NCBI RefSeq assembly: GCF_012641515.1
Contig: NZ_JABAHY010000006.1
Location: forward strand, 62,001 to 126,000
DNA length: 64,000 bases
Direction: 5' to 3'
Source of the DNA: Nesterenkonia sedimenti
Lineage (GTDB): Bacteria > Actinomycetota > Actinomycetes > Actinomycetales > Micrococcaceae
The notes under the pieces were generated by a model, which did no database searches, was not told the origin of the DNA, and saw only the letters and a list, made by a program, of their open reading frames with translations. Numbering within the stretch: position 1 is the first letter of the stretch; each line of letters begins with the position of its first letter. Shown here in pieces: positions 1 to 64,000 of this stretch. The position numbers and the translations under genes were made by a program.

Positions 1-1173
1 CTTGCGGCTGATCTGGTTGGGGTTCTCACCCAGGACCTTGGTGAACTCCTCAGCGCAGAGGTCGACCAGATCGGGGTGGGCCACCCAGGAGCCGTCATAA
101 CCGTCGCCGGCCTCACGGGATTTGTCATCGCGGACCTTCTCGATGGCCTTGGCGGTCACCTCGGGTTCACGGCGGTTGGGGATGAAGGCTGCCATCCCGC
201 CCATGGCGAAGGCCTCACGCTTATGGCAGGTGGCCACCAGCAGCTCGGTGTAGGCGCGCATAAACGGCTGGGTCATCCCCACCTGGGCGCGGTCGGGCAG
301 GACGAACTGTTCCCCGGAGGCCCGGAAGTACTTGATGATGCTGAAGAGGTAGTCCCAGCGTCCGGCGTTGAGCCCGGATGCGTGCTCGCGCAGTTCGTAG
401 AGGATCTCGTCCATCTGGAAGGCCGCGGGGATGGTCTCGATCAGCACGGTGGCCTTCACTGTGCCGTGCGGGATGCCCAGTTTCTGCTCGGCGAAGCTGA
501 AGATCTCGTTCCACAGCCGGGCCTCGCGGTAGTGCTCGAGTTTGGCGAGGTAGTAGAAGGGGCCGGTGCCCTTCTCGGCCAGCACCTGGGCGTTGTGGAA
601 GAAATGCAGCCCGAAGTCCACCAGGGAGCCGATGGCCGGTTTGCCGTTGACCAGGATGTTCTTCTCCGGCAGGTGCCAGCCGCGGGGACGCACGACGACG
701 ACGGGCAGGTCGATATCGGTGCGCAGGCTGTATTCCTTGCCCTCGGGGGAGGTGAACTGCAGGGTCTCCCGGGCGGCCTCGTAGAGGTTCTTCTGGGCCT
801 CGATGAGATTGCCCCAGGAGGGGGAGAGTGCGTCCTCCAGGCAGGCCAGCCAGACCTTGGCTCCGGAGTTCAGGGCGTTGATGGCCATCTTGGCCGGGGC
901 CGGGGGTCCGGTGATCTCTACGCGGCGGTCGGCGAGGCTGGCTGGCTGCGCGTCTACGGTCCAGTCGCCCTCGCGGATCTCGGCGGTTTCTGCTGGGAAG
1001 TCCATGGTTCCGGAGGCTGCGGCCTCCTGCTGGGCGGTGACCCGGTTCTCCAGGAGTTCATCCCGGGTGCTGGCGAAGCGGTTGTGCAGCTCCTCGATGA
1101 ACTGCAGTGCCTCCTCGGTGATGATGAGCTCAGTGCCCTCGGCTTCATAGGGTTTCTCGACGGTGATGCTCAC
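1..1173 (-). CDS. aceB: Malate synthase A (aceB), 3' part beyond window
   Basis: This gene makes malate from glyoxylate and acetyl-CoA, the second step of the glyoxylate shunt, in the cytoplasm. The start is a GTG at 1171-1173 with an AAAGGAG ribosome site just upstream, giving MSITVEKPYEAEG. About 391 residues are present of roughly 540 in the family, and the frame runs off the left edge. Recognisable malate synthase A stretches include VWLACLEDALSPSWGN, VVVVRPRGWHLPEKN, DFGLHFFHNA and GMAAFIPNRR. It is divergent from an IclR-family regulator 64 bp away, which suggests local control of the shunt. The identification rests on sequence recognition and is strong. Confidence 0.95.
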   Translation of the reverse strand, partial: MSITVEKPYEAEGTELIITEEALQFIEELHNRFASTRDELLENRVTAQQEAAASGTMDFPAETAEIREGDWTVDAQPASLADRRVEITGPPAPAKMAINALNSGAKVWLACLEDALSPSWGNLIEAQKNLYEAARETLQFTSPEGKEYSLRTDIDLPVVVVRPRGWHLPEKNILVNGKPAIGSLVDFGLHFFHNAQVLAEKGTGPFYYLAKLEHYREARLWNEIFSFAEQKLGIPHGTVKATVLIETIPAAFQMDEILYELREHASGLNAGRWDYLFSIIKYFRASGEQFVLPDRAQVGMTQPFMRAYTELLVATCHKREAFAMGGMAAFIPNRREPEVTAKAIEKVRDDKSREAGDGYDGSWVAHPDLVDLCAEEFTKVLGENPNQISRK

Positions 1174-1214
1174 AGCTGCTCCTTTGCGCTGATGGTGGCC
1201 GGTGACGATCTCAG

Positions 1215-1238
1215 TTCTATGCCATAGAATCCGCACTA
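1215..1238 (+). promoter_or_regulatory. IclR-family operator overlapping a leaderless promoter
   Basis: A perfect inverted repeat, TTCTATG-C-CATAGAA (1215-1229), lies in the aceB/iclR intergenic region. The TAGAAT at 1225-1230 fits an actinobacterial -10 box, and exactly 7 nt separate it from the ATG at 1238, so the regulator mRNA is probably leaderless. A protein on the palindrome would cover the -10 box. Autorepression is inferred; the palindrome and spacing are seen directly. Confidence 0.7.
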
Positions 1239-2011
1239 TGAAAGAAGAAGTCCACAATGCGGACCAGAAACGTGACCGGGTGCAGGTGGTGGAGCGTGCT
1301 TTTGGGCTGTTGGATGCCCTGGTCAAAAGCGGAGGCAGCGCGACGGCGGGGCAGCTGAAGTCGGTCTCCGGGCTGGCGGGGCCCACCGTGCACCGGCTGC
1401 TGCACACGCTGATGCATATCGGGGTGGTCCACCAGCTGCCGAATAAGGAGTACGCCCTGGGGGCGAATCTGGTGCCCCTGGGGGAGGGTGCGACCCGCCA
1501 GCTGGGCAGTCTGGCGGTGCCGCAGATGCAGTCGTTGGTCGCGGAGCTGGGCGAGAGCGTGAATATGGCGGCCATGGAATCGGAGATGGTGGTCTATATC
1601 GCCCAGGTGCCCTCACCGCATTCAATGCGGATGTTCACTGAGGTGGGACGCCGGGCCTATCTGCATTCCACTGGGGTGGGTAAGGCGATGCTGGCCACCC
1701 TGCCTGAGGACCGGGTCCGAGAGGTCCTGCGGTCTACGGGAATGCAGGCGATAACCCCGAAGACCTTGACCAAACCGCAGGCACTGCTGGATCAGCTGCC
1801 GGTGATCTCGGCCCAGGGCTACGCGATCGACGACGAGGAGCAGGAGCTTGGCGTGCGCTGCCTGGCAGTGCCGATCCCGCAGGGCCCCACCCGGATGGCG
1901 CTGTCAGTCTCGGGGCCCACCGCGCGAATGACCGATGCCTTCATCCGGCACGCCACCCCTCTGATGACCCGCACCGCCGCCGAAATCGCCCGCAAACTCA
2001 CCCGCGGGTAA
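1238..2011 (+). CDS. IclR-family transcriptional regulator
   Basis: The protein has 257 residues and the usual IclR plan: an N-terminal winged helix-turn-helix (about residues 15-75, with SATAGQLKSVSGLAGPTVHR) and a C-terminal effector domain (about 85-250, with SVNMAAMESEMVVYIAQV and HSTGVGKAMLA). The ATG at 1238 is chosen over the in-frame GTG at 1202 because a -10 box lies 7 nt before it and the upstream codons read through the operator. Its divergent neighbour is malate synthase, so it probably controls acetate or glyoxylate metabolism. The ligand cannot be read from the sequence. Confidence 0.9.
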   Translation: MKEEVHNADQKRDRVQVVERAFGLLDALVKSGGSATAGQLKSVSGLAGPTVHRLLHTLMHIGVVHQLPNKEYALGANLVPLGEGATRQLGSLAVPQMQSLVAELGESVNMAAMESEMVVYIAQVPSPHSMRMFTEVGRRAYLHSTGVGKAMLATLPEDRVREVLRSTGMQAITPKTLTKPQALLDQLPVISAQGYAIDDEEQELGVRCLAVPIPQGPTRMALSVSGPTARMTDAFIRHATPLMTRTAAEIARKLTRG

Positions 2012-2050
2012 AGATGGCGGTAGGATAGTGTCATACCCAGGAGGTGGCGT

Positions 2051-2302
2051 ATGGCTTCAAGAAAGATTGCAGTGACCCTGCCGGAACCGCTCTATGAGGC
2101 TGTGGAAACCGCTCGAAAGCATGAGCATCGCTCGCGCTCGGACCTCATCCAGGAAGCAGTGCGCGCCTATCTCGAGGTGCCGAAGTATCACCCCTCCCAA
2201 GAAGAGCTCCGTAAAATTGACCAGGCCCTGGCAGAGCTGGACGAGAACCCAACTGGGGGCGTGGATTGGGAGGACTTCCGTGAGGAGTTCATGCGGGTAT
2301 GA
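2051..2302 (+). CDS. Ribbon-helix-helix antitoxin
   Basis: The 83-residue protein starts with a CopG/ParD-like ribbon-helix-helix: the strand RKIAVTLPEPLYEAVE, then RSRSDLIQEAVRAYLEV. The acidic C-terminal half would wrap the toxin. The ATG follows a strong AGGAGGTGGC ribosome site. It overlaps the next gene by 4 nt (ATGA), the usual layout of a type II toxin-antitoxin operon with the antitoxin first. A TAGGAT at 2021-2026 is a plausible -10. By analogy it should neutralise the toxin and repress its own operon. Confidence 0.85.
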   Translation: MASRKIAVTLPEPLYEAVETARKHEHRSRSDLIQEAVRAYLEVPKYHPSQEELRKIDQALAELDENPTGGVDWEDFREEFMRV

Positions 2303-2604
2303 CCCGGCTGATCCTCCGGGAACTCGCCCTTCAAGACCTCCAGGACATCAAAGATCGTTACCGGGCAGGCGGCGAGACGGCGCTGACACGCTTCACGCGA
2401 AGAATGTCAGACACCTTTGACCGGCTGAAGGCATACCCGCGCAGCAGCCGGTTGGTCGAGGGGCGGGAGGAAGTTCGGCGAGCCTCACTGAAGCCTCTTC
2501 CCTACAGCATTTTCTACGTCTACCGGGATCAGACGGTGCACATTCTGCGGATCCTCCATACGGCCCAGTCGCCACAGTCCTGGCCGAGCGATGGCGGGGC
2601 CTGA
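2299..2604 (+). CDS. ParE/RelE-superfamily toxin
   Basis: The 101-residue basic protein has the ParE/RelE fold signature: LILRELALQDLQDIKDRYRA at the N-terminus, a central FDRLKAYPRSSRLVEGREEVRR, and a C-terminal YSIFYVYRDQTVHILRILHTA. The length is typical for an intact toxin. It is translationally coupled to the ribbon-helix-helix antitoxin. ParE members poison DNA gyrase and RelE members cleave mRNA on the ribosome. The ribbon-helix-helix partner favours ParE, but the target is not decided by sequence. Confidence 0.85.
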   Translation: MTRLILRELALQDLQDIKDRYRAGGETALTRFTRRMSDTFDRLKAYPRSSRLVEGREEVRRASLKPLPYSIFYVYRDQTVHILRILHTAQSPQSWPSDGGA

Positions 2605-2623
2605 GTGCTTGGCTGACTAGCGT

Positions 2624-3949
2624 TCAGGAGTACCAGGCTGAGGCGTCCTGGTTGTCCTCGGGGGATTCGTCGTCGTCGATGGGGGAGCGGCTGGCGCCCA
2701 GTTCTAGCTGCCGGATGACATCAGTGGGTGGGTTGACCATCAGTACCGCCTCATCCCGGTACTTGCGCAGCTCGGTCTCGATGAAACTGGTCAGCGCCTC
2801 ATCCAGGGGAACATCCCGAGCCTCCTGCTCGGAGAGCTGCCAGCGGTAGTCCAAGAGCTGGTGCATGATCTCGGCTGGCTCCAGCTTGTCCCGCAGATCC
2901 TTGGGCACCTTGGCGATCAGCGGCTGGAAGATCTCCTGGCTCCACATATGGGCAGCCACCGACTCATCACTCTGTGGGTGGTTCGCCGCCCGGTAGGAGT
3001 CGATATCGGCCAGCAGCCGCCGGGCCTGGTTCTCCTGAACATCCAGCCCGGTCAGCGCCATCAGCCGGCGCTGGTGATGGCCCGGCTCCACAACTTTCGG
3101 GCGCAGCAGAAGCTGACCGTCCTCGGCGGCAGAACGGATGTCGTATTCCTCAACATCGAAGCCCAGCTCATTCAGCCGGCGGATCCGCTCCTCCACCAAC
3201 CACTGCTGATCCGCGTTGAAGGCAGTATCTCCGGTCAGCTCCTGCCAGAGCCCCCGGTAGGCGTCGATGAACTGGGTCGAGGTCGCCACGGGGTCGACCC
3301 CTTCATCGACGAAACCGCCCTCCATGAGGTCCATCAGCTCACCGGCGATATTGACCTGGGCTACATCGAGGTCGTATTCCCGCTGACCATTGGAGAGTTC
3401 AGGATGCAGCTCCCCGGTCTCGGCATCGACCAGATAGGCCTTGAAATTGCCGGCATCGCGCCGGAAGAGCGTGTTGGACAGGGAGACATCCCCCCAGTAG
3501 AACCCCAGCAGGTGCAGCTCCACCATCAGCAGGGCCTGGGCGTCGATCAGCCGCTGCAGGGTCTCCTTGCGCATCATCTGGTTGAATACCGCACGGTAGG
3601 GCAGGGAGAACCGCAGATGCCGGGTCACCAGGGCAGGGGAGAGCTCCTCGCCGGCTTCACTGGTGCGCCCGGTGACCTCAGCCACCGGTTTCACACAGGG
3701 GGCGCCCAATCGACCCAGCTGGCGCAGCATCCGGTACTCATGTCGGGCTGAGCGCTCCGAGGTCTCTTTGATCGCAATGATCGAACCGCCCAGATAGGCA
3801 AACCGCACAATATGCCGGGAGATGCCTCGCGGCAGGGCGGCCAGGACGTCGTCGGGCCATTGCACCAGGGGCAGGTGCCAGGGAAGGTTCAGCAGCTCCT
3901 GCGGAATAGTTCCAGAGGCGGTGAGGCTCAGCCCGCGGCTAGGTGACAT
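2624..3949 (-). CDS. DUF4032 protein with kinase-like fold
   Basis: The 441-residue cytoplasmic protein belongs to the actinobacterial DUF4032 family, whose N-terminal half resembles lipopolysaccharide/Kdo-type kinases. Kinase-like features are IIAIKE near residue 57 (candidate ATP-binding lysine), the segment LHLLGFYWGDVSLSNTLF (catalytic-loop-like, with D and N) and YLVDAETGELHPE (DFG-like position). The C-terminal half is the DUF4032 domain. The gene starts 10 nt after the otsB stop with no clear ribosome site, so it is probably coupled to the trehalose operon. The substrate is unknown. Confidence 0.8.
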   Translation of the reverse strand: MSPSRGLSLTASGTIPQELLNLPWHLPLVQWPDDVLAALPRGISRHIVRFAYLGGSIIAIKETSERSARHEYRMLRQLGRLGAPCVKPVAEVTGRTSEAGEELSPALVTRHLRFSLPYRAVFNQMMRKETLQRLIDAQALLMVELHLLGFYWGDVSLSNTLFRRDAGNFKAYLVDAETGELHPELSNGQREYDLDVAQVNIAGELMDLMEGGFVDEGVDPVATSTQFIDAYRGLWQELTGDTAFNADQQWLVEERIRRLNELGFDVEEYDIRSAAEDGQLLLRPKVVEPGHHQRRLMALTGLDVQENQARRLLADIDSYRAANHPQSDESVAAHMWSQEIFQPLIAKVPKDLRDKLEPAEIMHQLLDYRWQLSEQEARDVPLDEALTSFIETELRKYRDEAVLMVNPPTDVIRQLELGASRSPIDDDESPEDNQDASAWYS

Positions 3950-3959
3950 GACCCACAGT

Positions 3960-4727
3960 TTAGCCGCGCAGGGCGGCCAGCCGGTTCAGCACATCGGCCA
4001 GGGCCGCCGGGGCATCGATCCGATGACCGGCTTTGGTCTCACCGGAACCGACTTTGACTCCCACATCCTGGGGGCCCAGGACGGCGAAACCATGCTCATC
4101 AGTGACATCGTCACCGGCGAAGAACACTGCATCCGGTGAGGTCGCAGCGCGCAGCTCCTCGATGGCCTCACCTTTGGTGGATTTCACGACGACGGCCTCC
4201 AGGATCCGCTTGCCGTCCTTGGAGCTGGCCCCGTCGATAGTCGCCATCGCCGCCCGGGCCTCATCCAGGATGCGCTCGCCGAGTTCGATGTCTTCAATAT
4301 GGCGGACATGGATGGCCCCGCCTGCGGGTTTGTGCTCAACCCAGGCGCCCTCGTGATCAGCGGCGATCTCCTCCAGGGTGTCCAGGATCTCGATGCGCCC
4401 TGCCTCCTGCGCGGGGGTCAACTCCAGGCCGGGGGAGTCCGGACCCAACCAGCGCTCAGCCCCATGGGAGCCGAACAGCAGGGTTCCCTCCGGGGGGGTT
4501 GCCAGTTCGCGCAGTGTCTCCAGGGGGCGGCCCGAGACATAGGCGAGGACGACGTCGTCGAGCTCTGCCAGTTTCTCGATGGCCGCGGCGTTCTCCGGGA
4601 CTGGTCGGGCGGAATCGGCATCGGCGACCAATTCGGCCACACAGCCGTCGAAGTCGAGGCACACCAGGAGTTTGCCCCGTGCGGCGAATTTCTCCAGTGC
4701 CTCGTTCAGGGATTCGGGAATGCTCAC
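3960..4727 (-). CDS. otsB: Trehalose-6-phosphate phosphatase OtsB
   Basis: This 255-residue HAD-superfamily enzyme removes phosphate from trehalose-6-phosphate to give trehalose. The catalytic DFDG lies at residues 25-28, followed by YVSGRP (motif II region), LFGSHGAE, and FFAGDDVTDEHGF near the C-terminus (Mg-binding acidic motif). The GTG at 4727 is chosen because it gives the usual family N-terminus and has a TAGGAG ribosome site overlapping the otsA stop; a longer open frame upstream overlaps otsA. Only 7 nt separate the two genes. In mycolate-bearing actinobacteria trehalose also serves as mycolate carrier. Confidence 0.93.
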   Translation of the reverse strand: MSIPESLNEALEKFAARGKLLVCLDFDGCVAELVADADSARPVPENAAAIEKLAELDDVVLAYVSGRPLETLRELATPPEGTLLFGSHGAERWLGPDSPGLELTPAQEAGRIEILDTLEEIAADHEGAWVEHKPAGGAIHVRHIEDIELGERILDEARAAMATIDGASSKDGKRILEAVVVKSTKGEAIEELRAATSPDAVFFAGDDVTDEHGFAVLGPQDVGVKVGSGETKAGHRIDAPAALADVLNRLAALRG

Positions 4728-4734
4728 GCGGCTC

Positions 4735-6243
4735 CTACAGCTGATCCAGCCGGGCGAGGAAGTCCTCGGCCCAGCGCTTGACGTTATGCGAGACCACCTG
4801 GCGGCGCAGGGAACGCATCCGCTTCTTCTCGTCCTCCGGGTCCAGGGCGGTGGCCTGGACCATGGCTGCTTTGAGCTCATCGATGTCGTGGGGGTTGATC
4901 AGCAGGGCCTGGCGCAGTTGATCGGCGGCCCCGGTGAACTCGGAGAGCACCAGCACTCCGGTGCCGGATTTCCGTGCGGCCACATATTCCTTGGCTACGA
5001 GGTTCATTCCGTCGCGCAGGGCGGTGACCAGCATGACATCGGCGGCGAGGTAGAGGGCAACCATCTCTTCCACCGGATAGGAGTGGTGCAGATAGCGCAC
5101 TGCTGTGTGGCCCATAGTGTCGTATTCGCCGTTGATCCGGCCGACGGTCAGTTCGATCTCATCGCGCAGCACCTGGTAGGACTCCACGCCCTCCCGGGAG
5201 GGGGAGGCGATCTGAACCATTGTGTGTTTCCCGACCTCGAGCTTGCCCTCCTGCAGTAGCTCCTCATAAGCCTTCAGCCGGTGCCGGATGCCCTTGGTGT
5301 AGTCCAGCCGGTCCACACCCAGGAAGATGGTCTCCGGATTGCCCAGCTCGGCCCGGATCTGGGCGGCCCGGGCGATGATCTTGGGATCATTGGACAGTTC
5401 CACGATCCGGTCGGTGTCGATGGAGATTGGGAAGGCCTTCGCCTCGGAGAGCCGGAAAGTGCCCGATTCGGGGGAGGACAGCTGCCGCGGCGCGGTCCCG
5501 CGGGCGGGATCAGCGGTGAACCCCTCCAGGGGCGCGGCGGTCTCTGAGTCCAGTGGCACATAGACCTGATCGGCCTTGATGTAGTGGCCCAGCCGGTAGC
5601 GCACGGCCCGCTGGAAGTTCCGGGCGTCGGATTCGCGCTGGAAGCCGATGAGATCTGCCCCCAGTAGACCTTTCATCACCGAGTGCCGCCAGGGCAGTTG
5701 GGCGAAGAGGCCCGGGGGCGGGAAGGGGATGTGGTTGAAGAATCCGATTTTGACGTCCTCGCGGAGGTCCCGGAGCATCTGCGGCACCAGCTGCAGCTGG
5801 TAGTCCTGTACCCACACGGTGGCACCGCGGGCGGCGACTTTGGCCGCAGCCTCGGCGAAGCGCTGGTTGACCTTCCGGTAGGCGTCCCACCAGTGCCGGT
5901 GGAACAGGGGGCGGGCGATGACGTCGTGGTACAGCGGCCAGAGGGTGCCGTTGGAGAAGCCCTCGTAGTAGTTCTCCAGCTCTTCGTCGCTGAGCGGGAC
6001 GGGGTGGAGGTGCATGCCCTCGTGGTCGAAGGGCTCCAGGGTTTCATCGGGGGCGCCGTGCCAGCCGACCCATGCGCCTTCGGAGGTGGCCATAATGGGG
6101 GCCAGGGCGGTGACCAGGCCGCCGGGGGAGCGCTGCCAGCCGGTGGTGCCGTCCTCGTTGGTGACACGGTTGACCGCAAGACGGTTGGCCACCACCACAA
6201 AGTCGTACCCGGATTCGTATTCGGCCTTGTCAGTGACGCTCAT
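4735..6243 (-). CDS. otsA: Trehalose-6-phosphate synthase OtsA
   Basis: The 502-residue GT20 glycosyltransferase joins UDP-glucose and glucose-6-phosphate. Family motifs are [40 protein letters not shown] (donor phosphate site) and [11 protein letters not shown]. The ATG at 6243 follows AAAGGGG, and the frame upstream of it reads through the promoter. It is the first gene of an otsA-otsB-DUF4032 operon. It ends in TAG with no plausible continuation, so TAG acts as an ordinary stop here. Confidence 0.95.
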
Positions 6244-6393
6244 CTGCGCTGTGCCCCTTTCACGTCCGTTGTCCTTCACCCTATCGGACCATATTTTGGG
6301 CTGGGTCACCCGCAGCCCACCTGGGGTTCTTCGCGGTACCCTGGTATCTGTTGCCCACATTGAGCACCGATCTACCGCGTACGGAGAACTTCT

Positions 6394-7374
6394 ATGGCAC
6401 GTAGTACCGCCACGGCTCGCGAGAAAGCCCGCAAGATGCAGCAGGAGCAGGAGCGGAAGCAGAAAGTCCGCTCCATGGCCCTTCGGCTTTCGGTTGTTGT
6501 GCTGGCCCTAGTGGTCATCGCTGGGCTGACCTTCTGGGTTGTCACTCGCGGTGGCGGCGGTAACTACACCGAGGGGCCGTCGGCTTCGGCGGCTAATGAG
6601 CAGGGTGGTTTCACGCTGACCTCCTCCACTGAGCTGGCTGAGGGTGAGGACATCGGCAACATCGATTCCGAGGATCTCGACGGCGTGGAGACTAACGATG
6701 GCTCCGGCCCGCCTCCGGGTGCTGAGCCGCGTGCCGAGGGTGAGCCTCCGCATGTGATCATCTACACCGATGCCGCCTGCCCCGGCTGTGCAGGGTTTGA
6801 GGCTCAGTACCACCAGGAGCTGACGGAGTGGGTGGATTCCGGTGCTATCACCCTGGAGTACCGTTCGGTGGAGTTCGTGGCGCCCTACTCCGCCCGGGCC
6901 GCGAATGCTTTTGCCTGCATGGCCGAGGAATCCCCGGAGAACTACCAGTCCTTCCTGGGTTCCACCACGGCTGAGCGGATGAATATGGACCAGAACTTCA
7001 TCAGCAATGAGGAGCTGGCACAGCGCGCTCAGGAGCAGTACGGCGTGGACATCTCCGACTGCGTGAACAACGGTGACTACCGCGCCTTCGTCAACTACAC
7101 CACTGCAGTGGCCGGAGCCAATGGCGTCAGCGCGACTCCGACCATCTACGTGGACGATGTGCACGTCGAAGAGTTCATGGAGACCGGTCAGTACATCCTC
7201 GCCGCTGTGGAGGAGTACCAGGAGGAGACCGGCCAGGACCTCGAGCAGGACATTGAGTCCGACCTCGAGGGCATCGAAACTGAGGCTGATGTCGAGGGCA
7301 CCGAGGTTGAGACCGAGGACGACGACGCCGAGGAGCCTGAGGCAGAGGAACCCGAAGAGGATGAGGGAGAGTAA
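6394..7374 (+). CDS. Membrane-anchored DsbA/thioredoxin-like protein
   Basis: The 326-residue protein has a basic cytoplasmic N-terminus, one transmembrane segment (about residues 29-48, LRLSVVVLALVVIAGLTFWV), a linker, and a thioredoxin_4/DsbA domain (about 120-285). The redox motif is CPGC (near residue 130), and SATPTIYVDD supplies the cis-proline loop. The C-terminal 50 residues are almost all Glu/Asp. It probably works outside the membrane on disulfides of secreted proteins. It is divergent from otsA, an arrangement I recall from other corynebacteria. The acidic tail is unusual and has no known role. Confidence 0.88.
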   Translation: MARSTATAREKARKMQQEQERKQKVRSMALRLSVVVLALVVIAGLTFWVVTRGGGGNYTEGPSASAANEQGGFTLTSSTELAEGEDIGNIDSEDLDGVETNDGSGPPPGAEPRAEGEPPHVIIYTDAACPGCAGFEAQYHQELTEWVDSGAITLEYRSVEFVAPYSARAANAFACMAEESPENYQSFLGSTTAERMNMDQNFISNEELAQRAQEQYGVDISDCVNNGDYRAFVNYTTAVAGANGVSATPTIYVDDVHVEEFMETGQYILAAVEEYQEETGQDLEQDIESDLEGIETEADVEGTEVETEDDDAEEPEAEEPEEDEGE

Positions 7375-7437
7375 TCTCCCCCTCAGTTGGGCAGTTTCAG
7401 CTGCTCGGCGTTAGACTAGAGCGGCGCTAAGCCGCAA

Positions 7438-7513
7438 GCCTCCTTAGCTCAGCTGGTAGAGCAGCTGATTTGTAATCAGCAGGTCGTCGGTTCGAACCCG
7501 GCAGGGGGCTCCA
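7438..7513 (+). tRNA. tRNA-Thr (anticodon TGT)
   Basis: A full cloverleaf is visible. The acceptor stem pairs GCCTCCT (7438-7444) with AGGGGGC (7503-7509), with one G-T pair. The anticodon stem is GCTGA/TCAGC around loop TTTGTAA, giving anticodon TGT. The T arm carries TTCGAAC. The 3' CCA is encoded at 7511-7513. Confidence 0.95.
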
Positions 7514-7524
7514 AAGAATTCCAT

Positions 7525-7569
7525 ACAGCGGAAGCGTCTTGCCAGCATTCGGCAGGGCGCTTCCGCTGT
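7525..7569 (+). terminator. Inverted repeat after tRNA-Thr, possible terminator
   Basis: ACAGCGGAAGCG (7525-7536) pairs perfectly with CGCTTCCGCTGT (7558-7569) around a 21-nt loop that could itself fold (TGCC/GGCA). There is no T-run after it, so it is a weak terminator candidate or a processing stem for the tRNA transcript. Confidence 0.45.
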
Positions 7570-7843
7570 TCTGGAGTCCGACGGGCGCGATCTGTGATTG
7601 CCTGGCTGATTGCGGCATCGAGCCGTCAAAGATTGTCATAACCCGGCCGGAGCCGTCGGATTTAGCGACATGATTTTCACACTCGACCGCATGGGGAGTC
7701 CTCGCCGGAATGCGAAGATGCCTGACCTGCGGGGATGCGTGAAGTACCTCATCAGCCCGGGGTCCGGCGCCCAGTGCCGAGTTCGTTCCTGGGCCGTTGC
7801 TCGCTTACGATAGACGATGCTCGATTTTTTCTGAGGAGCTCCC
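7570..7843. other. Intergenic region before the MFS gene
   Basis: No convincing gene is seen. A TACGAT near 7807 could be the -10 box of the MFS gene, followed by a T-run and a GAGGAG ribosome site. The short open frames here have no recognisable features. Confidence 0.4.
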
Positions 7844-9373
7844 TTGACTTCATCTTCTTCAGGCCCCACTGCGCCCGAAAACCCCACCGGCGAACAGCCG
7901 CTGACTCTCTCTGACGACAAGATGCCGATGGCTGATAAGCTCACCATCGGTGCCCTGCTCGTAGCCACCTTCGTGATGATCCTCAACGAGACCATCATGA
8001 ACGTCGCACTCCATCCCCTGATGGAGGAGTTCGGTGTCCACGAGACCACTGTCCAGTGGCTGACCACCGCCTTTATGCTCACCCTCGCCGTGGTCATCCC
8101 GACCACCGGCTACATCATCCAGCGCTTCAGCCTGCGCGGGGTCTTCACCACCGCCATGGCCCTGTTCATCGCTGGCACAGCCCTGGCCGCATTCGCACCC
8201 GACTTCCCCTTCCTGGTCGCCGGACGAGTCATCCAGGCCGCAGGCACTGCCATTATGCTGCCGCTGCTGATGACCACAGTCCTGACCCTGGTCCCGCTGC
8301 GTCGTCGTGGTGTGGTCATGGGCAATATCGCCATCGTGATCTCGGTGGCCCCGGCCACCGGCCCCACTGTCTCCGGGCTGATCCTCTCCATCGCCGACTG
8401 GCGCTGGATGTTCGGGGTCATCCTGCCGATCGCCATCCTCGCGATGGTCCTGGGGCGGCCGAATCTGGACAAGACCCCCGGCTCAGCGGAGAAGGGCATC
8501 AATATCCCGTCCCTGCTGCTGGCAGTGCCGGGCTTCGGCGGCATCGTCTACGGCATCAGCCAGATCGGCGGCGGCCACGGCACTGAGGATATGGACCTCG
8601 AAGAAGCCGCCCCCGGTGTCGACCCCCTCGCCATCGGCGTGCTCGGGCTGGGCCTGGTCTGCGTGGCCGCGTTCGTGATCCTCCAGCTGCGGCTGCAGAA
8701 ATCCGAATCCGCCCTGCTGAACCTCAAACCCTTCAGCTACACCCAGTACACCCGCGCCCTGCTGATGATGCTGCTGATGATGGTCGCGCTCTTCGGTGCG
8801 CTCATCCTGCTGCCGCTGTTCCTCCAGCACGAGGCCGGCCACGAGCTCGAACCCCTGCAGACAGGCCTCCTGCTGCTGCCCGGCGGTCTGCTCATGGCAC
8901 TGATGGCACCGTTCGTCGGCCGCCTCTACGACCGGGTCGGCCCCCGCCCGCTGGTCATCCCGGGTGCAGTCATCCTCGCCAGTTCCATGTTCGCCCTGAG
9001 CCTGCTGGAGCCGGGTTCACCGATCTGGATGGTGCTGGTGATGCATATTGTGCTCTCCGGGGGTCTGGCCCTGCTGTTCACCCCGGCCTTCACCACCGCG
9101 ATGAACCCGCTGCCCCAGCACCTCTACTCCCACGGATCAGCGGTGCTCAACACCCTGCAGCAGCTCTTCGCCGCCATCGGCACCGCAGCACTGGTCGCCG
9201 TGGTCGGCATCGGCTCGGCCGCATCTGCCGCCCGCGGCGCTGACCCCGATACCGCCGCCATGGACGGATTCAGCGTGGCATTCCTGGTCGCGGCAGTGCT
9301 GAGCATCGGCACCCTGCTGCTGGGTATGACCCTGCGCGCCACCAAAGCAGAAGAGAACGACGACGCCGCCTAG
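7844..9373 (+). CDS. MFS drug efflux transporter, DHA2 (EmrB/QacA) type
   Basis: The 509-residue integral membrane protein has about 14 hydrophobic segments, as in the 14-helix DHA2 family. The first helix region reads FVMILNETIMNVALHPLM, close to the DHA2 motif D1, and RGVFTTAMALFIAGTALAAF follows in the motif A/B region. The start is TTG at 7844, with GAGGAG placed correctly before it. It ends with a double TAG. Proton-driven export of drugs or toxic metabolites is the family role; the substrate cannot be inferred. Confidence 0.88.
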   Translation: MTSSSSGPTAPENPTGEQPLTLSDDKMPMADKLTIGALLVATFVMILNETIMNVALHPLMEEFGVHETTVQWLTTAFMLTLAVVIPTTGYIIQRFSLRGVFTTAMALFIAGTALAAFAPDFPFLVAGRVIQAAGTAIMLPLLMTTVLTLVPLRRRGVVMGNIAIVISVAPATGPTVSGLILSIADWRWMFGVILPIAILAMVLGRPNLDKTPGSAEKGINIPSLLLAVPGFGGIVYGISQIGGGHGTEDMDLEEAAPGVDPLAIGVLGLGLVCVAAFVILQLRLQKSESALLNLKPFSYTQYTRALLMMLLMMVALFGALILLPLFLQHEAGHELEPLQTGLLLLPGGLLMALMAPFVGRLYDRVGPRPLVIPGAVILASSMFALSLLEPGSPIWMVLVMHIVLSGGLALLFTPAFTTAMNPLPQHLYSHGSAVLNTLQQLFAAIGTAALVAVVGIGSAASAARGADPDTAAMDGFSVAFLVAAVLSIGTLLLGMTLRATKAEENDDAA

Positions 9374-9380
9374 TAGGGGG

Positions 9381-10949
9381 TCAGCTTTTCCCCAGCGCGG
9401 CCGAGCGGAACTGCTCCAGCTCCTCCTCGGTGAGGTCGACCTCGTGCTCGTCGTCGCTGGAGAGGTCGTCGGCCTTGGGCAGGCGCAGGGTCATCGTCGC
9501 ACCGCCGCCGGGGGTCTCCGAATGACGCACACTGCCGCCGTGCTGTGAGGCAATGGCCGCGCAGATCGCCAGGCCCAAGCCGGTGCCGCCGGTTTCGCGC
9601 TGGCGGGAGTTATCGGCCCGGTAGAAGCGCTCGAAGATCTTCTCCACATCCTCCGTGTCGATCCCCTCGCCGTGGTCGCGGACCTGCAGCACGGAGAACA
9701 GCTCCTCAGTCTCGGCATCGGTCTCAGTGCCCACGGCCAGTTCCAGGGGAGTCCCATCGGGGGTGTACCGCAGGGCATTGGTCACGAGGTTGGTGACGAT
9801 CTGGCGGATCTTGCCCTCATCGGCGACCACGGGGGCCGGTGTGGGGGCGTCGTCATTGAGTCCCACGACCTGCACTTCGCGGTCGGGGGCGTTGACCGTC
9901 ATATCCATCACCGACTCATGGGCGATGATGTTCAGATCCATCGGAGCCATCTCCAGCGCGCGCTGCTCATCCAACCGGGCCAGGGTCAGCATGTCCTCGA
10001 CCAGCTGCCCCAACCGGGTGGCCTCAGATTCGATCCGCCCCATGGCAGCGCCGACGGCCTCGGGGTTATCGCTGAGCCCACCCTGGCGGTACAGCTCGGA
10101 GAAACCGCGGATGGTCACCAGGGGAGTGCGCAGCTCATGGGAGGCGTCCTGAATGAACTGACGCATCTTCTGCTCGGAGGCCACCTGCGCCTGGAATGCG
10201 GTCTCGATATGCTCGAGCATCACGTTCAGCGAGGAGGCCAGCCGGCCGATCTCGGTCTCCGGTGGGGCGGTGGTGCGCACACGCTGGGAGAAGTCGCCGT
10301 CGGCGATTGCGGCAGCAGTCTTCTCCACCCGAAGCAGGGGACGGAAGGCACGGGTGGCCAGGGAGTAGGCGATGATTGATGCGCCCAGGGTGGCCAGCAG
10401 GCCGATAGTGGCCACGAGGAAGCTGGCCCGTTCCACGGAGTTCTCCACGCTCTCCAGGGGCAGAGCGATGATGACTGTTTCCTCGCCGTTCTGCAGGGGG
10501 TGTGCCTGCACCCGGAATCCGCGGGAGTGCTCCTGGGTGCCATCCACCTCGAAGGACTCCAGGTTCAGCTCAGCGGCCTCTTCCGGGGTCAGCCGGGGCA
10601 GCTGCGGGATATCGGCGGTCTCAGAGTTCGAGGCGCGCACCGAGAGCCCCGGAATCGGCTCACCCTCTTCATCCAGCATCCACCCGTGGAACCGGAAGAT
10701 GGACTGGTACTCCGCCCAGCCTGGCTGATCCTCCTCGGCCCGGATGTTGTAGAAGTAACTGGACAGCGCCTGCGCATTCGAGCGCAGGTCATCGTCCATA
10801 TTCCGGGTCAGCTCCTGCCGAAACAGGGATGCGGACACAAAGGTGGTCACCACCAGGGTCATCAGCAGCAACCCGGAGGTGATGGCGACCAGCTGCGTGC
10901 GCAGGGAGGTTCTCCGCCAGGCACGCCCGATCGCGGAGATTACATGCAT
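9381..10949 (-). CDS. Sensor histidine kinase
   Basis: The 522-residue kinase has a first transmembrane helix (about 15-37), an extracytoplasmic sensor of about 120 residues, a second helix (about 163-185), a HAMP domain, a HisKA box (QDASHELRTPLVTIRGF), an N box (IVTNLVTNALRYTPDG) and G boxes (DHGEGID, GGTGLGLAI). The sensor resembles PhoR/TrcS-like corynebacterial kinases without being diagnostic. The ATG at 10949 lacks a ribosome site but has TACACT (10957-10962 on the other strand) 7 nt upstream, so it may be made leaderless from its own promoter as well as from the upstream regulator gene. Confidence 0.9.
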   Translation of the reverse strand: MHVISAIGRAWRRTSLRTQLVAITSGLLLMTLVVTTFVSASLFRQELTRNMDDDLRSNAQALSSYFYNIRAEEDQPGWAEYQSIFRFHGWMLDEEGEPIPGLSVRASNSETADIPQLPRLTPEEAAELNLESFEVDGTQEHSRGFRVQAHPLQNGEETVIIALPLESVENSVERASFLVATIGLLATLGASIIAYSLATRAFRPLLRVEKTAAAIADGDFSQRVRTTAPPETEIGRLASSLNVMLEHIETAFQAQVASEQKMRQFIQDASHELRTPLVTIRGFSELYRQGGLSDNPEAVGAAMGRIESEATRLGQLVEDMLTLARLDEQRALEMAPMDLNIIAHESVMDMTVNAPDREVQVVGLNDDAPTPAPVVADEGKIRQIVTNLVTNALRYTPDGTPLELAVGTETDAETEELFSVLQVRDHGEGIDTEDVEKIFERFYRADNSRQRETGGTGLGLAICAAIASQHGGSVRHSETPGGGATMTLRLPKADDLSSDDEHEVDLTEEELEQFRSAALGKS

Positions 10950-10956
10950 GGGGTCA

Positions 10957-10993
10957 AGTGTAAGCGCTAGTCAGCCCGGAATGCCCGGGCTGA
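10957..10993 (-). promoter_or_regulatory. Hairpin and leaderless promoter between regulator and kinase
   Basis: TCAGCCCGG (10971-10979) pairs with CCGGGCTGA (10985-10993), a 9-bp stem directly after the response-regulator stop. Just downstream in the direction of transcription a TACACT box lies 7 nt before the kinase ATG. Together they suggest partial termination followed by re-initiation, letting kinase and regulator be set at different levels. Confidence 0.5.
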
Positions 10994-10998
10994 GCGGC

Positions 10999-11730
10999 TC
11001 AGCCTAGGCCCTGAGTGCGCTGGCGGCGCTCCCAGGTTTGGAGCACATAGCCGACGCCGCGCTTTGTCTGGATCGCCGGAGCGCCCTCGGCCCCGGAGTC
11101 GATCTTGCGCCGCAGGTAGGAGATATAGGACTCCACAATGGAGGCATCCCCATTGAAGTTGTACTCCCACACGTGGTCCAGAATCTGCTGCTTCGACAGC
11201 ACCCGGTTGGGGTTCATCATGAGGTAGCGCAGCAGCTTGAACTCAGTGGGGGAGAGGTCGATGATCTCTCCGCTGCGACGGACTTCATGGGCGTCGTCGT
11301 CGAGCTCAAGGTTGTCGATAGTGATGACCGCATCCTCGTCCTCATAGGGAGCGGTGCGGCGCAGAACTGCCTTGATCCTAGCGACCACCTCATCCAGGGA
11401 GAACGGCTTGGTGACGTAGTCGTCACCGCCGACGGTGAGGCCGGTGATCTTGTCATCGGTGTCATCCCTGGCGGTCAGGAACAGGACGGGGAAGTGCTTC
11501 CCGGAGGCCCGCAGCCGCCTGGTGACGGTGAAGCCATCCATATCGGGCAGCATCACGTCCAACACCGCCAGATCCGGATGGAACTCCTCGGCGGTGTCCA
11601 GTGCCTCGCGGCCGTTGGCGGCAGCGGCCACATCGAATCCTGCGAAGCGCAGGGAGGTGGCAAGCAGTTCACGAATATTGGGTTCGTCGTCGACGACGAG
11701 CAGTTTGGCTTCCGGAGTTTTGTCAGTCAC
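10999..11730 (-). CDS. OmpR/PhoP-family response regulator
   Basis: The 243-residue protein has a receiver domain (LLVVDDEPN acidic pocket, phosphoacceptor in LAVLDVMLPDMDGF, lysine in GGDDYVTKPFS) and a C-terminal winged-helix OmpR domain (LSPTEFKLLRYLMMNPNRVL, ending KRGVGYVLQTW). The GGDDYVTKPFS string is typical of the PhoP/TrcR-like actinobacterial branch. The start is a GTG at 11730. It is transcribed with the histidine kinase downstream and should be its partner. The regulon is not visible here. Confidence 0.9.
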   Translation of the reverse strand: MTDKTPEAKLLVVDDEPNIRELLATSLRFAGFDVAAAANGREALDTAEEFHPDLAVLDVMLPDMDGFTVTRRLRASGKHFPVLFLTARDDTDDKITGLTVGGDDYVTKPFSLDEVVARIKAVLRRTAPYEDEDAVITIDNLELDDDAHEVRRSGEIIDLSPTEFKLLRYLMMNPNRVLSKQQILDHVWEYNFNGDASIVESYISYLRRKIDSGAEGAPAIQTKRGVGYVLQTWERRQRTQGLG

Positions 11731-11787
11731 GAATGCCAGTGTGCGCCTGGTTCCTGGGCGTGGGCTGAAAGAAAGCTGTGGAAGTGG

Positions 11788-12012
11788 TCAGTGTGCCTGG
11801 CGACGGCGACCCAGCGAGAGCATCATATAGGTGCACATCAGCACGAAGGCCACCGGGAAGCCCCATAGTGCAGTCCCATAGAGAGCGGGGTGTGCGTCAC
11901 TCGGGGTGAAGTACATTCCGAGGATCACCAGCAGAGCCGCAAAGGACACGGCAGTGGCGATGACGCCCAGCACCAGAATGGCGCGCAGCAGCGGGGATGC
12001 CGAAGAACTCAT
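11788..12012 (-). CDS. Small two-helix membrane protein
   Basis: The 74-residue protein has two hydrophobic segments (about 9-31 and 45-66) and a short basic tail (GRRRQAH). Its ATG at 12012 is preceded by TAGAAT (12020-12025 on the other strand) with a 7-nt spacer, an ideal leaderless promoter. It is divergent from the cold-shock gene. No family is recognised. The position, a small membrane protein beside cspB, matches my memory of mycobacterial Rv0870c next to cspB, which supports it being real. Confidence 0.7.
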   Translation of the reverse strand: MSSSASPLLRAILVLGVIATAVSFAALLVILGMYFTPSDAHPALYGTALWGFPVAFVLMCTYMMLSLGRRRQAH

Positions 12013-12078
12013 AGGCCAAATTCTATACGGCTGGCGACTGGAGGTACCCTAGTATTCGCTCACAAGGAGGTTTCACAA
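12013..12078. promoter_or_regulatory. Divergent promoter region of the small membrane protein and cspB
   Basis: On the minus strand TAGAAT (12020-12025) lies 7 nt before an ATG. On the plus strand TAGTAT (12050-12055) precedes an AAGGAGG ribosome site (12064-12070) for the cold-shock gene. The two transcripts diverge within 66 bp. Confidence 0.6.
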
Positions 12079-12462
12079 GTGCCCACTGGAAAAGTGAAGT
12101 GGTTCGACGCCGAAAAGGGTTTCGGATTTCTGACTGGCGACGACGGCCAGGAGGTCTACCTGCACTCCTCGGTCCTGCCCTCCGGCACCAACTCGGTGAA
12201 GGCGGGGACCCGTATGGAGTACGGGATTGCTGAAGGTCGCCGCGGTAAGCAGGCGCTCAGTGTCCGGATCATCGGTCAGGGTCCCTCGGTGGCCCGCGCG
12301 CACCGCAAGCCCGCCGAGGAGATGGGCGAGCTGGTCCAGGACCTGGTGAACCTGCTGGACAACACCACCGGTCAGCTCCGCAAGGGGCACTACCCCAAAC
12401 CGGAGCAGTCCAAGAAGATCGCCGCCCTGCTGCGGCGGGTCGCTGACGATTTCGACGCCTGA
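12079..12462 (+). CDS. cspB: Cold-shock domain protein with C-terminal extension (CspB type)
   Basis: The 127-residue protein starts with a cold-shock OB-fold (residues 1-67). RNP1 is KGFGFLT and RNP2-like VYLHSS follows. A charged C-terminal extension of about 60 residues contains a predicted helix (EEMGELVQDLVNLLDN). The GTG at 12079 has an AAGGAGG site. The long form next to a DUF3027-like gene and serC is the arrangement I recall for actinobacterial cspB. It should bind RNA or single-stranded DNA. Confidence 0.88.
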   Translation: MPTGKVKWFDAEKGFGFLTGDDGQEVYLHSSVLPSGTNSVKAGTRMEYGIAEGRRGKQALSVRIIGQGPSVARAHRKPAEEMGELVQDLVNLLDNTTGQLRKGHYPKPEQSKKIAALLRRVADDFDA

Positions 12463-12473
12463 GGAGGACCGCG

Positions 12474-12791
12474 ATGAGGTCCAATGCACTGGATATGCCG
12501 CTTTCGGCCGCCGTGGAGGAGGCTCGCACTGCCGTTGAGGAGATTGCGGGCCCCGGGGAGGTCGGTGAGCATGTCTCAGCCACTGCAGACGACCTCCGCC
12601 TGGTCACCCACCGGTTCACCGCCCATAAGACCGGCTACCGGGGGTGGGAATGGTTCGCCACACTGGCTCGGGCCCCGCGCAGCAAGAAGGCAACTGTCTG
12701 TGAGGTAGGCCTGCTGCCCGGTGAGGACGCGCTGCTGGCCCCCGAATGGGTACCCTGGTCCGAGCGCGTTAAAGAAGAGGAAAAGGACTAG
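12474..12791 (+). CDS. Short DUF3027-like protein
   Basis: The 105-residue protein contains the DUF3027 core: HRFTAHKTGYRGWEWFATLARAPRSK, then VCEVGLLPGEDALLAPEWVPWSER. As I recall, family members are usually more than 200 residues long, so this looks like the core only, ending in a charged tail (KEEEKD). It lies 11 nt after cspB and converges on serC with a 6-nt gap. The stop is TAG, and the sequence after it is the antisense of serC, so no lost C-terminal half remains at this site. Function unknown. Confidence 0.75.
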   Translation: MRSNALDMPLSAAVEEARTAVEEIAGPGEVGEHVSATADDLRLVTHRFTAHKTGYRGWEWFATLARAPRSKKATVCEVGLLPGEDALLAPEWVPWSERVKEEEKD

Positions 12792-12797
12792 TCCCGC

Positions 12798-14051
<1,254 letters not shown>

Positions 14052-14074
14052 TCACAGTATCAAGGAGCCAGACG

Positions 14075-14794
14075 TTGACCGATCTCATCGACACCACGGA
14101 GATGTACCTGCGCACTATCCTCGACCTCGAGGAAGAGGGGATTGTGCCCCTGCGCGCACGTATTGCCGAGCGCCTGGAGCATTCGGGACCCACAGTCTCC
14201 CAAACGGTGGCGCGGATGGAACGTGATGGTCTGCTCAACCTCACCGAATCTCGCCAGCTGGAGCTGACCGACACCGGCCGGGAGCTGGCGGTGCAGGTCA
14301 TGCGTAAGCATCGGTTGGCCGAGCGGCTGCTCTCCGATGTGATCGGACTCGACTGGCCGTATATCCACGAAGAGGCCTGCCGCTGGGAGCATGTGATGAG
14401 CGAGCGGGTCGAGCGCCGACTGGTGGAAATCCTCGATGACCCCGTGGAATCCCCCTACGGCAACCCCATTCCCGGGCTGGAGGAGCTCGGGGTGAATACT
14501 GGTGCCCATCCTGCACTGTTGGCTCGAAAGACCCTCCGGGAGATCGCCGAGAATCACGACGCCGCCCAGGGCCCGAGTTCCTGGAAGGTTCAGCGGCTTG
14601 CGGAGTCCATTCAGGTGGAGCCCGAGGTGCTCGAGCAGCTGCTCGAGGTCGGACTGCGCCCGGGCGTGGGCGTGGAGGTCACCGGTCTGGCCGAGGCATA
14701 TGCCCTATTGACCGTTCACGATGAGGATGAGGGTGACCTCGAGGTCGAACTGCCACTTGAGGTGGCACAACACATCTTTGTTAACCAGGTGTAG
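14075..14794 (+). CDS. dtxR: Iron-dependent repressor DtxR/IdeR
   Basis: The 239-residue protein matches diphtheria toxin repressor closely in its first 140 residues ([20 protein letters not shown] is the DNA-binding helix-turn-helix). Numbered from the TTG at 14075, both metal sites of DtxR are kept: Met10, Cys102, Glu105, His106 and His79, Glu83, His98. An SH3-like C-terminal domain follows. TTG is chosen because AAGGAGC precedes it at the right distance and it restores the DtxR N-terminus. It should repress iron-uptake genes when Fe(II) is plentiful. The setting is unusual: in well-known corynebacteria dtxR lies near sigB, whereas here it is divergent from serC. Confidence 0.92.
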
Positions 14795-14869
14795 CCGGGC
14801 TGAAAATGCCTCGATCGGCATGCTGGCGGGGCTTGGCGTAATGCTTTCGTGACGTTTGCCAAGTGTTCC

Positions 14870-14909
14870 GTGACCTAAGCGTGACTTTTATATCAATCTG
14901 TTATAAAGT
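14870..14909 (+). promoter_or_regulatory. NlpC-type promoter 1 with MtrA-like box
   Basis: GTGAC-CTAAGC-GTGAC (14870-14885) is a direct repeat with 11-bp period, the spacing used by OmpR-family regulators such as MtrA. Fifteen bases later comes TTATAAAGT (14901-14909). A further GTGAC lies at 14849-14853. The same design occurs before the other NlpC/P60 genes. Confidence 0.7.
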
Positions 14910-15033
14910 CGTCTGCGTGCTTGGGGCAGATGTCCGAAATGCTCCAGGAACTCGGGCTGGCAGAGATAACCCTGCAGCCGGCCGGAGAAAGTTCGCAAAA
15001 GCTACCGCATCGCAGGGATTGAGGTTCCAGCAA

Positions 15034-15942
15034 GTGACAGAACAGACTTTCATCTCGCGCCGTGAACGCCGTGCAGCCCGTGAGGCCGCCAGCAGCCCTG
15101 CTCATACCGCCGGAACTGCCGGCCGTACCGCAGCTGCGGTTCTGGCTTCCGCCGGTCTTGTGATCGGCACCGGCGTGGCAGCAAGCGCCAACGACGACGC
15201 AACCGCATCTGAAGGCCGCGCGCTTTCCACCGTTGACATCAACGCTGCTGAGTTCAGCATCGAGCGGACCACTGCTCCGGCCGTGAGCTCCGTGACCGCT
15301 TCTCCCGAGGTGGATCTGACTTTCGAGCGCCCCGCATTCTCCACTGAGAGCGCACCCGAGCCCGAGCCGGAACCGGAGCCTGAGCCGGTTGAGGCCGAGG
15401 CTGCCGCCCAGGAAACTGAGGAGCCCGCCGAGAGCGAGCCCCAGCAGGAGGCTGCGCCGCAGCAGGAGAGCCAGCCCGAGCAGTCCTCCCAGCAGGAGTC
15501 CTCCTCCAGCTCTGAGGGCAACAACGGCGGCGGCGAATCCGCCAGCTCCGATGACTCCGGCGCCTCTGAGCAGTCCTCTGAGCCTGCCCCCAGCTCCGGT
15601 GGTAGCGGTTCTGTCGTTTCCGCCGCATACGACGGACTCGGAGTGCCGTATCTGTGGGGCGGAACCACTACTGCCGGCTTCGACTGTTCCGGATTCATCA
15701 ACTGGGCTTACAACCGGGCAGGCCGCGGTGGGCTCCCCCGCACCACCTACGGCATGGAAGCCTCCCTCCCGCGAGTGTCCAGTCCCCAGCCCGGTGACAT
15801 CGTTCTGGCCAACAACAGCAGTCACGGTGCCATCTACATCGGCAACGGCCAGGTGATCTCCGCGACCGTGTCCAACGGCATCAGCGTTCACGACATCAAT
15901 GCCGGATGGCACAACGTCAACGCCATCCTCCGGCCCAACTGA
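15034..15942 (+). CDS. Secreted NlpC/P60 endopeptidase (1)
   Basis: The 302-residue exported protein has a basic N-terminus (SRRERRAARE), a hydrophobic signal segment (about 30-50), a Pro/Glu then Ser/Gln/Glu-rich linker (about 105-190), and an NlpC/P60 domain (about 195-302). The catalytic cysteine is in FDCSGFINWAY, the histidine in SSHGAIYIG, and a final His or Asn in DINAGWHNVNAILRP. It should cut cell-wall peptides. The GTG at 15034 gives the MTxxT...RRERR start shared with its two paralogs. An in-frame GTG at 14917, 7 nt after a TAAAGT box, could instead add 39 residues as a leaderless start. Confidence 0.9.
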   Translation: MTEQTFISRRERRAAREAASSPAHTAGTAGRTAAAVLASAGLVIGTGVAASANDDATASEGRALSTVDINAAEFSIERTTAPAVSSVTASPEVDLTFERPAFSTESAPEPEPEPEPEPVEAEAAAQETEEPAESEPQQEAAPQQESQPEQSSQQESSSSSEGNNGGGESASSDDSGASEQSSEPAPSSGGSGSVVSAAYDGLGVPYLWGGTTTAGFDCSGFINWAYNRAGRGGLPRTTYGMEASLPRVSSPQPGDIVLANNSSHGAIYIGNGQVISATVSNGISVHDINAGWHNVNAILRPN

Positions 15943-15968
15943 TCACCGGTAGATAACGAATCTCCACA

Positions 15969-16008
15969 CTGTGGGGCGTAACCTCTGAACAGGGGTTGCG
16001 CCCCACAG
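15969..16008 (+). terminator. Terminator-like hairpin after NlpC (1)
   Basis: CTGTGGGGCGTAACC (15969-15983) pairs with GGTTGCGCCCCACAG (15994-16008) over 15 bp with one G-T pair and a short loop. No strong T-run follows, as is common in actinobacterial terminators. Confidence 0.65.
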
Positions 16009-16081
16009 GTGGTTAAGGGGTTTATTCGTGCAGGTCACCCAGCTTCTCATAAGCTCCACTGAGGCTTCGGTTGCGGTATCC

Positions 16082-16121
16082 GTGACCTAAATGTGACATC
16101 GAGACCGTTTTGTTATAAAGT
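16082..16121 (+). promoter_or_regulatory. NlpC-type promoter 2 with MtrA-like box
   Basis: GTGAC-CTAAAT-GTGAC (16082-16097), then 15 nt, then TTATAAAGT (16113-16121). The TAAAGT at 16116-16121 is exactly 7 nt before the GTG at 16129, so the transcript is probably leaderless. Confidence 0.75.
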
Positions 16122-16128
16122 CGACACC

Positions 16129-17025
16129 GTGATGATGACTGATACCACTACCGCAACCCAGACCCGGCGTCAGCGCCGTGAGGCAGCCGAGATGGCTGCC
16201 CGCCTCGACGTCAAGGGCCGCGCCGCGAAGACAGGCCGTACAGCCGGCGTCGTACTCGGCGCCTCCGGCCTGATCCTCTCCAGCTCCGTCTCCGCAGCAG
16301 CCGTGGAAGTAGCCCCCGCCGATGAGGGCCGGGCGCTCACCACTGTCGCTCTCGACGCACAGGGCGCACTCGAGCGGGTCTCCGCCACTCAGCCCACCAG
16401 CATTACCGCCTCCGAGAACCTGCAGCTGACCTTCGAGCGTCCTGCAGTCTCCACTGAGAGCGCGCCGGAGCCCGAGCCGGAGCCGGAGCCCGCAGTTCAG
16501 CCAGTAACCGCTGAGACCACCACTGAAGCTCCCGCCACCGAGCAGGCATGGGGCACAGAGGAGCAGGCCACCGCTGAGCAGCCCGCTGAGACTCAGCAGT
16601 ACCAGCAGAACAACGGCGAGACCGCTGCCACTGCAGAGACCGAAACTTACGAAGAGCCGCAGCAGGAGGCGCCCGCTGCCAACTCCAGCGTTATCAGCAC
16701 CGGCTACACCGCCCTGGGCACCCCCTACGTATGGGCCGGCTCCTCCCTGAGCGGTATGGACTGCTCCGGCTTCATCAACTGGGTCTACCGTCAGCACGGC
16801 ATCAGCCTGCCGCGCAGCACGCACGGCATGCTTGCCAGCCTCCCCCGGGTTTCGACTCCCCAGCCCGGTGACATCGTGATCTCCACCGGCATCCGTAGCC
16901 AGTACCACGCCGGCATCTACGCCGGTAACGGCCAGATGCTCAGCTCCATGGCTTCCCGCGGAGTGACCACACACGGCTACCAAGACGGATGGCACAACGT
17001 GGTCGCCATCCTGCGACCGGCCTGA
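16129..17025 (+). CDS. Secreted NlpC/P60 endopeptidase (2)
   Basis: The 298-residue exported protein has an Arg-rich start (TRRQRREAAE), a signal hydrophobic stretch (about 35-55), a long Glu/Pro/Gln/Thr linker, and a C-terminal NlpC/P60 domain (about 195-298). The catalytic cysteine is in MDCSGFINWVY, the histidine in YHAGIYAGNG, and a third residue in DGWHNVVAILRP. The start codons GTG, ATG, ATG at 16129, 16132 and 16135 are adjacent. The GTG suits leaderless initiation; the last ATG gives the MTDTTT N-terminus most like the paralogs. It lies in tandem with NlpC (1) under a near-identical promoter. Confidence 0.9.
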   Translation: MMMTDTTTATQTRRQRREAAEMAARLDVKGRAAKTGRTAGVVLGASGLILSSSVSAAAVEVAPADEGRALTTVALDAQGALERVSATQPTSITASENLQLTFERPAVSTESAPEPEPEPEPAVQPVTAETTTEAPATEQAWGTEEQATAEQPAETQQYQQNNGETAATAETETYEEPQQEAPAANSSVISTGYTALGTPYVWAGSSLSGMDCSGFINWVYRQHGISLPRSTHGMLASLPRVSTPQPGDIVISTGIRSQYHAGIYAGNGQMLSSMASRGVTTHGYQDGWHNVVAILRPA

Positions 17026-17051
17026 TCCGGCGCTATTAGTCATCCACACTG

Positions 17052-17091
17052 ATGGGGTGTGATTCACCGGGGACCGGTGGTCACACCCCAT
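17052..17091 (+). terminator. Terminator-like hairpin after NlpC (2)
   Basis: ATGGGGTGTGA (17052-17062) pairs with TCACACCCCAT (17081-17091), and an inner CACCGG/CCGGTG extends the stem. It lies 27 nt past the stop codon. Confidence 0.7.
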
Positions 17092-17177
17092 TCGTGTCTT
17101 AAGGCGCAATTGACCGCGGGGTTTATAGTGAATCTGGTAGAAAAGGCCTAAGACGGTGACAGACCGAAGGATCTGAT

Positions 17178-17705
17178 ATGCGCACCTTGGTGCTCAACGC
17201 GGGCTACGAACCGCTGAGTGTGGTGACCTCCCGCCGAGCTGCCGTCCTCGTGATGCGCGGTAAGGCCAGTATCCTCGCCGAGGACGGAAGCCCCATCGCG
17301 TCCCCCTCTGCCCTGATCCCCCGCCCAGCAGTGATCCTGCTGCATAAATACGTCCGGGTCGTCCGACGCCGTCCCACCGCTCCTTCGCGTCGGGGTATTC
17401 TCCGCCGGGATCAGCGAAACTGCGGCTATTGCGGCAAGACGGCGGCAACTGTGGACCACGTGATCCCGAAGGCCCGAGGTGGTGACTCCAGCTGGGAGAA
17501 CCTCGTGGCCTGCTGCGGACCCTGCAATGTCCGCAAAGGGGATAAGACACTCGAGCAGTTGGGCTGGGAACTGTTGGTGACCCCCAAGGCGCCACCGCAT
17601 CACATGTGGCTTCCCGCCGAACTGGACGCCCCCCGAGAGGTATGGATGCCGTTCCTGGATCACACGGGGAACGGGGTTGTCAGGACCGCCACAGCCGCCG
17701 CCTAG
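17178..17705 (+). CDS. HNH endonuclease family protein
   Basis: The 175-residue protein begins RTLVLNAGYEPLSVV, the usual start of a widespread actinobacterial HNH family, and carries an HNH core with two zinc CXXC pairs: CGYCGK, then VDHVIPKARGGDSSWENLVACCGPCN. The ATG at 17178 follows a GAAGGA site. Such single-copy proteins are conserved chromosomal genes rather than intron or phage enzymes, and their substrate is unknown. It ends with TAG. Confidence 0.88.
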   Translation: MRTLVLNAGYEPLSVVTSRRAAVLVMRGKASILAEDGSPIASPSALIPRPAVILLHKYVRVVRRRPTAPSRRGILRRDQRNCGYCGKTAATVDHVIPKARGGDSSWENLVACCGPCNVRKGDKTLEQLGWELLVTPKAPPHHMWLPAELDAPREVWMPFLDHTGNGVVRTATAAA

Positions 17706-17920
17706 GTAGTTCTGACTGCAGGTGAGGATCCGCCCGCGGCCAAACTATTGGTATGTGGGCTTTGGTGCCGTAGGCTGGTGTACAGATACGTTCATTGCTT
17801 TGCCTGTTCAGCAGTTTTAGTAAGTGGCCGCATCACCGCTCTGACCAGCCTTGGCCGGCTAATCGGAGATCGGCACCGTGAAGTCATCGGTGCCTCGAAA
17901 GAAGAACAGTAAGGAAAATC
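17706..17920 (+). promoter_or_regulatory. Long leader region of cspA
   Basis: About 215 bases separate the HNH gene from cspA with no convincing ORF. A TAGGCT near 17770 and a TACAGAT near 17781 could act as -10 boxes, leaving a 5' untranslated leader of over 100 nt as is usual for cold-shock mRNAs. The leader ends with a TAAGGAAAA ribosome site. Confidence 0.45.
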
Positions 17921-18124
17921 ATGGCCACTGGCACTGTCAAATGGTTCAACGCCGAAAAGGGCTACGGGTTCATTGCACCCGCAGACGGCTCGGACGACGT
18001 ATTCGTGCACTTCAGCGCGATCAACTCATCAGGCTTCCGCTCCCTCGAGGAGAACCAGCAGGTTGAATTCGAAACCGCTCGCGGCCCCAAGGGTCTGCAG
18101 GCTGAGAATGTCACTCCTGTCTGA
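17921..18124 (+). CDS. cspA: Cold-shock protein CspA type
   Basis: The 67-residue single-domain cold-shock protein has RNP1 (KGYGFIA) and RNP2 (VFVHFS), and begins [16 protein letters not shown]. The length is that of the canonical family. It follows a long leader and ends in a strong terminator, so it is monocistronic. It should act as an RNA chaperone. Confidence 0.95.
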
Positions 18125-18160
18125 GCAAGACACCTCGAGAGTTCGATGAACTGAACTCCC

Positions 18161-18213
18161 AAAAGGACCGGTCCCGGTCGGCTGTTTCCACAGCCGCAGG
18201 GGCCGGTCCTTTT
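18161..18213 (+). terminator. Rho-independent terminator of cspA
   Basis: AAAAGGACCGG (18161-18171) pairs with CCGGTCCTTTT (18203-18213), with a further GC-rich inner stem (CGGCTG/CAGCCG). The A-tract/T-tract ends make it work in both directions. Confidence 0.85.
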
Positions 18214-18263
18214 GCTTAACCATTATTCTTAGGTGGGAACGGGAAGAACTACGGAGGTCAGTT

Positions 18264-18944
18264 ATGCGTATCCGCCAGGGGTCGGATCAGCACACTCTTC
18301 AGCTGCGCAGCGGCAACTCGGCCAATGGGTGCATCGGTGCAGCCATCGGACTCTTCGGGGCGATATTCGGAACGGTCATCGCCGGCACAATCTTCTTCGC
18401 GCATCAGGCGGCGCCCGGGATGCCCACTCCCTGGTGGATTCTGTTCACACCGCTGTTCTTCCTGGCAATCGGTGCCTTCTTCCTCGCGACGGTGACCAGA
18501 TACCACGCTACGATCCGCCAGCATGGACCCAGTGAGGTCCGCAGGCTCCGCTGGCTGGGTCTGAGCAAGGAGGAGGACGGTTTCCACCCCAGCGAGGCCC
18601 ACCATCTCCTGCTGCACACCGAGGAGAAGATCCACCGGAATAAGAACGGCACCAGCCGCTACCGGATTTCCACACTGGCGGTGGTCCTGCGCGATGGTCG
18701 TGAGGTCGTCATCGGCCTGCAGCGCCGCGGAGGACTGGGCGGTAAGCAGCCTATGTTGGATCAGGCCGGCGAAATTTCCTACTTCCTCGGGCTTCACCTG
18801 GAGCGCACCGGATATGGCGCGCCATTGGGCTACGACATTCCGCCTGGGGGAGTAGCTGGACCGCCGCATACCTGGGGCGCACAGCCGCAGCATCCTCAGT
18901 ATCAGCAGCATCCACCCCAGCCGCACCCACAGAACCCGGGGTGA
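18264..18944 (+). CDS. Two-helix membrane protein with FLG-RTG-GAP motif
   Basis: The 226-residue protein has two transmembrane segments (about 23-47 and 56-80), a cytoplasmic PH-like/bPH-type region rich in beta strands (RYRISTLAVVLRDGREVVIGL), and the motif FLGLHLERTGYGAP near residue 180. A Pro/Gln/His-rich tail follows. Two other proteins in this window (41524 and 42066) share the layout and the motif FLG-x2-L-x-RTG-x-GAP, so it is a paralogous family. The ATG has a clear CGGAGGTC site. Function unknown. Confidence 0.75.
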   Translation: MRIRQGSDQHTLQLRSGNSANGCIGAAIGLFGAIFGTVIAGTIFFAHQAAPGMPTPWWILFTPLFFLAIGAFFLATVTRYHATIRQHGPSEVRRLRWLGLSKEEDGFHPSEAHHLLLHTEEKIHRNKNGTSRYRISTLAVVLRDGREVVIGLQRRGGLGGKQPMLDQAGEISYFLGLHLERTGYGAPLGYDIPPGGVAGPPHTWGAQPQHPQYQQHPPQPHPQNPG

Positions 18945-18986
18945 CGGCGGCGGACTGCCCGATTGGATCCGTGGAGACAGGAACCG

Positions 18987-19974
18987 ATGATGAAGAAGAC
19001 AATCAATTCCCTCCTGGCCGCGGGCGGCGTCGTCGTACTTTCTGGTTGTGGCGGTGGCAGCAGCACGAATATGGCTGAGGCGCTGGAGGAGCTCCCTGCG
19101 GTGGAGGACCGTTATGTGGTCGGAGTGGTTCCACGAACTCAGCGAGGAAGACCTCGAGGAGGGAGTCCGTGACTTCAACTGGTCCAGCCATGAGCTCACG
19201 GTGAGATTTGGGGATCTCGCCAACTATCTGATGCTTGATGACCTCGATGGGATCGAGTTCGATTTCTATGAGGCAGTGGATCAGGCGGTCAGTGCTGGAC
19301 AGCCCCCAGAACAGGTTGGGGCCCTCTACGGGGAGTTCGATGCTGAAAGCCTGCGCAGTGAGTTCGCTGACCTCGGCTGGGAAGGTGAGGAGGTCCTGGA
19401 GACAGAGCTGGATTTCGAAGGGGCCAGGCTTCTCAGTATGTACATGCCCCGTGTGCTCACTGAGGAGGATCGGCTGCTCTACGGCAGGCAGAATGCTGAT
19501 CTCGAGAGCGACACCAGTGCCACCGATGATGAGCGGATCCAGGAGCAGCTGGACTGCCTGGGGGATGTAGTTGCCGGAGCCATCACCGGGGGAATTGCCG
19601 TAGGGGTGGCACCGGATGATGATGATCTGCCCCGTGGCGTCATCTGCGCAGAGGGGGACCCCGAGGAGCTCTCCGAGACGATCGCGCAGGAAGTCGAATC
19701 TGGAGCGAGCTGGCGCAACGGGCGGCCATATAGCGAGTACTTTATTGATCCAGAAGAGGATCCGCATGGTGAACTGGCCAGGGTCTACGTCAACTTCCCC
19801 GAGGTTGGTGAGGACGATGCGCGGCTGCCCTACAACCTGTTTAACCTGCACTTCCAACAGGACCTGCCCGGTCTGGTGGATGAAGCCGATGCCGAATTCC
19901 AGGACCTTATGGATGACGCTCTGGATTCCCCATTAGGCGGAGAAGACAACGACGACGACGCCGAGGACCAGTAG
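18987..19974 (+). pseudogene. Lipoprotein gene split by a frameshift
   Basis: The first frame encodes a clean lipoprotein signal, MKKTINSLLAAGGVVVLSGC, then GGGSSTNMAEALEELPAVEDRYVV, but runs into a stop at 19172. From about 19114 the +1 frame is open to 19974 and reads as the body (FHELSEEDLEEGVRDFN onward, very acidic, ending DDDAEDQ). A single-base difference near 19110-19140 would join signal and body into one protein of about 328 residues. Either the gene is inactivated, the sequence has an error, or the body is translated from an internal ATG at 19114 without a signal. No family is recognised. Confidence 0.65.
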
Positions 19975-19998
19975 ATAACTGGGCTCCTGGCCCGGTCC

Positions 19999-20862
19999 TC
20001 AGCTGATGGCGATGAGCGCAATACCGCCGACCACCACGCAGGCGCCGAGAATCCGGCGCAGGGGGTCCTCCTCCTTAAACAGCCACCAGGCCAGCAGTGC
20101 CCCGATGATGATCGAGGATTCGCGTACTGGCGCCACCAGGGCGACCGAGGTGAAGGTCATCGCGTAGAGCACCAAGATATAGGCCAATGGCGAGAGTACG
20201 GCGATGATCATGGCCCGGCGCCCGTCGCTGCGCCAGGTGGGGGCGATCTGGGTGCGCTTTCGCAGCACCCAGGGCAGCATCAGTACGGCTTGGAAAACCC
20301 CGCTGAGCCCGAAGTAGAGGATGGGATCCACTGCCAGGGTATTGACGCTGAAATTGTCCCAGAGAGTGTAGGTGGCGATCGCTGCGCCTGTGGCACTGCC
20401 GTAGAACAGGCCGGTGCCCAGACCCGATGAACGTTGAAAGAGCTTCTTGCCCGTGACGATGAGGATGCCGCCGATGATGATCAGACCACCGATCAGGGCC
20501 AGAGTCTCGGGCCGCTCACCGAGGAAGCAGACCGCCACGAAAATCGTCAGCACCGGGCCCACACCGCGGGCCACTGGATAAACGACACCGAGATCGGCCT
20601 TCCGGTAGCCGGTCTGCAGCAGCATGGCATAGCCGATATGCATCACCGCAGTCACCGCCGTGGCTAGGGGCAGCTCCCAGCCGTAGCTGGCGCCGCTGTA
20701 GATCGCATATCCGATACCGAACGGCAGAGTGACAACACAGCCCAGGGAGTAATACATCCACACAAAGATGGTGGTGTCCCCCTGTGAGGATTTCGCGGCG
20801 AGGTTCCACAGAGCATGGAAAACTGCGGCGGCCAGCACCATGCCCAGAGCCAGACCACTCAT
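19999..20862 (-). CDS. EamA/DMT-family transporter
   Basis: The 287-residue membrane protein has about ten hydrophobic helices in two repeats, as in the drug/metabolite transporter superfamily (repeat 1 begins GLALGMVLAAAVFHALWNLA, repeat 2 ends PLRRILGACVVVGGIALIAI). It overlaps the RpiR-type regulator upstream by 4 nt (ATGA), so the two are translationally coupled and the regulator probably responds to the transported solute. The substrate is unknown; a sugar phosphate or amino-sugar derivative would fit the SIS domain partner. Confidence 0.85.
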   Translation of the reverse strand: MSGLALGMVLAAAVFHALWNLAAKSSQGDTTIFVWMYYSLGCVVTLPFGIGYAIYSGASYGWELPLATAVTAVMHIGYAMLLQTGYRKADLGVVYPVARGVGPVLTIFVAVCFLGERPETLALIGGLIIIGGILIVTGKKLFQRSSGLGTGLFYGSATGAAIATYTLWDNFSVNTLAVDPILYFGLSGVFQAVLMLPWVLRKRTQIAPTWRSDGRRAMIIAVLSPLAYILVLYAMTFTSVALVAPVRESSIIIGALLAWWLFKEEDPLRRILGACVVVGGIALIAIS

Positions 20863-21674
20863 GATGACTCCGTATTGAGATCCAGGGTCAGTGCTGAGTG
20901 GAGAACATCGACCACTGCGAGGTGGGCGATCCGGCTGGAGGACTCCACCAGCTGCTCGGCCCCGGTGGAACCCACGGCAACCAGTGGGATATCGGCGAGC
21001 CGGGCCAGTTGGGACTGGGAGTAGCTGGTGATCGCCATGATGGTGGCCCCACCAGTGCGGGCTTCCTCCACCACATCCAATGTCTGCGGGGTCTGGCCGG
21101 AGTGGCTGACCGCCAGCAGAACATCCTCAGGTCCGAGGAGGCCGGCCAGCAGCACTGAGGAGTAGTTGTCTGCAGAGTGCTGGACGGTCAACCCAGACAT
21201 GGTCAGCCGGTAGGAGACGTCGGTGGCTACAGGTAACGAGGTGCCGGAGGCGGTGACCAATACTCGGCGTGCTGAGCGCAGGGTCCGGATGGCTTCGGTG
21301 ACTGCGGCCTGATCCAAGGTGCCATGGGCTGCCCGCAGGCTTTCGGCGTGACTGGCAATGATGACATCAGTCAGCTCTGCGGTGGTGGAGGCCTCGGTGA
21401 GGCTTCGCGTGGCCGAAGGGGTACTGGCGGCCTCATAGGAGACCCGGGCAAGAGTCTTTTTCAGATCCGGGAGACCGGTGAATCCGGCCGAGCGGACTGC
21501 GCGAACCACGGTTGCCGCCGAGACCTGCGCCCGGTGAGCGATCTCCTGCGCGGTGGCATCAAGCACAAAGACGGGGTCATCGATGATCAGCTCGACGACG
21601 GCGGCATGCCCGACTTTCAGTCCGGGTAAGAGGGAGCGGAGTCGAGAGCTCAACCCTTGACGATCAGAAATCAC
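20859..21674 (-). CDS. RpiR-family regulator (HTH_6 + SIS)
   Basis: The 271-residue protein has an N-terminal HTH_6 domain (ATAQEIAHRAQVSAATVVRA) and a C-terminal SIS sugar-isomerase-like domain (VLVTASGTSLPVATDVSYRL, LLAVSHSGQTPQTLDVVEEA). RpiR regulators sense phosphorylated sugars. The GTG at 21674 is chosen because TATAGT (21682-21687 on the other strand) lies exactly 7 nt upstream; the longer reading frame starts inside the promoter. A TGCAAC sequence is repeated on both sides of the -10 and may be an operator. Confidence 0.85.
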   Translation of the reverse strand: MISDRQGLSSRLRSLLPGLKVGHAAVVELIIDDPVFVLDATAQEIAHRAQVSAATVVRAVRSAGFTGLPDLKKTLARVSYEAASTPSATRSLTEASTTAELTDVIIASHAESLRAAHGTLDQAAVTEAIRTLRSARRVLVTASGTSLPVATDVSYRLTMSGLTVQHSADNYSSVLLAGLLGPEDVLLAVSHSGQTPQTLDVVEEARTGGATIMAITSYSQSQLARLADIPLVAVGSTGAEQLVESSSRIAHLAVVDVLHSALTLDLNTESS

Positions 21675-21716
21675 GTTGCACACTATACACAATGGGTGAA
21701 ATGGTGTTGCATCTGT
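21675..21716 (-). promoter_or_regulatory. Leaderless promoter of the rpiR-eamA operon
   Basis: TATAGT lies at 21682-21687 and the GTG start follows after 7 nt. TGCAAC occurs once just after the -10 and once about 35 bp upstream, in direct orientation, which could mark autoregulation. Confidence 0.55.
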
Positions 21717-21784
21717 AATGCCCAGGAGGCCGCAGGATCGTGGTGTGCTCGCCCCTCATTTCCGCCTGGCAAGACGATGCGGCC

Positions 21785-21833
21785 AATAAAAGCGAGTGAG
21801 GGGCCGGCCAGATAACTGACCAGCCCCTCACTC
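21785..21833 (-). terminator. Rho-independent terminator of NlpC (3)
   Basis: GAGTGAGGGGC (21794-21804) pairs with GCCCCTCACTC (21823-21833). Read on the minus strand it is followed by CGCTTTTATTGG, a short U-run. It ends the nlpC transcript 19 nt after its stop codon. Confidence 0.85.
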
Positions 21834-21852
21834 ATGCGCTGCGTGAGACTTA

Positions 21853-22536
21853 TTAGGCGCCCGGACGCAGGATGGCGTTGGGGGTGTGCCAGCTCTCGTG
21901 CATACCGTGGACGCGGACGCCCTCGGAGAGGGTTGCGGAGATGACCTGGCCGTTGCCGACGTAGATGCCGCCGTGGGTGGAGCCGTTGGCTAGCACGATG
22001 TCGCCGGGCTGCGGGTTGGAGACGTGGGTCAGGGAAGCCTCCATGCCGTAGGTGGTCCGGGGCAGGTTGCCGTGACCGGCCTGCTGGTAGGCCCAGTTGA
22101 TGAAGCCGGAGCAGTCGAAGCCGGCAGTGGTGGTGCCGCCCCAGCTGTAGGGGGTGCCGATGCCGTTGTAGGCAGCGCTGACCACGGAGTTGTTGGAGAC
22201 CTGGCCGGTGTCGGCGCTGGCTGCGGAAACACCGGAGTTCTGAGTCTCCTGCTGGCCGCCCTGGGACTCGTAGGAGTTCTCGGCGCCCTGGTAGGAGCCG
22301 GAGCTCTGGTAGCTCTGCTGCTCGGCAGGCTGGGCCTGCTCGTAGTGGACCTCTTCGCCGCCGCCGGTGGGGCCTGCGGCTGCATTGGCAGCAACGCCGG
22401 TGCCCATGAGGGCGCCGGAGACAGCCAGAGCGGTGACAGTTGCCCGGCCGGTGGTCTTGGCCACTGCGGCGCGGCGAGTCTTGATAGCGGCCTGGCGGCG
22501 CTCACGGCGGGTGGGGATAGTCGCGTTGTCAGTCAT
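21853..22536 (-). CDS. Secreted NlpC/P60 endopeptidase (3)
   Basis: The 227-residue exported protein starts MTDNATIPTRRERRQAA, has a signal segment (about 31-50, ending GVAANA), a short Gln/Ser/Tyr linker, and an NlpC/P60 domain (about 115-227). The catalytic cysteine is in FDCSGFINWAY, the histidine in THGGIYVGNG, and the third residue in HESWHTPNAILRP. It is the shortest of the three paralogs because the linker is reduced. The ATG at 22536 has an AGGGAGAGG site; unlike its paralogs it has a leader of about 100 nt. Confidence 0.92.
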   Translation of the reverse strand: MTDNATIPTRRERRQAAIKTRRAAVAKTTGRATVTALAVSGALMGTGVAANAAAGPTGGGEEVHYEQAQPAEQQSYQSSGSYQGAENSYESQGGQQETQNSGVSAASADTGQVSNNSVVSAAYNGIGTPYSWGGTTTAGFDCSGFINWAYQQAGHGNLPRTTYGMEASLTHVSNPQPGDIVLANGSTHGGIYVGNGQVISATLSEGVRVHGMHESWHTPNAILRPGA

Positions 22537-22612
22537 TCGGTAGTACCTCTCCCTGCGTATTGGCGGTAGTTAGCGGTAGTCGCTATCGGCATGCAGGGAA
22601 GGCCGACAGCGG

Positions 22613-22641
22613 CACTTTGAACACATGACTCGTTCAAAGTG
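22613..22641 (-). other. Hairpin in the NlpC (3) leader
   Basis: CACTTTGAAC (22613-22622) and GTTCAAAGTG (22632-22641) form a perfect 10-bp stem with a 9-nt loop, in the 5' leader just after the predicted start of transcription. It could stabilise the mRNA, bind a protein, or be an operator in DNA. Confidence 0.6.
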
Positions 22642-22652
22642 CGGCCTCAACT

Positions 22653-22690
22653 GTATAACAGGTAGATAACGTTTGTAACGTTTGGCTAAC
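22653..22690 (-). promoter_or_regulatory. NlpC-type promoter 4 with MtrA-like box
   Basis: Read on the minus strand: GTTAG-N6-GTTAC (22690-22675), a 16-nt spacer, then TTATACAGT as the -10 region (TTATAC at 22658-22653). A third GTTAT lies between. It shares period and spacing with the promoters at 14870, 16082 and 30937. Confidence 0.65.
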
Positions 22691-22806
22691 GATTTTGTGC
22701 TTAAAGTCTCAGGTGGCGTTAACTGGAATCGCGCTGACCTGGGGTTTAAGTGATGATGTAGGTCTCAGAATGGTCACAAATGATTACGCTTCGTAGTTGC
22801 AGAGCG
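22691..22806. other. AT-richer spacer between NlpC (3) promoter and hydrolase
   Basis: The rest of this intergenic region is relatively AT-rich and holds no ORF. No further site is recognised apart from the stop of the hydrolase gene at its right end. Confidence 0.4.
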
Positions 22807-23679
22807 TTACTCAGCGTGACCGAGGAAGCCGCGGATGTACTCGGTAAGACGGGTCCAGTCGTCATCGAACCAGAGGAAATGCGACACCGCTGAGCTTTCG
22901 ATCAACTCACTATTGGGCATCGATTCGTGCAGGGCCTCTGCATGGGCAAACGGCACAGAGCCGTCATGTCTGCTGTGGATCACCAATGCCGGCTGCTGCG
23001 GTTCGTCTTCGGTCGGCTGGTGCATGACCTTGAGGTCATTGCGGAAACCCGAATAGGAGCGCATCAGACCGAACAGCTCCAGCGTTTGAGCTTGATGCGC
23101 CTCGGATAGGGCGGCCAATACTTCCTGACCGGACAGGTTGGACAACTCTCCGGCCATCATCTGCAGACCGACACGATTAGGCATGCCCCTGAAGAGGATG
23201 CGCACCATGGTCCAGGTCAGCCCCTCCAGGGGTGGGCCGAAGATCACCCGGCCCACGCGACGGGTCTTCGATTCCGGCCAGCTCAACGGCCCCACTGCAG
23301 ACTGAAGAATAACGCGTTCCACAAACTCCGGATGCCGGGCGGCCAGAGCAGTAGCGAAGGGTCCGCCGGCTGAAATGCCGACGACGGCCGCGAGCTGATT
23401 GATCCCCAACTGCTGGCACAGAGAAACGACGACGTCGGCGAACTCAGCGGTAGAGCAGGGGAGCGGGAGGTCGGTCTTTCCATATCCGGGGCGGGTAATG
23501 GCCAGGACCGAGTACCCCACCTCAGTGAAGGCGGCTTCGCCCATAGCCATTCCGGCATGCATATGGCCGCCATGAAATAGGAGGACGGTGCGGTCTCCGA
23601 CCTCTTCGAATCGGTACTCAACCCTGCCGGAATCCAGGCGGGCCAGTTCAGTGGGCCGCCGCAGCTGGCCCATGCTCAC
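22807..23679 (-). CDS. Alpha/beta hydrolase
   Basis: The 290-residue protein has the alpha/beta-hydrolase signs: an oxyanion stretch LLFHGGHMHAG, nucleophile elbow GISAGG (serine near residue 122), an acid candidate in HSRHDGSVPF, and a histidine in SAVSHFLWFD near the end. A variable lid region (about 150-215) precedes the acid. The open frame begins with GTG at 23679, but an ATG two codons later (23673) lies 6 nt after a TAGGGT box and may be a leaderless start. The substrate is unknown. It stands alone, facing NlpC (3). Confidence 0.82.
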   Translation of the reverse strand: MSMGQLRRPTELARLDSGRVEYRFEEVGDRTVLLFHGGHMHAGMAMGEAAFTEVGYSVLAITRPGYGKTDLPLPCSTAEFADVVVSLCQQLGINQLAAVVGISAGGPFATALAARHPEFVERVILQSAVGPLSWPESKTRRVGRVIFGPPLEGLTWTMVRILFRGMPNRVGLQMMAGELSNLSGQEVLAALSEAHQAQTLELFGLMRSYSGFRNDLKVMHQPTEDEPQQPALVIHSRHDGSVPFAHAEALHESMPNSELIESSAVSHFLWFDDDWTRLTEYIRGFLGHAE

Positions 23680-23776
23680 ACCCTAGGGCACTGTGGGTTG
23701 ATGGTCACGAGCTCTGATCCCAGGCAGAGCAATGATCTGCGGTAATTCGGCCCCGCCGATTTGAAAGGATGGTGGG

Positions 23777-24706
23777 ATGTCCAGTCCAAATAACCACGTG
23801 AGTTGGCAGGAGATCCTTGCCGCATTGGGCAATAAGGCTGCCTGGGAACTGTTCGCCAAAGCTGAGTTGGGCCTGCTGTCCGCCGATGAAGTTGACGGTA
23901 TGACCAAGAAGGAGCGGAAGGCGCTCGACCGACTCACAGCCAGCGGGGTTCTGGTCACTGGCGAGGGAGGTCTGGAAGTCGACGACACAGTCTTCCGGGC
24001 AGCGCTCGCCGAAGGGGGTTCTGGAAAGTCGCCTGAAACAGTCCTTGAGAAGTACGTGGCCGGGGTCAAACTTCGCTCCATGCCCAAGAAGCCCCATGAG
24101 CAGGTGGAAGTGCTGCGCTGGATTCGGGCACAAGTCATGGAAAGCGGCGAACGCCTCAGCGAAGCGAACCTTGACCCGGATTCATCTGTATCGGCGGTAC
24201 CCGAACGCACTATTACGTCGACTATCGCGCCTATGGTGCACCTTCGTGGATGCTTCTCAAACCCCCGCAGCCCGGTGAAAACGCTGATCCGCAGTGTTCT
24301 CAGGGGATCGTCGGGGCGTCGGGCACGTCTCCAGGCTACTCGGCATCACGATGAGCAGGGTCCGGTGGCAGAATATTCGCGTGGTCCTCAAACCGGTTTG
24401 AGTGCCGCGAATCGCCAGGAACTGGCCGCGGGGTACGCCTCCGGGGTGCCGGTGAAGGAGCTTGCCGAACGGTTCGGGGTACATCGAGCGACGGTCAATC
24501 GAGTTGCTGCCCAAGCAGGGCTGCAAGCTCGGCGGGTGCCGCTGTCCGAGCAGCGGCAGACAGACGCTGCCCGGTTGTATTCGGAGGGACTGACGTTGCG
24601 AGAGGTCGCTGCGAAGCTAGGGACAGGCAAGGACGCTGTTCGATCTGCTGTAGTTGCCCACGGTGGGGCGATCCGATCCCGTGGGAGCTACTTCCGGAAG
24701 CGATAG
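23777..24706 (+). pseudogene. Chimeric ORF: unknown N-terminal domain fused to serine-recombinase tail
   Basis: The 309-codon frame is open but looks composite. Residues 1-135 read as a coherent small protein (SWQEILAALGNKAAWELFAK, KPHEQVEVLRWIRAQVMESG, DUF2087-like). Residues 136-195 look out of frame: a natural-looking stretch, YYVDYRAYGAPSWMLLKPPQ, is in another frame of the same DNA and ends at 24354. Residues 205-309 match the C-terminal helix-turn-helix repeats of serine recombinases (VPVKELAERFGVHRATVNRV, LTLREVAAKLGTGKDAVRSA). The simplest reading is deletions that joined remnants of three genes. Confidence 0.6.
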
Positions 24707-25616
24707 TACGTCGGATCAGAAGACAACACGGGCACTTTCTCCGCTGGGGTGCGCGGTGACCCTTATTGCCACCAGCTGGATGAATGCTATTGCGCGTCGT
24801 AGTTAGCCTGCTCCTTGACGTACTGTTCAAACAGCTTCACAAATGGCTTGCGATAATCTGCGGAGAACTTCGTCCCCGGTGCTCCCTTCCCACGACCTGG
24901 TTATTGGCATCAGTAAGTGTGACTTGAGTACGTTGTCAACAGCATCCCAGATATGATCGGCGCAGACGCCTTCATCGAGAATGCCAATCACCTCGATGTG
25001 CGCCGGCTGGGCAGACCGGCCGTAATTGCCACAGCGATACCATCGGCCCTCCGGCGAGCGAAGCGTCCGCCGGACCCAGCGCGATCAGTGCCGTTGGCGG
25101 TATAGCCGAGGCGGAACTCGGCGTGCTTTGGAAAAGTAATCAATCGAACAGCTAAAACTTCGCCGAGATTGAGGTCTTCGAAGTGGCCTTGGAGACGATC
25201 CATAGCAGCGGACGAAATGTGCGATCAGCTCATCATGCGCCTTCTTCCATTTGCCGCCTGCTTCGATAAGTTAGGAGCGCATCGGGCAGCTACACAAACA
25301 CCAGCGGTAGACCCGGTGCTAAGGACGCGACTAAACGAGATTAAGGATGGCGTCCAGCAGATGATCGAACTCGGAGACCCGCTCATCAGCTCCCTCTATC
25401 ACGTCGTCAACTGCCCCGCCAACTCAGAACCGTGCCGATACGAATGCGCCTTCAACTTCCTCACCTAAGCCATGCTCAGCTACTTCTGCCCCTTGCCACA
25501 TACAACGCTCAAGCCAACAAAGCTGAGACCTGTCGCCAGAGGTTGTATTCTCAAAGGCAAATGAGAGAGAAATCGATAGGCGTTGAGCACCAGTGTTGTT
25601 TGCGGCCAGTGCGGGG
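24707..25616. other. Degenerate intergenic region, 0.9 kb
   Basis: No intact gene is visible. On the minus strand short natural-looking pieces occur in different frames: FSADYRKPFVKLFEQYVKEQ ending near 24787, VTLTDANNQVV near 24900, and AHIEVIGILDEGVCADHIWD near 24980. They look like relics of one or two decayed genes. On the plus strand a 99-codon frame (25169-25468) has no recognisable feature. The area borders the accessory regions. Confidence 0.5.
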
Positions 25617-26030
25617 CTAACTGATTACCGAGAGGAGGTCGGTGCAGGCTTGTTCGCAGCGTCGGCAGGCTTCGGCGCAAACTCGGCAGTGCTCGTGCAT
25701 GTCAGCGTGCTTTTCGCATTCAGCGGCGCATTCTGCGCATGCGGTCCTGCATGCTTCAATCGCTGCCTTGACCGTGGTGAGGTTTTGACCAGTCCGGCGG
25801 CTAAGGACAGCGCCGGTCGTTGCGCAAAGATCAGCACAGTCAAGGTTGAGACGGATGCAGTTACGCAGATCGGTGACCACCTCTTCTGCTAAGCAAGCAT
25901 CAGCACACGCAGTGCATGCCTGGGCGCATTCGAAACAGGCCGCGATACAGTCGGCCAGTTCCTGAACGTGAAGATCAGTTGTGCCGTTGGGGTGTGTTTC
26001 GATCATTGAGGTTGTGGTGGTGTGTGTCAT
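25617..26030 (-). CDS. Cytosolic copper-storage protein, Csp3 type (DUF326)
   Basis: The 137-residue four-helix-bundle protein carries 18 cysteines, most in CXXXC spacing along the helices (for example CIAACFECAQACTACADAC and CRVCAEACRRCEQAC). This is the pattern of Csp copper-storage proteins, in which cysteines line the bundle and bind many Cu(I) ions. No signal peptide is present, so it is the cytosolic Csp3 class. A GGAG ribosome site precedes the ATG. A CopR-type repeat lies about 95-115 bp upstream. It is part of a copper island with cueP, a DUF305 protein and a two-component system. Confidence 0.88.
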   Translation of the reverse strand: MTHTTTTSMIETHPNGTTDLHVQELADCIAACFECAQACTACADACLAEEVVTDLRNCIRLNLDCADLCATTGAVLSRRTGQNLTTVKAAIEACRTACAECAAECEKHADMHEHCRVCAEACRRCEQACTDLLSVIS

Positions 26031-26282
26031 CGCTGTGCTCCTTCATCTTTCGATCAAGTGCCGGAGGGCCCCGGACCATTTCGACGCTACTGGCCAGTTG
26101 TGACAAGGACAACAGTTCGGAGCCGAACTTCACACAATCTTCATGTCGGGGCGCACGGGAGAGTGCATGCGATAAATAGAGTGAAGAACCTCGCCTCAGG
26201 GCTCTTCAGGGCGGCGACGGTTGAGTCAACGGCTCTGGGTGGCGGTTGGCTCATTACAGTGGCGAGGCACAGGGCACCGGAT
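26031..26282. other. Intergenic region between csp3 and cueP
   Basis: Apart from the CopR-type repeat and the csp3 leader, nothing is recognised. Open frames on the plus strand are antisense to cueP and have no features of their own. Confidence 0.4.
26124..26143 (-). promoter_or_regulatory. CopR-type direct repeat upstream of csp3
   Basis: Minus strand: TGAAGATTG-TG-TGAAGTTCG, two 9-bp direct repeats separated by 2 bp (11-bp period). Similar pairs occur at 27677-27696 and 28942-28961. I recall the C. glutamicum CopR site as TGAAGATTT repeated with 2 bp between; the match is close. Confidence 0.7.
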
Positions 26283-26875
26283 TCACGCGAGTTGCGACGA
26301 GGTGAGGCACGTCGGATCGCCTTCTCCGGTCGAGATCGGCGCGGTCGAGGTCAGACCATCGTGTTCAATGCTGAGTTCGGCGTCTATGTCGCGGGGTAGC
26401 CACAACCCGAAGAACCCGTTGTCGTGTGTCTGCACGGTTTTGTCGACCAGGACCTCGCCGGTGGCCTCTTCAATGACAGTCACCTCCAGTTCTTCATCGC
26501 GCATCTCTCCGACACATGTCGTCAAACTGTGGAAGAAGCACTCATGGGTCTGATTCACGTAGGGTGCGACCGAAAGGTAGAACTCGTCCTCAGGCAGGGG
26601 CACCGATGATTCGTTGCCATCCTCATCGATCATCACAACTGCTTCTGTTTCTACGGTGCGACAAAATCGGTGGGCCGCTCCGCCAACGGCAGCCTTTCCA
26701 GCTCCTCGACAACCTCACGTCCGGAGGCGTCCTGCAGCCCGGAGGCTGAGAGCGCACTGTTGCTGCCCCCAGAAGGGGCTGAGGGGTCTTCAGATGAACA
26801 TGCTGCAACAAACACCATCGCTGCCAGGACCGCAGCGCTCGTGCTGAATCGTCTGGTGTGACTGGCCCAGATCAT
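26283..26875 (-). pseudogene. cueP: CueP copper-resistance lipoprotein, split by a one-base frameshift
   Basis: The first part (ATG at 26875, AGGAGG site) encodes a lipoprotein signal (AAVLAAMVFVAACSSED) and the CueP N-terminal part (VVEELERLPLAERPTDFVA). It stops at a TAG near 26650. The rest is in the next frame and carries the CueP hallmark VAPYVNQTHECFFHSLTTC, with the copper-ligand cysteines, and FGLWLPRDIDAEL. One missing base in GCACCGTAGAAAC would restore VETEAVVMIDEDG and one continuous protein of about 197 residues. CueP binds periplasmic copper. The gene follows the DUF305 gene by 61 nt and is probably in its operon. Confidence 0.8.
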
Positions 26876-26936
26876 GGTGGGGGTCCTCCTAGGTACTGAG
26901 GGTTTCGACGAGTTCTGTAGGAGCGCGGGTGATGGG

Positions 26937-27605
26937 TCAGAGGCTGTCGCGCATTTCTTCCATCTCTTCGATCTCTGCAGACTGGTCGGAGATGACGTTC
27001 TCTGAAAGTTCAAGGGCCTCTGGATTCTCCCCCGTTTCGAGGTGGTCTTCTGCCATACTCACGGCACCTTCATGGTGAATGATCATCTGGTCTAGAAACA
27101 GGCGGGACGCTTCGTCCCCCTCGGCAGACTCTAGATCAGCGAGGTCTTCCTCACTCATCATGCCATCGTGGCCACCATCGCCCATCATGCCGTCGTGGCC
27201 ACCATCGCCCATCATGCCGTCGTGGCCACCATCGCCCATCATGCCGTCGTGGTCGCCGTCGGGTCCATTACCCCAAGTCTCAAGCCACGATTCCATCTGC
27301 TCGATCTCGGGCTGCTGAGCGGCTCGGATGTCTTCTGCCAAAGCCGAGACCTCGGGATCGGCATCATCGGTCTGTAACAAGATATCCGACATTTCCACCG
27401 CCTGCTGGTGGTGAACTATCATCCCGGAAACGTACTCGACGTCGGAATCGTTGTACTCGCCGCCATTGGCAGGGTCAGTCTGTTCGTTCTGCGCAGCCGG
27501 ATCGTCGGCGGGGTCTTCGGCGTCCTGAGCGGGACCTCCACAAGCGGTAAGTGCAACAGATACCGCAAACACACTGACCGCCACAGCACTGAGTCTAGTC
27601 TTCAT
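26937..27605 (-). CDS. DUF305 lipoprotein with His/Met repeat insert
   Basis: The 222-residue lipoprotein (lipobox VALTAC) has a split DUF305 domain, whose paired metal-like motifs are MIVHHQQAVEMSDILL and MIIHHEGAVSMAEDHL. Between them lie four copies of a nine-residue repeat, G-G/D-HDGMM-G-D, rich in His, Met and Asp. DUF305 proteins are often found with copper and silver resistance genes, and the insert could bind copper. The ribosome site AAAGGAGAT and a CopR-type repeat 72-91 bp upstream fit copper induction. It probably leads an operon with cueP. Confidence 0.87.
   Translation of the reverse strand: MKTRLSAVAVSVFAVSVALTACGGPAQDAEDPADDPAAQNEQTDPANGGEYNDSDVEYVSGMIVHHQQAVEMSDILLQTDDADPEVSALAEDIRAAQQPEIEQMESWLETWGNGPDGDHDGMMGDGGHDGMMGDGGHDGMMGDGGHDGMMSEEDLADLESAEGDEASRLFLDQMIIHHEGAVSMAEDHLETGENPEALELSENVISDQSAEIEEMEEMRDSL
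27157..27264 (-). repeat. 27-bp tandem repeat inside the DUF305 gene
   Basis: Four 27-bp units (27157-27183, 27184-27210, 27211-27237, 27238-27264) encode the His/Met-rich nonapeptides. Units 2 and 3 are identical, unit 1 differs at one base and the last is more diverged. Such near-identical in-frame units can expand or shrink. Confidence 0.9.
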
Positions 27606-27676
27606 GCCTTGATCTCCTTTGAATTGGTTCGCCTCCAGTAGACATGAGGATCAAGCCGCCAGTCTTGCCAGAAGCG

Positions 27677-27696
27677 GGTTCTTCAGAGGATCTTTA
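27677..27696 (-). promoter_or_regulatory. CopR-type direct repeat upstream of the DUF305-cueP operon
   Basis: Minus strand: TAAAGATCC-TC-TGAAGAACC, two 9-bp repeats separated by 2 bp. It lies 72 bp before the DUF305 start. The first half differs from TGAAGATTT at three positions. Confidence 0.6.
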
Positions 27697-27735
27697 GAAA
27701 AGCTACACTCCCGCTTGATACGGGGCACTCGGAGC

Positions 27736-28869
27736 TCACGTGCCCGCCGGCCACAGCCGCGGCGGTCTCAGAAGCACTTCCAGGGGCCCTCGGGTGACCA
27801 GCCGGCGCCAGGTGAGTGAAAAAACTATAAGCGCGACAAGGATCAGGGCACTGACCACCAGCCCTTCAGGAAGGGTCGCAGGCCCAGGTCGGACCGCGAG
27901 GGCAAGAATCAGCAGATGACCCACGTAGGCAGTGAAGGCCAACTGCCCCAGCATCACCAGGGGCTGCAGCCATCTTTGGACGCAGCGGTCAGCAATCTTC
28001 AGACACACTCCCAACATAAGGATGGCCGCGCCAGTGCCTTCAACCAGCCACAGCGGCATCTGAGAATGAGCCACAGAGCTGATCAGCCGTTGCCACACCA
28101 GATGACCGGTGGGCTCACCCATATAGACAATGAGTGCAAACGATATTGTCCTGGCTCCGAGGGCGCTCACAGCGCCCCACTTGATGAGTCGGGTGCTCAG
28201 GAGCTGACTGGACAGGTCCCGCCGCCCAAGCCACATCCCGAGGAGGAACGGGGCAGCCCATACTGCCACGGGATAGGGCCCAGTGATGAAAGTGCCGGCC
28301 AGGAGCTCTCCGGGGGAATCGGTGGCTGTCAGCGGATCCCGGTCGAAGGCCTTGTCGGTGCGTTCCTGAACCGCGAGCCACAGTATGGGTCCGAGCGAGG
28401 CACTGAATCCGGCAATAACAAGCAGCACGCCCCCGGCGGCCCGAGTGAAGGGCAGCGCCACGATAAACAGGGCAGCGTAAGTCACTAGAATCACTGAGAC
28501 GCCGTGGTCCAGGGCTTGGAGGAGCAGCCCGCCCACGAACAGCACCAGTGCCCGCCACAGGATAGGTCCCGCCGGTATTGGAGTTTCTCCGCTCCGCGCT
28601 CGCCGGGTCAGCAGGGAGAACCCGATGCCCCCTAAGAGCATGAACAACAACGAAGCCCGCCCGTAAGGCAGGCGGTAAAGTATCTCGGCCAAGCTGTCTC
28701 CGCCGCGAGGCCCGACATTGACGACGATCATGCCCGCCACGGCGAGACCCCGAGCCGCGTCCAGTCCGGCGAGACGCCACGGGCCTGGCCCCTCGCTCTG
28801 CTCGAGGGAGGACGTGCTATTAGGTGGCAAGCTCGCTCTCCCTGGCTCAGAATTCGGTCTTCGGTACAC
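27736..28869 (-). CDS. DUF1624/DUF418-type acyltransferase-like membrane protein
   Basis: The protein (about 377 residues) has roughly ten hydrophobic helices. It begins the conserved part with RLAGLDAARGLAVAGMIVVN, typical of the heparan-alpha-glucosaminide acetyltransferase-like (DUF1624) fold, and ends with LTWRRLVTRGPLEVLLRPPR, typical of DUF418. Such proteins may move acyl groups across the membrane. The GTG at 28869 is preferred: it has GGAAAAG before it and lies downstream of a TAGCCT box (28892-28897, minus strand), whereas the longer frame begins upstream of that box. The CopR-type repeat 73-92 bp upstream ties it to the copper island. Confidence 0.75.
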   Translation of the reverse strand: MYRRPNSEPGRASLPPNSTSSLEQSEGPGPWRLAGLDAARGLAVAGMIVVNVGPRGGDSLAEILYRLPYGRASLLFMLLGGIGFSLLTRRARSGETPIPAGPILWRALVLFVGGLLLQALDHGVSVILVTYAALFIVALPFTRAAGGVLLVIAGFSASLGPILWLAVQERTDKAFDRDPLTATDSPGELLAGTFITGPYPVAVWAAPFLLGMWLGRRDLSSQLLSTRLIKWGAVSALGARTISFALIVYMGEPTGHLVWQRLISSVAHSQMPLWLVEGTGAAILMLGVCLKIADRCVQRWLQPLVMLGQLAFTAYVGHLLILALAVRPGPATLPEGLVVSALILVALIVFSLTWRRLVTRGPLEVLLRPPRLWPAGT

Positions 28870-28941
28870 GCTAACTTTTCCGCGACCTTCTAGGCTAGAC
28901 AACCGCCGTAGCTGAACGGTTCAATCAAGGGCCCCTTGGTC

Positions 28942-28961
28942 GAATCTTCATTGAACCTTCA
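28942..28961 (-). promoter_or_regulatory. CopR-type direct repeat upstream of the DUF1624/DUF418 gene
   Basis: Minus strand: TGAAGGTTC-AA-TGAAGATTC, the best-conserved of the three 9-2-9 repeats. It lies about 45 bp before the TAGCCT -10 candidate and downstream of the kinase stop codon. Confidence 0.75.
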
Positions 28962-28995
28962 TCAACTATCGAGGACGGCCGATCAGCGCTGTGCG

Positions 28996-30114
28996 TCAGT
29001 CATGACGCGGCAACTCCACTGTAAAGAGTGCACCATGCCCCGGTCCGCGGCTTTCGGCCCTTACAGTGCCGCCATGGGCTTCAACGATGGAGCGCACGAT
29101 CGTCAGCCCGATACCGGAACCGCCGTGGGCGCGGTCACGGGCGGTGTCGACACGGTAAAACCTTTCGAACAGGTGAGGAACGTGCTCTGGCGCTACCCCG
29201 TGACCAGTATCTTCCACGCTGAGAAGAACCGTCGCTGAGTCGCTGCCGGTTCGAAGAGTGACCTGATCACCCGGTTGCGTGTGACGCAAGGCATTGTCTA
29301 GCAGGTTCGTCAGAACTTGTGAAAGGCGGTCACGGTCCCCGACCACCATGGCCTCCTCGGCCTCTTCCTCAATCTGCAGATCGACGTCACGCGCTGCGTA
29401 AAAGCTACGGGCTTGTCCCTGCGCGACGCTGACGAGTTCAGCGACCGAGATAGCCTGGGACTCCATGCTCAATCGGTGTTCTTCGGCAGAGCTCACCAGT
29501 GAAACGTCCTCCGCGAGACGCTTGAGACGATCAGTCTGCTCACGCAGCATGGTCAGTATTTCTGAATCGGCGGCCGCCACCCCGTCGAGCATCGCCTCCA
29601 GATAACCATCGACGGTGGCTACAGGTGTTCGCATCTCGTGAGCCAAGTCAGACAGAAGTCGCTTTCGAGTATGTTCGATCTCGTCGAGTTCCGAAGCCAT
29701 TCGATTGAACGCCGAAATCATCTCGGTGAATTCTGCACCCATGGCGCCCTCTGGCACTCGGGCACTGTAAACGCCTTGCGCCACCTGAATCGCAGCGCTA
29801 CGCACCTTGTTCAGGGTGCCTGCGATGCGGCGGGCAAGAAAGGCACTGACCAAAACGGACGCTACCCCGGCTGCAATCAGGGCCAACAACAAAGAGAGCT
29901 GCCACGATGCGTCGAAGGCCTCCTCAGCGTGCTTCACCACCTCTGGGTCCGGATTGGAAGTCTCAACCATAAGCATGTGCTCGTGGAAAATCGCTGGTCC
30001 GATGGCAAGGGCCACGACCCAAGCTGTCAGAGCCCCAACCCCAAGGACAAGAATGGCAGCCAGAAGTATCCGGACCCCAAGCCTGGCGCCCCACGGTTGC
30101 CGGTCAGGCATCAT
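28996..30114 (-). CDS. CopS-like sensor histidine kinase
   Basis: The 372-residue kinase has two transmembrane helices (about 13-35 and 74-94) enclosing a very short sensor of about 40 residues that contains HEHMLMVETS, a His/Met cluster that could bind copper. A HAMP domain, HisKA (DLAHEMRTPVATVDGYLE), N box (LTNLLDNALRHTQPG) and G boxes (DTGHGV, GGSGIGLTI) follow. It overlaps the response-regulator stop by 4 nt (ATGA). Its place between copper genes and the repeats upstream of them suggest it is the CopS of a CopRS system. Confidence 0.85.
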   Translation of the reverse strand: MMPDRQPWGARLGVRILLAAILVLGVGALTAWVVALAIGPAIFHEHMLMVETSNPDPEVVKHAEEAFDASWQLSLLLALIAAGVASVLVSAFLARRIAGTLNKVRSAAIQVAQGVYSARVPEGAMGAEFTEMISAFNRMASELDEIEHTRKRLLSDLAHEMRTPVATVDGYLEAMLDGVAAADSEILTMLREQTDRLKRLAEDVSLVSSAEEHRLSMESQAISVAELVSVAQGQARSFYAARDVDLQIEEEAEEAMVVGDRDRLSQVLTNLLDNALRHTQPGDQVTLRTGSDSATVLLSVEDTGHGVAPEHVPHLFERFYRVDTARDRAHGGSGIGLTIVRSIVEAHGGTVRAESRGPGHGALFTVELPRHD

Positions 30115-30821
30115 TCGCCCGTCCGCAACTTATATCCCACGCCACGCACGGTATGAATGAAGCGAGGCCAAGCGGGGTCGTCATGTATCTTTCGCCGGAG
30201 GTTGCCGATGTGCACATCGACCAAATGCTCATCTCCTATCCACTCTTCACCCCAGACTTTGGTAATCAGTTCGCGGCGGGACTTTGCGGTCCCGGGTTCA
30301 GTGATCAGAGCTGACAGCAGCTCAAACTCGGTCGGGGTCAACTCCACTTGGCTGTCGTCAAGCCACACTTCGCGCGCGCTCGTGTCCACCATCAGAGCTC
30401 CCGCCCTGTGCCGGTGCCTTTCTGCTGCCGACTCAGGACGCGACCGCCGCAGCATAGCGCGGACCCTCAGCACCAGTTCACGCGGGCTGAAGGGTTTAGT
30501 CACGTAATCATCGGCGCCCACCGACAAACCTATGAGACGGTCCACCTCATCAGCGCGAGCCGTCAGCATAATCACATAGCAGTCTGAGAAAGTTCGGATC
30601 CGCCGGCACACTTCCACCCCATCCATCCCAGGCAACCCCAAATCGAGGACCACAACGGTCGGTTCAAGCTCAGCTACCATCTGCACCGCGTCAGGACCGT
30701 TTCCGGTGGCCTCGACACACAGCCCATCCCGGCGCAGATACTCCTGGACCAGGCGCACCAGCGGCGCCTCATCGTCCACTACGAGCACAGTTGGCAATTC
30801 AGTTCTCGTTCTAGAGGCCAT
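30111..30821 (-). CDS. CopR-like response regulator
   Basis: The 236-residue OmpR-family regulator has a receiver domain (VLVVDDEAPL, phosphoacceptor in VVVLDLGLPGMDGV, lysine in GADDYVTKPFS) and a winged-helix output domain (LTPTEFELLSALITEPGTAK, ending TVRGVGYKLRTGE). The ATG at 30821 is chosen over a longer frame: a TATGGT box lies 6 nt upstream and the extra residues look like non-coding sequence. Its likely sites are the 9-2-9 repeats at 26124, 27677 and 28942. Copper as signal is inferred from neighbours. Confidence 0.85.
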   Translation of the reverse strand: MASRTRTELPTVLVVDDEAPLVRLVQEYLRRDGLCVEATGNGPDAVQMVAELEPTVVVLDLGLPGMDGVEVCRRIRTFSDCYVIMLTARADEVDRLIGLSVGADDYVTKPFSPRELVLRVRAMLRRSRPESAAERHRHRAGALMVDTSAREVWLDDSQVELTPTEFELLSALITEPGTAKSRRELITKVWGEEWIGDEHLVDVHIGNLRRKIHDDPAWPRFIHTVRGVGYKLRTGE

Positions 30822-30936
30822 TCCTAGACCATAGAGGAAGACCCCCGAACGCACGCCCCGCCCGATGGCTGTCCGAACCAATCAATCGCGAAAACTCAGC
30901 TGCGGATCGAAACAGCCTGGCTTCAACGCGCATTTC

Positions 30937-31055
30937 GTTACCTAATTGTGACAATGATGCAGAACTGTTATAAAGTCTGTCTCGTGCTCGACAGAGGAGT
31001 TGAACCCAAGCGTAGCGCCCCACCACCCAGCGAAACCCTCAGCAACCACATCTAG
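30937..31055 (+). promoter_or_regulatory. Orphan NlpC-type promoter ending at an IS element
   Basis: GTTAC-CTAATT-GTGAC (30937-30952), 15 nt, then TTATAAAGT (30968-30976) copies the promoters of the NlpC/P60 genes. TAAAGT is 7 nt before a GTG at 30984, as in promoters 1 and 2. The frame from that GTG runs only 23 codons to a TAG at 31053-31055, exactly at the IS insertion point. No NlpC gene follows on the far side of the IS. Confidence 0.65.
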
Positions 31056-32203
31056 TGGTCCGTCTCAGTTTTGGTTTGCCTGTTCGTTGAGGCTGGCTCG
31101 TGCTCGGGCGACTTTTGCCAGGATTGACTCGGCGGTGGCAGTCCATACATAGGGTTTCGGGTCCTGGTTGTTGGCTTCCATATATTCTTCGATGCTGTCG
31201 ATGAGCTCCGGTACTGAGCGGAACATCCCGCGGCGCAGGTTCTTCTCGGTCAGGTCTCGGAACCAGCGCTCGACCTGGTTCAACCACGACGCGGAAGTCG
31301 GGGTGAAGTGGAAATGGAACCTGGGATGCTTCCTGGTCCATTCTTTGACCTTGGCGTGCTTGTGGGTGGCGTAGTTATCTAAGATCAGATGGACATCCAG
31401 GTCATCAGGGACCTCGCGGTCGATCGTTTTGAGGAACTTTAAGAACTCTTCGTGCCGGTGCTTGGGCAGGCACTGGCCGATCACTTTGCCGGTGAGCACA
31501 TCCAGTGCCGCGAATAACGTGGTGGTGCCGTGGCGCTTATAGTCATGGGTCATCGTCGCACCTCGGCCAGGCTTCATCGGCAGCGAGGCTTGGCTGCGAT
31601 CCAGGGCCTGGACGGAGGACTTCTCGTCCATCGCTAGGACCACGGCCTGCTCGGGAGGGTTGAGGTAGAGTCCGACAACATCAATGACCTTCTCATCGAA
31701 GGCCGGGTCATTGGAGACTTTGAACGTATCAACCCGGTGAGGTTTCAACCCCAGCTCACTCCAGACCCGGTGGACTGTCGAGTGCGAGATTCCCAGCTCT
31801 TTGGCCAGTGAGCGGGTCGACCAGTGGGTTTCGCCCTTGGGCGTGACCTTGGTGGTCATCCGCACGATCTCAGCGATGGTCTCTGACGGAATGGAGGGTT
31901 TGCGGCCCCGGCCTTTCTTCACCTTGCCCCAATGCTTCAGGCCTTCAGTGGCGAACGCCGAGCGCCAGGCTCGTACTGTCATCGGTGAGATCCCGTGCTC
32001 TGCAGCGATGGTGCGGTTGCCGGCCCCGTCAGCAGCAGCCAACAGCACCCGGGCCCGGATGACTTCCCGGTGAGCTGCCGAAGTAGAGCGGGCGACCTTA
32101 GCAAGCACTTCACGATCAGTGTCGGACATAACAAGAGGCGGGGCTGGAGCAGACATACTCCATTCTACCCCTAGACGACCTAACTATTTACGAGACACAC
32201 CAC
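31055..32203 (-). mobile_element. IS630-family insertion sequence
   Basis: The element of about 1149 bp has terminal inverted repeats, GTGGTCCGTCTC on the left and GTGGTGTGTCTC on the right read inward, and is flanked by TA on both sides (31053-31054 and 32204-32205), the target duplication of IS630 elements. It carries one intact transposase gene. It sits just downstream of the orphan NlpC-type promoter. Confidence 0.85.
31065..32156 (-). CDS. IS630-family transposase
   Basis: The 363-residue DDE transposase has N-terminal helix-turn-helix domains (GNRTIAAEHGISPMTVRAW and LGISHSTVHRVWSELGL) and the catalytic core: first Asp in VVLAMDEKSSVQALDRSQ, second in VHLILDNYATHKH, and Glu in SASWLNQVERWFRDLTEK. 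It is full length with no interruption, so the element may be active. Confidence 0.93.
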   Translation of the reverse strand: MSAPAPPLVMSDTDREVLAKVARSTSAAHREVIRARVLLAAADGAGNRTIAAEHGISPMTVRAWRSAFATEGLKHWGKVKKGRGRKPSIPSETIAEIVRMTTKVTPKGETHWSTRSLAKELGISHSTVHRVWSELGLKPHRVDTFKVSNDPAFDEKVIDVVGLYLNPPEQAVVLAMDEKSSVQALDRSQASLPMKPGRGATMTHDYKRHGTTTLFAALDVLTGKVIGQCLPKHRHEEFLKFLKTIDREVPDDLDVHLILDNYATHKHAKVKEWTRKHPRFHFHFTPTSASWLNQVERWFRDLTEKNLRRGMFRSVPELIDSIEEYMEANNQDPKPYVWTATAESILAKVARARASLNEQANQN

Positions 32204-32205
32204 TA

Positions 32206-32287
32206 GAAGGTCAAGATGCTGATCCCACCCTCTACCGACGGTCAATTACAACCCTCGCAACTACCAGTAGCCGAATGAACGTCGCCG
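32206..32287. other. Spacer between IS630 and the monooxygenase gene
   Basis: No gene or site is recognised. If the IS is removed, the frame from the orphan promoter would meet a TAG at the junction. Confidence 0.4.
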
Positions 32288-33352
32288 TTACGAAGCCTCT
32301 CGTGCGAGGCGATGGGCCAGCCTCTCAGCGTCTCGGCGGACATAGCCGAGCAATGAAGACCCTCGGTCGCGCTGCCACGGACGCCCCAATGTGTAGAGCC
32401 CCTCTACAGGAGTGACGCCGTCTTGGTTGGTAAGGGCGCCGTTTTCGTTGAGCGCACCGGGGATATCAATCCAGGTGTCGTCATGCCGATATCCCGTAGT
32501 CCATACAACTGTGTCTACCTTGATATTCGTGCCGTCTTCGAAAGAGAGACGATCCGTGTGGGCCTCCACGGTTCTTGGTCGGAAACTGACCGCGGCCCTG
32601 CGGAGACGTCGACGACTGGTGCCGATTACCGGCTCATTCGCGCGCAGGCGACGGCCCAGGCGTGAACTTCCAGCAACGCCGATGAGACCTGTGGTCGTCA
32701 ACCACCAGAACAGATCACGCCCTAGGAGACGCTGTGGCAAGCTACGCAGACCTGCACCTTCGGATAGAGAAACTCTCTTCCCTTGGTTGGCGAGCTCCAA
32801 CGCGATTTGGAATCCAGAGTTTCCACCCCCGACGACAGAGACGTTGTCACCGCGTAGCTGACTTGGGTTCCGATAGTCCTCGGAGTGGATCTGCAAGACC
32901 TGCGGGTCAAGTCTGTTGGCCAGACCGGGCACGAAGGGTGACCCGAAAGCCCCGGTCGCGACGACAACAGCTCTCGCCCTCAGGGGCTCCCTGCTTGCGA
33001 AGCGCAGCCGAAAATCCCCTGCCGCTCCGTTCAATCTCGTCATGCGGGTGTCGAGGTGAACGGGTAGGGCGTACCGCTGGGCATATGTGGCTAGGTAGTC
33101 AGCCACCTTATCTTTGCCAGGGTGTGTCCCCGGTTCACCAGGAAAGTCGAATCCAGGCAGCGAGTTGTACTACACAGGGGTGAACAAGCGCAGAGAGTCC
33201 CAGCGGTGTGCCCATGAGATGCCCACCTTGTCGGTCGCATCGAGTAGTTGGAAGCTCATTCCTGCTTCGGCCAGGTAGTACCCGAGTGCAAGACCTGCTT
33301 GGCCCGCACCGATAACTGCCACATCGAGATGTTTGTACGTTGCTGGACTCAT
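32288..33352 (-). pseudogene. Flavin-containing monooxygenase with an in-frame TAG
   Basis: The frame of 355 codons encodes a FAD/NADPH monooxygenase: FAD motif VIGAGQAGLALGYYLAEAG near residue 12, FMO-like segments WDSLRLFTPV and LPGFDFPGEPG, NADPH motif VVGGGNSGFQIALELANQG, and VVWTTGYRHDD near the C-terminus. A single TAG at 33170-33172 (codon 61) falls between FTPV and YNSLPG, where relatives usually have Arg or Lys. Nothing else is damaged. The start overlaps the ATPase stop by 4 nt (ATGA), so it is the last gene of the cmtR-ATPase operon. Without suppression it is inactive. Confidence 0.8.
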
Positions 33353-35343
33353 GGCTGTACTTGATGGTCCGAGCCTGCTCCTGCCTTGGCGGAGACAACA
33401 GGACGTGATGAGGGGTGAGAGTGGCGGGTGCGAGCCGCGCGTAACCCGTTGAGAATGATGACGACCTCGGCGAGTTCGTGGACGAGGACGACGGCGGCCA
33501 GGCCGATCACGCCGAAGAGCGCCAACAGTGGTAACACCGCGATCAGGGTCAAGGAGAGGATGATGTTCTGGTTGATGATCATCCGTCCGCGCCGGGCGTG
33601 CGCCAGGGCTTGAGGGATCAGGCGGATGTCTTCGCCGGTGAAGGCCACATCAGCTGATTCCACTGCGGCATCGGAGCCAGTGGCGCCCATGGCGATGCCT
33701 ATATCTGCGGCGGCCAATGCGGGGGCGTCATTGATGCCGTCACCAATCATTGCCACCCGGTTGCCTGCCCGCAGTTCGGTGATGGCGGCGGCTTTGTCTT
33801 CTGGGCGCAGCTCTGCGCGGACATCAGTGATCCCGGCTTCAGCCGCTAGAGCATGGGCTGTGCGTGTGTTGTCACCGGTGAGCATGGTGACCTTGACCCC
33901 GGCACGGGTAAGCTGCTGGATCGCTTCTACTGCTTCTTCGCGCAGTTCGTCCCGCACACCGACAGCCCCGACTGCCTCCCCATTATGGTGGATGACCACC
34001 ACGGTGCTGCCTTCCCGTTCCAGTTCTGTGACTTCTTCGGACAGCGCCCCGGCATCAAGCCACCGGGGACTGCCCACCGCGATCCGGCTGGCACCGATAA
34101 CTCCGGTGATGCCCTGTCCAGGGTGCTCAGTGATTTCAGTGGCCTGCGGGGCATCAGCCGCCGCATGAGTGATGGCTACCGCGAGGGGGTGCGTGCTGTG
34201 AGCTTCCAGCGCTGCTGCCCACGTCAGTACCTGCTGCTCGGTGTGCCCGGGTGCGGTCAGCACGGCGCTGACGGTGGGACGGTTACGGGTCAGTGTGCCT
34301 GTCTTATCGAAAGCCACGTGACTTACAGATCCCAGTTGCTCGAAAGCTGCACCGGATTTCACGATCACCCCGTGCTTGCTGCCCCCGCCGATGGCAGAGA
34401 CCACGGTGATCGGCACCGAGATCGCCAGCGCACATGGTGAGGCGGCCACCAGCACGATGATTGCCCGGGTCACCCACTCCATCGGGTCTCCGAAGAGTGA
34501 ACCCAGCGCCGCGATCAGAATCGCCAGCAGCAGTACACCGGGCACCAGGGGACGGGCGATCCGATCAGCCAGCCGGGCACGTTCACCCTTCTCCGCCTGA
34601 GCCTGCTCGACCAACTGGACCACTGTGGTCAGCGAGTTGTCTGTTCCCGGTGCGGTGACTTCGACCTCCAACACCCCGGTCGTGTTGATCGACCCGGCCA
34701 ACACCTCATCACCAGGGCCAGCCTCCACCGGAATCGACTCACCAGTGATCGCTGAAGTGTCCAGGGCTGAACGTCCGGTGCGGACCACCCCGTCAGTGGC
34801 TAGGCGTTCCCCAGCTGCAACCCGGATCAGCTGACCCGGCACCAGAGTAGAGGCAGCCACCTGCCGCTGATCGCCAGCCTCGTCGACGATGGTGGCGCTG
34901 GCTGGCAACAGGTTCAGCAGGGAACGCAGCCCGGAGTGGGCCTTGTCCATCGCCCGATCTTCCAAGGCCTCTGCAATGGAATAGAGAAAGGCCAGAGCTG
35001 CGGCTTCTTCGATGTAACCCAGCGCAACCGCTCCAGTGGCGCTGATCGTCATCAACAACCCGATACCCAGGCGGCGACGCACCACCAGCGCCCGTAAAGC
35101 ACCAGGAACGAACTGAGAAGCCCCCAACAGCAGGCTGACCCAGAACACCGCCAGCGTCACAGTCGAAAGCGGGTCCTGATCTGCTGCCCCGGTCCACTCC
35201 AACACCCACCCTGTGGCCAGCAGCAACCCCGAGACCAGTGGAATCAGAACACGACGATCCCCCCACCACTGAGGCTCTTTAGTGCTCTCCGCAGAAGCCG
35301 TGTTCTCACTGGGGGAAGCACACCCGCAGGCATCCACGCTCAT
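33349..35343 (-). CDS. Heavy-metal P-type ATPase (SPC type, P1B)
   Basis: The 664-residue metal pump has the actuator motif SAITGESIPVEAG, phosphorylation site FDKTGTLTRNRP, nucleotide-site HSTHPLAVAI, and hinge MIGDGINDAPALAAADIG. The metal-site helix reads AASPCALAIS: SPC rather than CPC, which in the P1B classification points to group 4 (Co, Ni, Fe, Zn or Cd). There is no separate heavy-metal-binding domain, only a short Cys-containing start (DACGCASPSE). The ATG at 35343 overlaps the ArsR-family stop (ATGA). With a CmtR-like sensor upstream, cadmium or lead export is the best guess. Confidence 0.9.
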   Translation of the reverse strand: MSVDACGCASPSENTASAESTKEPQWWGDRRVLIPLVSGLLLATGWVLEWTGAADQDPLSTVTLAVFWVSLLLGASQFVPGALRALVVRRRLGIGLLMTISATGAVALGYIEEAAALAFLYSIAEALEDRAMDKAHSGLRSLLNLLPASATIVDEAGDQRQVAASTLVPGQLIRVAAGERLATDGVVRTGRSALDTSAITGESIPVEAGPGDEVLAGSINTTGVLEVEVTAPGTDNSLTTVVQLVEQAQAEKGERARLADRIARPLVPGVLLLAILIAALGSLFGDPMEWVTRAIIVLVAASPCALAISVPITVVSAIGGGSKHGVIVKSGAAFEQLGSVSHVAFDKTGTLTRNRPTVSAVLTAPGHTEQQVLTWAAALEAHSTHPLAVAITHAAADAPQATEITEHPGQGITGVIGASRIAVGSPRWLDAGALSEEVTELEREGSTVVVIHHNGEAVGAVGVRDELREEAVEAIQQLTRAGVKVTMLTGDNTRTAHALAAEAGITDVRAELRPEDKAAAITELRAGNRVAMIGDGINDAPALAAADIGIAMGATGSDAAVESADVAFTGEDIRLIPQALAHARRGRMIINQNIILSLTLIAVLPLLALFGVIGLAAVVLVHELAEVVIILNGLRAARTRHSHPSSRPVVSAKAGAGSDHQVQP

Positions 35344-35702
35344 CGCTGCACCTGCTCTCCGCCAGCGCAGCACCCCTCCGGGCACACCGGGTCAAGACAC
35401 TCCGCACCCTCATCGACTGCCAGGGTTGTCTCCACCAAAGCGTTCAGCGCCCGCGACAGGTGAGGGTCAGCGATCTCATAGCGGGTCTGACGGCCCTCCG
35501 GCTCAGCGACCACGATCCCGCAATCCCGCAAGCACGCCAGATGATTCGACACATTCGTCCGCGTCAACTCCAGGTCACGGGCCAGCTTGGCCGGATAATC
35601 CGGCTCATCCAGGAGGGACAACAAAATCCGGGACCGGGTGGGGTCAGCCATAGCGCGGCCCAACCGGTTCATCACATCAAGACGAGAAGCAATAGTCAGC
35701 AC
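35340..35702 (-). CDS. CmtR-like ArsR-family metal sensor
   Basis: The 120-residue winged-helix repressor closely resembles mycobacterial CmtR: ADPTRSRILLSLLDEPDYPAKLA, then TRTNVSNHLACLRDCGI with the two metal-site cysteines, EGRQTRYEIADPHLSRAL, and a third cysteine in DEGAEC. More cysteines follow in the tail (DPVCPEGCCAGG). CmtR releases DNA when it binds Cd(II) or Pb(II). The GTG at 35702 is chosen because TATGGT lies 6 nt upstream; a longer frame reads through the promoter. It heads the operon with the P-type ATPase and the monooxygenase. Confidence 0.85.
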   Translation of the reverse strand: MLTIASRLDVMNRLGRAMADPTRSRILLSLLDEPDYPAKLARDLELTRTNVSNHLACLRDCGIVVAEPEGRQTRYEIADPHLSRALNALVETTLAVDEGAECLDPVCPEGCCAGGEQVQR

Positions 35703-35708
35703 ACACTG

Positions 35709-35734
35709 ACCATACAGCGAACGATGACTAGTCA
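35709..35734 (-). promoter_or_regulatory. Promoter and candidate operator of the cmtR operon
   Basis: TATGGT (minus strand, 35714-35709) lies 6 nt before the GTG start, and a perfect 10-bp palindrome, TGACTAGTCA (35725-35734), lies just upstream, in place for a repressor. Confidence 0.5.
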
Positions 35735-35800
35735 GCAAGTAGTGACCTAACCAGAAGGCTACCTTCAGTACGCGGGAGGTTGCAGGCGCACCTGGTGGGC

Positions 35801-36376
35801 ATGAGCCACGACAACACCAGACATCCCTCGCGCCGAGCGAAGAAGATCAAGTCCTCAGACACAGAGCTTGATGTTCCGGCGGTGCTTCCTCATGTGATCA
35901 TCACTGTCACCGAGCCCACCGGGGCCCTAGCTGTCACCGTGGATGGCGAGGACTTCCCCGCACCCGAAGACGGGGCATGGTCTCGTGCCCGGTTCGGCGA
36001 GCTGCTGGACGCGGTCACTGAGGACCGGACACAGACGGTGCGGATCGAGGTTCACGAAACCGACGGCTCCACTTTTACTGACATCATCCGAGCCCGCAGG
36101 CGCACACCCACCACCCCAAACCCCGAGGCGGAGCAGGCAGAGAGCGCACGGTCTAAGGCCAGCGGGAAGGCGGCTGCGGCCAGGGTCTCGGGTGCGGGGT
36201 TCCTGCCCGGTGAAGACGTGGCTATCGCTTTGGTGGTCACCGAGACCACCGCCAATGACGACGGAGAGGTCGAGACCCGTCTGACCCGGCGGCAGAAGAC
36301 GACCTTGCGTGCTGGTGCTGAGGTGCTGGTCTTCGGCCGGTCCTCGGGGACCACACTGGTGAGGCGGCTGCCATGA
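35801..36376 (+). CDS. Mobile-element protein of unknown function
   Basis: The 191-residue soluble protein lies directly upstream of, and overlaps by 4 nt, a TraG/VirD4-like coupling protein gene, a pairing I associate with actinobacterial integrative elements. It has an Arg/Lys-rich start (SRRAKKIKSS), two beta-rich parts (PHVIITVTEPTGALAVTVDG and VAIALVVTETTANDD) and a charged middle. ATG 35801 is chosen; a TTG at 35780 is possible. No domain family is recognised. Confidence 0.65.
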   Translation: MSHDNTRHPSRRAKKIKSSDTELDVPAVLPHVIITVTEPTGALAVTVDGEDFPAPEDGAWSRARFGELLDAVTEDRTQTVRIEVHETDGSTFTDIIRARRRTPTTPNPEAEQAESARSKASGKAAAARVSGAGFLPGEDVAIALVVTETTANDDGEVETRLTRRQKTTLRAGAEVLVFGRSSGTTLVRRLP

Positions 36377-38172
36377 CCCGGGGCATCACTCCGGGGTCTC
36401 ACCAAGCCGGGGGTATGGGTGATGAAGTCACCAACGCCCTGATCATCCTGCTCATGGTCACCGCAGGCATTGCAGTGATCCTGCGTGCCGCTGGCACTGT
36501 CGCCGCCTGGATCACCGGCGCAGCGATGCCCGATGCTGGTCCAGCTGCCGGGCTCGGGGTTCTCTTCAGCCCTGGTGATCCTGCCAACGCGCTGGCAGCT
36601 GAGGGCCTACACCCGGTGGCCTACTGGATCATTGCCGGGTTGATGCTCGCCGGGCTGGCCGGGGCGGGTGCGTGGGTGTGGGTGTGGGTGCGGGTGCGCC
36701 GCTGGGGGCAGCAGAAGCAGAATGACCCCCATCGGCTGGCAGGCACCGCCACCAGTGCCGACGTCGCCAAAGTCGCCACACCAAAAGCACTGCTACGCCG
36801 GGCTGAGACGCTGCGGCCTTCTCTGGTCAAGCCCCGCGTGGAGGATGTGGGCTACCTGCTGGGGACCTCTGCGGGCAAGCAGGTGTGGGCTTCGGTGGAG
36901 GACTCGATTCTGCTGATCGGCCCATCCCGATCCGGTTAGGGCCTGCATGTGGTCATCAATGCGATCCTGGATGCCCCCGGGGCAGTAGTGACGACATCTA
37001 CCCGGCCGGATAACCTCACCGCGACGTTGCGGGCGAGGGAGAAGGTCGGCCCGGTGGCGGTCTTCGACCCCCAACACCTGGCAGAGGGCATCCCTGCGGG
37101 GATGCGTTGGTCGCCCATCCGGGGGTGTGAGGACCCGCTGACGGCGATGATCCGGGCCACCGGGCTGGCTTCAGCGACTGGCATGTCCGCTGGCGGGGTC
37201 GAATCTGGCGGGTTCTGGGAAGGCAAGACCCGTACTGCCCTCCAATCGCTCCTTCATGCGGCTGCGTTGGATCATCGGTCACCGGCTGAGCTATTCCGCT
37301 GGACTCTGGACCCCTCAGCCGCCGCCGAGGCGGTGACCATCCTCTCCAGCACCCTGAGGGCGGCGACCGGGTGGGATGACTCGCTGGCCTCGATGCTGGA
37401 AGCTGACCCGAAGACCCGGGATTCCATCTGGCAGGGCGTCTCCCTGGCGCTGTCAGCGTTGTCTGATCCTCGGGTGTTGGATGCGGTCTCACCCAGGGCT
37501 GGGGAGGACTTTGACCCCGAACAGTTCATCCAGGACCGGGGCAGCCTGTTCCTGTTGGCCACCGGCGCAGGAGCCGGAGCCTCAGCCTCCCTGGTCGCCG
37601 CGTTCGTCGAAGACCTGGTCGAAACCGCCCGGCGCATGGCCGCCCGATCGCCCGGCGCACGGTTGGACCCGCCGCTGCTGCTGGCGCTGGATGAGATCGG
37701 CAACCTCGCACCCCTACCCAGTCTGCCGACGTTGATGGCTGAAGGTGGCGGCACCGGAATCACCACTCTGCCGGTACTTCAGTCGTTGGCACAGGCGCGG
37801 GAGAAGTGGTCAGAGAACCAGGCCGGGGCGATCTAGGATGCCGCGATCGTCAAAATCATCCTCGGCGGGGCATCGAACTCCCGGGACCTCCAAGACCTCT
37901 CCACCCTCATCGGAGAACGCGACGAGTACACCGATTCAACCACCATCGGGGATCACGGCACCCGCTCCAACCAACGCTCAGTTCGCCGGGTCTCGGTGCT
38001 GTCACCAGACCGGATCAGGACCCTACCCTTCGGCACCGGAGTCACCCTGCTGCGGACCGCACCGCCGATCATCACCGACCTGCGCCGCTGGACCCAACGA
38101 CCCGAGGCCACCGAGTTGAAGGCCGACCGGGAACAGATCGAAGCCATGCTCCAACACCACCCAGGCACCTAA
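36373..38172 (+). pseudogene. TraG/VirD4-like coupling protein with two in-frame TAG codons
   Basis: The frame spans 600 codons and reads as a type IV coupling ATPase of integrative elements: two N-terminal transmembrane segments (about 18-40 and 76-98), the Walker A region LLIGPSRSG-[TAG]-GLHVVINAIL, LVTAxTRPDN-like TTSTRPDNL, Walker B LLLALDEIGNLAPLP, and TTLPVLQSLAQAREKW. TAG at 36937-36939 replaces the Walker A lysine. A second TAG at 37834-37836 falls in NQAGAI-[TAG]-DAAIVKIILGG, where relatives have Trp. No frameshift or other stop occurs up to TAA at 38170. As read, the protein is dead. Confidence 0.85.
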
Positions 38173-38267
38173 CCCGCCGGGGGCTGTGTCTCGGGTGGCG
38201 GGGTGCACCTGTCTGGCAGAGGCCACCTGCACCAGGCGGTGGCCGTGGCAGATAAGGAGCCCTGGTC

Positions 38268-38714
38268 ATGGCGATCCATACCCAGCAGTCATTCTCCGGT
38301 TTCATCGCCTCAGCACCGCAGCTGAGCTACACCGAAAACGGTGACCCGCGCTTGTTCGTCAAGGTGGGCAAGGAGCACTACCAGCGCGAGGCCGATGGGT
38401 CTTTTACGCAGAAGGACACCACCTTCCACAACCTGGTGGCCTTCAAAGCTGCCGCCGAACAGGGCCATGAACGTCTGGCCAAGGGCGACAAGATCATCGC
38501 CGAAGGCTACGTGCGCGCATACGAGTACACCGACGCCAACGGGCTGACCGCTCCCGGTGAGGAGTTCGTGGCCCGCCGGATCGGTCATGACATGGCCCGC
38601 ACCCGCTACGAGGTGGAGCGCACGCCCCGCCGCAGTGTCGAACGCGACGCCGCAGGGTTCGAGGCACCCCAACGGCAGAGCCCGCAGTCCGAACCGCCCA
38701 ACCTCAGCCTCTGA
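38268..38714 (+). CDS. ssb: Single-stranded DNA-binding protein (element-borne)
   Basis: The 148-residue protein has an SSB OB-fold (residues 1-115: QSFSGFIASAPQLSYTENG, TTFHNLVAFKAAAEQGHERL, KGDKIIAEGYVRAYEYTD) and a short C-terminal tail that lacks the acidic DDDIPF tip of housekeeping SSB. The ATG follows AAGGAGCC. It lies between the coupling protein and DUF4913 genes, as in other actinobacterial integrative elements, and probably protects DNA during transfer or replication of the element. Confidence 0.88.
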   Translation: MAIHTQQSFSGFIASAPQLSYTENGDPRLFVKVGKEHYQREADGSFTQKDTTFHNLVAFKAAAEQGHERLAKGDKIIAEGYVRAYEYTDANGLTAPGEEFVARRIGHDMARTRYEVERTPRRSVERDAAGFEAPQRQSPQSEPPNLSL

Positions 38715-38735
38715 CACCGGCCAGGAGCCAGAGCT

Positions 38736-39347
38736 ATGAATCAGCACACCCCACACGACCCGGGGCCGGAGGACTACGACGCCCCTGACACCTATGACGC
38801 GGCCTGTGACGAACCGGACCCCGGCTTCGAGCCAGGTTTCACCCCCGGCGGTGACCTTCCTGAACCGCCGAAGCCGATCAATTGGAACCTGCTCTTCGCC
38901 GATGAACTGGAAGCCGAATGGCTGGAACTGAACAAGTGGGTCCACTGGTTGCGGCGGACCTACGGGCTGCCGGCCAGTGTGATCCCACCGTTCTGGCACC
39001 ACCACCCGGAACTGGTGTGGGAACTCTCCGCCCTGCACCTGCACTGGCTCGGGGCCTACGACCCCGAACAGAACGCCTCAGCGCCCATTGGGTGGCACCG
39101 GGACTTCGCAGACGCCAGAGCCCGGCTACGGGAGTGGGTCGCAGCCTCGGGCACACGGCTGGACAGGGACCGACCGACCCGGCAGACCTCCTGGCCCGGA
39201 GAAGCACCTGCCCCACCGGTAGAAGACCTCACCATCGAAGACCGCGAAAGCGAGTTCGTGGACTTCGTGATGGCCCAAGTCGCACAGCGACGCCAAGCCG
39301 AGGACGAGTTCTTTCGCCACCTCGATGACCACCCAGGGGGCCGGTGA
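38736..39347 (+). CDS. DUF4913 protein
   Basis: The 203-residue protein has an acidic Pro/Asp-rich start and the DUF4913 core (about 50-140: WLELNKWVHWLRRTYGLPAS, IPPFWHHHPELVWELSALHLHW, GWHRDFADARARLREWV). DUF4913 genes are frequent in mobile elements of actinobacteria near conjugation genes. Function unknown. It overlaps the next short gene (TGATG). Confidence 0.85.
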   Translation: MNQHTPHDPGPEDYDAPDTYDAACDEPDPGFEPGFTPGGDLPEPPKPINWNLLFADELEAEWLELNKWVHWLRRTYGLPASVIPPFWHHHPELVWELSALHLHWLGAYDPEQNASAPIGWHRDFADARARLREWVAASGTRLDRDRPTRQTSWPGEAPAPPVEDLTIEDRESEFVDFVMAQVAQRRQAEDEFFRHLDDHPGGR

Positions 39348-39562
39348 TGAGCCAGACCTCAGACCGTCTGCCTGAGCGGATGCGGGACCTGCGGGTGGAG
39401 GCCCAGCCGCGGGAGACCCCGGACCTGCACCGGCTGGCCCAGGTGTTCATCGGCATGGCCCTGGACCGCGCCCGCACTACCCACACTGGCGAGCAGACTG
39501 GCGATGACTCCGCCACCACGGTAGAGGCGGAGACGGAGCCCGGAGTAGAATCTGACATGTAA
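39347..39562 (+). CDS. Small element-borne protein
   Basis: The 71-residue protein (RLPERMRDLRVEAQPRETPD, LHRLAQVFIGMALDRART) has a helical middle and an acidic tail. Its ATG overlaps the DUF4913 stop, so it is co-translated. No family is recognised; small proteins of this kind commonly sit before the recombinase in such elements. Confidence 0.65.
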   Translation: MSQTSDRLPERMRDLRVEAQPRETPDLHRLAQVFIGMALDRARTTHTGEQTGDDSATTVEAETEPGVESDM

Positions 39563-39748
39563 GAAGCCAGCAGCCGGACACGGTTCGGTTGTCGGTGCGC
39601 AGTCATGTCTGGCCCATAGGGCTTACTTCGACAGGCTCCACTCAGCCTGTTGATGTCGTGTTTCCCGTTTACGAGTCGCACCGCACCAGCGGCATCCCAT
39701 GGTGCTGCTCGTGTTGGCCCCGCCCGTATCGGGGAAGGAAACACGACA

Positions 39749-41458
39749 ATGACCACTACAGCGCCCGACATCTCTAGTCTTCAACAGCTGGGCCAGACCA
39801 CCACCCTGGCGGTGTCCTACCTGCGAGTCTCCACCAAGGAGCAAGCCTCCAAGGGCGGCCGGGATGAGGGGTTCTCGATCCCGGCTCAGCGGGAAGCCAA
39901 CCTTCGCAAGGCCCGTGATCTGAACGCCATCATCGTAGAAGAGTTCGTGGATGCCGGTGAGTCCGCCCGCAAGGCCGACCGGCCTGAGCTGATACGGATG
40001 ATCGAGTACATCAAGGCTCATCAGGTGGCCTACTGCATCGTGCACAAGGTGGATCGTCTGGCGCGGAAGCGCTCTGACGATGTCGCTATCCATTTAGCGT
40101 TGCAGGAAGCGGGTGTTCTGCTGGTCTCTGCCACAGAGAACATCGATGAGACACCCTCGGGGATGTTGCTGCACGGCATCATGTCCTCCATTGCAGAGTT
40201 CTACTCGCGGAACCTGGCCAATGAAGTCTCCAAGGGAATGAGCCAGAAGGCCCTCACCGGGGGCACCAACGGCAAGGCTCCTATGGGCTACCTCAACGTG
40301 GTGAAGAAGGATGAGCTGGGCCGGGAGATGCGCACCGTTGACCTTGATCCAGAACGAGCCCCCATCGTGAAGTGGGCCTTCGAGGCCTACGCCAGCGGCA
40401 ACTACTCCACCGCCAGCCTGCGTGATGAACTCATCGACCGTGGTCTGACCACGGTGCCAACACCGAAGCGCCCGAAGAAGGCTCCTTCCCTTTCTGCGGT
40501 GCACCGGATGCTGTCGAACCCGTACTACAAGGGCAACGTGTCCTTCCGGGGCACGGTCTATGAAGGGATGCACGAGCCGCTGGTGCCCACCGAGATTTGG
40601 TACCGGGTCCAGGCAGTGCTGTCCTCCCACCGGGCCTCGGGAGAGAAGACCCAGGTCCATGATCACTATCTCAAAGGTAGCCTGTACTGCGGCCAGTGCG
40701 GGTCCCGGCTGATCATGACCAAAGCCAAGAACCGCCAGGGCGTGATCTACCCCTACTTCATGTGTGCCGGGCGGCACTCCAAGCGCACCAACTGCGAGCA
40801 GAAGGCCATGTACATCCCGGATGTGGAGCGTGCGGTCGAGGATTACTACAAGCAGGTCCAGATACCCGAGCACATCGTGACCGCGCTGCGGGAGCTGGTG
40901 ACCTCGGAGTTCGATCGGTTACAGGCCACCACCAAGCAGCAGCAGGAGGCCTACACCCGAGAACGGGAGGATCTGATCGCGGAGCGGACCAAGCTCCTTC
41001 AAGCTCACTACGCCGGAGCCGTGCCGCTGGAGCTGCTGAAGACTGAGCAGGAGAGGATCGCTAAGCGCCTGGCGTTCCTGGAAGCACAGATCGAGGCCGG
41101 CACCCTGGAGTACGAACAGGCCCAGGCCCATCTGGAGGACTGCCTGGCCCTGGCTGGTGACTGCCACGCGATCTACATGAGCATCGATGACTCGCTGCGC
41201 CGCGCAGCCAACCAGGCATTCTTCGATAAGCTCTACATCCCAGAGGCCGATGCCGTGGACGGGGAGGCCGGTGAGCCCTTCGACATCTTGTTCAACCCGG
41301 AGGTCCAGTCCACCGCGCTGCGTCGCAAGCAGGCTGGTGGAGACCAGAGTGGAGTTCAAACCGCGAACGTCGCAGGTTTGAACAAGGACCAACTGGTGCC
41401 CCCGGCAGGATTCGAACCTGCGACACCCGCTTTAGGAGAGCGGTGCTCTATCCCCTGA
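39749..41458 (+). CDS. Large serine recombinase (integrase)
   Basis: The 569-residue integrase has a resolvase-type catalytic domain (AVSYLRVSTKEQASKGG, catalytic serine in RVS; IVHKVDRLARKRSDD), a recombinase domain (GYLNVV onward), a zinc-ribbon (YCGQCGSRLIMTK with a later C pair in FMCAGRHSKRTNC) and a long coiled coil (about 385-475). The ATG at 39749 follows GGAAGGAA. The last residues, QLVPPAGFEPATPALGERCSIP, are encoded by the antisense strand of tRNA-Arg, so the gene ends inside the tRNA and its C-terminus was set by integration. It probably moved the element carrying the genes to its left. Confidence 0.92.
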   Translation: MTTTAPDISSLQQLGQTTTLAVSYLRVSTKEQASKGGRDEGFSIPAQREANLRKARDLNAIIVEEFVDAGESARKADRPELIRMIEYIKAHQVAYCIVHKVDRLARKRSDDVAIHLALQEAGVLLVSATENIDETPSGMLLHGIMSSIAEFYSRNLANEVSKGMSQKALTGGTNGKAPMGYLNVVKKDELGREMRTVDLDPERAPIVKWAFEAYASGNYSTASLRDELIDRGLTTVPTPKRPKKAPSLSAVHRMLSNPYYKGNVSFRGTVYEGMHEPLVPTEIWYRVQAVLSSHRASGEKTQVHDHYLKGSLYCGQCGSRLIMTKAKNRQGVIYPYFMCAGRHSKRTNCEQKAMYIPDVERAVEDYYKQVQIPEHIVTALRELVTSEFDRLQATTKQQQEAYTREREDLIAERTKLLQAHYAGAVPLELLKTEQERIAKRLAFLEAQIEAGTLEYEQAQAHLEDCLALAGDCHAIYMSIDDSLRRAANQAFFDKLYIPEADAVDGEAGEPFDILFNPEVQSTALRRKQAGGDQSGVQTANVAGLNKDQLVPPAGFEPATPALGERCSIP

Positions 41459-41469
41459 GCTACGGAGGC
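41394..41469 (-). tRNA. tRNA-Arg (anticodon CCT), integration site
   Basis: On the minus strand GCCTCCG (41469-41463) pairs with CGGGGGC (41404-41398), and the anticodon stem CCGCT/AGCGG holds loop CTCCTAA, giving anticodon CCT. The T arm has TTCGAAT and the 3' CCA is encoded (41396-41394). The recombinase gene ends inside it, so its 3' half is the likely attachment site. Confidence 0.95.
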
Positions 41470-41523
41470 GTGGGTCCGGCAGAGCCGGACGTGCCTCTCC
41501 CATCTTAATGGTTCAATACGTCT

Positions 41524-42069
41524 ATGGGTTCCACAGGGGCTGGGCGCCAGTCACGGGGTTCAGGAGTGGACTGGCGTGAGACATCAGAAAGTTTTGAACT
41601 GGTCAGCGGCAGGAAAGCCGCCGTCCCGGCCGCTATAAGCCTCGCGGTAGGCGGATTCATTGCACTAGCGGGATACATTACTGGTGAATGGCTCGTGATG
41701 ATCCCAACCCTGTTCTGTGTAGGACTAGCGATTCTCTTCGTTCGGGGGAATGAGGTCCGGCGCACTCTGTTGAGCAGGGCCGCATGCACCACAGTGACCC
41801 GCGGCATGAGGCACCAAGCCCGTGTCGAACAGTTTCGTCACCAGGACATCCACCACATCGGTCTCCATACTGATGAAGTCGATCTGGGGCGTGGGGCGCG
41901 GGTGCTGCGCTCCACCCTCTAGGCCGGACTCTCAGACGGCAAACAGATAACTCTCGCCGAAGCCACGACCGCCTCTGCCCCTAGCGAGCAACTCATGCTG
42001 GAGGAGTCGAACAGGGTCTCCCAATTCCTCGGACGGGATCTCCACCGCACCGGAGTGGGAGCGCCGTGA
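41524..42069 (+). pseudogene. FLG-RTG-GAP family membrane protein with an in-frame TAG
   Basis: The frame of 181 codons is a paralog of the next gene. It has two transmembrane segments (about 38-60 and 62-82), the beta-rich region IHHIGLHTDEVDLGRGARVL, and ends FLGRDLHRTGVGAP. A TAG at 41920-41922 interrupts the beta region (VLRSTL-[TAG]-AGLSDGK) at the position where the downstream paralog has Phe. The reading resumes cleanly and ends with TGA overlapping the next start. It may be inactive or read through at a low level. Confidence 0.7.
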
Positions 42070-42623
42070 GCCAGCACAAAGCCTCCCCACTCCAGCTCCA
42101 GCAGGAAAAGGACTGCCTCAGGTTGACCAGTGGGTATTACAGTATGACGGGCGCATTAGGTTCTCTGATTCTCTCTGGTCTGTTCATCGGCGCAGCGTTG
42201 GTCACTCGCGAATGGATCCTGCTCTTCGGGGTGGTGTTGGCCGCCGGCTTTGTCTTCTTCTACTCACAGAATGCAGGCAGGCGGTACGCCGTCCTAAGCA
42301 GCACGGGCCGCCATGTGGTGAGGTCCTTCAGCGGATTACGGCGTCCGTTGTCCCGCGAAACCTTCACCACCGCAGAGATCCAGCGGCTCGGCCTCCACGC
42401 CTCAGAGACCAACGACGACGGTGCCCTGCTGCTAGAGTCCGTCCTCTTTGTGGATCTGCCCGGGGGGTTAAGGGTCCACCTTGCCTACGTTCGAGGTGTC
42501 CCGTTCCACGGTAGGCAGCTCATGCTGGCTGAGGCGCAGCAGGTAGCAGACTTCTTGGGCCTAGACCTCGAGCGAACCGGGATCGGTGCACCACCCGGTA
42601 TCGATGGGCAACGTCCAGAGTGA
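42066..42623 (+). CDS. FLG-RTG-GAP family membrane protein
   Basis: The 185-residue protein has two transmembrane segments (about 27-47 and 51-68), then a soluble beta-rich domain (IQRLGLHASETNDDGALLLE, LRVHLAYVRGVPF) and the motif FLGLDLERTGIGAP near the end. It is translationally coupled to the interrupted paralog (GTGA overlap) and shares the layout of the 18264 protein. No known family; the soluble part resembles a bacterial PH-like fold by strand pattern only. Confidence 0.75.
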   Translation: MSQHKASPLQLQQEKDCLRLTSGYYSMTGALGSLILSGLFIGAALVTREWILLFGVVLAAGFVFFYSQNAGRRYAVLSSTGRHVVRSFSGLRRPLSRETFTTAEIQRLGLHASETNDDGALLLESVLFVDLPGGLRVHLAYVRGVPFHGRQLMLAEAQQVADFLGLDLERTGIGAPPGIDGQRPE

Positions 42624-42626
42624 GGA

Positions 42627-43553
42627 CTATCGCATAACTGACAACGGCAGGTAGGCGCTGACCACCCAGTTCGGGGCGTCGACAACTTCACTGATCTTCA
42701 GATCCACCACCACCGAACAGAGCACATAGGCATGCCGCGGCTCCAACTTGTATTCAGCCACAAGATAATCAATCATTGCGCGGACAGCATCCCGGGAGGC
42801 TTCCATGAGATCCGGGCCGATACCAGTGGTGGCGTAATAACCAGCATCCTCAATCCCTGACCGCAGGGGCCCCGGAGTCCGGAACTGCGGAGCACTGATT
42901 CGCCGATCCTTATGCAGGCTGACTTTCAATGTTCCCTCCAGCGGGGCCTCAATGGCAGAGACACAAACCTCCCCATCACCCTGGGCTGCATGGGGATCCC
43001 CGAACATCAGCCGGGCACCCTCAACCTGCACCGGCAGGTAGACCTTGGTTCCGGCGGTCGAATCCCGGATATCCATATTCCCGCCGAAATGACCCGGCGG
43101 CATGACCCCGAGCCCTTCCCTCGTATCCGGTGTGCAGCCTAGAACTCCGAGGAAGGGGCGTAGCGCAATATCGGCCACATCCAAGAATGTCGCGGTGTCC
43201 CCAGCAGTGAGATCCCATTTATAGACGAAGGGCTCCGCGAAGTCCTCGGGCAATAACCCCGCCCCGGGACGGAAACCGGTCCACCCCCAGCCCATAGTGG
43301 AGAACTCCAGGGGCTCAATCTCCAGGACATCGCCGGGCTGGGCATCAGCAACCATGATCGGCCCGCGCAGCGGATAGGCTCGGGATGGATCCCGTTCCGG
43401 CAGGGGGCCACCATTCTCATAGTCCCGGTAGAGACCATCGGCGGCATCGAGCACATCGAAGCTCAGAGTGTCACCGCTGCCGATATGCAGCACCGGTTCA
43501 TGCTCGGTGGTCCAGAGCCGGTTATAGACCTGGGGAACCTCGTAATGAGTCAT
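42627..43553 (-). CDS. Acetamidase/formamidase family protein
   Basis: The 308-residue enzyme belongs to the FmdA/AmdA family that hydrolyses formamide or short amides to ammonia. Typical segments are EPVLHIGSGDTLSFDVLDAADG, GPIMVADAQPGDVLEIEPLE, PPGHFGGNMDIRDSTAGTK and GDPHAAQGDGEV (metal and active-site residues). ATG 43553 is chosen because GGAAAG is 8 nt upstream; the frame extends three codons further to a GTG that lacks spacing. Formamide use would supply nitrogen. Confidence 0.9.
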   Translation of the reverse strand: MTHYEVPQVYNRLWTTEHEPVLHIGSGDTLSFDVLDAADGLYRDYENGGPLPERDPSRAYPLRGPIMVADAQPGDVLEIEPLEFSTMGWGWTGFRPGAGLLPEDFAEPFVYKWDLTAGDTATFLDVADIALRPFLGVLGCTPDTREGLGVMPPGHFGGNMDIRDSTAGTKVYLPVQVEGARLMFGDPHAAQGDGEVCVSAIEAPLEGTLKVSLHKDRRISAPQFRTPGPLRSGIEDAGYYATTGIGPDLMEASRDAVRAMIDYLVAEYKLEPRHAYVLCSVVVDLKISEVVDAPNWVVSAYLPLSVMR

Positions 43554-43656
43554 GGTGATCACTTTCCGTTCAGGGCTGAGGTGTCACCGGCCAGACTATC
43601 CCCCTGCGGGCTCCTTACTGAGTGGAGCCGCTTGAAAGCACATCAGCACCCTGCGC

Positions 43657-43669
43657 TAGGTTAGGCGTG
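43657..43669 (+). promoter_or_regulatory. Leaderless promoter
   Basis: TAGGTT (43657-43662) is followed after exactly 7 nt by ATG at 43670, with no ribosome site. The TAGGTTAGGC stretch also equals half of a DtxR box, but the second half does not match. Confidence 0.6.
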
Positions 43670-44863
43670 ATGAGCAGCGCGGAGACTCCCCCGAATAACG
43701 TCCCGGACACTCGGCCCCCCACCGAACCGGTGGACCGTGCCGAGGCCAAGGAATACCGGGCAACACTCAACGCCCGCGGCATCGTCCGTGACGAAAGCTC
43801 CTTCGAGGTCAAAGTGATGGGCATGGCCGCTGTCGCGCTCTTCGCGGTGTTCATGGCCGCAACCGGCGACTCCACAGGGTTATGGGTAGTAGCCGGCGCC
43901 GTCGTCGTCGGTGCTGTTATCTTCTCAGTGCTGAACTATCAGCGCTACAGCCCCGTGCTGGACTACCGGCTCTTCCGCTTCGCCCAGGCCAATGGGCTCA
44001 CCTATGACCCCGCTGAGATCGTGCCACCGCTGCCGGGAATGATCTTCCACCACGGCAAGAGCAGGGTCTCGCGGCACCGGCTGCACACTGAAACCACCCC
44101 CATGGTGGAGTTCGGCAACTATCAATACGTGACCCAGAGCGGCCGGGACAGCACCACCCACCGCTGGGGCTAGATCGCCGTGAGGCTGGGGCGCCCGGCC
44201 CACCAGATGCTGCTGGACTCCCGGGATAAGCGCTCGGGCTTTGGATTCACCGGTCTGCCCCAGCGGATGTCCCGCCGCGACCGGATCGCGCTGCCGGAGG
44301 AATTTGAGTGGGATTTCCACCTCTACTGCGCCGAGGGTGCCGAACACGAGGCCCGCGCGATCTTCACCCCGGAGGTGCTGCGGCAGATCCAGCGCAACCG
44401 GGGCCAGTTCCACATTGAGGTCATTGACGACTGGATCCTGGCCTACAGCAACACTGAGATCGTCGGCACCGATGCGCGGCTGTGGACATGGGCCTTCGAC
44501 CTCGCCGCCGCCCTGTTTCAGGCCGAATCCCACTGGATGGCAGCACAGCCTCAGGACCCACTGGCCCAGGATCCTGATACTTCGAGTCCTGTGGAGTCGG
44601 AGCCCGTGGAGCCCCCGGAGGCTGCACCGGAAACCCCAGAGCCCGCTGAGCCGGTGCCCTCGATCTCAGATCACGAAACCCCGCCGCCTGAGGGTCTGCA
44701 GGGTCAGCGACCTCCTCAGGGATCGACCCGGGCGGAGAACCTCCCGGTGGTCAGCCAGCCTGGCAAGCGCCTGCGGGACAACACCCCGCTGGTGACAATC
44801 GGGATTATCGCCGCGGTCTCAGTACTGCTGGTCCTTCAGTTCACGGTCCTGTCCGGGCGCTGA
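43670..44863 (+). pseudogene. Conserved actinobacterial membrane protein with an in-frame TAG
   Basis: The frame of 398 codons has two transmembrane segments (about 58-75 and 78-97), a conserved soluble region (FEFGNYQYVT-like VEFGNYQYVTQSGRDSTTH, then RWG-[TAG]-IAVRLGRPAHQMLLDSR, FGFTGLPQRMSRRDRIALP, FHLYC), a Pro/Glu linker and a final transmembrane helix (about 372-393). The TAG at 44171-44173 falls where I recall relatives having Tyr (WGY). Everything else is open to TGA at 44861. An ATG-less downstream half (from 44180) could not restart cleanly. Function of the family is unknown. Confidence 0.75.
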
Positions 44864-45462
44864 GCCCGGCCGGAGATGATGTAATCACGCACTACGACGA
44901 CGACCACCACTACCGAGATCACCGCCAAGAGAGCCCAGCTGACCTGGGTGAAGATTGACGCCATGGCCGTCATCGAGGTCTCCGGCGGATTCTGACCCAG
45001 AACTGCGTCGATCAGGATGTTCTCGGTGATGTCCAGGGAGGCGAATCCGCCTGCAGTGGCGACAACCGCCCACCGCCAGGTACCGCGGGCCAGCAGCCCC
45101 ATCGTCGCCCAGACCGCGAGGAAGAACATCACCGGGAAGACGATCCCGGCGGTCTTATGCAGAAAGTTCAGCTGGCCAGCGGCCTCATCCTCAAAAGCGG
45201 ACTGCAGGGCGAGGATATCGGCGTCGTCGTACCCTGTGATCCGGGCCCCGGGCATAGAGAGGCCATCGGCGAAATGGGAGAGCTGCGGCATCGCATAGGC
45301 ATGCAGATATAGCCCCATGAACAGGGCGATCCCCAGCAGCGCGTAGACCAGAATCCGCGGCGAGCCCTGAGATTCAGGCTCCGGTTTGGCGAACTTCTCG
45401 CTGAGGTTCTTATCCCGGTTCCGCGTAGGGTTCCCCCGGTTCTTCTTCCGCCGTTTTGCCAT
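44836..45462 (-). CDS. Four-helix membrane protein
   Basis: The 208-residue protein has a very basic start (AKRRKKNRGNPTRNRDKN), a transmembrane helix (about 35-55), an extracytoplasmic part with AYAMPQLSHFADGLSMPGAR, and three further helices (about 100-190). Its 3' end overlaps the end of the preceding plus-strand gene by 28 nt, so the two converge. The ATG at 45462 is chosen because the upstream codons look non-coding. No family is recognised. Confidence 0.7.
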   Translation of the reverse strand: MAKRRKKNRGNPTRNRDKNLSEKFAKPEPESQGSPRILVYALLGIALFMGLYLHAYAMPQLSHFADGLSMPGARITGYDDADILALQSAFEDEAAGQLNFLHKTAGIVFPVMFFLAVWATMGLLARGTWRWAVVATAGGFASLDITENILIDAVLGQNPPETSMTAMASIFTQVSWALLAVISVVVVVVVVRDYIISGRAQRPDRTVN

Positions 45463-45507
45463 GGGCACTATCTTCCCAGATGCCGGAGCCTCCGCTGCCG
45501 GGGGCAA

Positions 45508-45575
45508 CTTTTCGTGGGGTTATCGGGTTTTCGTAGGCATATAAGGCTACGAATTCTCAATAACCCTACGAAAAG
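45508..45575. repeat. Nested inverted repeat
   Basis: CTTTTCGTGGGGTTAT (45508-45523) pairs with ATAACCCTACGAAAAG (45560-45575), 15 of 16 positions, and inside it TTCGTAG (45530-45536) pairs with CTACGAA (45547-45553). The core TTTTCGTRGG thus occurs in four copies, two each way. It may be a bidirectional terminator, a REP-like repeat or a double operator. Confidence 0.75.
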
Positions 45576-45635
45576 TGAGGGCGAGGTAGCCCGATCGGGG
45601 AGTGGACCCACCAGGTGAGGCCCTGCGCCCTCGGG

Positions 45636-45719
45636 CTCTGTGGAGAACCGCGAGTGGTGTCCGGCCTGCCCCGCCCTCTGTGGAGAACCGCGAGCGATGT
45701 CGGGTGCGCCCCGTAGACT
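45636..45719 (+). promoter_or_regulatory. 40-bp direct repeat in the pcrA promoter region
   Basis: CTCTGTGGAGAACCGCGAG begins at 45636 and again at 45676, with similar flanks, a 40-bp period. Fourteen bases downstream of the second copy's tail a TAGACT (45714-45719) is a good -10 box for pcrA, followed by GGAGGGG. The repeats may bind a regulator or come from a local duplication. Confidence 0.6.
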
Positions 45720-45728
45720 GGAGGGGAT

Positions 45729-48245
45729 ATGGAATTCCTCTTCACACCACCATCAGAGCGGGCCGGAACCACCACGCGGAAGGCGCCTCCTATGGCCCAA
45801 GAGGGCGCTGTGCCCCCGGATGACGCCGGAGCCGCCGTGCTGGAGGAACCTATCCAGAACACCCCGGGCTCCCAGGGTGACGAGGGCTCCACCGCGGGGC
45901 TCAACCCCCAACAGCAGCAGGCCGTGCTGCACAGCGGCGCCCCGCTGCTGATCGTCGCAGGTGCCGGCTCAGGAAAGACTGCGGTGCTCACCCGGCGGAT
46001 TGCCCATCTCATCCGCAGTGGTGACGCCCGCCCGCACGAGATCCTAGCCATCACCTTCACTAATAAGGCCGCCCGGGAGATGAAGGAGCGTATCGGCCAG
46101 CTGATCGGCTCTACCGCCGAACGCATGTGGATCTCCACCTTCCACTCCTCCTGTGTGCGGATTCTGCGCGCCGAGGCCGCTACCATCGGCCGCAAATCCA
46201 GCTTCACCATCTACGACTCCGCTGACTCCCTGCGCCTGGTCACCCAGATGGCCAAAGAGCACCAGCTGGACCCCAAACGCTTCAACCCCCGAGCCATTCG
46301 CAATAAGATCTCTGCGCTGAAGAATGAGCTCATCGACGCCGAGGAGTACAGCGCCAAGGCGCCCAATGAGCCCTTCAGTGAAGCCGTCTCCACTATCTTC
46401 CGGGAGTACTCCACCCGGCTGCGGGCGGCCAACGCCTATGACTTCGATGACCTCCTGGCCGAGACGGTCTACATGTTCGATGCCTTTCCGAATGTGCTGG
46501 ACAACTACCGGCGCCGGTTCCGCCATGTGCTCGTCGATGAGTACCAGGACACCAACCACGCCCAGTACCGACTGATCCGCCAGCTCACCGGACCTGACCA
46601 CCCCGATGTGGACACCCCTCCCGGTCAGCTGACCGTGGTGGGCGATTCTGATCAGTCCATCTACGCCTTCCGTGGTGCGGATATCCGCAACATCACCGAA
46701 TTCGAGCGGGACTACCCCGAGGCCACCACCATCAAACTGGAGCAGAACTACCGCTCCACCCAGAACATCCTCTCGGCGGCCAATGCGGTGATCAGCCAAA
46801 ACCCCTCCCGGGCTGAGAAGAACCTCTGGACCGAGAACGGAACCGGCCCCAAGGTCACCGTGCATACCGCCCACTCGGAATCCGATGAGGCCGAATGGAT
46901 CGCCCGGACTATCGACAAACTCGGTGACGACTTTGGGCTCCGGCCCGCCGACGTCGCCGTCTTCTACCGCACCAACGCCCAGTCCCGCTCCCTTGAGGAA
47001 CGGCTGATCAACCGCGGCATCCCCTACCGGGTCATCGGCGGGACCCGGTTCTACGACCGCAAAGAGATCAAAGACGCCCTGGCCTATCTGCACGTCATCA
47101 ACAACCCCGACGACGACGTCAACCTCCGCCGCATCCTCAACGAACCCAAACGCGGAATCGGAGAGAAGGCCGAGACCACTATCGCCGCGCTCGCCGCCCG
47201 GGACCGCACTACATTCTTTGAGGCGCTTCGCCGCACCGAGGACTGCGGACTGGCCGCACGCTCGGCGAAGGCCTGCGAATCCTTTGTGCGGATGATGGAC
47301 GACGTCGCGGCCCTGGCCACCACTGAGAAACCCTCCGTGGTGCTCGAGGCTGTCCTGGAGCAGTCCGGCATGATGGCCGCCCTGCGCGAATCCAAGGACC
47401 TGCAGGATGAATCCCGGGCCGATAACCTCGGCGAGCTGGTGGCCGTACTCAAGGAGTACGAGGCGCGCGCAAGCGCTCCCGGTAACCCCGGCAGCGGGGA
47501 CCCGGAGGATCCGCAGGATGCTTCGGGGGATGCCGGGACGCCGGCCCTGGCCGATTTCCTCGAACAGGTCAGCCTCATCGCCGATGCCGACGCCATCCCG
47601 GATGCCCCGGATGCCGAATCCCAGCGGCTGGCCGCCGAACAGGGACAGGTCACCCTGATGACCCTGCACACCGCCAAAGGTCTCGAATTCCCTGTGGTCT
47701 TCCTCACAGGCATGGAGCACGGGGTCTTCCCCCACCAGCGCTCCATGGGAGACACCGAGCAGATGGCCGAGGAGCGCCGCCTGGCCTATGTCGGCCTCAC
47801 CCGCGCAGAACAGCGGCTCTACCTCACCCGGGCGGAGTCCCGCAGCCTCTGGGGACAGGTCCAATACAACCCGCCGAGTCAGTTCCTGGCAGATATCCCT
47901 GAGGAACTGGTGGAGCAGTCCGGGGCGTCGTCGTCGTTCCGCTCTGCGGGATTCCGCGGCAGCACCGGCACCGGCTGGGGTTCGGAACCCTCGCTGACCG
48001 GTGGCGGATCAGCCGGCGGCGTAACATTCACCCCGCCGAAGACCTCACCTGTGCGCAAACAGGTCAACCCGGACCGGGAGATCCCCAGTCTGAAACCCGG
48101 CGACCAGGTGCAACACGCAAAATTCGGCCGCGGCGAGGTCATCGGTGTCGAAGGCACCGGGGATAAAACCGTGGCAAAGGTCAGCTTCGCCGGGAGCGAG
48201 AAGCGGCTTCTCCTGCGATATGCTCCAGTGGAGAAGGTCGGCTGA
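45729..48245 (+). CDS. pcrA: ATP-dependent DNA helicase PcrA/UvrD
   Basis: The 838-residue superfamily 1A helicase unwinds DNA 3' to 5' in repair and in removal of RecA filaments. Motifs are Walker A GAGSGKT (residues 78-84), motif Ia AITFTNKAAREM, Walker B VLVDEYQDTN, motif III VVGDSDQSIYAFRGAD, motif IV EQNYRST, and motif V/VI VTLMTLHTAKGLEFPVVF and YVGLTRAEQRLYLTR. The C-terminus has a Tudor-like RNA-polymerase-interacting domain (GDQVQHAKFGRGEVIGVEG). The 55-residue N-terminal extension is typical of actinobacteria. The GGAGGGG site fixes the ATG at 45729. Confidence 0.96.
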   Translation: MEFLFTPPSERAGTTTRKAPPMAQEGAVPPDDAGAAVLEEPIQNTPGSQGDEGSTAGLNPQQQQAVLHSGAPLLIVAGAGSGKTAVLTRRIAHLIRSGDARPHEILAITFTNKAAREMKERIGQLIGSTAERMWISTFHSSCVRILRAEAATIGRKSSFTIYDSADSLRLVTQMAKEHQLDPKRFNPRAIRNKISALKNELIDAEEYSAKAPNEPFSEAVSTIFREYSTRLRAANAYDFDDLLAETVYMFDAFPNVLDNYRRRFRHVLVDEYQDTNHAQYRLIRQLTGPDHPDVDTPPGQLTVVGDSDQSIYAFRGADIRNITEFERDYPEATTIKLEQNYRSTQNILSAANAVISQNPSRAEKNLWTENGTGPKVTVHTAHSESDEAEWIARTIDKLGDDFGLRPADVAVFYRTNAQSRSLEERLINRGIPYRVIGGTRFYDRKEIKDALAYLHVINNPDDDVNLRRILNEPKRGIGEKAETTIAALAARDRTTFFEALRRTEDCGLAARSAKACESFVRMMDDVAALATTEKPSVVLEAVLEQSGMMAALRESKDLQDESRADNLGELVAVLKEYEARASAPGNPGSGDPEDPQDASGDAGTPALADFLEQVSLIADADAIPDAPDAESQRLAAEQGQVTLMTLHTAKGLEFPVVFLTGMEHGVFPHQRSMGDTEQMAEERRLAYVGLTRAEQRLYLTRAESRSLWGQVQYNPPSQFLADIPEELVEQSGASSSFRSAGFRGSTGTGWGSEPSLTGGGSAGGVTFTPPKTSPVRKQVNPDREIPSLKPGDQVQHAKFGRGEVIGVEGTGDKTVAKVSFAGSEKRLLLRYAPVEKVG

Positions 48246-48295
48246 AGCCGCCCTTTGCTATAAAGAGTTGACTTCGACGCAGAAGGACACCACCC

Positions 48296-49459
48296 GTGGA
48301 CCTGTATGAGTACCAGGCGCGCGATCTGTTTGAGGCACACGGAGTACCCGTGCTCGCCGGCATCGTGGCCACCACCCCCGAAGAAGCCAAAGCAGCAGCA
48401 GAGCAGATTGGCGGCGTAGTCGTCGTCAAGGCTCAGGTGAAGGTTGGCGGCCGCGGCAAGGCCGGCGGCGTCAAGCTCGCCAAGACCCCCGATGAGGCTT
48501 TTGAACACGCCCAGGCCATCCTCGGCATGGACATCAAGGGCCACACCGTGCACCGGGTGATGATCGCCCAGGGTGCCGACATCGCTGAGGAGTACTACTT
48601 CTCCATCCTGCTGGACCGGGCCAACCGCAACTACCTGGCCATGTGCTCCCGCGAGGGCGGCGTAGAGATCGAGCAGCTGGCCGTGGACTCCCCGGAGAAG
48701 CTGGTCAAGTACAACTTCGACCCCAATAAGGGAATCGACGACGCCGCTGCGGCAGAGATCGCCACCCAGGCCGGATTCTCTGCCGAGGAGGTCCCCGCAC
48801 TGGCCGATGTCTTCCAGCAGCTCTGGGGCGCCTTCGAGAAGGAAGACGCCACCCTGGTGGAGGTCAACCCGCTGGTCAAGACCGGTGAGGGCAAGATCAT
48901 CGCCCTCGACGGTAAGGTCACCGTGGACGAGAACGCGGAGTTCCGTCAGCCAGGTCACGCTGAGCTGGTCGATGAGTCCGCCGAGGACCCCCTGGAGGCC
49001 AAGGCCAAGGCCAATGACCTCAACTACGTGAAGCTTGACGGTCAGGTCGGCATCATCGGTAACGGTGCCGGTCTGGTCATGTCCACCCTGGACGTTGTCG
49101 CCTACGCCGGTGAGGCCCACGGCGGCGTGAAGTCGGCCAACTTCCTCGACATCGGCGGTGGCGCCTCCGCAGAGGTTATGGCCAATGGCCTCGACGTCAT
49201 CCTCGGCGATGACCAGGTGAATTCCGTGTTCGTCAACGTCTTCGGCGGCATCACCAGCTGCGACGCTGTGGCCAACGGCATCGTGAAGGCCCTGGAGATC
49301 CTGGGCGACACCGCCACCAAGCCTCTGATCGTCCGCCTGGACGGCAACAACGTGGAGGAGGGCCGCCGCATCCTGCAGGAGGCCAACCACCCGCTGGTCA
49401 TCACCGCTGACACGATGGACGGCGGCGCCGATAAGGCCGCCGAGCTGGCCAACAAGTAA
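48296..49459 (+). CDS. sucC: Succinyl-CoA synthetase beta subunit SucC
   Basis: The 387-residue subunit has an ATP-grasp domain (starting [20 protein letters not shown], with [12 protein letters not shown]) and a CoA-ligase-type C-terminal domain ([36 protein letters not shown]). With SucD it interconverts succinyl-CoA and succinate with formation of ATP in the TCA cycle. GTG 48296 follows AGAAGGAC. A TATAAA at 48259-48264, just past pcrA, is the likely promoter. Confidence 0.96.
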
Positions 49460-49470
49460 GGATTGCGCAT

Positions 49471-50442
49471 ATGTCTATCTACCTGAACAAGGACTCCAAA
49501 GTCATCGTCCAGGGCATCACCGGCGGCGAGGGCACCAAGCACACCGCACTGATGCTCAAGGCTGGTACCAACATCGTCGGCGGTGTCAACGCCCGCAAGG
49601 CCGGCACCACCGTTGCTCATAAGGACGCCAACGGCGGCGACGTCGAGCTGCCCGTCTTCGGTTCGGTCACCGAGGCCATGGAGAAGACCGGCGCAGACGT
49701 CTCGGTGGCATTCGTGCCCCCGAAGTTCGCCAAGGATGCAGCCATCGAGGCCATCGACGCCGGCATCGGCCTGCTGGTGGTCATCACCGAGGGCATCCCG
49801 GTCCAGGACTCCGCTAAGTTCTTCAACTACGCCCAGCAGAAGACCAGCGCCGACGGTAAGCCCGTCACCCGGATCATCGGCCCCAACTGCCCCGGCATCA
49901 TCACTCCCGGTGAGGCGCTGGCTGGCATCACCCCGGCGAACATCACCGGAAAGGGCCCGATCGGACTGGTCTCCAAGTCCGGCACCCTGACCTACCAGAT
50001 GATGTACGAGCTGCGGGACCTGGGCTTCTCCACCTCCATCGGCATCGGTGGCGACCCCGTCATCGGCACCACTCACATCGACGCTCTGGAAGCCTTCGAA
50101 GCTGACCCGGAGACCGAGGCGATTGTGATGATCGGTGAGATCGGTGGTGACGCTGAGGAGCGTGCCGCTGCCTTCATCAAGGACAACGTCACCAAGCCGG
50201 TTGTCGGCTACGTGGCAGGCTTCACCGCCCCTGAGGGCAAGACCATGGGCCACGCAGGCGCCATCGTCTCCGGCTCCTCCGGCACTGCCGAGGCGAAGAA
50301 GGAGGCCCTGGAGGCTGCAGGCGTGAAGGTCGGCAAGACTCCGTCTGAGACCGCCAAGCTGCTCCGCGAGGTCTACAAGGGCGGCGGCTCCAAGGCCGAG
50401 GGCCTGGTGGACAAGGTAAAGGGCGTCTTCAAGAAGGACTGA
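49471..50442 (+). CDS. sucD: Succinyl-CoA synthetase alpha subunit SucD
   Basis: The 323-residue subunit has the CoA-binding Rossmann domain ([19 protein letters not shown]), [13 protein letters not shown], and the phosphohistidine loop with the active-site His in [22 protein letters not shown]-terminal extension of about 25 residues ([20 protein letters not shown]) is longer than in E. coli. It starts 11 nt after sucC, and the pair forms an operon closed by a terminator. Confidence 0.96.
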
Positions 50443-50464
50443 CACCCATAGCAGATCTTTCATC

Positions 50465-50508
50465 CTGAAGGGGTCGGCTTCCGCGCACAGCGGGGCCGGC
50501 CCCTTCAG
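50465..50508 (+). terminator. Terminator after sucCD
   Basis: CTGAAGGGGTCGGC pairs with GCCGGCCCCTTCAG (50465-50508), a strong GC stem followed by TCGTTTAATT. It also faces the end of the convergent PPOX gene and may serve both. Confidence 0.8.
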
Positions 50509-50524
50509 TCGTTTAATTCGGAGG

Positions 50525-50980
50525 TCAGCCGCCCTCGGAACCTTCTCCCAGTTCTGCGTCCCGATAAGGCCCAAAGGCGAAATGCCGGCCGGTGACCTCG
50601 GTAGGCGTAACGCGCACGAATTGCTCCTTGGGGCCTGGTACCCAGGGTTGGAGATCCAGCCGTTCTGCCTCGCTGATTTCCCCGGAAGTCTGCAGCAAGG
50701 CGGCGGTGCCGCGCAGCACCACCGACCACGCCTCATCGGAGAGGATGCCATCGGCTTCAATGAGTACATTCTCGTTGACGGCCACCTCAGCAAGTTTGGT
50801 GCCTGGGGCGGTGCGGAAGACAATACTGCGCTGATCAGCAGCGATATTGATCGGGAAGATATCCGGATAGCCGGCGACAACGCCGACCAGACGGCCGTGC
50901 TGGGTCCGTTCTAACAGTTGCCAGCATTCGTCCTCGGTCAGTTTCCGGACCGGGTTGTTATCGGGGTGGTCGAACATCAT
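50525..50980 (-). CDS. PPOX-family flavin-binding protein
   Basis: The 151-residue protein has the split-barrel FMN-binding fold of the pyridoxamine-5'-phosphate-oxidase-like family. It contains WQLLERTQHGRLVGVVAGYPDIFPINIAAD, a start typical of nitroreductase/PPOX proteins of mycobacteria, then VLIEADGILSDEAWSVVLRG. An AGGAG site precedes the ATG at 50980. The reaction is not known; F420 or FMN redox chemistry is possible. Confidence 0.82.
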   Translation of the reverse strand: MMFDHPDNNPVRKLTEDECWQLLERTQHGRLVGVVAGYPDIFPINIAADQRSIVFRTAPGTKLAEVAVNENVLIEADGILSDEAWSVVLRGTAALLQTSGEISEAERLDLQPWVPGPKEQFVRVTPTEVTGRHFAFGPYRDAELGEGSEGG

Positions 50981-51181
50981 AACGATACTCCTCTCCCAGT
51001 TGATCAGGCCCCATTGCCTGATGTCTTCAGTCTACGCCTAATTTCTACAACGTGTAGAAAAGAGTTGTAGAGCCGATCAGTGGATCCTGGGGCCCACAGT
51101 GGAGACTTCCACGTCCTCAGTCTCGACTGGAGTGTGGCTCATTTCACCAGCCTATCCGCGAGTGTGGCTAAACTGATGTGG

Positions 51182-52207
51182 ATGCCGATCAGACATCCGA
51201 TTGCCGACGAGTGGACAGCGGACTACATGACGTATGTATCCACCAGTCCCGTTGTCCGTCTGACTCACCCCCTGAGCGAGTTTTTGCGCAGCGCGATTCT
51301 CGAGTCGCGCAGACCGGTGTTGGCCACCTATGGGAGGGCCGCTCTGACTGGCCCTGTGGCCTCCCTGCTGAGGCGGGCTGGGGGATTGTGGTCATTCCGT
51401 GATGAGTCCGGGTATGTCTACAACGCAGCGCACGGATTTCAGTCGTTGGCATTCACCGACCTCTGGGAGGAGCCGGATGTCTCCCGAGCTCGGCACCCTT
51501 GGTTCATGACAGAGGGTCCGGCCACTGAGGGCGCCCTGCTGTTTGACACGATGATCCACCAGCGGGCCGATGACAGAACCCTCGTCGGCCGGGTGGCAGA
51601 AAAGCTACTCGAGGGGTTGGGGGTCCCCCCGCCGAATCTCTGGGACATATACGAACCTCTGACCCGAGACTGGGACCTCAATCAGATCACCGAATTCACC
51701 AAACGGGCTCTGGAAGTGAGCACACCGGTGCTTTTCGCCACGGGGGATCAGGCAATCGGTGAAATCAGTATCACACGCACCCCCCACGGGATGGTCGAAC
51801 AAACCCGCGGAGCGGTTTCGACAGGCCAGTACCCCGAAGATCTCGCAGGGGTGGGTGATCAGGCCGCCAAGCTGCTGCGAGACCTTGCTGGTTCGTTCCA
51901 ACCCAACGTGGGTTTCGTATCTATGGCAGAAATCGACCCGGGGCTTCGCTACTCACCCGGGTCCAAGCGTCCCGAACTGCCGCTGGCAGTGCTGATCGGT
52001 CCGCGAGCGGTGAAATTGCTTGAGATTGATTTCAAGAGCCTCTCTGAGAAGTTCGAGATCGAGATGCTGGGGCGGCGTCGTGTCGCCAGCCTGTTGGTGA
52101 AATTCAATGCCGCGCCCGATGAACGGTGGCACCAGGCAGCAGAGCTGACCGTGGAACTCGGATTCGAGGACCTCATGAAGGTCATGGGTCTGGTGAAGGA
52201 GCCCTGA
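51182..52207 (+). CDS. DUF6177 protein of type VII secretion loci
   Basis: The 341-residue soluble protein resembles DUF6177 proteins found with WXG100 and DUF6507 genes in actinobacterial type VII loci (VVRLTHPLSEFLRSAILESRRPVLATYGRAALTGPVA at the N-terminus, then GLWSFRDESGYVYNAAHG). ATG 51182 is chosen because TAAACT (51169-51174) is exactly 7 nt upstream, a leaderless layout; an in-frame GTG at 51080 has no ribosome site. It is coupled to the next gene (TGATG). Role unknown, possibly chaperone or immunity-like. Confidence 0.7.
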   Translation: MPIRHPIADEWTADYMTYVSTSPVVRLTHPLSEFLRSAILESRRPVLATYGRAALTGPVASLLRRAGGLWSFRDESGYVYNAAHGFQSLAFTDLWEEPDVSRARHPWFMTEGPATEGALLFDTMIHQRADDRTLVGRVAEKLLEGLGVPPPNLWDIYEPLTRDWDLNQITEFTKRALEVSTPVLFATGDQAIGEISITRTPHGMVEQTRGAVSTGQYPEDLAGVGDQAAKLLRDLAGSFQPNVGFVSMAEIDPGLRYSPGSKRPELPLAVLIGPRAVKLLEIDFKSLSEKFEIEMLGRRRVASLLVKFNAAPDERWHQAAELTVELGFEDLMKVMGLVKEP

Positions 52208-52545
52208 TGGCTGTCGAACTGGCGCTCTTATCCGAAGTGGCACCTGATGACTCAGCGGTGGCACTGGCCTTGGGAGATATCGATCCCCAGGGCAAAGTGG
52301 TGGCCTTCGATTCCATGCAGATGCGCTTACTGGTTGAGAGCACACAGGAGCCCCTGTTGGCCATTTACAGCACGCGGCATGTGGAAGTGCCCGATCAGGT
52401 TCGGCAAGCCGTGGAGAACCCGCCGGAGGCCTTCGGGCTGTGGACTGATCTGGTAATTCCGTATGGGGCAGATGAACTGCTTGCCCGGGAGGCAGCAGAG
52501 ACTTTGGCCGCCCGGGTGGGTGGAAGCGTTCATTCTCGTCGATAG
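52207..52545 (+). CDS. Small type VII-locus protein
   Basis: The 112-residue protein (VELALLSEVAPDDSAVALAL, then EPLLAIYSTRHVEVPDQVRQ and LVIPYGADELLAREAAETLA) is translated by overlap with DUF6177. It looks soluble with alternating strands and helices. No family is recognised; its position suggests a partner of DUF6177. Confidence 0.7.
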   Translation: MAVELALLSEVAPDDSAVALALGDIDPQGKVVAFDSMQMRLLVESTQEPLLAIYSTRHVEVPDQVRQAVENPPEAFGLWTDLVIPYGADELLAREAAETLAARVGGSVHSRR

Positions 52546-52814
52546 TGTGAGCTCTATCACGATCGCTGGCCAATGTTGACCATCTCTCCAGGTCAGGGCA
52601 AATTATTTCCCTGTGTTCAGGTTAATTTAAGGTTGTGTGCACGTCGTGGTCAGCTAACCCTATTGACAGTACGCGGTAATCGTTTTTTCATTGTCTAGGC
52701 AGGTCTCTATGGGCCTGGATGTCGGCTGGACTTGAGTTGGCATGTCAGTACGAACCGCCACATTGGAGCCGGTGGTGGCACGAGGCAGGCCACCGGACAA
52801 CGGAGGGAGAGGTA
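52546..52814 (+). promoter_or_regulatory. Leader region of the WXG100 genes
   Basis: This 269-base gap is AT-richer than its surroundings (ATTATTTCC, TTAATTTAAGG), holds no gene and ends with GGGAGAGG before the first WXG100-like gene. It is the likely promoter region of the secretion substrates; no single -10 box stands out. Confidence 0.5.
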
Positions 52815-53177
52815 ATGGGCACAATCCGGTTTGATATGGAAGAGGACATCCTCGAGCGGCAGATGAACCGTTCATCGACGGAGTCCGAGGAACTCAATCG
52901 CGCCATCGAGAACTTCAAGGCTGCAGCGGCTCCTCTTGAGGGAAAGTTCAATGGTTCGGCAAAAGCAGCCTTCAATAACTTCAAAGTTCGCACTGACGAG
53001 ATCAGCACGACTCTGAACAACGCCCTGGTGGGCATCTGCCAGTCCATTGAGGGGCAGAACACCAGCTTCCGCAGCGGCGTCTCCGATGCGACCGATTACC
53101 ACCAGTCCCAGATGAACACGGCTAACTGGGACGGTGCTGATTCCGCTGCCTTCGGCCCGGCAAACATCGGCCGCTGA
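52815..53177 (+). CDS. WXG100-like secretion substrate (1)
   Basis: The 120-residue protein is predicted as two helices with a turn, like ESAT-6/CFP-10 proteins. The first helix spans EEDILERQMNRSSTESEELNRAIENFKAAAAPLEG. The turn reads KFNGSA, an F-x-G variant of the WXG motif. A C-terminal tail (ANWDGADSAAFGPANIGR) is longer than in ESAT-6. A GGGAGAGG site fixes ATG 52815 against a longer open frame. It should pair with the next protein and be exported by the EccC machine. Confidence 0.85.
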   Translation: MGTIRFDMEEDILERQMNRSSTESEELNRAIENFKAAAAPLEGKFNGSAKAAFNNFKVRTDEISTTLNNALVGICQSIEGQNTSFRSGVSDATDYHQSQMNTANWDGADSAAFGPANIGR

Positions 53178-53213
53178 ACATTCTTCGGACTATTTGAGCG
53201 ACAGGAGACCCTC

Positions 53214-53528
53214 ATGCAGGACTACAGGAACGACACAAGCCGGAACTCTTACGACATCAACGCCTCCGAGCAGGTGCAGGAGAACTTCGAAACCGCTGCG
53301 CGGGAACTGCTGCGCTGCCTCGACCAGCGTGATCAGGATGTGAAGAACACGATGGCTGCCTACCAGGCCGATGGCGTCTCGGAGCGGTACGAGTCCATGG
53401 AACACCAGTGGAACGAGGCCGGACGCGAGGTCCGGAACGTGATCAACACCTTGCGTGCATCCCTGGCTGAGAACGACCGCATCGCCGATGGCGCTATGCG
53501 TAAGGCTGCCGGCTTCATTCCCAACTAA
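53214..53528 (+). CDS. WXG100-like secretion substrate (2)
   Basis: The 104-residue helical protein has helix 1 (SEQVQENFETAARELLRCLDQRDQDVKNTMAAYQ), the turn EHQWNEAGRE (W-x-E variant of WXG), and helix 2 (VRNVINTLRASLAENDRI). An AGGAGACC site precedes the ATG. It lies 36 nt after the first WXG100-like gene and is its likely partner. Confidence 0.85.
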   Translation: MQDYRNDTSRNSYDINASEQVQENFETAARELLRCLDQRDQDVKNTMAAYQADGVSERYESMEHQWNEAGREVRNVINTLRASLAENDRIADGAMRKAAGFIPN

Positions 53529-53581
53529 GCCGATAACGGGTCAACGGCTGCAAGAGAACTGGAGTGCACGGAGGGAATTAG

Positions 53582-53968
53582 ATGGCCAACACGGGATGGA
53601 ATGTAAACCCGGAACAGGTGCAGTCAGTACTGTCAGATGTCGAGGAGGAGCGCGGGGAGCTCTACGAGAAGCTTTCCGGCAGCACACTCGAAGATATCGA
53701 TGGGAATCTGGACTGGACCCCGGAGATCAACGGTCCAGTTTATGCCGCAATGGGGCTCTTGTTGCAGGACCAGCAGGAAAATCTGGAGAACATTACCAAT
53801 CGCATTGAGGCAGGGATCCTTGGTGTGGCCAATGCGACGGTTTCCTACGCCAATGGTCAGACTGATATGGCCGGGGAATTCAACACCCAGCTGGTCGGCG
53901 CTGCCGAATCCGGTGACTTCGCGTATCTCGAAGAGAACAACCAGTTGGAGTTTGAGGATCAGGCCTGA
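53582..53968 (+). CDS. DUF6507-like protein
   Basis: The 128-residue mainly helical protein (GWNVNPEQVQSVLSDVEEERGELYEKL, then ITNRIEAGILGVANATVSYANGQTDMAGEF) resembles DUF6507, a WXG100-like helper encoded before polymorphic toxins in actinobacterial type VII loci. It overlaps the toxin start (TGATG), so the two are made together, and it probably helps target the toxin for export. Confidence 0.75.
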   Translation: MANTGWNVNPEQVQSVLSDVEEERGELYEKLSGSTLEDIDGNLDWTPEINGPVYAAMGLLLQDQQENLENITNRIEAGILGVANATVSYANGQTDMAGEFNTQLVGAAESGDFAYLEENNQLEFEDQA

Positions 53969-56229
53969 TGAGCGTTGTTACTGCCGACCAATGCTACGCG
54001 GAGGGAGAAATCCCCAATGTCGTCACGGATGGGATGGGGCTCATCAATATCGAGCTTTTTCCTGTCCGGTGCTCCGATATCAACGTCATCCCGACGGAGA
54101 CCGCCTCGGACCAGGTCAAGAGCTTTGGCGAAGACATCAACTCCAAGGTCGACACCATTCACACCAAATGGAAAGGCCTTCAGGACCATTACCAGGCCCC
54201 TGAAGCCTCCGAAGTGTATTCGGTGATGGATCCGGCGCAATCATCTGCAGAAGGCGTAGAGTCCAAACTCAGTTCAGCCTCCACAGCCCTAGGCACGTAT
54301 GCGGAATCGCTGCGGACATACCGGGATCAGCTCCGAGATTTGGAGTACGAGGCACTGGAGTTCCGACAGGAGGCTCTGTCGGGTTATACCAAAACGTTGG
54401 TTCGGCCGAATACGACGAGAACCGAGGACATCGAATGGCATGAGCATGGGCCTGCCAAGGAACGTAACGACGAGCTTGTCACTGAATATGCCACGATCTA
54501 CCTGAATCTTGTTCAGGCGGCTCTGGACTGCAGCGAAACGATCCATGAGTTGGCCGGTGTCGAAACGGAACCAGTTGAGCTCCCGGAGCCGGAGGACCTG
54601 GTTGACCCCGAGAACCCCCATGGGTGGGGTGCCGCTCCTGATTATGAGCCCGACTGCGTTGAGCAGGCCGGGCAAGGGCTCTATAACGCAGGTGAGGGGC
54701 TGGTTCTTGGTGCCGGGGCGTTAGTGAGCTACAACCCCGAAACCGGCTGGGGAGACTGGGAGTACGCGGGACAGTCCTGGTACGGGATGGGTGACACCTT
54801 AGCTGGTATGGGGCAGATGATCCTCTATTCGCCAACTCTGTTAACGGATCACATCCCTGGAATCGAGGACCAAGGCTGGTACCAGGGCTTTCAAGACCAC
54901 CGGTACAACAGGGCCGAATCCGCTGCGCAGTTCTACCATGCGTTCAATATCGATCTCATGGACGATGACCCCTTTCACATGTATCGGGAAAACGGGGTCG
55001 AGGCGTTTACAGAGGCCGCCGCCAATGGTGCGCTGTTCTTCGTCCCGGTCGGAGGGGCCGCCGGCGGAACAGCCCGGGCGGGAACGGCAGGGGCGCGAAC
55101 AGCGCAGGTTACCGCTAATGCTGCGCGATTCACGGCAGAAGCCATCGTCCCCGGCGGGTCCAGGCTCGTACCTACTGTGAGGATTTTTGACGCCGCAACG
55201 CCACTGGGCGGACGATCACCGGGAGTGACTCCAGGTGGAACAACACTGAACCTGAGCAACAGCATGCACCAGGCGCTGGATACTGCCCAGACGCAGAGGC
55301 CGGTGACTGACGGCTACTACAACCGTGACGCTGGCCAGCCCGGATCCGGCCAGTCCAATGCACAGCAGCAGGGCAGCGGCAATTCGGGCGACGGTGGTTC
55401 GAACCTCAACAATCAGGCCGGCGCCGATGGCGCTGGACGTGGCAATGAGAATGGCAGCGGGTCTGCAAACCAGCGCGACGGTTCGAACTCTGGTGATACT
55501 TCCAGGACGCCATCGCACAGTGAACGACAGATCGACGCCAATGGTCAGAGCATCGCAAAGCGCGATATCGACCCGGACGCACGCAACTTCGTTACCGGCA
55601 ACCGTGAAACCGGCGGAGTTTCTGGTCCACGGGAGTATCAGGCAGGCGATACCACCCTTAACGGCTACACGATTAAGGGCGATCCCACACCTGCGCAGCT
55701 CGAAACGCTCCGTCAGGCTGACCTCGATCCTGATATGCCGGTGCGATTTAACCAAGAGACTGGTCGATATGAGCTGGGGCACGACGTAACCGTTGAATTC
55801 TCACCCCGAGAAGGAATGACTGCCCAGGAGATGCAGCAACAGCTGGATCTCCAGCAGGACGGACTAAATCAGCTCAGTGCAGAAGAATGGGCTCACAACA
55901 CGTGGTTCTTCGATGAAAACCGAGGTCCGGGTGGTTTTGTAGAAGCCGAGACCAGTAAGGCACGAACTAACTACAGAAATTGGCGTGAACGGAATGGCCT
56001 AGATACAGATGGAGATGCGCTACATGGCCCGGATGCTGTGGCTGGCGGGCGATTGGAGAGCTTCGACGGAGTTGGGGGTTCTCGAGTTAATCAGCATATT
56101 GGCAACCAGTGGGTCAATAACGACAGAGTTGCAGGAATGCGCCGGGAGATTCTAGAGCAACTTATTGACATCCCAGATGACCTGCTTGCGCATGTTCATA
56201 TCAACGTCCGATTGAGAGCTGAGGGTTAG
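53968..56229 (+). CDS. Polymorphic toxin with C-terminal Ntox15-like nuclease domain
   Basis: The 753-residue protein has a helical N-terminal part (about 35-200, like LXG/WXG targeting regions), a middle with GWGDWEYAGQSWYGMGDTLAGMGQMI and an Ala/Gly stretch (about 350-390), a Gly/Asn/Ser/Gln linker (about 445-520), a pretoxin part (about 520-630) and a toxin domain (633-753). The toxin has RNGLDTDGDALHGPDAVAGG with the HxxD motif (His686, Asp689) and RVNQHIGNQWVNNDRV, which is the pattern of Ntox15/Tde-type DNases. It is probably a type VII-exported antibacterial DNase. The DNA of the last kilobase is AT-richer than the upstream genes. Confidence 0.8.
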   Translation: MSVVTADQCYAEGEIPNVVTDGMGLINIELFPVRCSDINVIPTETASDQVKSFGEDINSKVDTIHTKWKGLQDHYQAPEASEVYSVMDPAQSSAEGVESKLSSASTALGTYAESLRTYRDQLRDLEYEALEFRQEALSGYTKTLVRPNTTRTEDIEWHEHGPAKERNDELVTEYATIYLNLVQAALDCSETIHELAGVETEPVELPEPEDLVDPENPHGWGAAPDYEPDCVEQAGQGLYNAGEGLVLGAGALVSYNPETGWGDWEYAGQSWYGMGDTLAGMGQMILYSPTLLTDHIPGIEDQGWYQGFQDHRYNRAESAAQFYHAFNIDLMDDDPFHMYRENGVEAFTEAAANGALFFVPVGGAAGGTARAGTAGARTAQVTANAARFTAEAIVPGGSRLVPTVRIFDAATPLGGRSPGVTPGGTTLNLSNSMHQALDTAQTQRPVTDGYYNRDAGQPGSGQSNAQQQGSGNSGDGGSNLNNQAGADGAGRGNENGSGSANQRDGSNSGDTSRTPSHSERQIDANGQSIAKRDIDPDARNFVTGNRETGGVSGPREYQAGDTTLNGYTIKGDPTPAQLETLRQADLDPDMPVRFNQETGRYELGHDVTVEFSPREGMTAQEMQQQLDLQQDGLNQLSAEEWAHNTWFFDENRGPGGFVEAETSKARTNYRNWRERNGLDTDGDALHGPDAVAGGRLESFDGVGGSRVNQHIGNQWVNNDRVAGMRREILEQLIDIPDDLLAHVHINVRLRAEG

Positions 56230-56230
56230 C

Positions 56231-56662
56231 GTGAATCAACTTGAGCCAATCGAGCCAAACGGTGAGTTTCCACAACCGGTGGAGCAGTTCCTGGCCCAGT
56301 TGAAAGGACTCAGCGAAGATCAGTGTCGAATCATAAATAGTGAGAGCAACTCATTAATGAAGCGGCTCCGTACAGAGGGCAGGCGCAACGAATTCAAGGA
56401 TGCTAATAAGAAAACCCAGCTCTCGGCATCTGTGCAGTCTCGCCTCGATAAGCTCGTGAACCGAGCTGTACGTGAAGCAGGTGTATTTAGCATGTTTGAA
56501 GGTGTCAGAGGTGACCTACTGAGCATCAATGTTCACGATACGGCGCAGCTCTCGGCCCGTGCGTTGCTTGCAAGAGAAAAGCTCACCGAGGAGGAGTTCA
56601 ACTGGCTTGCTCTTCCATTCTTGGACGCAGGCTTTCCCCGGGAGATCTTCCATCCCGGATAG
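56231..56662 (+). CDS. Candidate immunity protein, all-helical
   Basis: The 143-residue protein (PQPVEQFLAQLKGLSEDQCR, LVNRAVREAGVFSMFEGVRG, AREKLTEEEFNWLALPFLDA) is predicted to be mostly helical and cytoplasmic. Its GTG start is 2 nt after the toxin stop, the usual place of a cognate immunity gene. No family is recognised. Its composition is as AT-rich as the toxin end. Confidence 0.7.
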   Translation: MNQLEPIEPNGEFPQPVEQFLAQLKGLSEDQCRIINSESNSLMKRLRTEGRRNEFKDANKKTQLSASVQSRLDKLVNRAVREAGVFSMFEGVRGDLLSINVHDTAQLSARALLAREKLTEEEFNWLALPFLDAGFPREIFHPG

Positions 56663-56687
56663 ATGCCTCCATGGACCGGTGCATAAC

Positions 56688-56862
56688 GTGAGCTCCCTGG
56701 ACTTCGACTCCGCCCGTAAGCCAGTCGATGGCAGATACTTGGAAAGGTGAAGGCACTCATCTCAGCGGTGGAGAACCTCACGGTTGAACAGGCGGAGCAA
56801 ATCGCGCCTGAGGTTCGGGATCTATCTCTGAAAATTAAAGCAGGGGCCTTCTGGACCGGGCC
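56688..56862 (+). pseudogene. Remnant of a small gene
   Basis: Two short pieces in different frames read naturally: VSSLDFDSARKPVDGRYLER (from GTG 56688) and KALISAVENLTVEQAEQIAP (from 56750). Joined by a one-base change they would make a helical protein that runs into the convergent DUF1851 gene. It looks like a decayed orphan gene of the toxin region. Confidence 0.45.
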
Positions 56863-57432
56863 TCAGCCGGCAGCTTGTCGAGGTGTCGGAGGGCCAGCCA
56901 ACTGCACGTTGAGCATCATATGTTCCCAGAGTCCCATTTCCTCCAGGCTTTCGGGCGCCATCCGGCCACCGAGCGCCAGAAGCGGGACATAGCCAAAGCA
57001 GCGATCCTCGCCGGGGATACCCAGCCTCTCGACGGCTTGGGGATATACATCCCACTGGAAGAAGTCCTGGAGCATTCCCGGGTCCTCGACGGCATCCAGG
57101 TAGGCATCTAGAGTCACACCCGGGGGCAACGGGTCGATCACTTTCCAGCGATACTTGATCGCAGCCCAGGTGTTTCCCGGCAACACAACCAATAGGTCAG
57201 CAAGTGCTGTAACGCCGACGACGACAGAACCCTCCGGAAGGCTCACAATCCCGCGCACCATGTTGGCAGCACGGGCGGGGTCAACCAGACGAATGAAACC
57301 GAGCTCACCAATGGCTCCGCGGCCCTTCTCCCGCCAGAGCTCGGGCAGGCCCTCCGGAGCGACTGCCTCGTACTGCTGGATGGATTCCTCAGGGATCGGG
57401 CCCCAGGCCTGAAAGTGCTCAATCTCAGTCAT
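56863..57432 (-). CDS. GAD-like/DUF1851 immunity-type protein
   Basis: The 189-residue protein has the GAD-like N-terminal domain (IPEESIQQYEAVAPEGLPEL, LGFIRLVDPARAANMVRGIV) and a DUF1851 C-terminal domain (RCFGYVPLLALGGRMAPESL, EHMMLNVQLAGPP). This pair is the make-up of Tdi1, the immunity protein for the Agrobacterium Tde1 DNase, which itself has an Ntox15-type domain. It lies two genes from the Ntox15-like toxin but on the opposite strand. It may be the true immunity protein, or a second, orphan one. Confidence 0.8.
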   Translation of the reverse strand: MTEIEHFQAWGPIPEESIQQYEAVAPEGLPELWREKGRGAIGELGFIRLVDPARAANMVRGIVSLPEGSVVVGVTALADLLVVLPGNTWAAIKYRWKVIDPLPPGVTLDAYLDAVEDPGMLQDFFQWDVYPQAVERLGIPGEDRCFGYVPLLALGGRMAPESLEEMGLWEHMMLNVQLAGPPTPRQAAG

Positions 57433-57989
57433 TATTATCTCCCGTTGCGGAAACTTGGCCTCAGATTCACTTTACTGCAGACCGGGCAGGAACTGCGGGG
57501 TTTGACCATTGACCGGTCTGCCCAGAGCCCCAAACGTGTCACCCCGAGGAAGCGGCTTCCGATAAACCGACGTTGTCAGCAAATCTCAACAGCATGATTG
57601 CTCGAATCCACGCCTCTACCGGCGAGGCAGAGAGGCTCCTTTGAGCAATGAGATCTGGCTCCGAGATGGATCAACTGGGGAGCAGGCACTGTCATTCTTT
57701 GACGAGCCTCGCCTTGATGTGCCTAGGGAACAGGATCAGGGTATCGTCGAACTTCATGGTCGCCGAGTGGCCGAACATCTATTGTGTATCTCCCCGAGCT
57801 CGGTGTTGTTGAGTTTGAAGGTGTGCACTGGAAGGTCACAGAAACCGGCACTGAGCTCTCAAACCGCCGACCAGCTGGCTGACTCCGCAGAAGGGATGTG
57901 ACGTGCTACCGGTGACCAGTGACCTCATTCAGAAAGTTATTGACTAGGATGGCCGACTGAGGGACGGACCCAAGCCGAAAGCAACTGCC
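57433..57989 (+). pseudogene. Decayed region with frameshifted small gene (57641-57882)
   Basis: From a TTG at 57641 (site AGAGAGG) the frame reads SNEIWLRDGSTGEQALSFFD onward to HGRRVAEH, then the natural-looking continuation SIVYLPELGVVEFEGVHWKV shifts frame and ends at TGA 57882. A one-base change would give one protein of about 80 residues. A 9-bp stem GCAGACCGG/CCGGTCTGC (57477-57521) lies upstream. The rest shows nothing. It looks like a lost immunity or effector fragment between the toxin cassette and the secretion genes. Confidence 0.5.
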
Positions 57990-58796
57990 TTGGTTTATAC
58001 GAATAACCACGTGCTGGCGCTCTCCGGCCTGCCTGACGGAGCAGTGCTGGCCAACCGCCGGATAGTTTTTGCTGCGCATTTCTTGGACTTCCTGCTGATC
58101 TGCGCCGGCGCCGCGGCGGCTTTCACTACCTTCCCCGACTCCCTCCCCCATTGGGTCAGTGCCCTCCTCGGCGCCGCCCTGCTGCTGATCATCCAACTGG
58201 TCCTGCTGCGCACCACAGGCCAAACACTCTTCGGCCTCATCTTCCGATTCCGCTGGGCAGACCCCGATACCTCCCTGCCCCCAACCGGTAGCTCCTGGTT
58301 CACGGCCCTGACCGGCACAGTCAAAACCCGGGCGGCCAAAACAGCACTGGCCGCGGACCTCCGCCGCGGGGTCGACCCCCTCGACCTCGCCGGGATCCCC
58401 GCCGAAGCCTCATTGCCCTCACGGGGAGGACACTGGGGTCGGGTTGCAGCAGAGACAGCAGTCTTCGCACTGGTCGAACCCTATGGCGAGCGCCACCCCA
58501 TCAGCGCAGACAGCGTGGTCGGCCGGCAACCCCATAGCTCAAACGACGAAATCCAGCCCCTGACCCTGCCGGATGTCACCCGCACCATCGATAAGACCCA
58601 CGGCATCTTCCGCATCCGCAACGGCCACCTCGAATACACCGACCTCGGGTCCACCCACGGCACCACCATCGACGTGCAGACCCACTACCAGAAGCTCAAA
58701 CCCGGAATCCCCACAGGCCTCGACCCCGGAACCATCATCTACCTAGGCCGCGGCAAATACACCATAGGCACCGGACGGCAGGAGGAGGATCAATGA
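57990..58796 (+). CDS. RDD-like membrane and FHA-domain protein
   Basis: The 268-residue protein has a two-helix RDD-like membrane part (about 18-100: LANRRIVFAAHFLDFLLICA, LLRTTGQTLFGLIFRFRW) and a C-terminal FHA domain (about 170-262: VVGRQPHSS, KTHGIFRIRNGHLEYTDLGSTHGTTID). FHA domains bind phosphothreonine peptides, and FHA proteins regulate some type VI and VII systems. The start is TTG 57990 or GTG 58011. It overlaps the next gene by 4 nt, so it heads the apparatus operon. Confidence 0.8.
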   Translation: MVYTNNHVLALSGLPDGAVLANRRIVFAAHFLDFLLICAGAAAAFTTFPDSLPHWVSALLGAALLLIIQLVLLRTTGQTLFGLIFRFRWADPDTSLPPTGSSWFTALTGTVKTRAAKTALAADLRRGVDPLDLAGIPAEASLPSRGGHWGRVAAETAVFALVEPYGERHPISADSVVGRQPHSSNDEIQPLTLPDVTRTIDKTHGIFRIRNGHLEYTDLGSTHGTTIDVQTHYQKLKPGIPTGLDPGTIIYLGRGKYTIGTGRQEEDQ

Positions 58797-59311
58797 TCGA
58801 TCGCGACAAAATCCTCGTCGACACCTCCAAAGCTCACCGTTCCCGACTGGTGGCAGCCTTCGTCCACGGCCCCCACGAAAACCGCCGGCCCGTCAACAAC
58901 AACCTCAAACGATTCCTCGGCTCCGTGGTGCTGGCCGCGGTCATCGGGGTCGGCTGTGTGGGCTTCTCCTTCGTGATGGGCCACCTCGACGGTAACCGGG
59001 AAGAAGAAGCCATCACCTCCTTCCGTGCCGCCCAATCCCAAAACCCCCTCCAACCCGACGGCGAAACACTCATCGAGGACCCCGAGGAGTCCGGCCTGCT
59101 GATCGATACCGAAACCGAAGAGTTCATCGACCCTCGGACCGGCTTCGTCGTCGACCCAGAGACCGGACTGGCAGAGGATCCCGAAGGCAACCTGGTCGAT
59201 ACCCGAACCGGCTGGTACTACGAGCCCGACACTGGTTATTACACAGACCCCGAATCCGGAGTCACCGTAGACCCGGTCAACCTGACAGTGGTAGATGAGG
59301 ACGAGGAATGA
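58793..59311 (+). CDS. EccB-like N-terminal membrane protein with DPxTG-type repeats
   Basis: The 172-residue protein starts like EccB (DKILVDTSKAHRSRLVAAFVHGP, then a single transmembrane helix at about 43-63) but lacks the large periplasmic repeat domain; EccB is normally near 450-500 residues. Instead the outer part is a very acidic run of short repeats (EEFIDPRTGFVVDPETGLAE, DTRTGWYYEPDTGYYTDPES). It is translationally coupled to both neighbours. It may be a reduced EccB or a new anchor component. Confidence 0.7.
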   Translation: MIDRDKILVDTSKAHRSRLVAAFVHGPHENRRPVNNNLKRFLGSVVLAAVIGVGCVGFSFVMGHLDGNREEEAITSFRAAQSQNPLQPDGETLIEDPEESGLLIDTETEEFIDPRTGFVVDPETGLAEDPEGNLVDTRTGWYYEPDTGYYTDPESGVTVDPVNLTVVDEDEE

Positions 59312-60618
59312 GTTATACCCGGATCACACTGGCCGGTGCCGAGCACAAAGCCGAACTCGTTGTACCCGGCAACGAGCCGCTCATCGAACTGCTGCCCGAA
59401 ATGCTCCGACTTCTCGAAGAGCACCGGGCCTCCGCCGATGCGATGACCCTGACCACACTCTTGGGCGAACGGCTCGACAGCAGCCTCACTCTCGAAGAAC
59501 TGCACATACCCCATGGAGCCATCCTTCGCATGGTTCCCCTGGCAGAGGCACCGGCACCTCCAGAGGTCTCTGACCTCACCGAAACGGTCAGCACCTCCCT
59601 GGAAGAGCGACCCGACCGATGGCGGCCCAGTTACACCACCGCCCTGGCCGGAGCGCTCAGCGCAGCAGCCGGCTGGGTGATCGCCACAACCCTCGATGAC
59701 GCCGTCGAGATCAGATTCCTCGAACTGGCTGCCCCCGGACTGCTGGTGCTGATCTCAGCCATCCTCTTCCTCGTGTCCCGTCCCCGGGTCGGCCTCCTAG
59801 CCGCAGTGAGCAGCATTGGGGCAGCCGGACCCGCAGCCAGCCACTGGGCTGATGAACTCTTCGACACCCAGCTGCCGCCGCTTGCCGCCACCGCGCTGAC
59901 CTGGGCCGCCGCCGTCTTTGCTATCGCCCTCATCATCGGAACTGCAGCACGGCATATTCCCATCATGGCCGGCGGAGCTGCAGGTGTCGGCCTGCTCGGA
60001 CTCTGGGCGGGCCTCGAGGCCGGCGGAATCGACCCCACTGACATCCCACCGATCATCGCTGTCGTCGGCGTCGTCGCAGTGGGCTGCATTCCCCTGATTG
60101 TGCTGAGCATCAGCGGACTGACCGGACTGGACGACCGAGCTATCGAAGCCCGCGGGTTCAAAGCCCCCGTCATCCGTGCGGCAGTCGGAGACGCCTACGC
60201 TTCCATGCAGTGGCTGACCATCAGTCTCACCGCAGTCACCACAGCAGCCCTCTGCGCGACCGCCGCAGAAGGCACCCGCATCGCCGCCGCGCTGACCGGA
60301 AGCATCGTTATCGTCCTCATCGCCCGGGCCAAGATCCTACCGCTGGCACCAGCACGCGGCAGCGTCTTTGTGGCCGGACTCACGGTGGCCACCACCCTGG
60401 CCATCACCTGGCAGCAGGAAGCAGCTGTGGTGATCCTGGCCTCAGTACTCGTCGGCGTCATCGCGGTCTTCATTGTCGGGGTGAACCCCTCCCAACCCTC
60501 AGCCGCCAAACTCCGGCGCTACACCAACCTCATTGAATTCCTAGCGGTGCTCGCCATCGTGCCGCTGCTGCTGGCTCACCTGGGTGTTCTCGCCGACCTC
60601 GTGGAGGTCTTCCGCTGA
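59308..60618 (+). CDS. eccD: Type VII secretion membrane channel protein EccD
   Basis: The 436-residue protein has an N-terminal ubiquitin-like YukD domain (about 1-80: SYTRITLAGAEHKAELVVPG, TLEELHIPHGAILRMVPL) and about eleven transmembrane helices (from residue 110), which is the EccD plan. EccD forms the central pore of the type VII membrane complex. It overlaps the EccB-like gene by 4 nt and the MinD-like gene by 1 nt. Confidence 0.88.
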   Translation: MSYTRITLAGAEHKAELVVPGNEPLIELLPEMLRLLEEHRASADAMTLTTLLGERLDSSLTLEELHIPHGAILRMVPLAEAPAPPEVSDLTETVSTSLEERPDRWRPSYTTALAGALSAAAGWVIATTLDDAVEIRFLELAAPGLLVLISAILFLVSRPRVGLLAAVSSIGAAGPAASHWADELFDTQLPPLAATALTWAAAVFAIALIIGTAARHIPIMAGGAAGVGLLGLWAGLEAGGIDPTDIPPIIAVVGVVAVGCIPLIVLSISGLTGLDDRAIEARGFKAPVIRAAVGDAYASMQWLTISLTAVTTAALCATAAEGTRIAAALTGSIVIVLIARAKILPLAPARGSVFVAGLTVATTLAITWQQEAAVVILASVLVGVIAVFIVGVNPSQPSAAKLRRYTNLIEFLAVLAIVPLLLAHLGVLADLVEVFR

Positions 60619-61502
60619 TGTTCCCCCTGACCACCCAGCCAGCCCTGGAATACCTCAAGGCCGACCGCGCGATTCGTCAACCGCTGGTGCTTCCCCGCCG
60701 GATCGGATTCATCAGCGCCGAAGCTCGCAGCGGCTGCTCCCGGACCGCAGGGCTCATCGCAGCCTGTCTCGCCCACCGCCGACAGGGCCGGATCCTGGCC
60801 GTCAACGCCGCGGCCAGCCCAGAGCCAGCCCAGGGCCGACGGTCCATGATCTGGCACGCTGGTCTGCAGTCGGGCACCGTCTCCGACTCCGACCTGCGCC
60901 GTGTCCGTCGCAACGCAACCGCCGCCGAGGAGGCCTGCGCCGGCCTGGTACAAACCCCCAATGGGCTCTACTGCCACGACCTCACCGCCCTGAGCGACTT
61001 CTCTCCCCAGTCCTGGTGGACCAATGTGGCCCCCACCAGCCGGTTCTTCGACCTCGTGCTCACCGACTGGGGCCACCGGGTGGAGACTGCCGTGGAAAGC
61101 CTCATCGACTCCAGTCACATCATCTGCGTAGCCACCCGGCTGGATATGGCAGCCCTGCGCCGAGCCCAGCGCCTGGTCCACCAGATCCAAACCAGCACCT
61201 CCGCCCCAGTGAAACTGGTGATCAGCGACCTCGACGGCAATGCCTCCACCGGACTGCGGATGGCCATGGGCAGCATTGAGGTTCCCCGGCACCTGTTCGG
61301 CTACGAACCAGAACGACGCCGGGCCCGGCTGCTGCGCGGAAAACTCCCCCTGGCCACCCGGACCGCCGTGGCGCATCTGGCCGCCGATACCGTCTCCACC
61401 CTTGCACAGGCCGAAAAACAGGCTGTCCAAGGCCCCTCCGCACAGTCGTCCGGACCAGAGAACACCACCACAGAGCGCACGAGAACGGGGGCAGAAGCAT
61501 GA
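60618..61502 (+). CDS. MinD/ParA-like protein of the type VII locus
   Basis: The 294-residue protein resembles the P-loop MinD-like domain of EspI-type proteins (RIGFISAEARSGCSRTAGLIAACLAHRR, DLVLTDWGHRV, HIICVATRLDMAALRRAQRL, KLVISDLDG). The P-loop is degenerate: SAEARSGCSRT has no lysine in the GKT position, so it probably does not hydrolyse ATP in the usual way. It is made in the same operon as EccD and EccC and may regulate the export ATPase. Confidence 0.75.
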   Translation: MFPLTTQPALEYLKADRAIRQPLVLPRRIGFISAEARSGCSRTAGLIAACLAHRRQGRILAVNAAASPEPAQGRRSMIWHAGLQSGTVSDSDLRRVRRNATAAEEACAGLVQTPNGLYCHDLTALSDFSPQSWWTNVAPTSRFFDLVLTDWGHRVETAVESLIDSSHIICVATRLDMAALRRAQRLVHQIQTSTSAPVKLVISDLDGNASTGLRMAMGSIEVPRHLFGYEPERRRARLLRGKLPLATRTAVAHLAADTVSTLAQAEKQAVQGPSAQSSGPENTTTERTRTGAEA

Positions 61503-64000
61503 CCCTGAAGCTCGTTCACCGCCCGACCCGAACCACCGCCCCGGTCCCGCAGGCTGCACCGACAATGCTGGCCGCGCCGCCTGAGCTTGAGGGCAACAGC
61601 GGGGCGATGCCCATGCAGATGATCCTGCCCATCATCGGCGCCCTCTCCTCAGTGACGATGATGGTGGTGCTGCGCCACGGCAACCCGCTGTTCATGATGA
61701 TGGCCGGAGTGATCTTCCTGGTCGCGATCGTCGGCGGCATCGGCTACGCCCTCTCATCCCGCGGTCGGCAGGCCAAACAGCAGCGCCAACAGCGTGAGCT
61801 CTACCTGGACTACCTCGAAGAGACTCGCGCGGACCTCCAGAACCAGATGTCGGAGGTCCAAGCCCAGGCGCTGAGCCTGCACCCGCATCCCAGCCACCTG
61901 GTCAGCGTCATCCAGAACCCCGAAAGGTTCTGGGAACGACGACGTACCGACGCCGACTTCCTCCAGGCCCGACTGGGCACCGGACGGGTCACCCACCAGC
62001 CGATGAGCATCCCGCCCGAGGAATCACCCACCCACCCGCAGGACCCGTTCCTCAAACGCGAGGCCGAGCTGGTCGCCGAGACCTCCGGTCAGGTGGAGGC
62101 CATGCCTATCCAGGCAGCCCTACGGGAGACCGGAACAGTCGCGATCATCGGCGACCACCTCCAAGGGGTGGAACTGGCCCGCAGCATGCTGCTGCAGCTG
62201 GCCACCTTCCACTCACCTGATGACATCATCTTCGCCGGTATCTGGGCCCCGGAGCGGGCCCAGCACTGGCGCGGGGTGGATCTCTTGCCGCATATCCAAG
62301 ACGCCGCCGTCTACGACGGACCGGTGCCGGCCCGGCGGGTCGCACCGTCCATGCAGGAGGTTGCGGCCCTGCTGCGCAATGAACTGACCCAGCGGATGGC
62401 CGCCTACCAGCAGGCTAGACGCAACGGCCTCCACCAGGCCCACACCTCCCGGTTGATCGTCGTCGTCGATGATCACGGCCGCTATGCCACACCACTGCCG
62501 CTGCCCGAGGGAGTCACCGACCTCTTCGGGCTCAACATCACCGTGGTCTATCTGCTCTCCGAACAGCGGCAGGAACCCCGCAATGTCGATATGCGGATCA
62601 CCCTCGAGGAAGCATCCGCGGTGCTGACCACCCGGGCCTCAAGTGCAGAACCGCAGCGGATCACTTTTCAGCCCGATCCTCTGAGCACGGACACCTTCAC
62701 GGCCGCGGCACGCACTATGTCCGGATACCGGTTGCGCCCTGATATCCGCGACGAGATGGAGACCACCAGCAGCTTCGATGTCACTGATCTGCTGGGCTTC
62801 AGTTCAGTCAACGACGTCGCCCCGGACCGGCTCTGGAAACCCCGCACCAGTGGGGACTTCCTCAAGGTGCCCTTCGGCGTCGACGACGCCGGAAACCCCG
62901 TGGACCTGGACCTCAAAGAGAACGCTCAGGGAGGTATGGGCCCCCATGGCATATGCATCGGTGCCACCGGCTCCGGCAAATCCGAAATGCTGCGCACCCT
63001 GATTCTCTCGCTGGTGATGCGACACTCCCCCCAGGACCTCTCCCTGGTGCTGGTCGACTACAAAGGTGGAGCCGCCTTCGCGCCATTTGCCCCGCTGCCC
63101 CATGTGGCCGGGCTGATCGACAACCTTGAAGACGATGCACAGCTGACTGCGCGCGCCAGAACCTCCATCCAAGGAGAAGTGGTGCGCCGGCAGAAGATGC
63201 TCAAAGACGCCGGATCCCTGGCATCGATCACCCAGTATCGGACCATGCGGGAACAGGACCCCGAGATGGAACCGATGCCGCATCTGTTCCTGGTGATCGA
63301 CGAATTTGGTGAGCTGCTCACCGCCGAACCCGATTTTGCCGAGCTCTTCCTGCAGATCGGACGAATCGGCCGGTCTATCGGCGTGCACCTGCTGCTTTCG
63401 AGCCAGCGTCTCGAGGCCGGAAAACTCAAGGGTCTCGACACCTACCTCTCCTACCGGGTGGGCCTGCGCACCTTCAGCGAATCGGAATCCCGCATGGTGC
63501 TGGACAGCAGGGATGCCTTCCACCTGCCTGCCCTGCCCGGCTACGGCTACCTCAAAGTCGACACCTCCCTCTACACCCGGTTCCGCGCCGGATATGTGTC
63601 CGGTCCCGTCCCTGCCGAACAGCAGATTCAGGCCACCGATGATGCACGCCCGCTGCCCCGGCTGCTGCCGGCCTATAATGGGCTCTCCGCGGCAGAACGG
63701 GAGGAGGTGGCTGATGAATCCTTCGATCCCACCCCGCATGCCGAGACCGCACCGGAGCTCATCGATGAGGTCATCTTCCGGCTCACCGATGAGGACAAGC
63801 GGGTCCGGCCGGTATGGCTACCGCCCCTGCCGGAACAGTTGGCCCTGGGCAGCCTCATTGACTCCAGCCAGCAGGGCGGCCGCGGCCTGCAACTGGTCCT
63901 CGGGCTCGAGGACGACCCCGAACACCAGCAGCAGCGGCCCTGGACCATGGACCTGGGCAGCATTGCGGGCCACGCCGCCGTTGTCGGGGGTCCTCGCTCC
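61499..64000 (+). CDS. eccC: Type VII secretion ATPase EccC (right end beyond window)
   Basis: The visible 834 residues include two N-terminal transmembrane helices (about 38-58 and 64-84), a degenerate DUF-type domain, and the first FtsK/SpoIIIE ATPase domain (about 450-720) with Walker A GATGSGKS (near residue 494), VLVDYKGGAAF and Walker B FLVIDEFGELL. The second ATPase domain begins before the edge, and its Walker A starts GGPRS. EccC drives export of WXG100 proteins and recognises their C-terminal tails. It overlaps the MinD-like gene by 4 nt. All critical residues of the first ATPase are present. Confidence 0.92.
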   Translation, partial: MTLKLVHRPTRTTAPVPQAAPTMLAAPPELEGNSGAMPMQMILPIIGALSSVTMMVVLRHGNPLFMMMAGVIFLVAIVGGIGYALSSRGRQAKQQRQQRELYLDYLEETRADLQNQMSEVQAQALSLHPHPSHLVSVIQNPERFWERRRTDADFLQARLGTGRVTHQPMSIPPEESPTHPQDPFLKREAELVAETSGQVEAMPIQAALRETGTVAIIGDHLQGVELARSMLLQLATFHSPDDIIFAGIWAPERAQHWRGVDLLPHIQDAAVYDGPVPARRVAPSMQEVAALLRNELTQRMAAYQQARRNGLHQAHTSRLIVVVDDHGRYATPLPLPEGVTDLFGLNITVVYLLSEQRQEPRNVDMRITLEEASAVLTTRASSAEPQRITFQPDPLSTDTFTAAARTMSGYRLRPDIRDEMETTSSFDVTDLLGFSSVNDVAPDRLWKPRTSGDFLKVPFGVDDAGNPVDLDLKENAQGGMGPHGICIGATGSGKSEMLRTLILSLVMRHSPQDLSLVLVDYKGGAAFAPFAPLPHVAGLIDNLEDDAQLTARARTSIQGEVVRRQKMLKDAGSLASITQYRTMREQDPEMEPMPHLFLVIDEFGELLTAEPDFAELFLQIGRIGRSIGVHLLLSSQRLEAGKLKGLDTYLSYRVGLRTFSESESRMVLDSRDAFHLPALPGYGYLKVDTSLYTRFRAGYVSGPVPAEQQIQATDDARPLPRLLPAYNGLSAAEREEVADESFDPTPHAETAPELIDEVIFRLTDEDKRVRPVWLPPLPEQLALGSLIDSSQQGGRGLQLVLGLEDDPEHQQQRPWTMDLGSIAGHAAVVGGPRS

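Follow-up and report, generated by a model that had tools for sequence, protein, structure and literature searches.

The 64,000-nucleotide stretch of Nesterenkonia sedimenti DNA analysed here (the window) holds three 9-2-9 direct repeats that are very probably the operators of the neighbouring response regulator CopR, from which phosphorylated CopR would switch on csp3, copM-cueP and a DUF418 gene under copper. In the mechanism that we propose, excess copper outside the membrane would be sensed by the short His/Met loop of CopS, which would phosphorylate CopR; CopR would then bind two 9-bp half-sites with an 11-bp period and activate, rather than repress, three units: the DUF418 gene, for an acyltransferase-like membrane protein of the envelope; copM(DUF305)-cueP, for secreted copper binders; and csp3, for a cytosolic copper sponge.

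Table 1. Features of the copper locus, with positions counted within the window.
Feature	Position	Strand	Description
csp3	25617..26030	minus	cytosolic four-helix-bundle copper storage protein; phmmer match to 6q6b
CopR-type box 1	26124-26143	minus	TGAAGATTG TG TGAAGTTCG; upstream of csp3
cueP, CueP-domain piece	26283..26636	minus	PF21172 2.1e-45
cueP, amino-terminal piece	26651..26881	minus	signal-peptide part (our reading); frame stops before CueP domain
DUF305 / CopM-family secreted copper protein	26937..27605	minus	PF03713 1.2e-47; NF049983 CopM
CopR-type box 2	27677-27696	minus	TAAAGATCC TC TGAAGAACC; upstream of DUF305-cueP
DUF418 membrane protein	27736..28902	minus	HGSNAT-like fold (model); copRS-linked clade A; PF04235 1.3e-8
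CopR-type box 3	28942-28961	minus	TGAAGGTTC AA TGAAGATTC; between copS and DUF418 gene
copS	28996..30114	minus	sensor kinase: HAMP, HisKA, HATPase_c; short extracytoplasmic loop FHEHMLM...H
copR	30111..30821	minus	OmpR/PhoB-type response regulator; Pfam Response_reg + Trans_reg_C
transposase	31065..32156	minus	adjoins copR, outside regulon; DDE_3 3.1e-23; presumably IS630-like

A check of the sequence finds all three repeats where the initial annotation had placed them, and the Corynebacterium glutamicum CopR box with which it had compared them is indeed the published one, TGAAGATTTnnTGAAGATTT, which has the 9-2-9 form and was probed by EMSA and with altered half-sites (PMC3140484); the Kd published for C. 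glutamicum is 0.4 µM. Counted over the 18 positions that this box fixes, site 3 has 3 mismatches, site 1 has 4 and site 2 has 6. A Markov-1 null predicts 0.000, 0.1 and 8.7 sites per 64 kb at ≤3, ≤4 and ≤6 mismatches, so site 2 is not significant by mismatches alone; a consensus scan as the sole box criterion, too weak for site 2, was dropped in favour of a matrix and conservation. The matrix was built from 25 distinct boxes of non-Nesterenkonia genomes, which were picked by closeness to the published motif, making it independent of Nesterenkonia but not of the motif. It ranks sites 3, 1 and 2 first, second and third among 127,962 window positions (scores 29.2, 19.8 and 14.9). Rarity in random DNA, on which the earlier reading had been made to depend, holds for sites 1 and 3, which have no equals in 3.1 Mb of simulated Markov-3 sequence; site 2 has 14 there (0.29 per 64 kb).

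Sites 2 and 3 form conserved aligned blocks in four close relatives (L088–L091, Nesterenkonia and Garicola), and site 1 does so in L088 and L091, the two that can be aligned there. Site 2 also aligns with 4-mismatch boxes found 77–81 bp 5′ of DUF305 in other Nesterenkonia clusters; weak on its own, it is a candidate CopR box by virtue of this conservation. With the starts adopted here, the boxes lie 93 bp from the start codon of csp3, 71 bp from that of DUF305 and 39 bp from that of DUF418. Coincidence, with repeats arising at random beside copper genes, would account for a site with 6 mismatches, 8.7 of which are expected per 64 kb, but not for the matrix ranks, the conservation and the spacing specificity described below, and for sites 1 and 3 the mismatch null and the matrix simulation already oppose such an origin, which we consider exceedingly improbable.

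Across 116 loci (1.77 Mb, near-identical loci included; gene positions from tblastn), a spacer of 2 gives 56 sites at ≤2 mismatches, and spacers of 0, 1 and 3–7 give none. At ≤4 mismatches, with near-copies removed, boxes occur in 16 of the 92 distinct csp3 promoters (other spacers 0–3, shuffles 0.00), as well as in 14/34 promoters of DUF305, 11/13 of the F510_1955 protein, 5/22 of HMA, 8/28 of copR and 6/43 of DUF418, where spacers 1, 3, 4 and 5 give 0–1 boxes each. The association of csp3 and DUF418 with boxes, first noted in the window, thus recurs in other genomes. Spacer-6 sites near csp3 (3/92 at ≤4 mismatches, 8 at ≤5) are not claimed as a separate motif; seven of the eight share their promoter with a spacer-2 box.

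The genome-wide motif scan that the initial annotation had called for (3.11 Mb, 20-mer, ≤3 mismatches) returns two matches, site 3 and C25:2475, both within copRS-type clusters, and none in the backward-read control. Cluster C25 of the same genome has a 3-mismatch box between its DUF418 gene and an oxidase unit, and cluster C26 has 4-mismatch boxes before DUF305 and before HMA / F510_1955, with 6 mismatches in its DUF418 box. A 16-position pattern at ≤3 mismatches finds 16 places, five of them in copper clusters (backward-read control 2). Nine of the 11 near-matches beyond the copper clusters fall inside open frames of ≥100 codons, a test that is little informative because two copper boxes (L010, L012) also lie inside such frames; C45:111408 (2 mismatches) is inside a 727-codon frame, while C1:242921 and C19:12518 are outside frames of ≥100 codons and have, by eye, no copper gene among their neighbours. 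Many ≤3-mismatch matches in genome scanning are probably chance; C. glutamicum has 46 near-matches to the box and one single site bound by CopR (PMC3140484).

The adjoining two-component system has the short His/Met sensor loop ascribed to it from the outset: the window CopS shows H-x-H-M-x-M in the published order (H39, H41, M42, M44) with a later His. Since FH[ED]HMLM was a search pattern, conservation of the loop among the collected loci is partly by construction; CopS of L198 has FHEHLEQ in its place. The window CopR (ATG start at 30821 on our reading, the longest frame beginning at 30881) belongs to the OmpR family, and its recognition-helix region, LVDVHIGNLRRK, is close to that of canonical CopR, IVDVHIGNLRRK, in an alignment with 17 other loci. 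A 9-2-9 TGAAGATTT box lies nearby, as in C. glutamicum, but not directly upstream of copR: the 350 bp preceding copR contain no box at ≤4 mismatches, either in the window or in the Nesterenkonia clusters read, which suggests a variant layout that would work like the C. glutamicum system.

An 11-bp period is often common to OmpR-family boxes, and the window holds a second OmpR-type pair at 9474-11721, as would suit a different regulator of that family acting on the repeats. The repeat sequence nevertheless fits the CopR box, the recognition helix of the second regulator differs (VESYISYLRRK), and the csp3 box tracks CopS, being found in 13/17 csp3 genomes with CopS vs 0/40 without (Fisher 1e-9, kinship ignored) and, in genus g4, in 6/6 vs 0/2. 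We regard a regulator other than CopR as very unlikely.

The window csp3 product has the hallmarks of the cytosolic copper storage proteins: homology to the solved protein 6q6b (phmmer 2.2e-40 over 129 residues) and, by eye, 18 Cys, no visible signal peptide and His near the bundle mouth in KHADMHEHC; a three-His site is described for Csp3. It differs from the Csp3/Ccsp family at large by the proposed CopR box. The four CopS-positive csp3 genomes without a box include G083, in which csp3 is about 4.5 kb from copS, and extra csp3 copies in boxed genomes have no box, including the C25 copy (9 mismatches). Of the 13 genomes with a boxed csp3, 11 have copS ≤7 kb from csp3 on one contig; in G107 the two are close only on the assumption of a circular contig, and in G090 copS is on another contig. 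csp3 is thus part of a copRS island, so the co-occurrence of its box with CopS is not independent of gene linkage, and inheritance of the island may have brought the box along.

Such an island is what one would see if the boxes were true CopR operators that mattered only for copM-cueP and the other copper genes, those near csp3 and DUF418 being bystanders of cluster proximity or serving a divergent neighbour. The orientation of the csp3 box varies, and antisense boxes, which are frequent near csp3, can be shared with the divergent gene beyond (NlpC/P60 in G119, G034, G102, G003 and G090, DUF1541 in C. mucifaciens), much as the single C. glutamicum box serves both directions. The divergent gene varies, however, while csp3 and an antisense interval of 96–108 bp persist; the window csp3 box is in sense orientation, 93 bp upstream; the boxed csp3 copies of L200 and L207 have neither copR nor copS nearby, over the 13 kb read; and other locus genes have no boxes at ≤4 mismatches (ATPase 0/4, oxidase 0/5 promoters). 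We consider bystander boxes unlikely, although the position of most boxed csp3 in the island and the DUF418 tree described below make them somewhat more probable, and operators for all three units somewhat less so.

Both genes of the proposed DUF305–cueP unit are present below box 2, but cueP is not intact: in the window it is split between two frames, the first without a Pfam match, and its counterpart in N. alkaliphila (L088) is one continuous 243-aa frame covering both pieces. The DUF305 protein passes the NCBIfam CopM model (115.9 bits, cut-off 90) and has a Met/His-rich tandem insert, with a 27-bp repeat in the gene. DUF305/CopM and CueP are already known copper biology. In C. crenatum, where deletion of copR cuts copS and cueP mRNA by 78–98% (PMC11124244), CueP is already a CopR target, as we predict for the window cueP; the available text of that report has no mention of “copper storage” or “acetyltransferase”, unlike the window cluster. 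CopM of the cyanobacterium Synechocystis, also a DUF305 copper protein, shares its operon with a CopRS pair by which it is controlled (PMC4335983), a pair that may be no more than a namesake of the window CopRS.

An AF2 model (pLDDT 85.9) gives the DUF418 protein the same fold as the acetyltransferase HGSNAT (Z 24.0, 296 residues, 3.8 Å, 16% identity); beyond HGSNAT and GWT1, the next match has a Z of only 4.6. D48, R51, H279 and H329 are invariant in alignment A4, and the TTG start as listed is provisional. The protein differs from other HGSNAT / DUF418 acyltransferases of the same fold by its linkage to a copper regulator. Boxed DUF418 genes occur in clades A and B, both linked to copRS, and clade B includes a relative in C25 that is PF07786 HGSNAT_cat; the clade-B gene of L203 and the DUF418 genes near csp3 in L056, L057, L087, L080 and L082 have none. 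Clade-B clusters hold a CopRS paralogue with a different loop, which is perhaps their true regulator. The best tree has a branch that sets clades A and B together apart, with support of 51/76 that neither establishes nor rejects this grouping, and their recruitment may have had one origin or two separate ones. This tree and the island also lower our estimate of a further proposal, which we put forward as a tentative and rather doubtful one: that extracellular copper, besides exerting two-component control of Csp3, induces the HGSNAT-fold enzyme, which would acylate some extracytoplasmic target, such as an envelope glycan, in defence against copper. Plasmid records contain at least 5000 with CopS relatives and 77 with DUF418, every one of the latter below 60% identity; a search of plasmids for a near copy of the cluster found none, with four records covering 1–2% of the query.

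The C. glutamicum CopRS system (Schelder et al. 2011, PMC3140484) is alike in box sequence, 9-2-9 form, CopS loop and OmpR-type CopR. All 56 canonical loci (L104–L149, L151–L160) have a box with 0–2 mismatches between copR and the CueP gene. C. glutamicum has one box, reported as the sole one, between copR and divergent genes, whereas Nesterenkonia has boxes at several effector genes, among them csp3 and DUF418, which the available text does not name as CopR targets (PMC3140484). Copper-dependent upregulation of Csp3 was not observed in most bacteria tested, although csp3 of S. lividans rises at 400 µM copper (PMC6747150); SCO3281 of S. coelicolor falls in germinating spores (PMC6414726). Among the titles and abstract openings of open papers, we found nothing on this cluster under Nesterenkonia and copper resistance and no copper link of a DUF418/HGSNAT-fold protein, and among open papers none on HGSNAT and copper resistance.

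The most useful prediction is csp3 under two-component control: with the regulator, the box and the genomes with and without it now named, copper regulation of Csp3 is directly testable. If the prediction is true, copper outside the membrane readies the cytosol for copper storage. The DUF418/HGSNAT-fold protein in turn gains a copper link, and acylation of an extracytoplasmic target, if it occurs, would be a copper-resistance step so far undescribed.

The initial annotation had placed 9-2-9 direct repeats before three genes, and all three repeats are confirmed upstream of the csp3, DUF305 and DUF418 starts, in a gene order of copR, copS, DUF418 membrane protein, DUF305 (CopM), split cueP and csp3. 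The window copS is 96–97% identical to those of N. alkaliphila and N. massiliensis. The split in cueP may be genuine or come from misassembly, its counterpart in N. alkaliphila (L088) being a single open frame of 243 aa. The tandem repeat within DUF305 codes for a Met/His-rich unit, HDGMMGDGG, and the Met/His inserts differ or are shorter in the compared loci L024 and L088. Beyond copR, the P-type ATPase and its ArsR-like neighbor read as a metal-resistance unit separate from the copper cluster.

Features of the window cluster and of compared loci (L numbers); distances refer to the start codons used here
Feature	Position	Strand	Remark
copR	30111-30821	minus	
copS	28996-30114	minus	
Site 3	28942-28961	minus	39 bp upstream of DUF418 start
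DUF418 gene	27736-28902	minus	
Site 2	27677-27696	minus	71 bp upstream of DUF305 start
DUF305 gene	26937-27605	minus	
27-bp tandem repeat	27156-27252		within DUF305; 3.6 copies, 98% matches
cueP (split)	26283-26881	minus	signal-peptide part and CueP domain in separate frames
Site 1	26124-26143	minus	93 bp upstream of csp3 start
csp3	25617-26030	minus	
Neighboring stretch	31065-35738		transposase adjoining copR, oxidoreductase frame, heavy-metal P-type ATPase (cadmium-family model) with small ArsR-like gene beside it
F510_1955 family gene	L024:609-1538		
DUF885 genes	L204:6456-8281; L216:6043-7989		genomes G119, G089
DUF1541 gene	L134:14277-15148		C. mucifaciens

The proposed likeness to the C. 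glutamicum CopR box is upheld by the published box, TGAAGATTTgaTGAAGATTT, which Schelder et al. (2011; PMC3140484) identified by EMSA, CopR binding being abolished by half-site changes and not by linker changes. Counted by mismatches to this box, sites 3 and 1 lead all positions of the window, and site 2 taken alone reaches no significance. With a matrix of 25 distinct non-Nesterenkonia boxes the three sites rank 1, 2, and 3 among 127,962 window positions; as these boxes were selected by their similarity to the consensus, the matrix does not depend on Nesterenkonia but does depend on the published motif. Across the genome (3.11 Mb, 64 contigs), the 20-mer at ≤3 mismatches is confined to two places, both within copRS-type clusters, and a 16-position pattern at ≤2 mismatches falls in four of five places inside three copper clusters that together make up an estimated 19 kb or so, about 0.6% of the genome (at ≤3 mismatches, 5/16; control, 2). 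Among 116 loci (1.77 Mb, near-identical loci included), 56 sites with a spacer of 2 pass the limit of ≤2 mismatches, against none with spacers 0, 1, and 3–7.

The two further clusters lie on other contigs. C26 (5,680 bp) encodes copRS, DUF418, DUF305 and two further proteins, one HMA and one F510_1955-type. One four-mismatch box precedes DUF305 there and another separates the HMA and F510_1955 genes, whereas the box at DUF418 has six mismatches. C25 (7,614 bp) has a copS-like end together with a different type of DUF418, a multicopper oxidase and another copy of csp3; a three-mismatch box lies between DUF418 and the oxidase side, and the DNA upstream of this csp3 has none.

The short His/Met sensor loop noticed beside the boxes proves equal in pattern to that of C. 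glutamicum CopS, given as H39, H41, M42, M44, and H56 (PMC3140484). Eighty loci were collected via CopS, 73 of which (L088–L160) span most of it and seven are weak; since FH[ED]HMLM was used in the search, their loop pattern is partly by construction. The CopS of L198 departs from it (FHEHLEQ). All 56 canonical loci (L104–L149, L151–L160; Corynebacterium, Rothia, Dermabacter, and others) have a box of 0–2 mismatches upstream of copR and a CueP gene on the opposite side. Unlike in C. glutamicum, no good box was found upstream of copR in the window or the other Nesterenkonia clusters covered, so autoregulation via this box is not seen.

With near-copies removed and a box set at ≤4 mismatches, boxes precede csp3 in 16/92 promoters, DUF305 in 14/34, HMA in 5/22, copR in 8/28, DUF418 in 6/43, CueP in 1/9, and none of five oxidase or four ATPase promoters. 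Nine of the 14 DUF305 boxes are sense, 77–81 bp upstream; those of csp3 are antisense at 96–108 bp or sense at 91–94, 135, or 224–230 bp. The F510_1955 family protein and its relatives, boxed in 11 of 13 distinct promoters, are strong candidate CopR targets. Two DUF885 genes also lie downstream of a CopR-type box (2–3 mismatches).

Among 194 genomes of the family, csp3 occurs in 75 and a CopS amino-terminal match in 38 at E ≤ 0.01 (35 at ≤0.001). Where upstream DNA was covered (57 of the 75; 73 copies), csp3 is boxed in 13/17 CopS-positive versus 0/40 CopS-negative genomes, relatives among them not being independent; within genus g4 the counts are 6/6 and 0/2. Since 11 of the 13 carry copS ≤7 kb from their boxed csp3 on one contig, csp3 is mostly part of a copRS island; in G107 copS is near only if the contig is circular, and in G090 it is on another contig. 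Copies of csp3 elsewhere in boxed genomes lack a box. The csp3 genes of L200 and L207 are boxed, and neither copR nor copS was found in the 13-kb stretch around each. Boxed csp3 is also present beyond the family, namely in Corynebacterium mucifaciens (L134) and Georgenia satyanarayanai (L102), with copS ≈ 5–6 kb away. In five genomes with similar modules (L056, L057, L087, L199, L207), an NlpC/P60 peptidoglycan hydrolase gene diverges from boxed csp3 and may share the CopR box; in L134 a box flanked by csp3 on one side and a DUF1541 gene on the other may likewise serve both. DUF1541 is presumably a CopL-type copper lipoprotein family.

In a tree of 32 DUF418 rows, copRS-linked proteins form clades A (9 rows, 96/84), which includes the window protein, and B (4 rows, 100/100), with 19 other rows outside; the branch uniting them is weakly supported (51/76), so one or two recruitments are both compatible. 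A box-like site precedes 13 of 15 A-type rows, assigned by hand, at ≤6 mismatches (9 at ≤5), versus 2 of 24 other rows (0 at ≤5). Three of four B-type rows have sites with 2–3 mismatches, and the regulator there may differ, as these loci encode a CopRS paralogue with a different sensor loop. Among the other rows, L057, L087, and L082 are close to csp3 but are themselves unboxed, as are the DUF418 genes of L056 and L080. In L080 and L082 (genus g22) DUF418 adjoins csp3, with no box at ≤4 mismatches and no CopS in the stretch; here the tie to copper is by gene neighborhood, independent of CopR. The AF2 model (pLDDT 85.9, pTM 0.84) matches HGSNAT (Z 24.0) and GWT1 (Z 14.9), the next row being at 4.6, and a transmembrane acyltransferase is the preferred reading of this protein. 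Its invariant histidines are also found in unlinked relatives and are thus not a copper mark.

According to published work, CueP is already a CopR target in C. crenatum (PMC11124244), a cyanobacterial DUF305 copper protein is controlled by a CopRS pair (PMC4335983), most of the bacteria tested show no copper-dependent upregulation of Csp3 (PMC6747150), and the S. coelicolor csp3 gene falls in one comparison (PMC6414726). For csp3 and DUF418, which the initial annotation did not know as CopR targets, no report of such control was found in the open literature; most subscription papers lie outside it, hence this is no proof. The box system stands as genuine and conserved, and is best seen as extending the CopRS regulon inside its island, not as a new kind of system. 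Sites, conservation, co-occurrence, families and fold are backed by the analysis, and we infer binding, activation, the copper signal and the DUF418 chemistry: CopS would sense copper outside the membrane, and CopR~P would bind the boxes and activate three units, which would provide copper binding outside, storage inside, and some change in the envelope.
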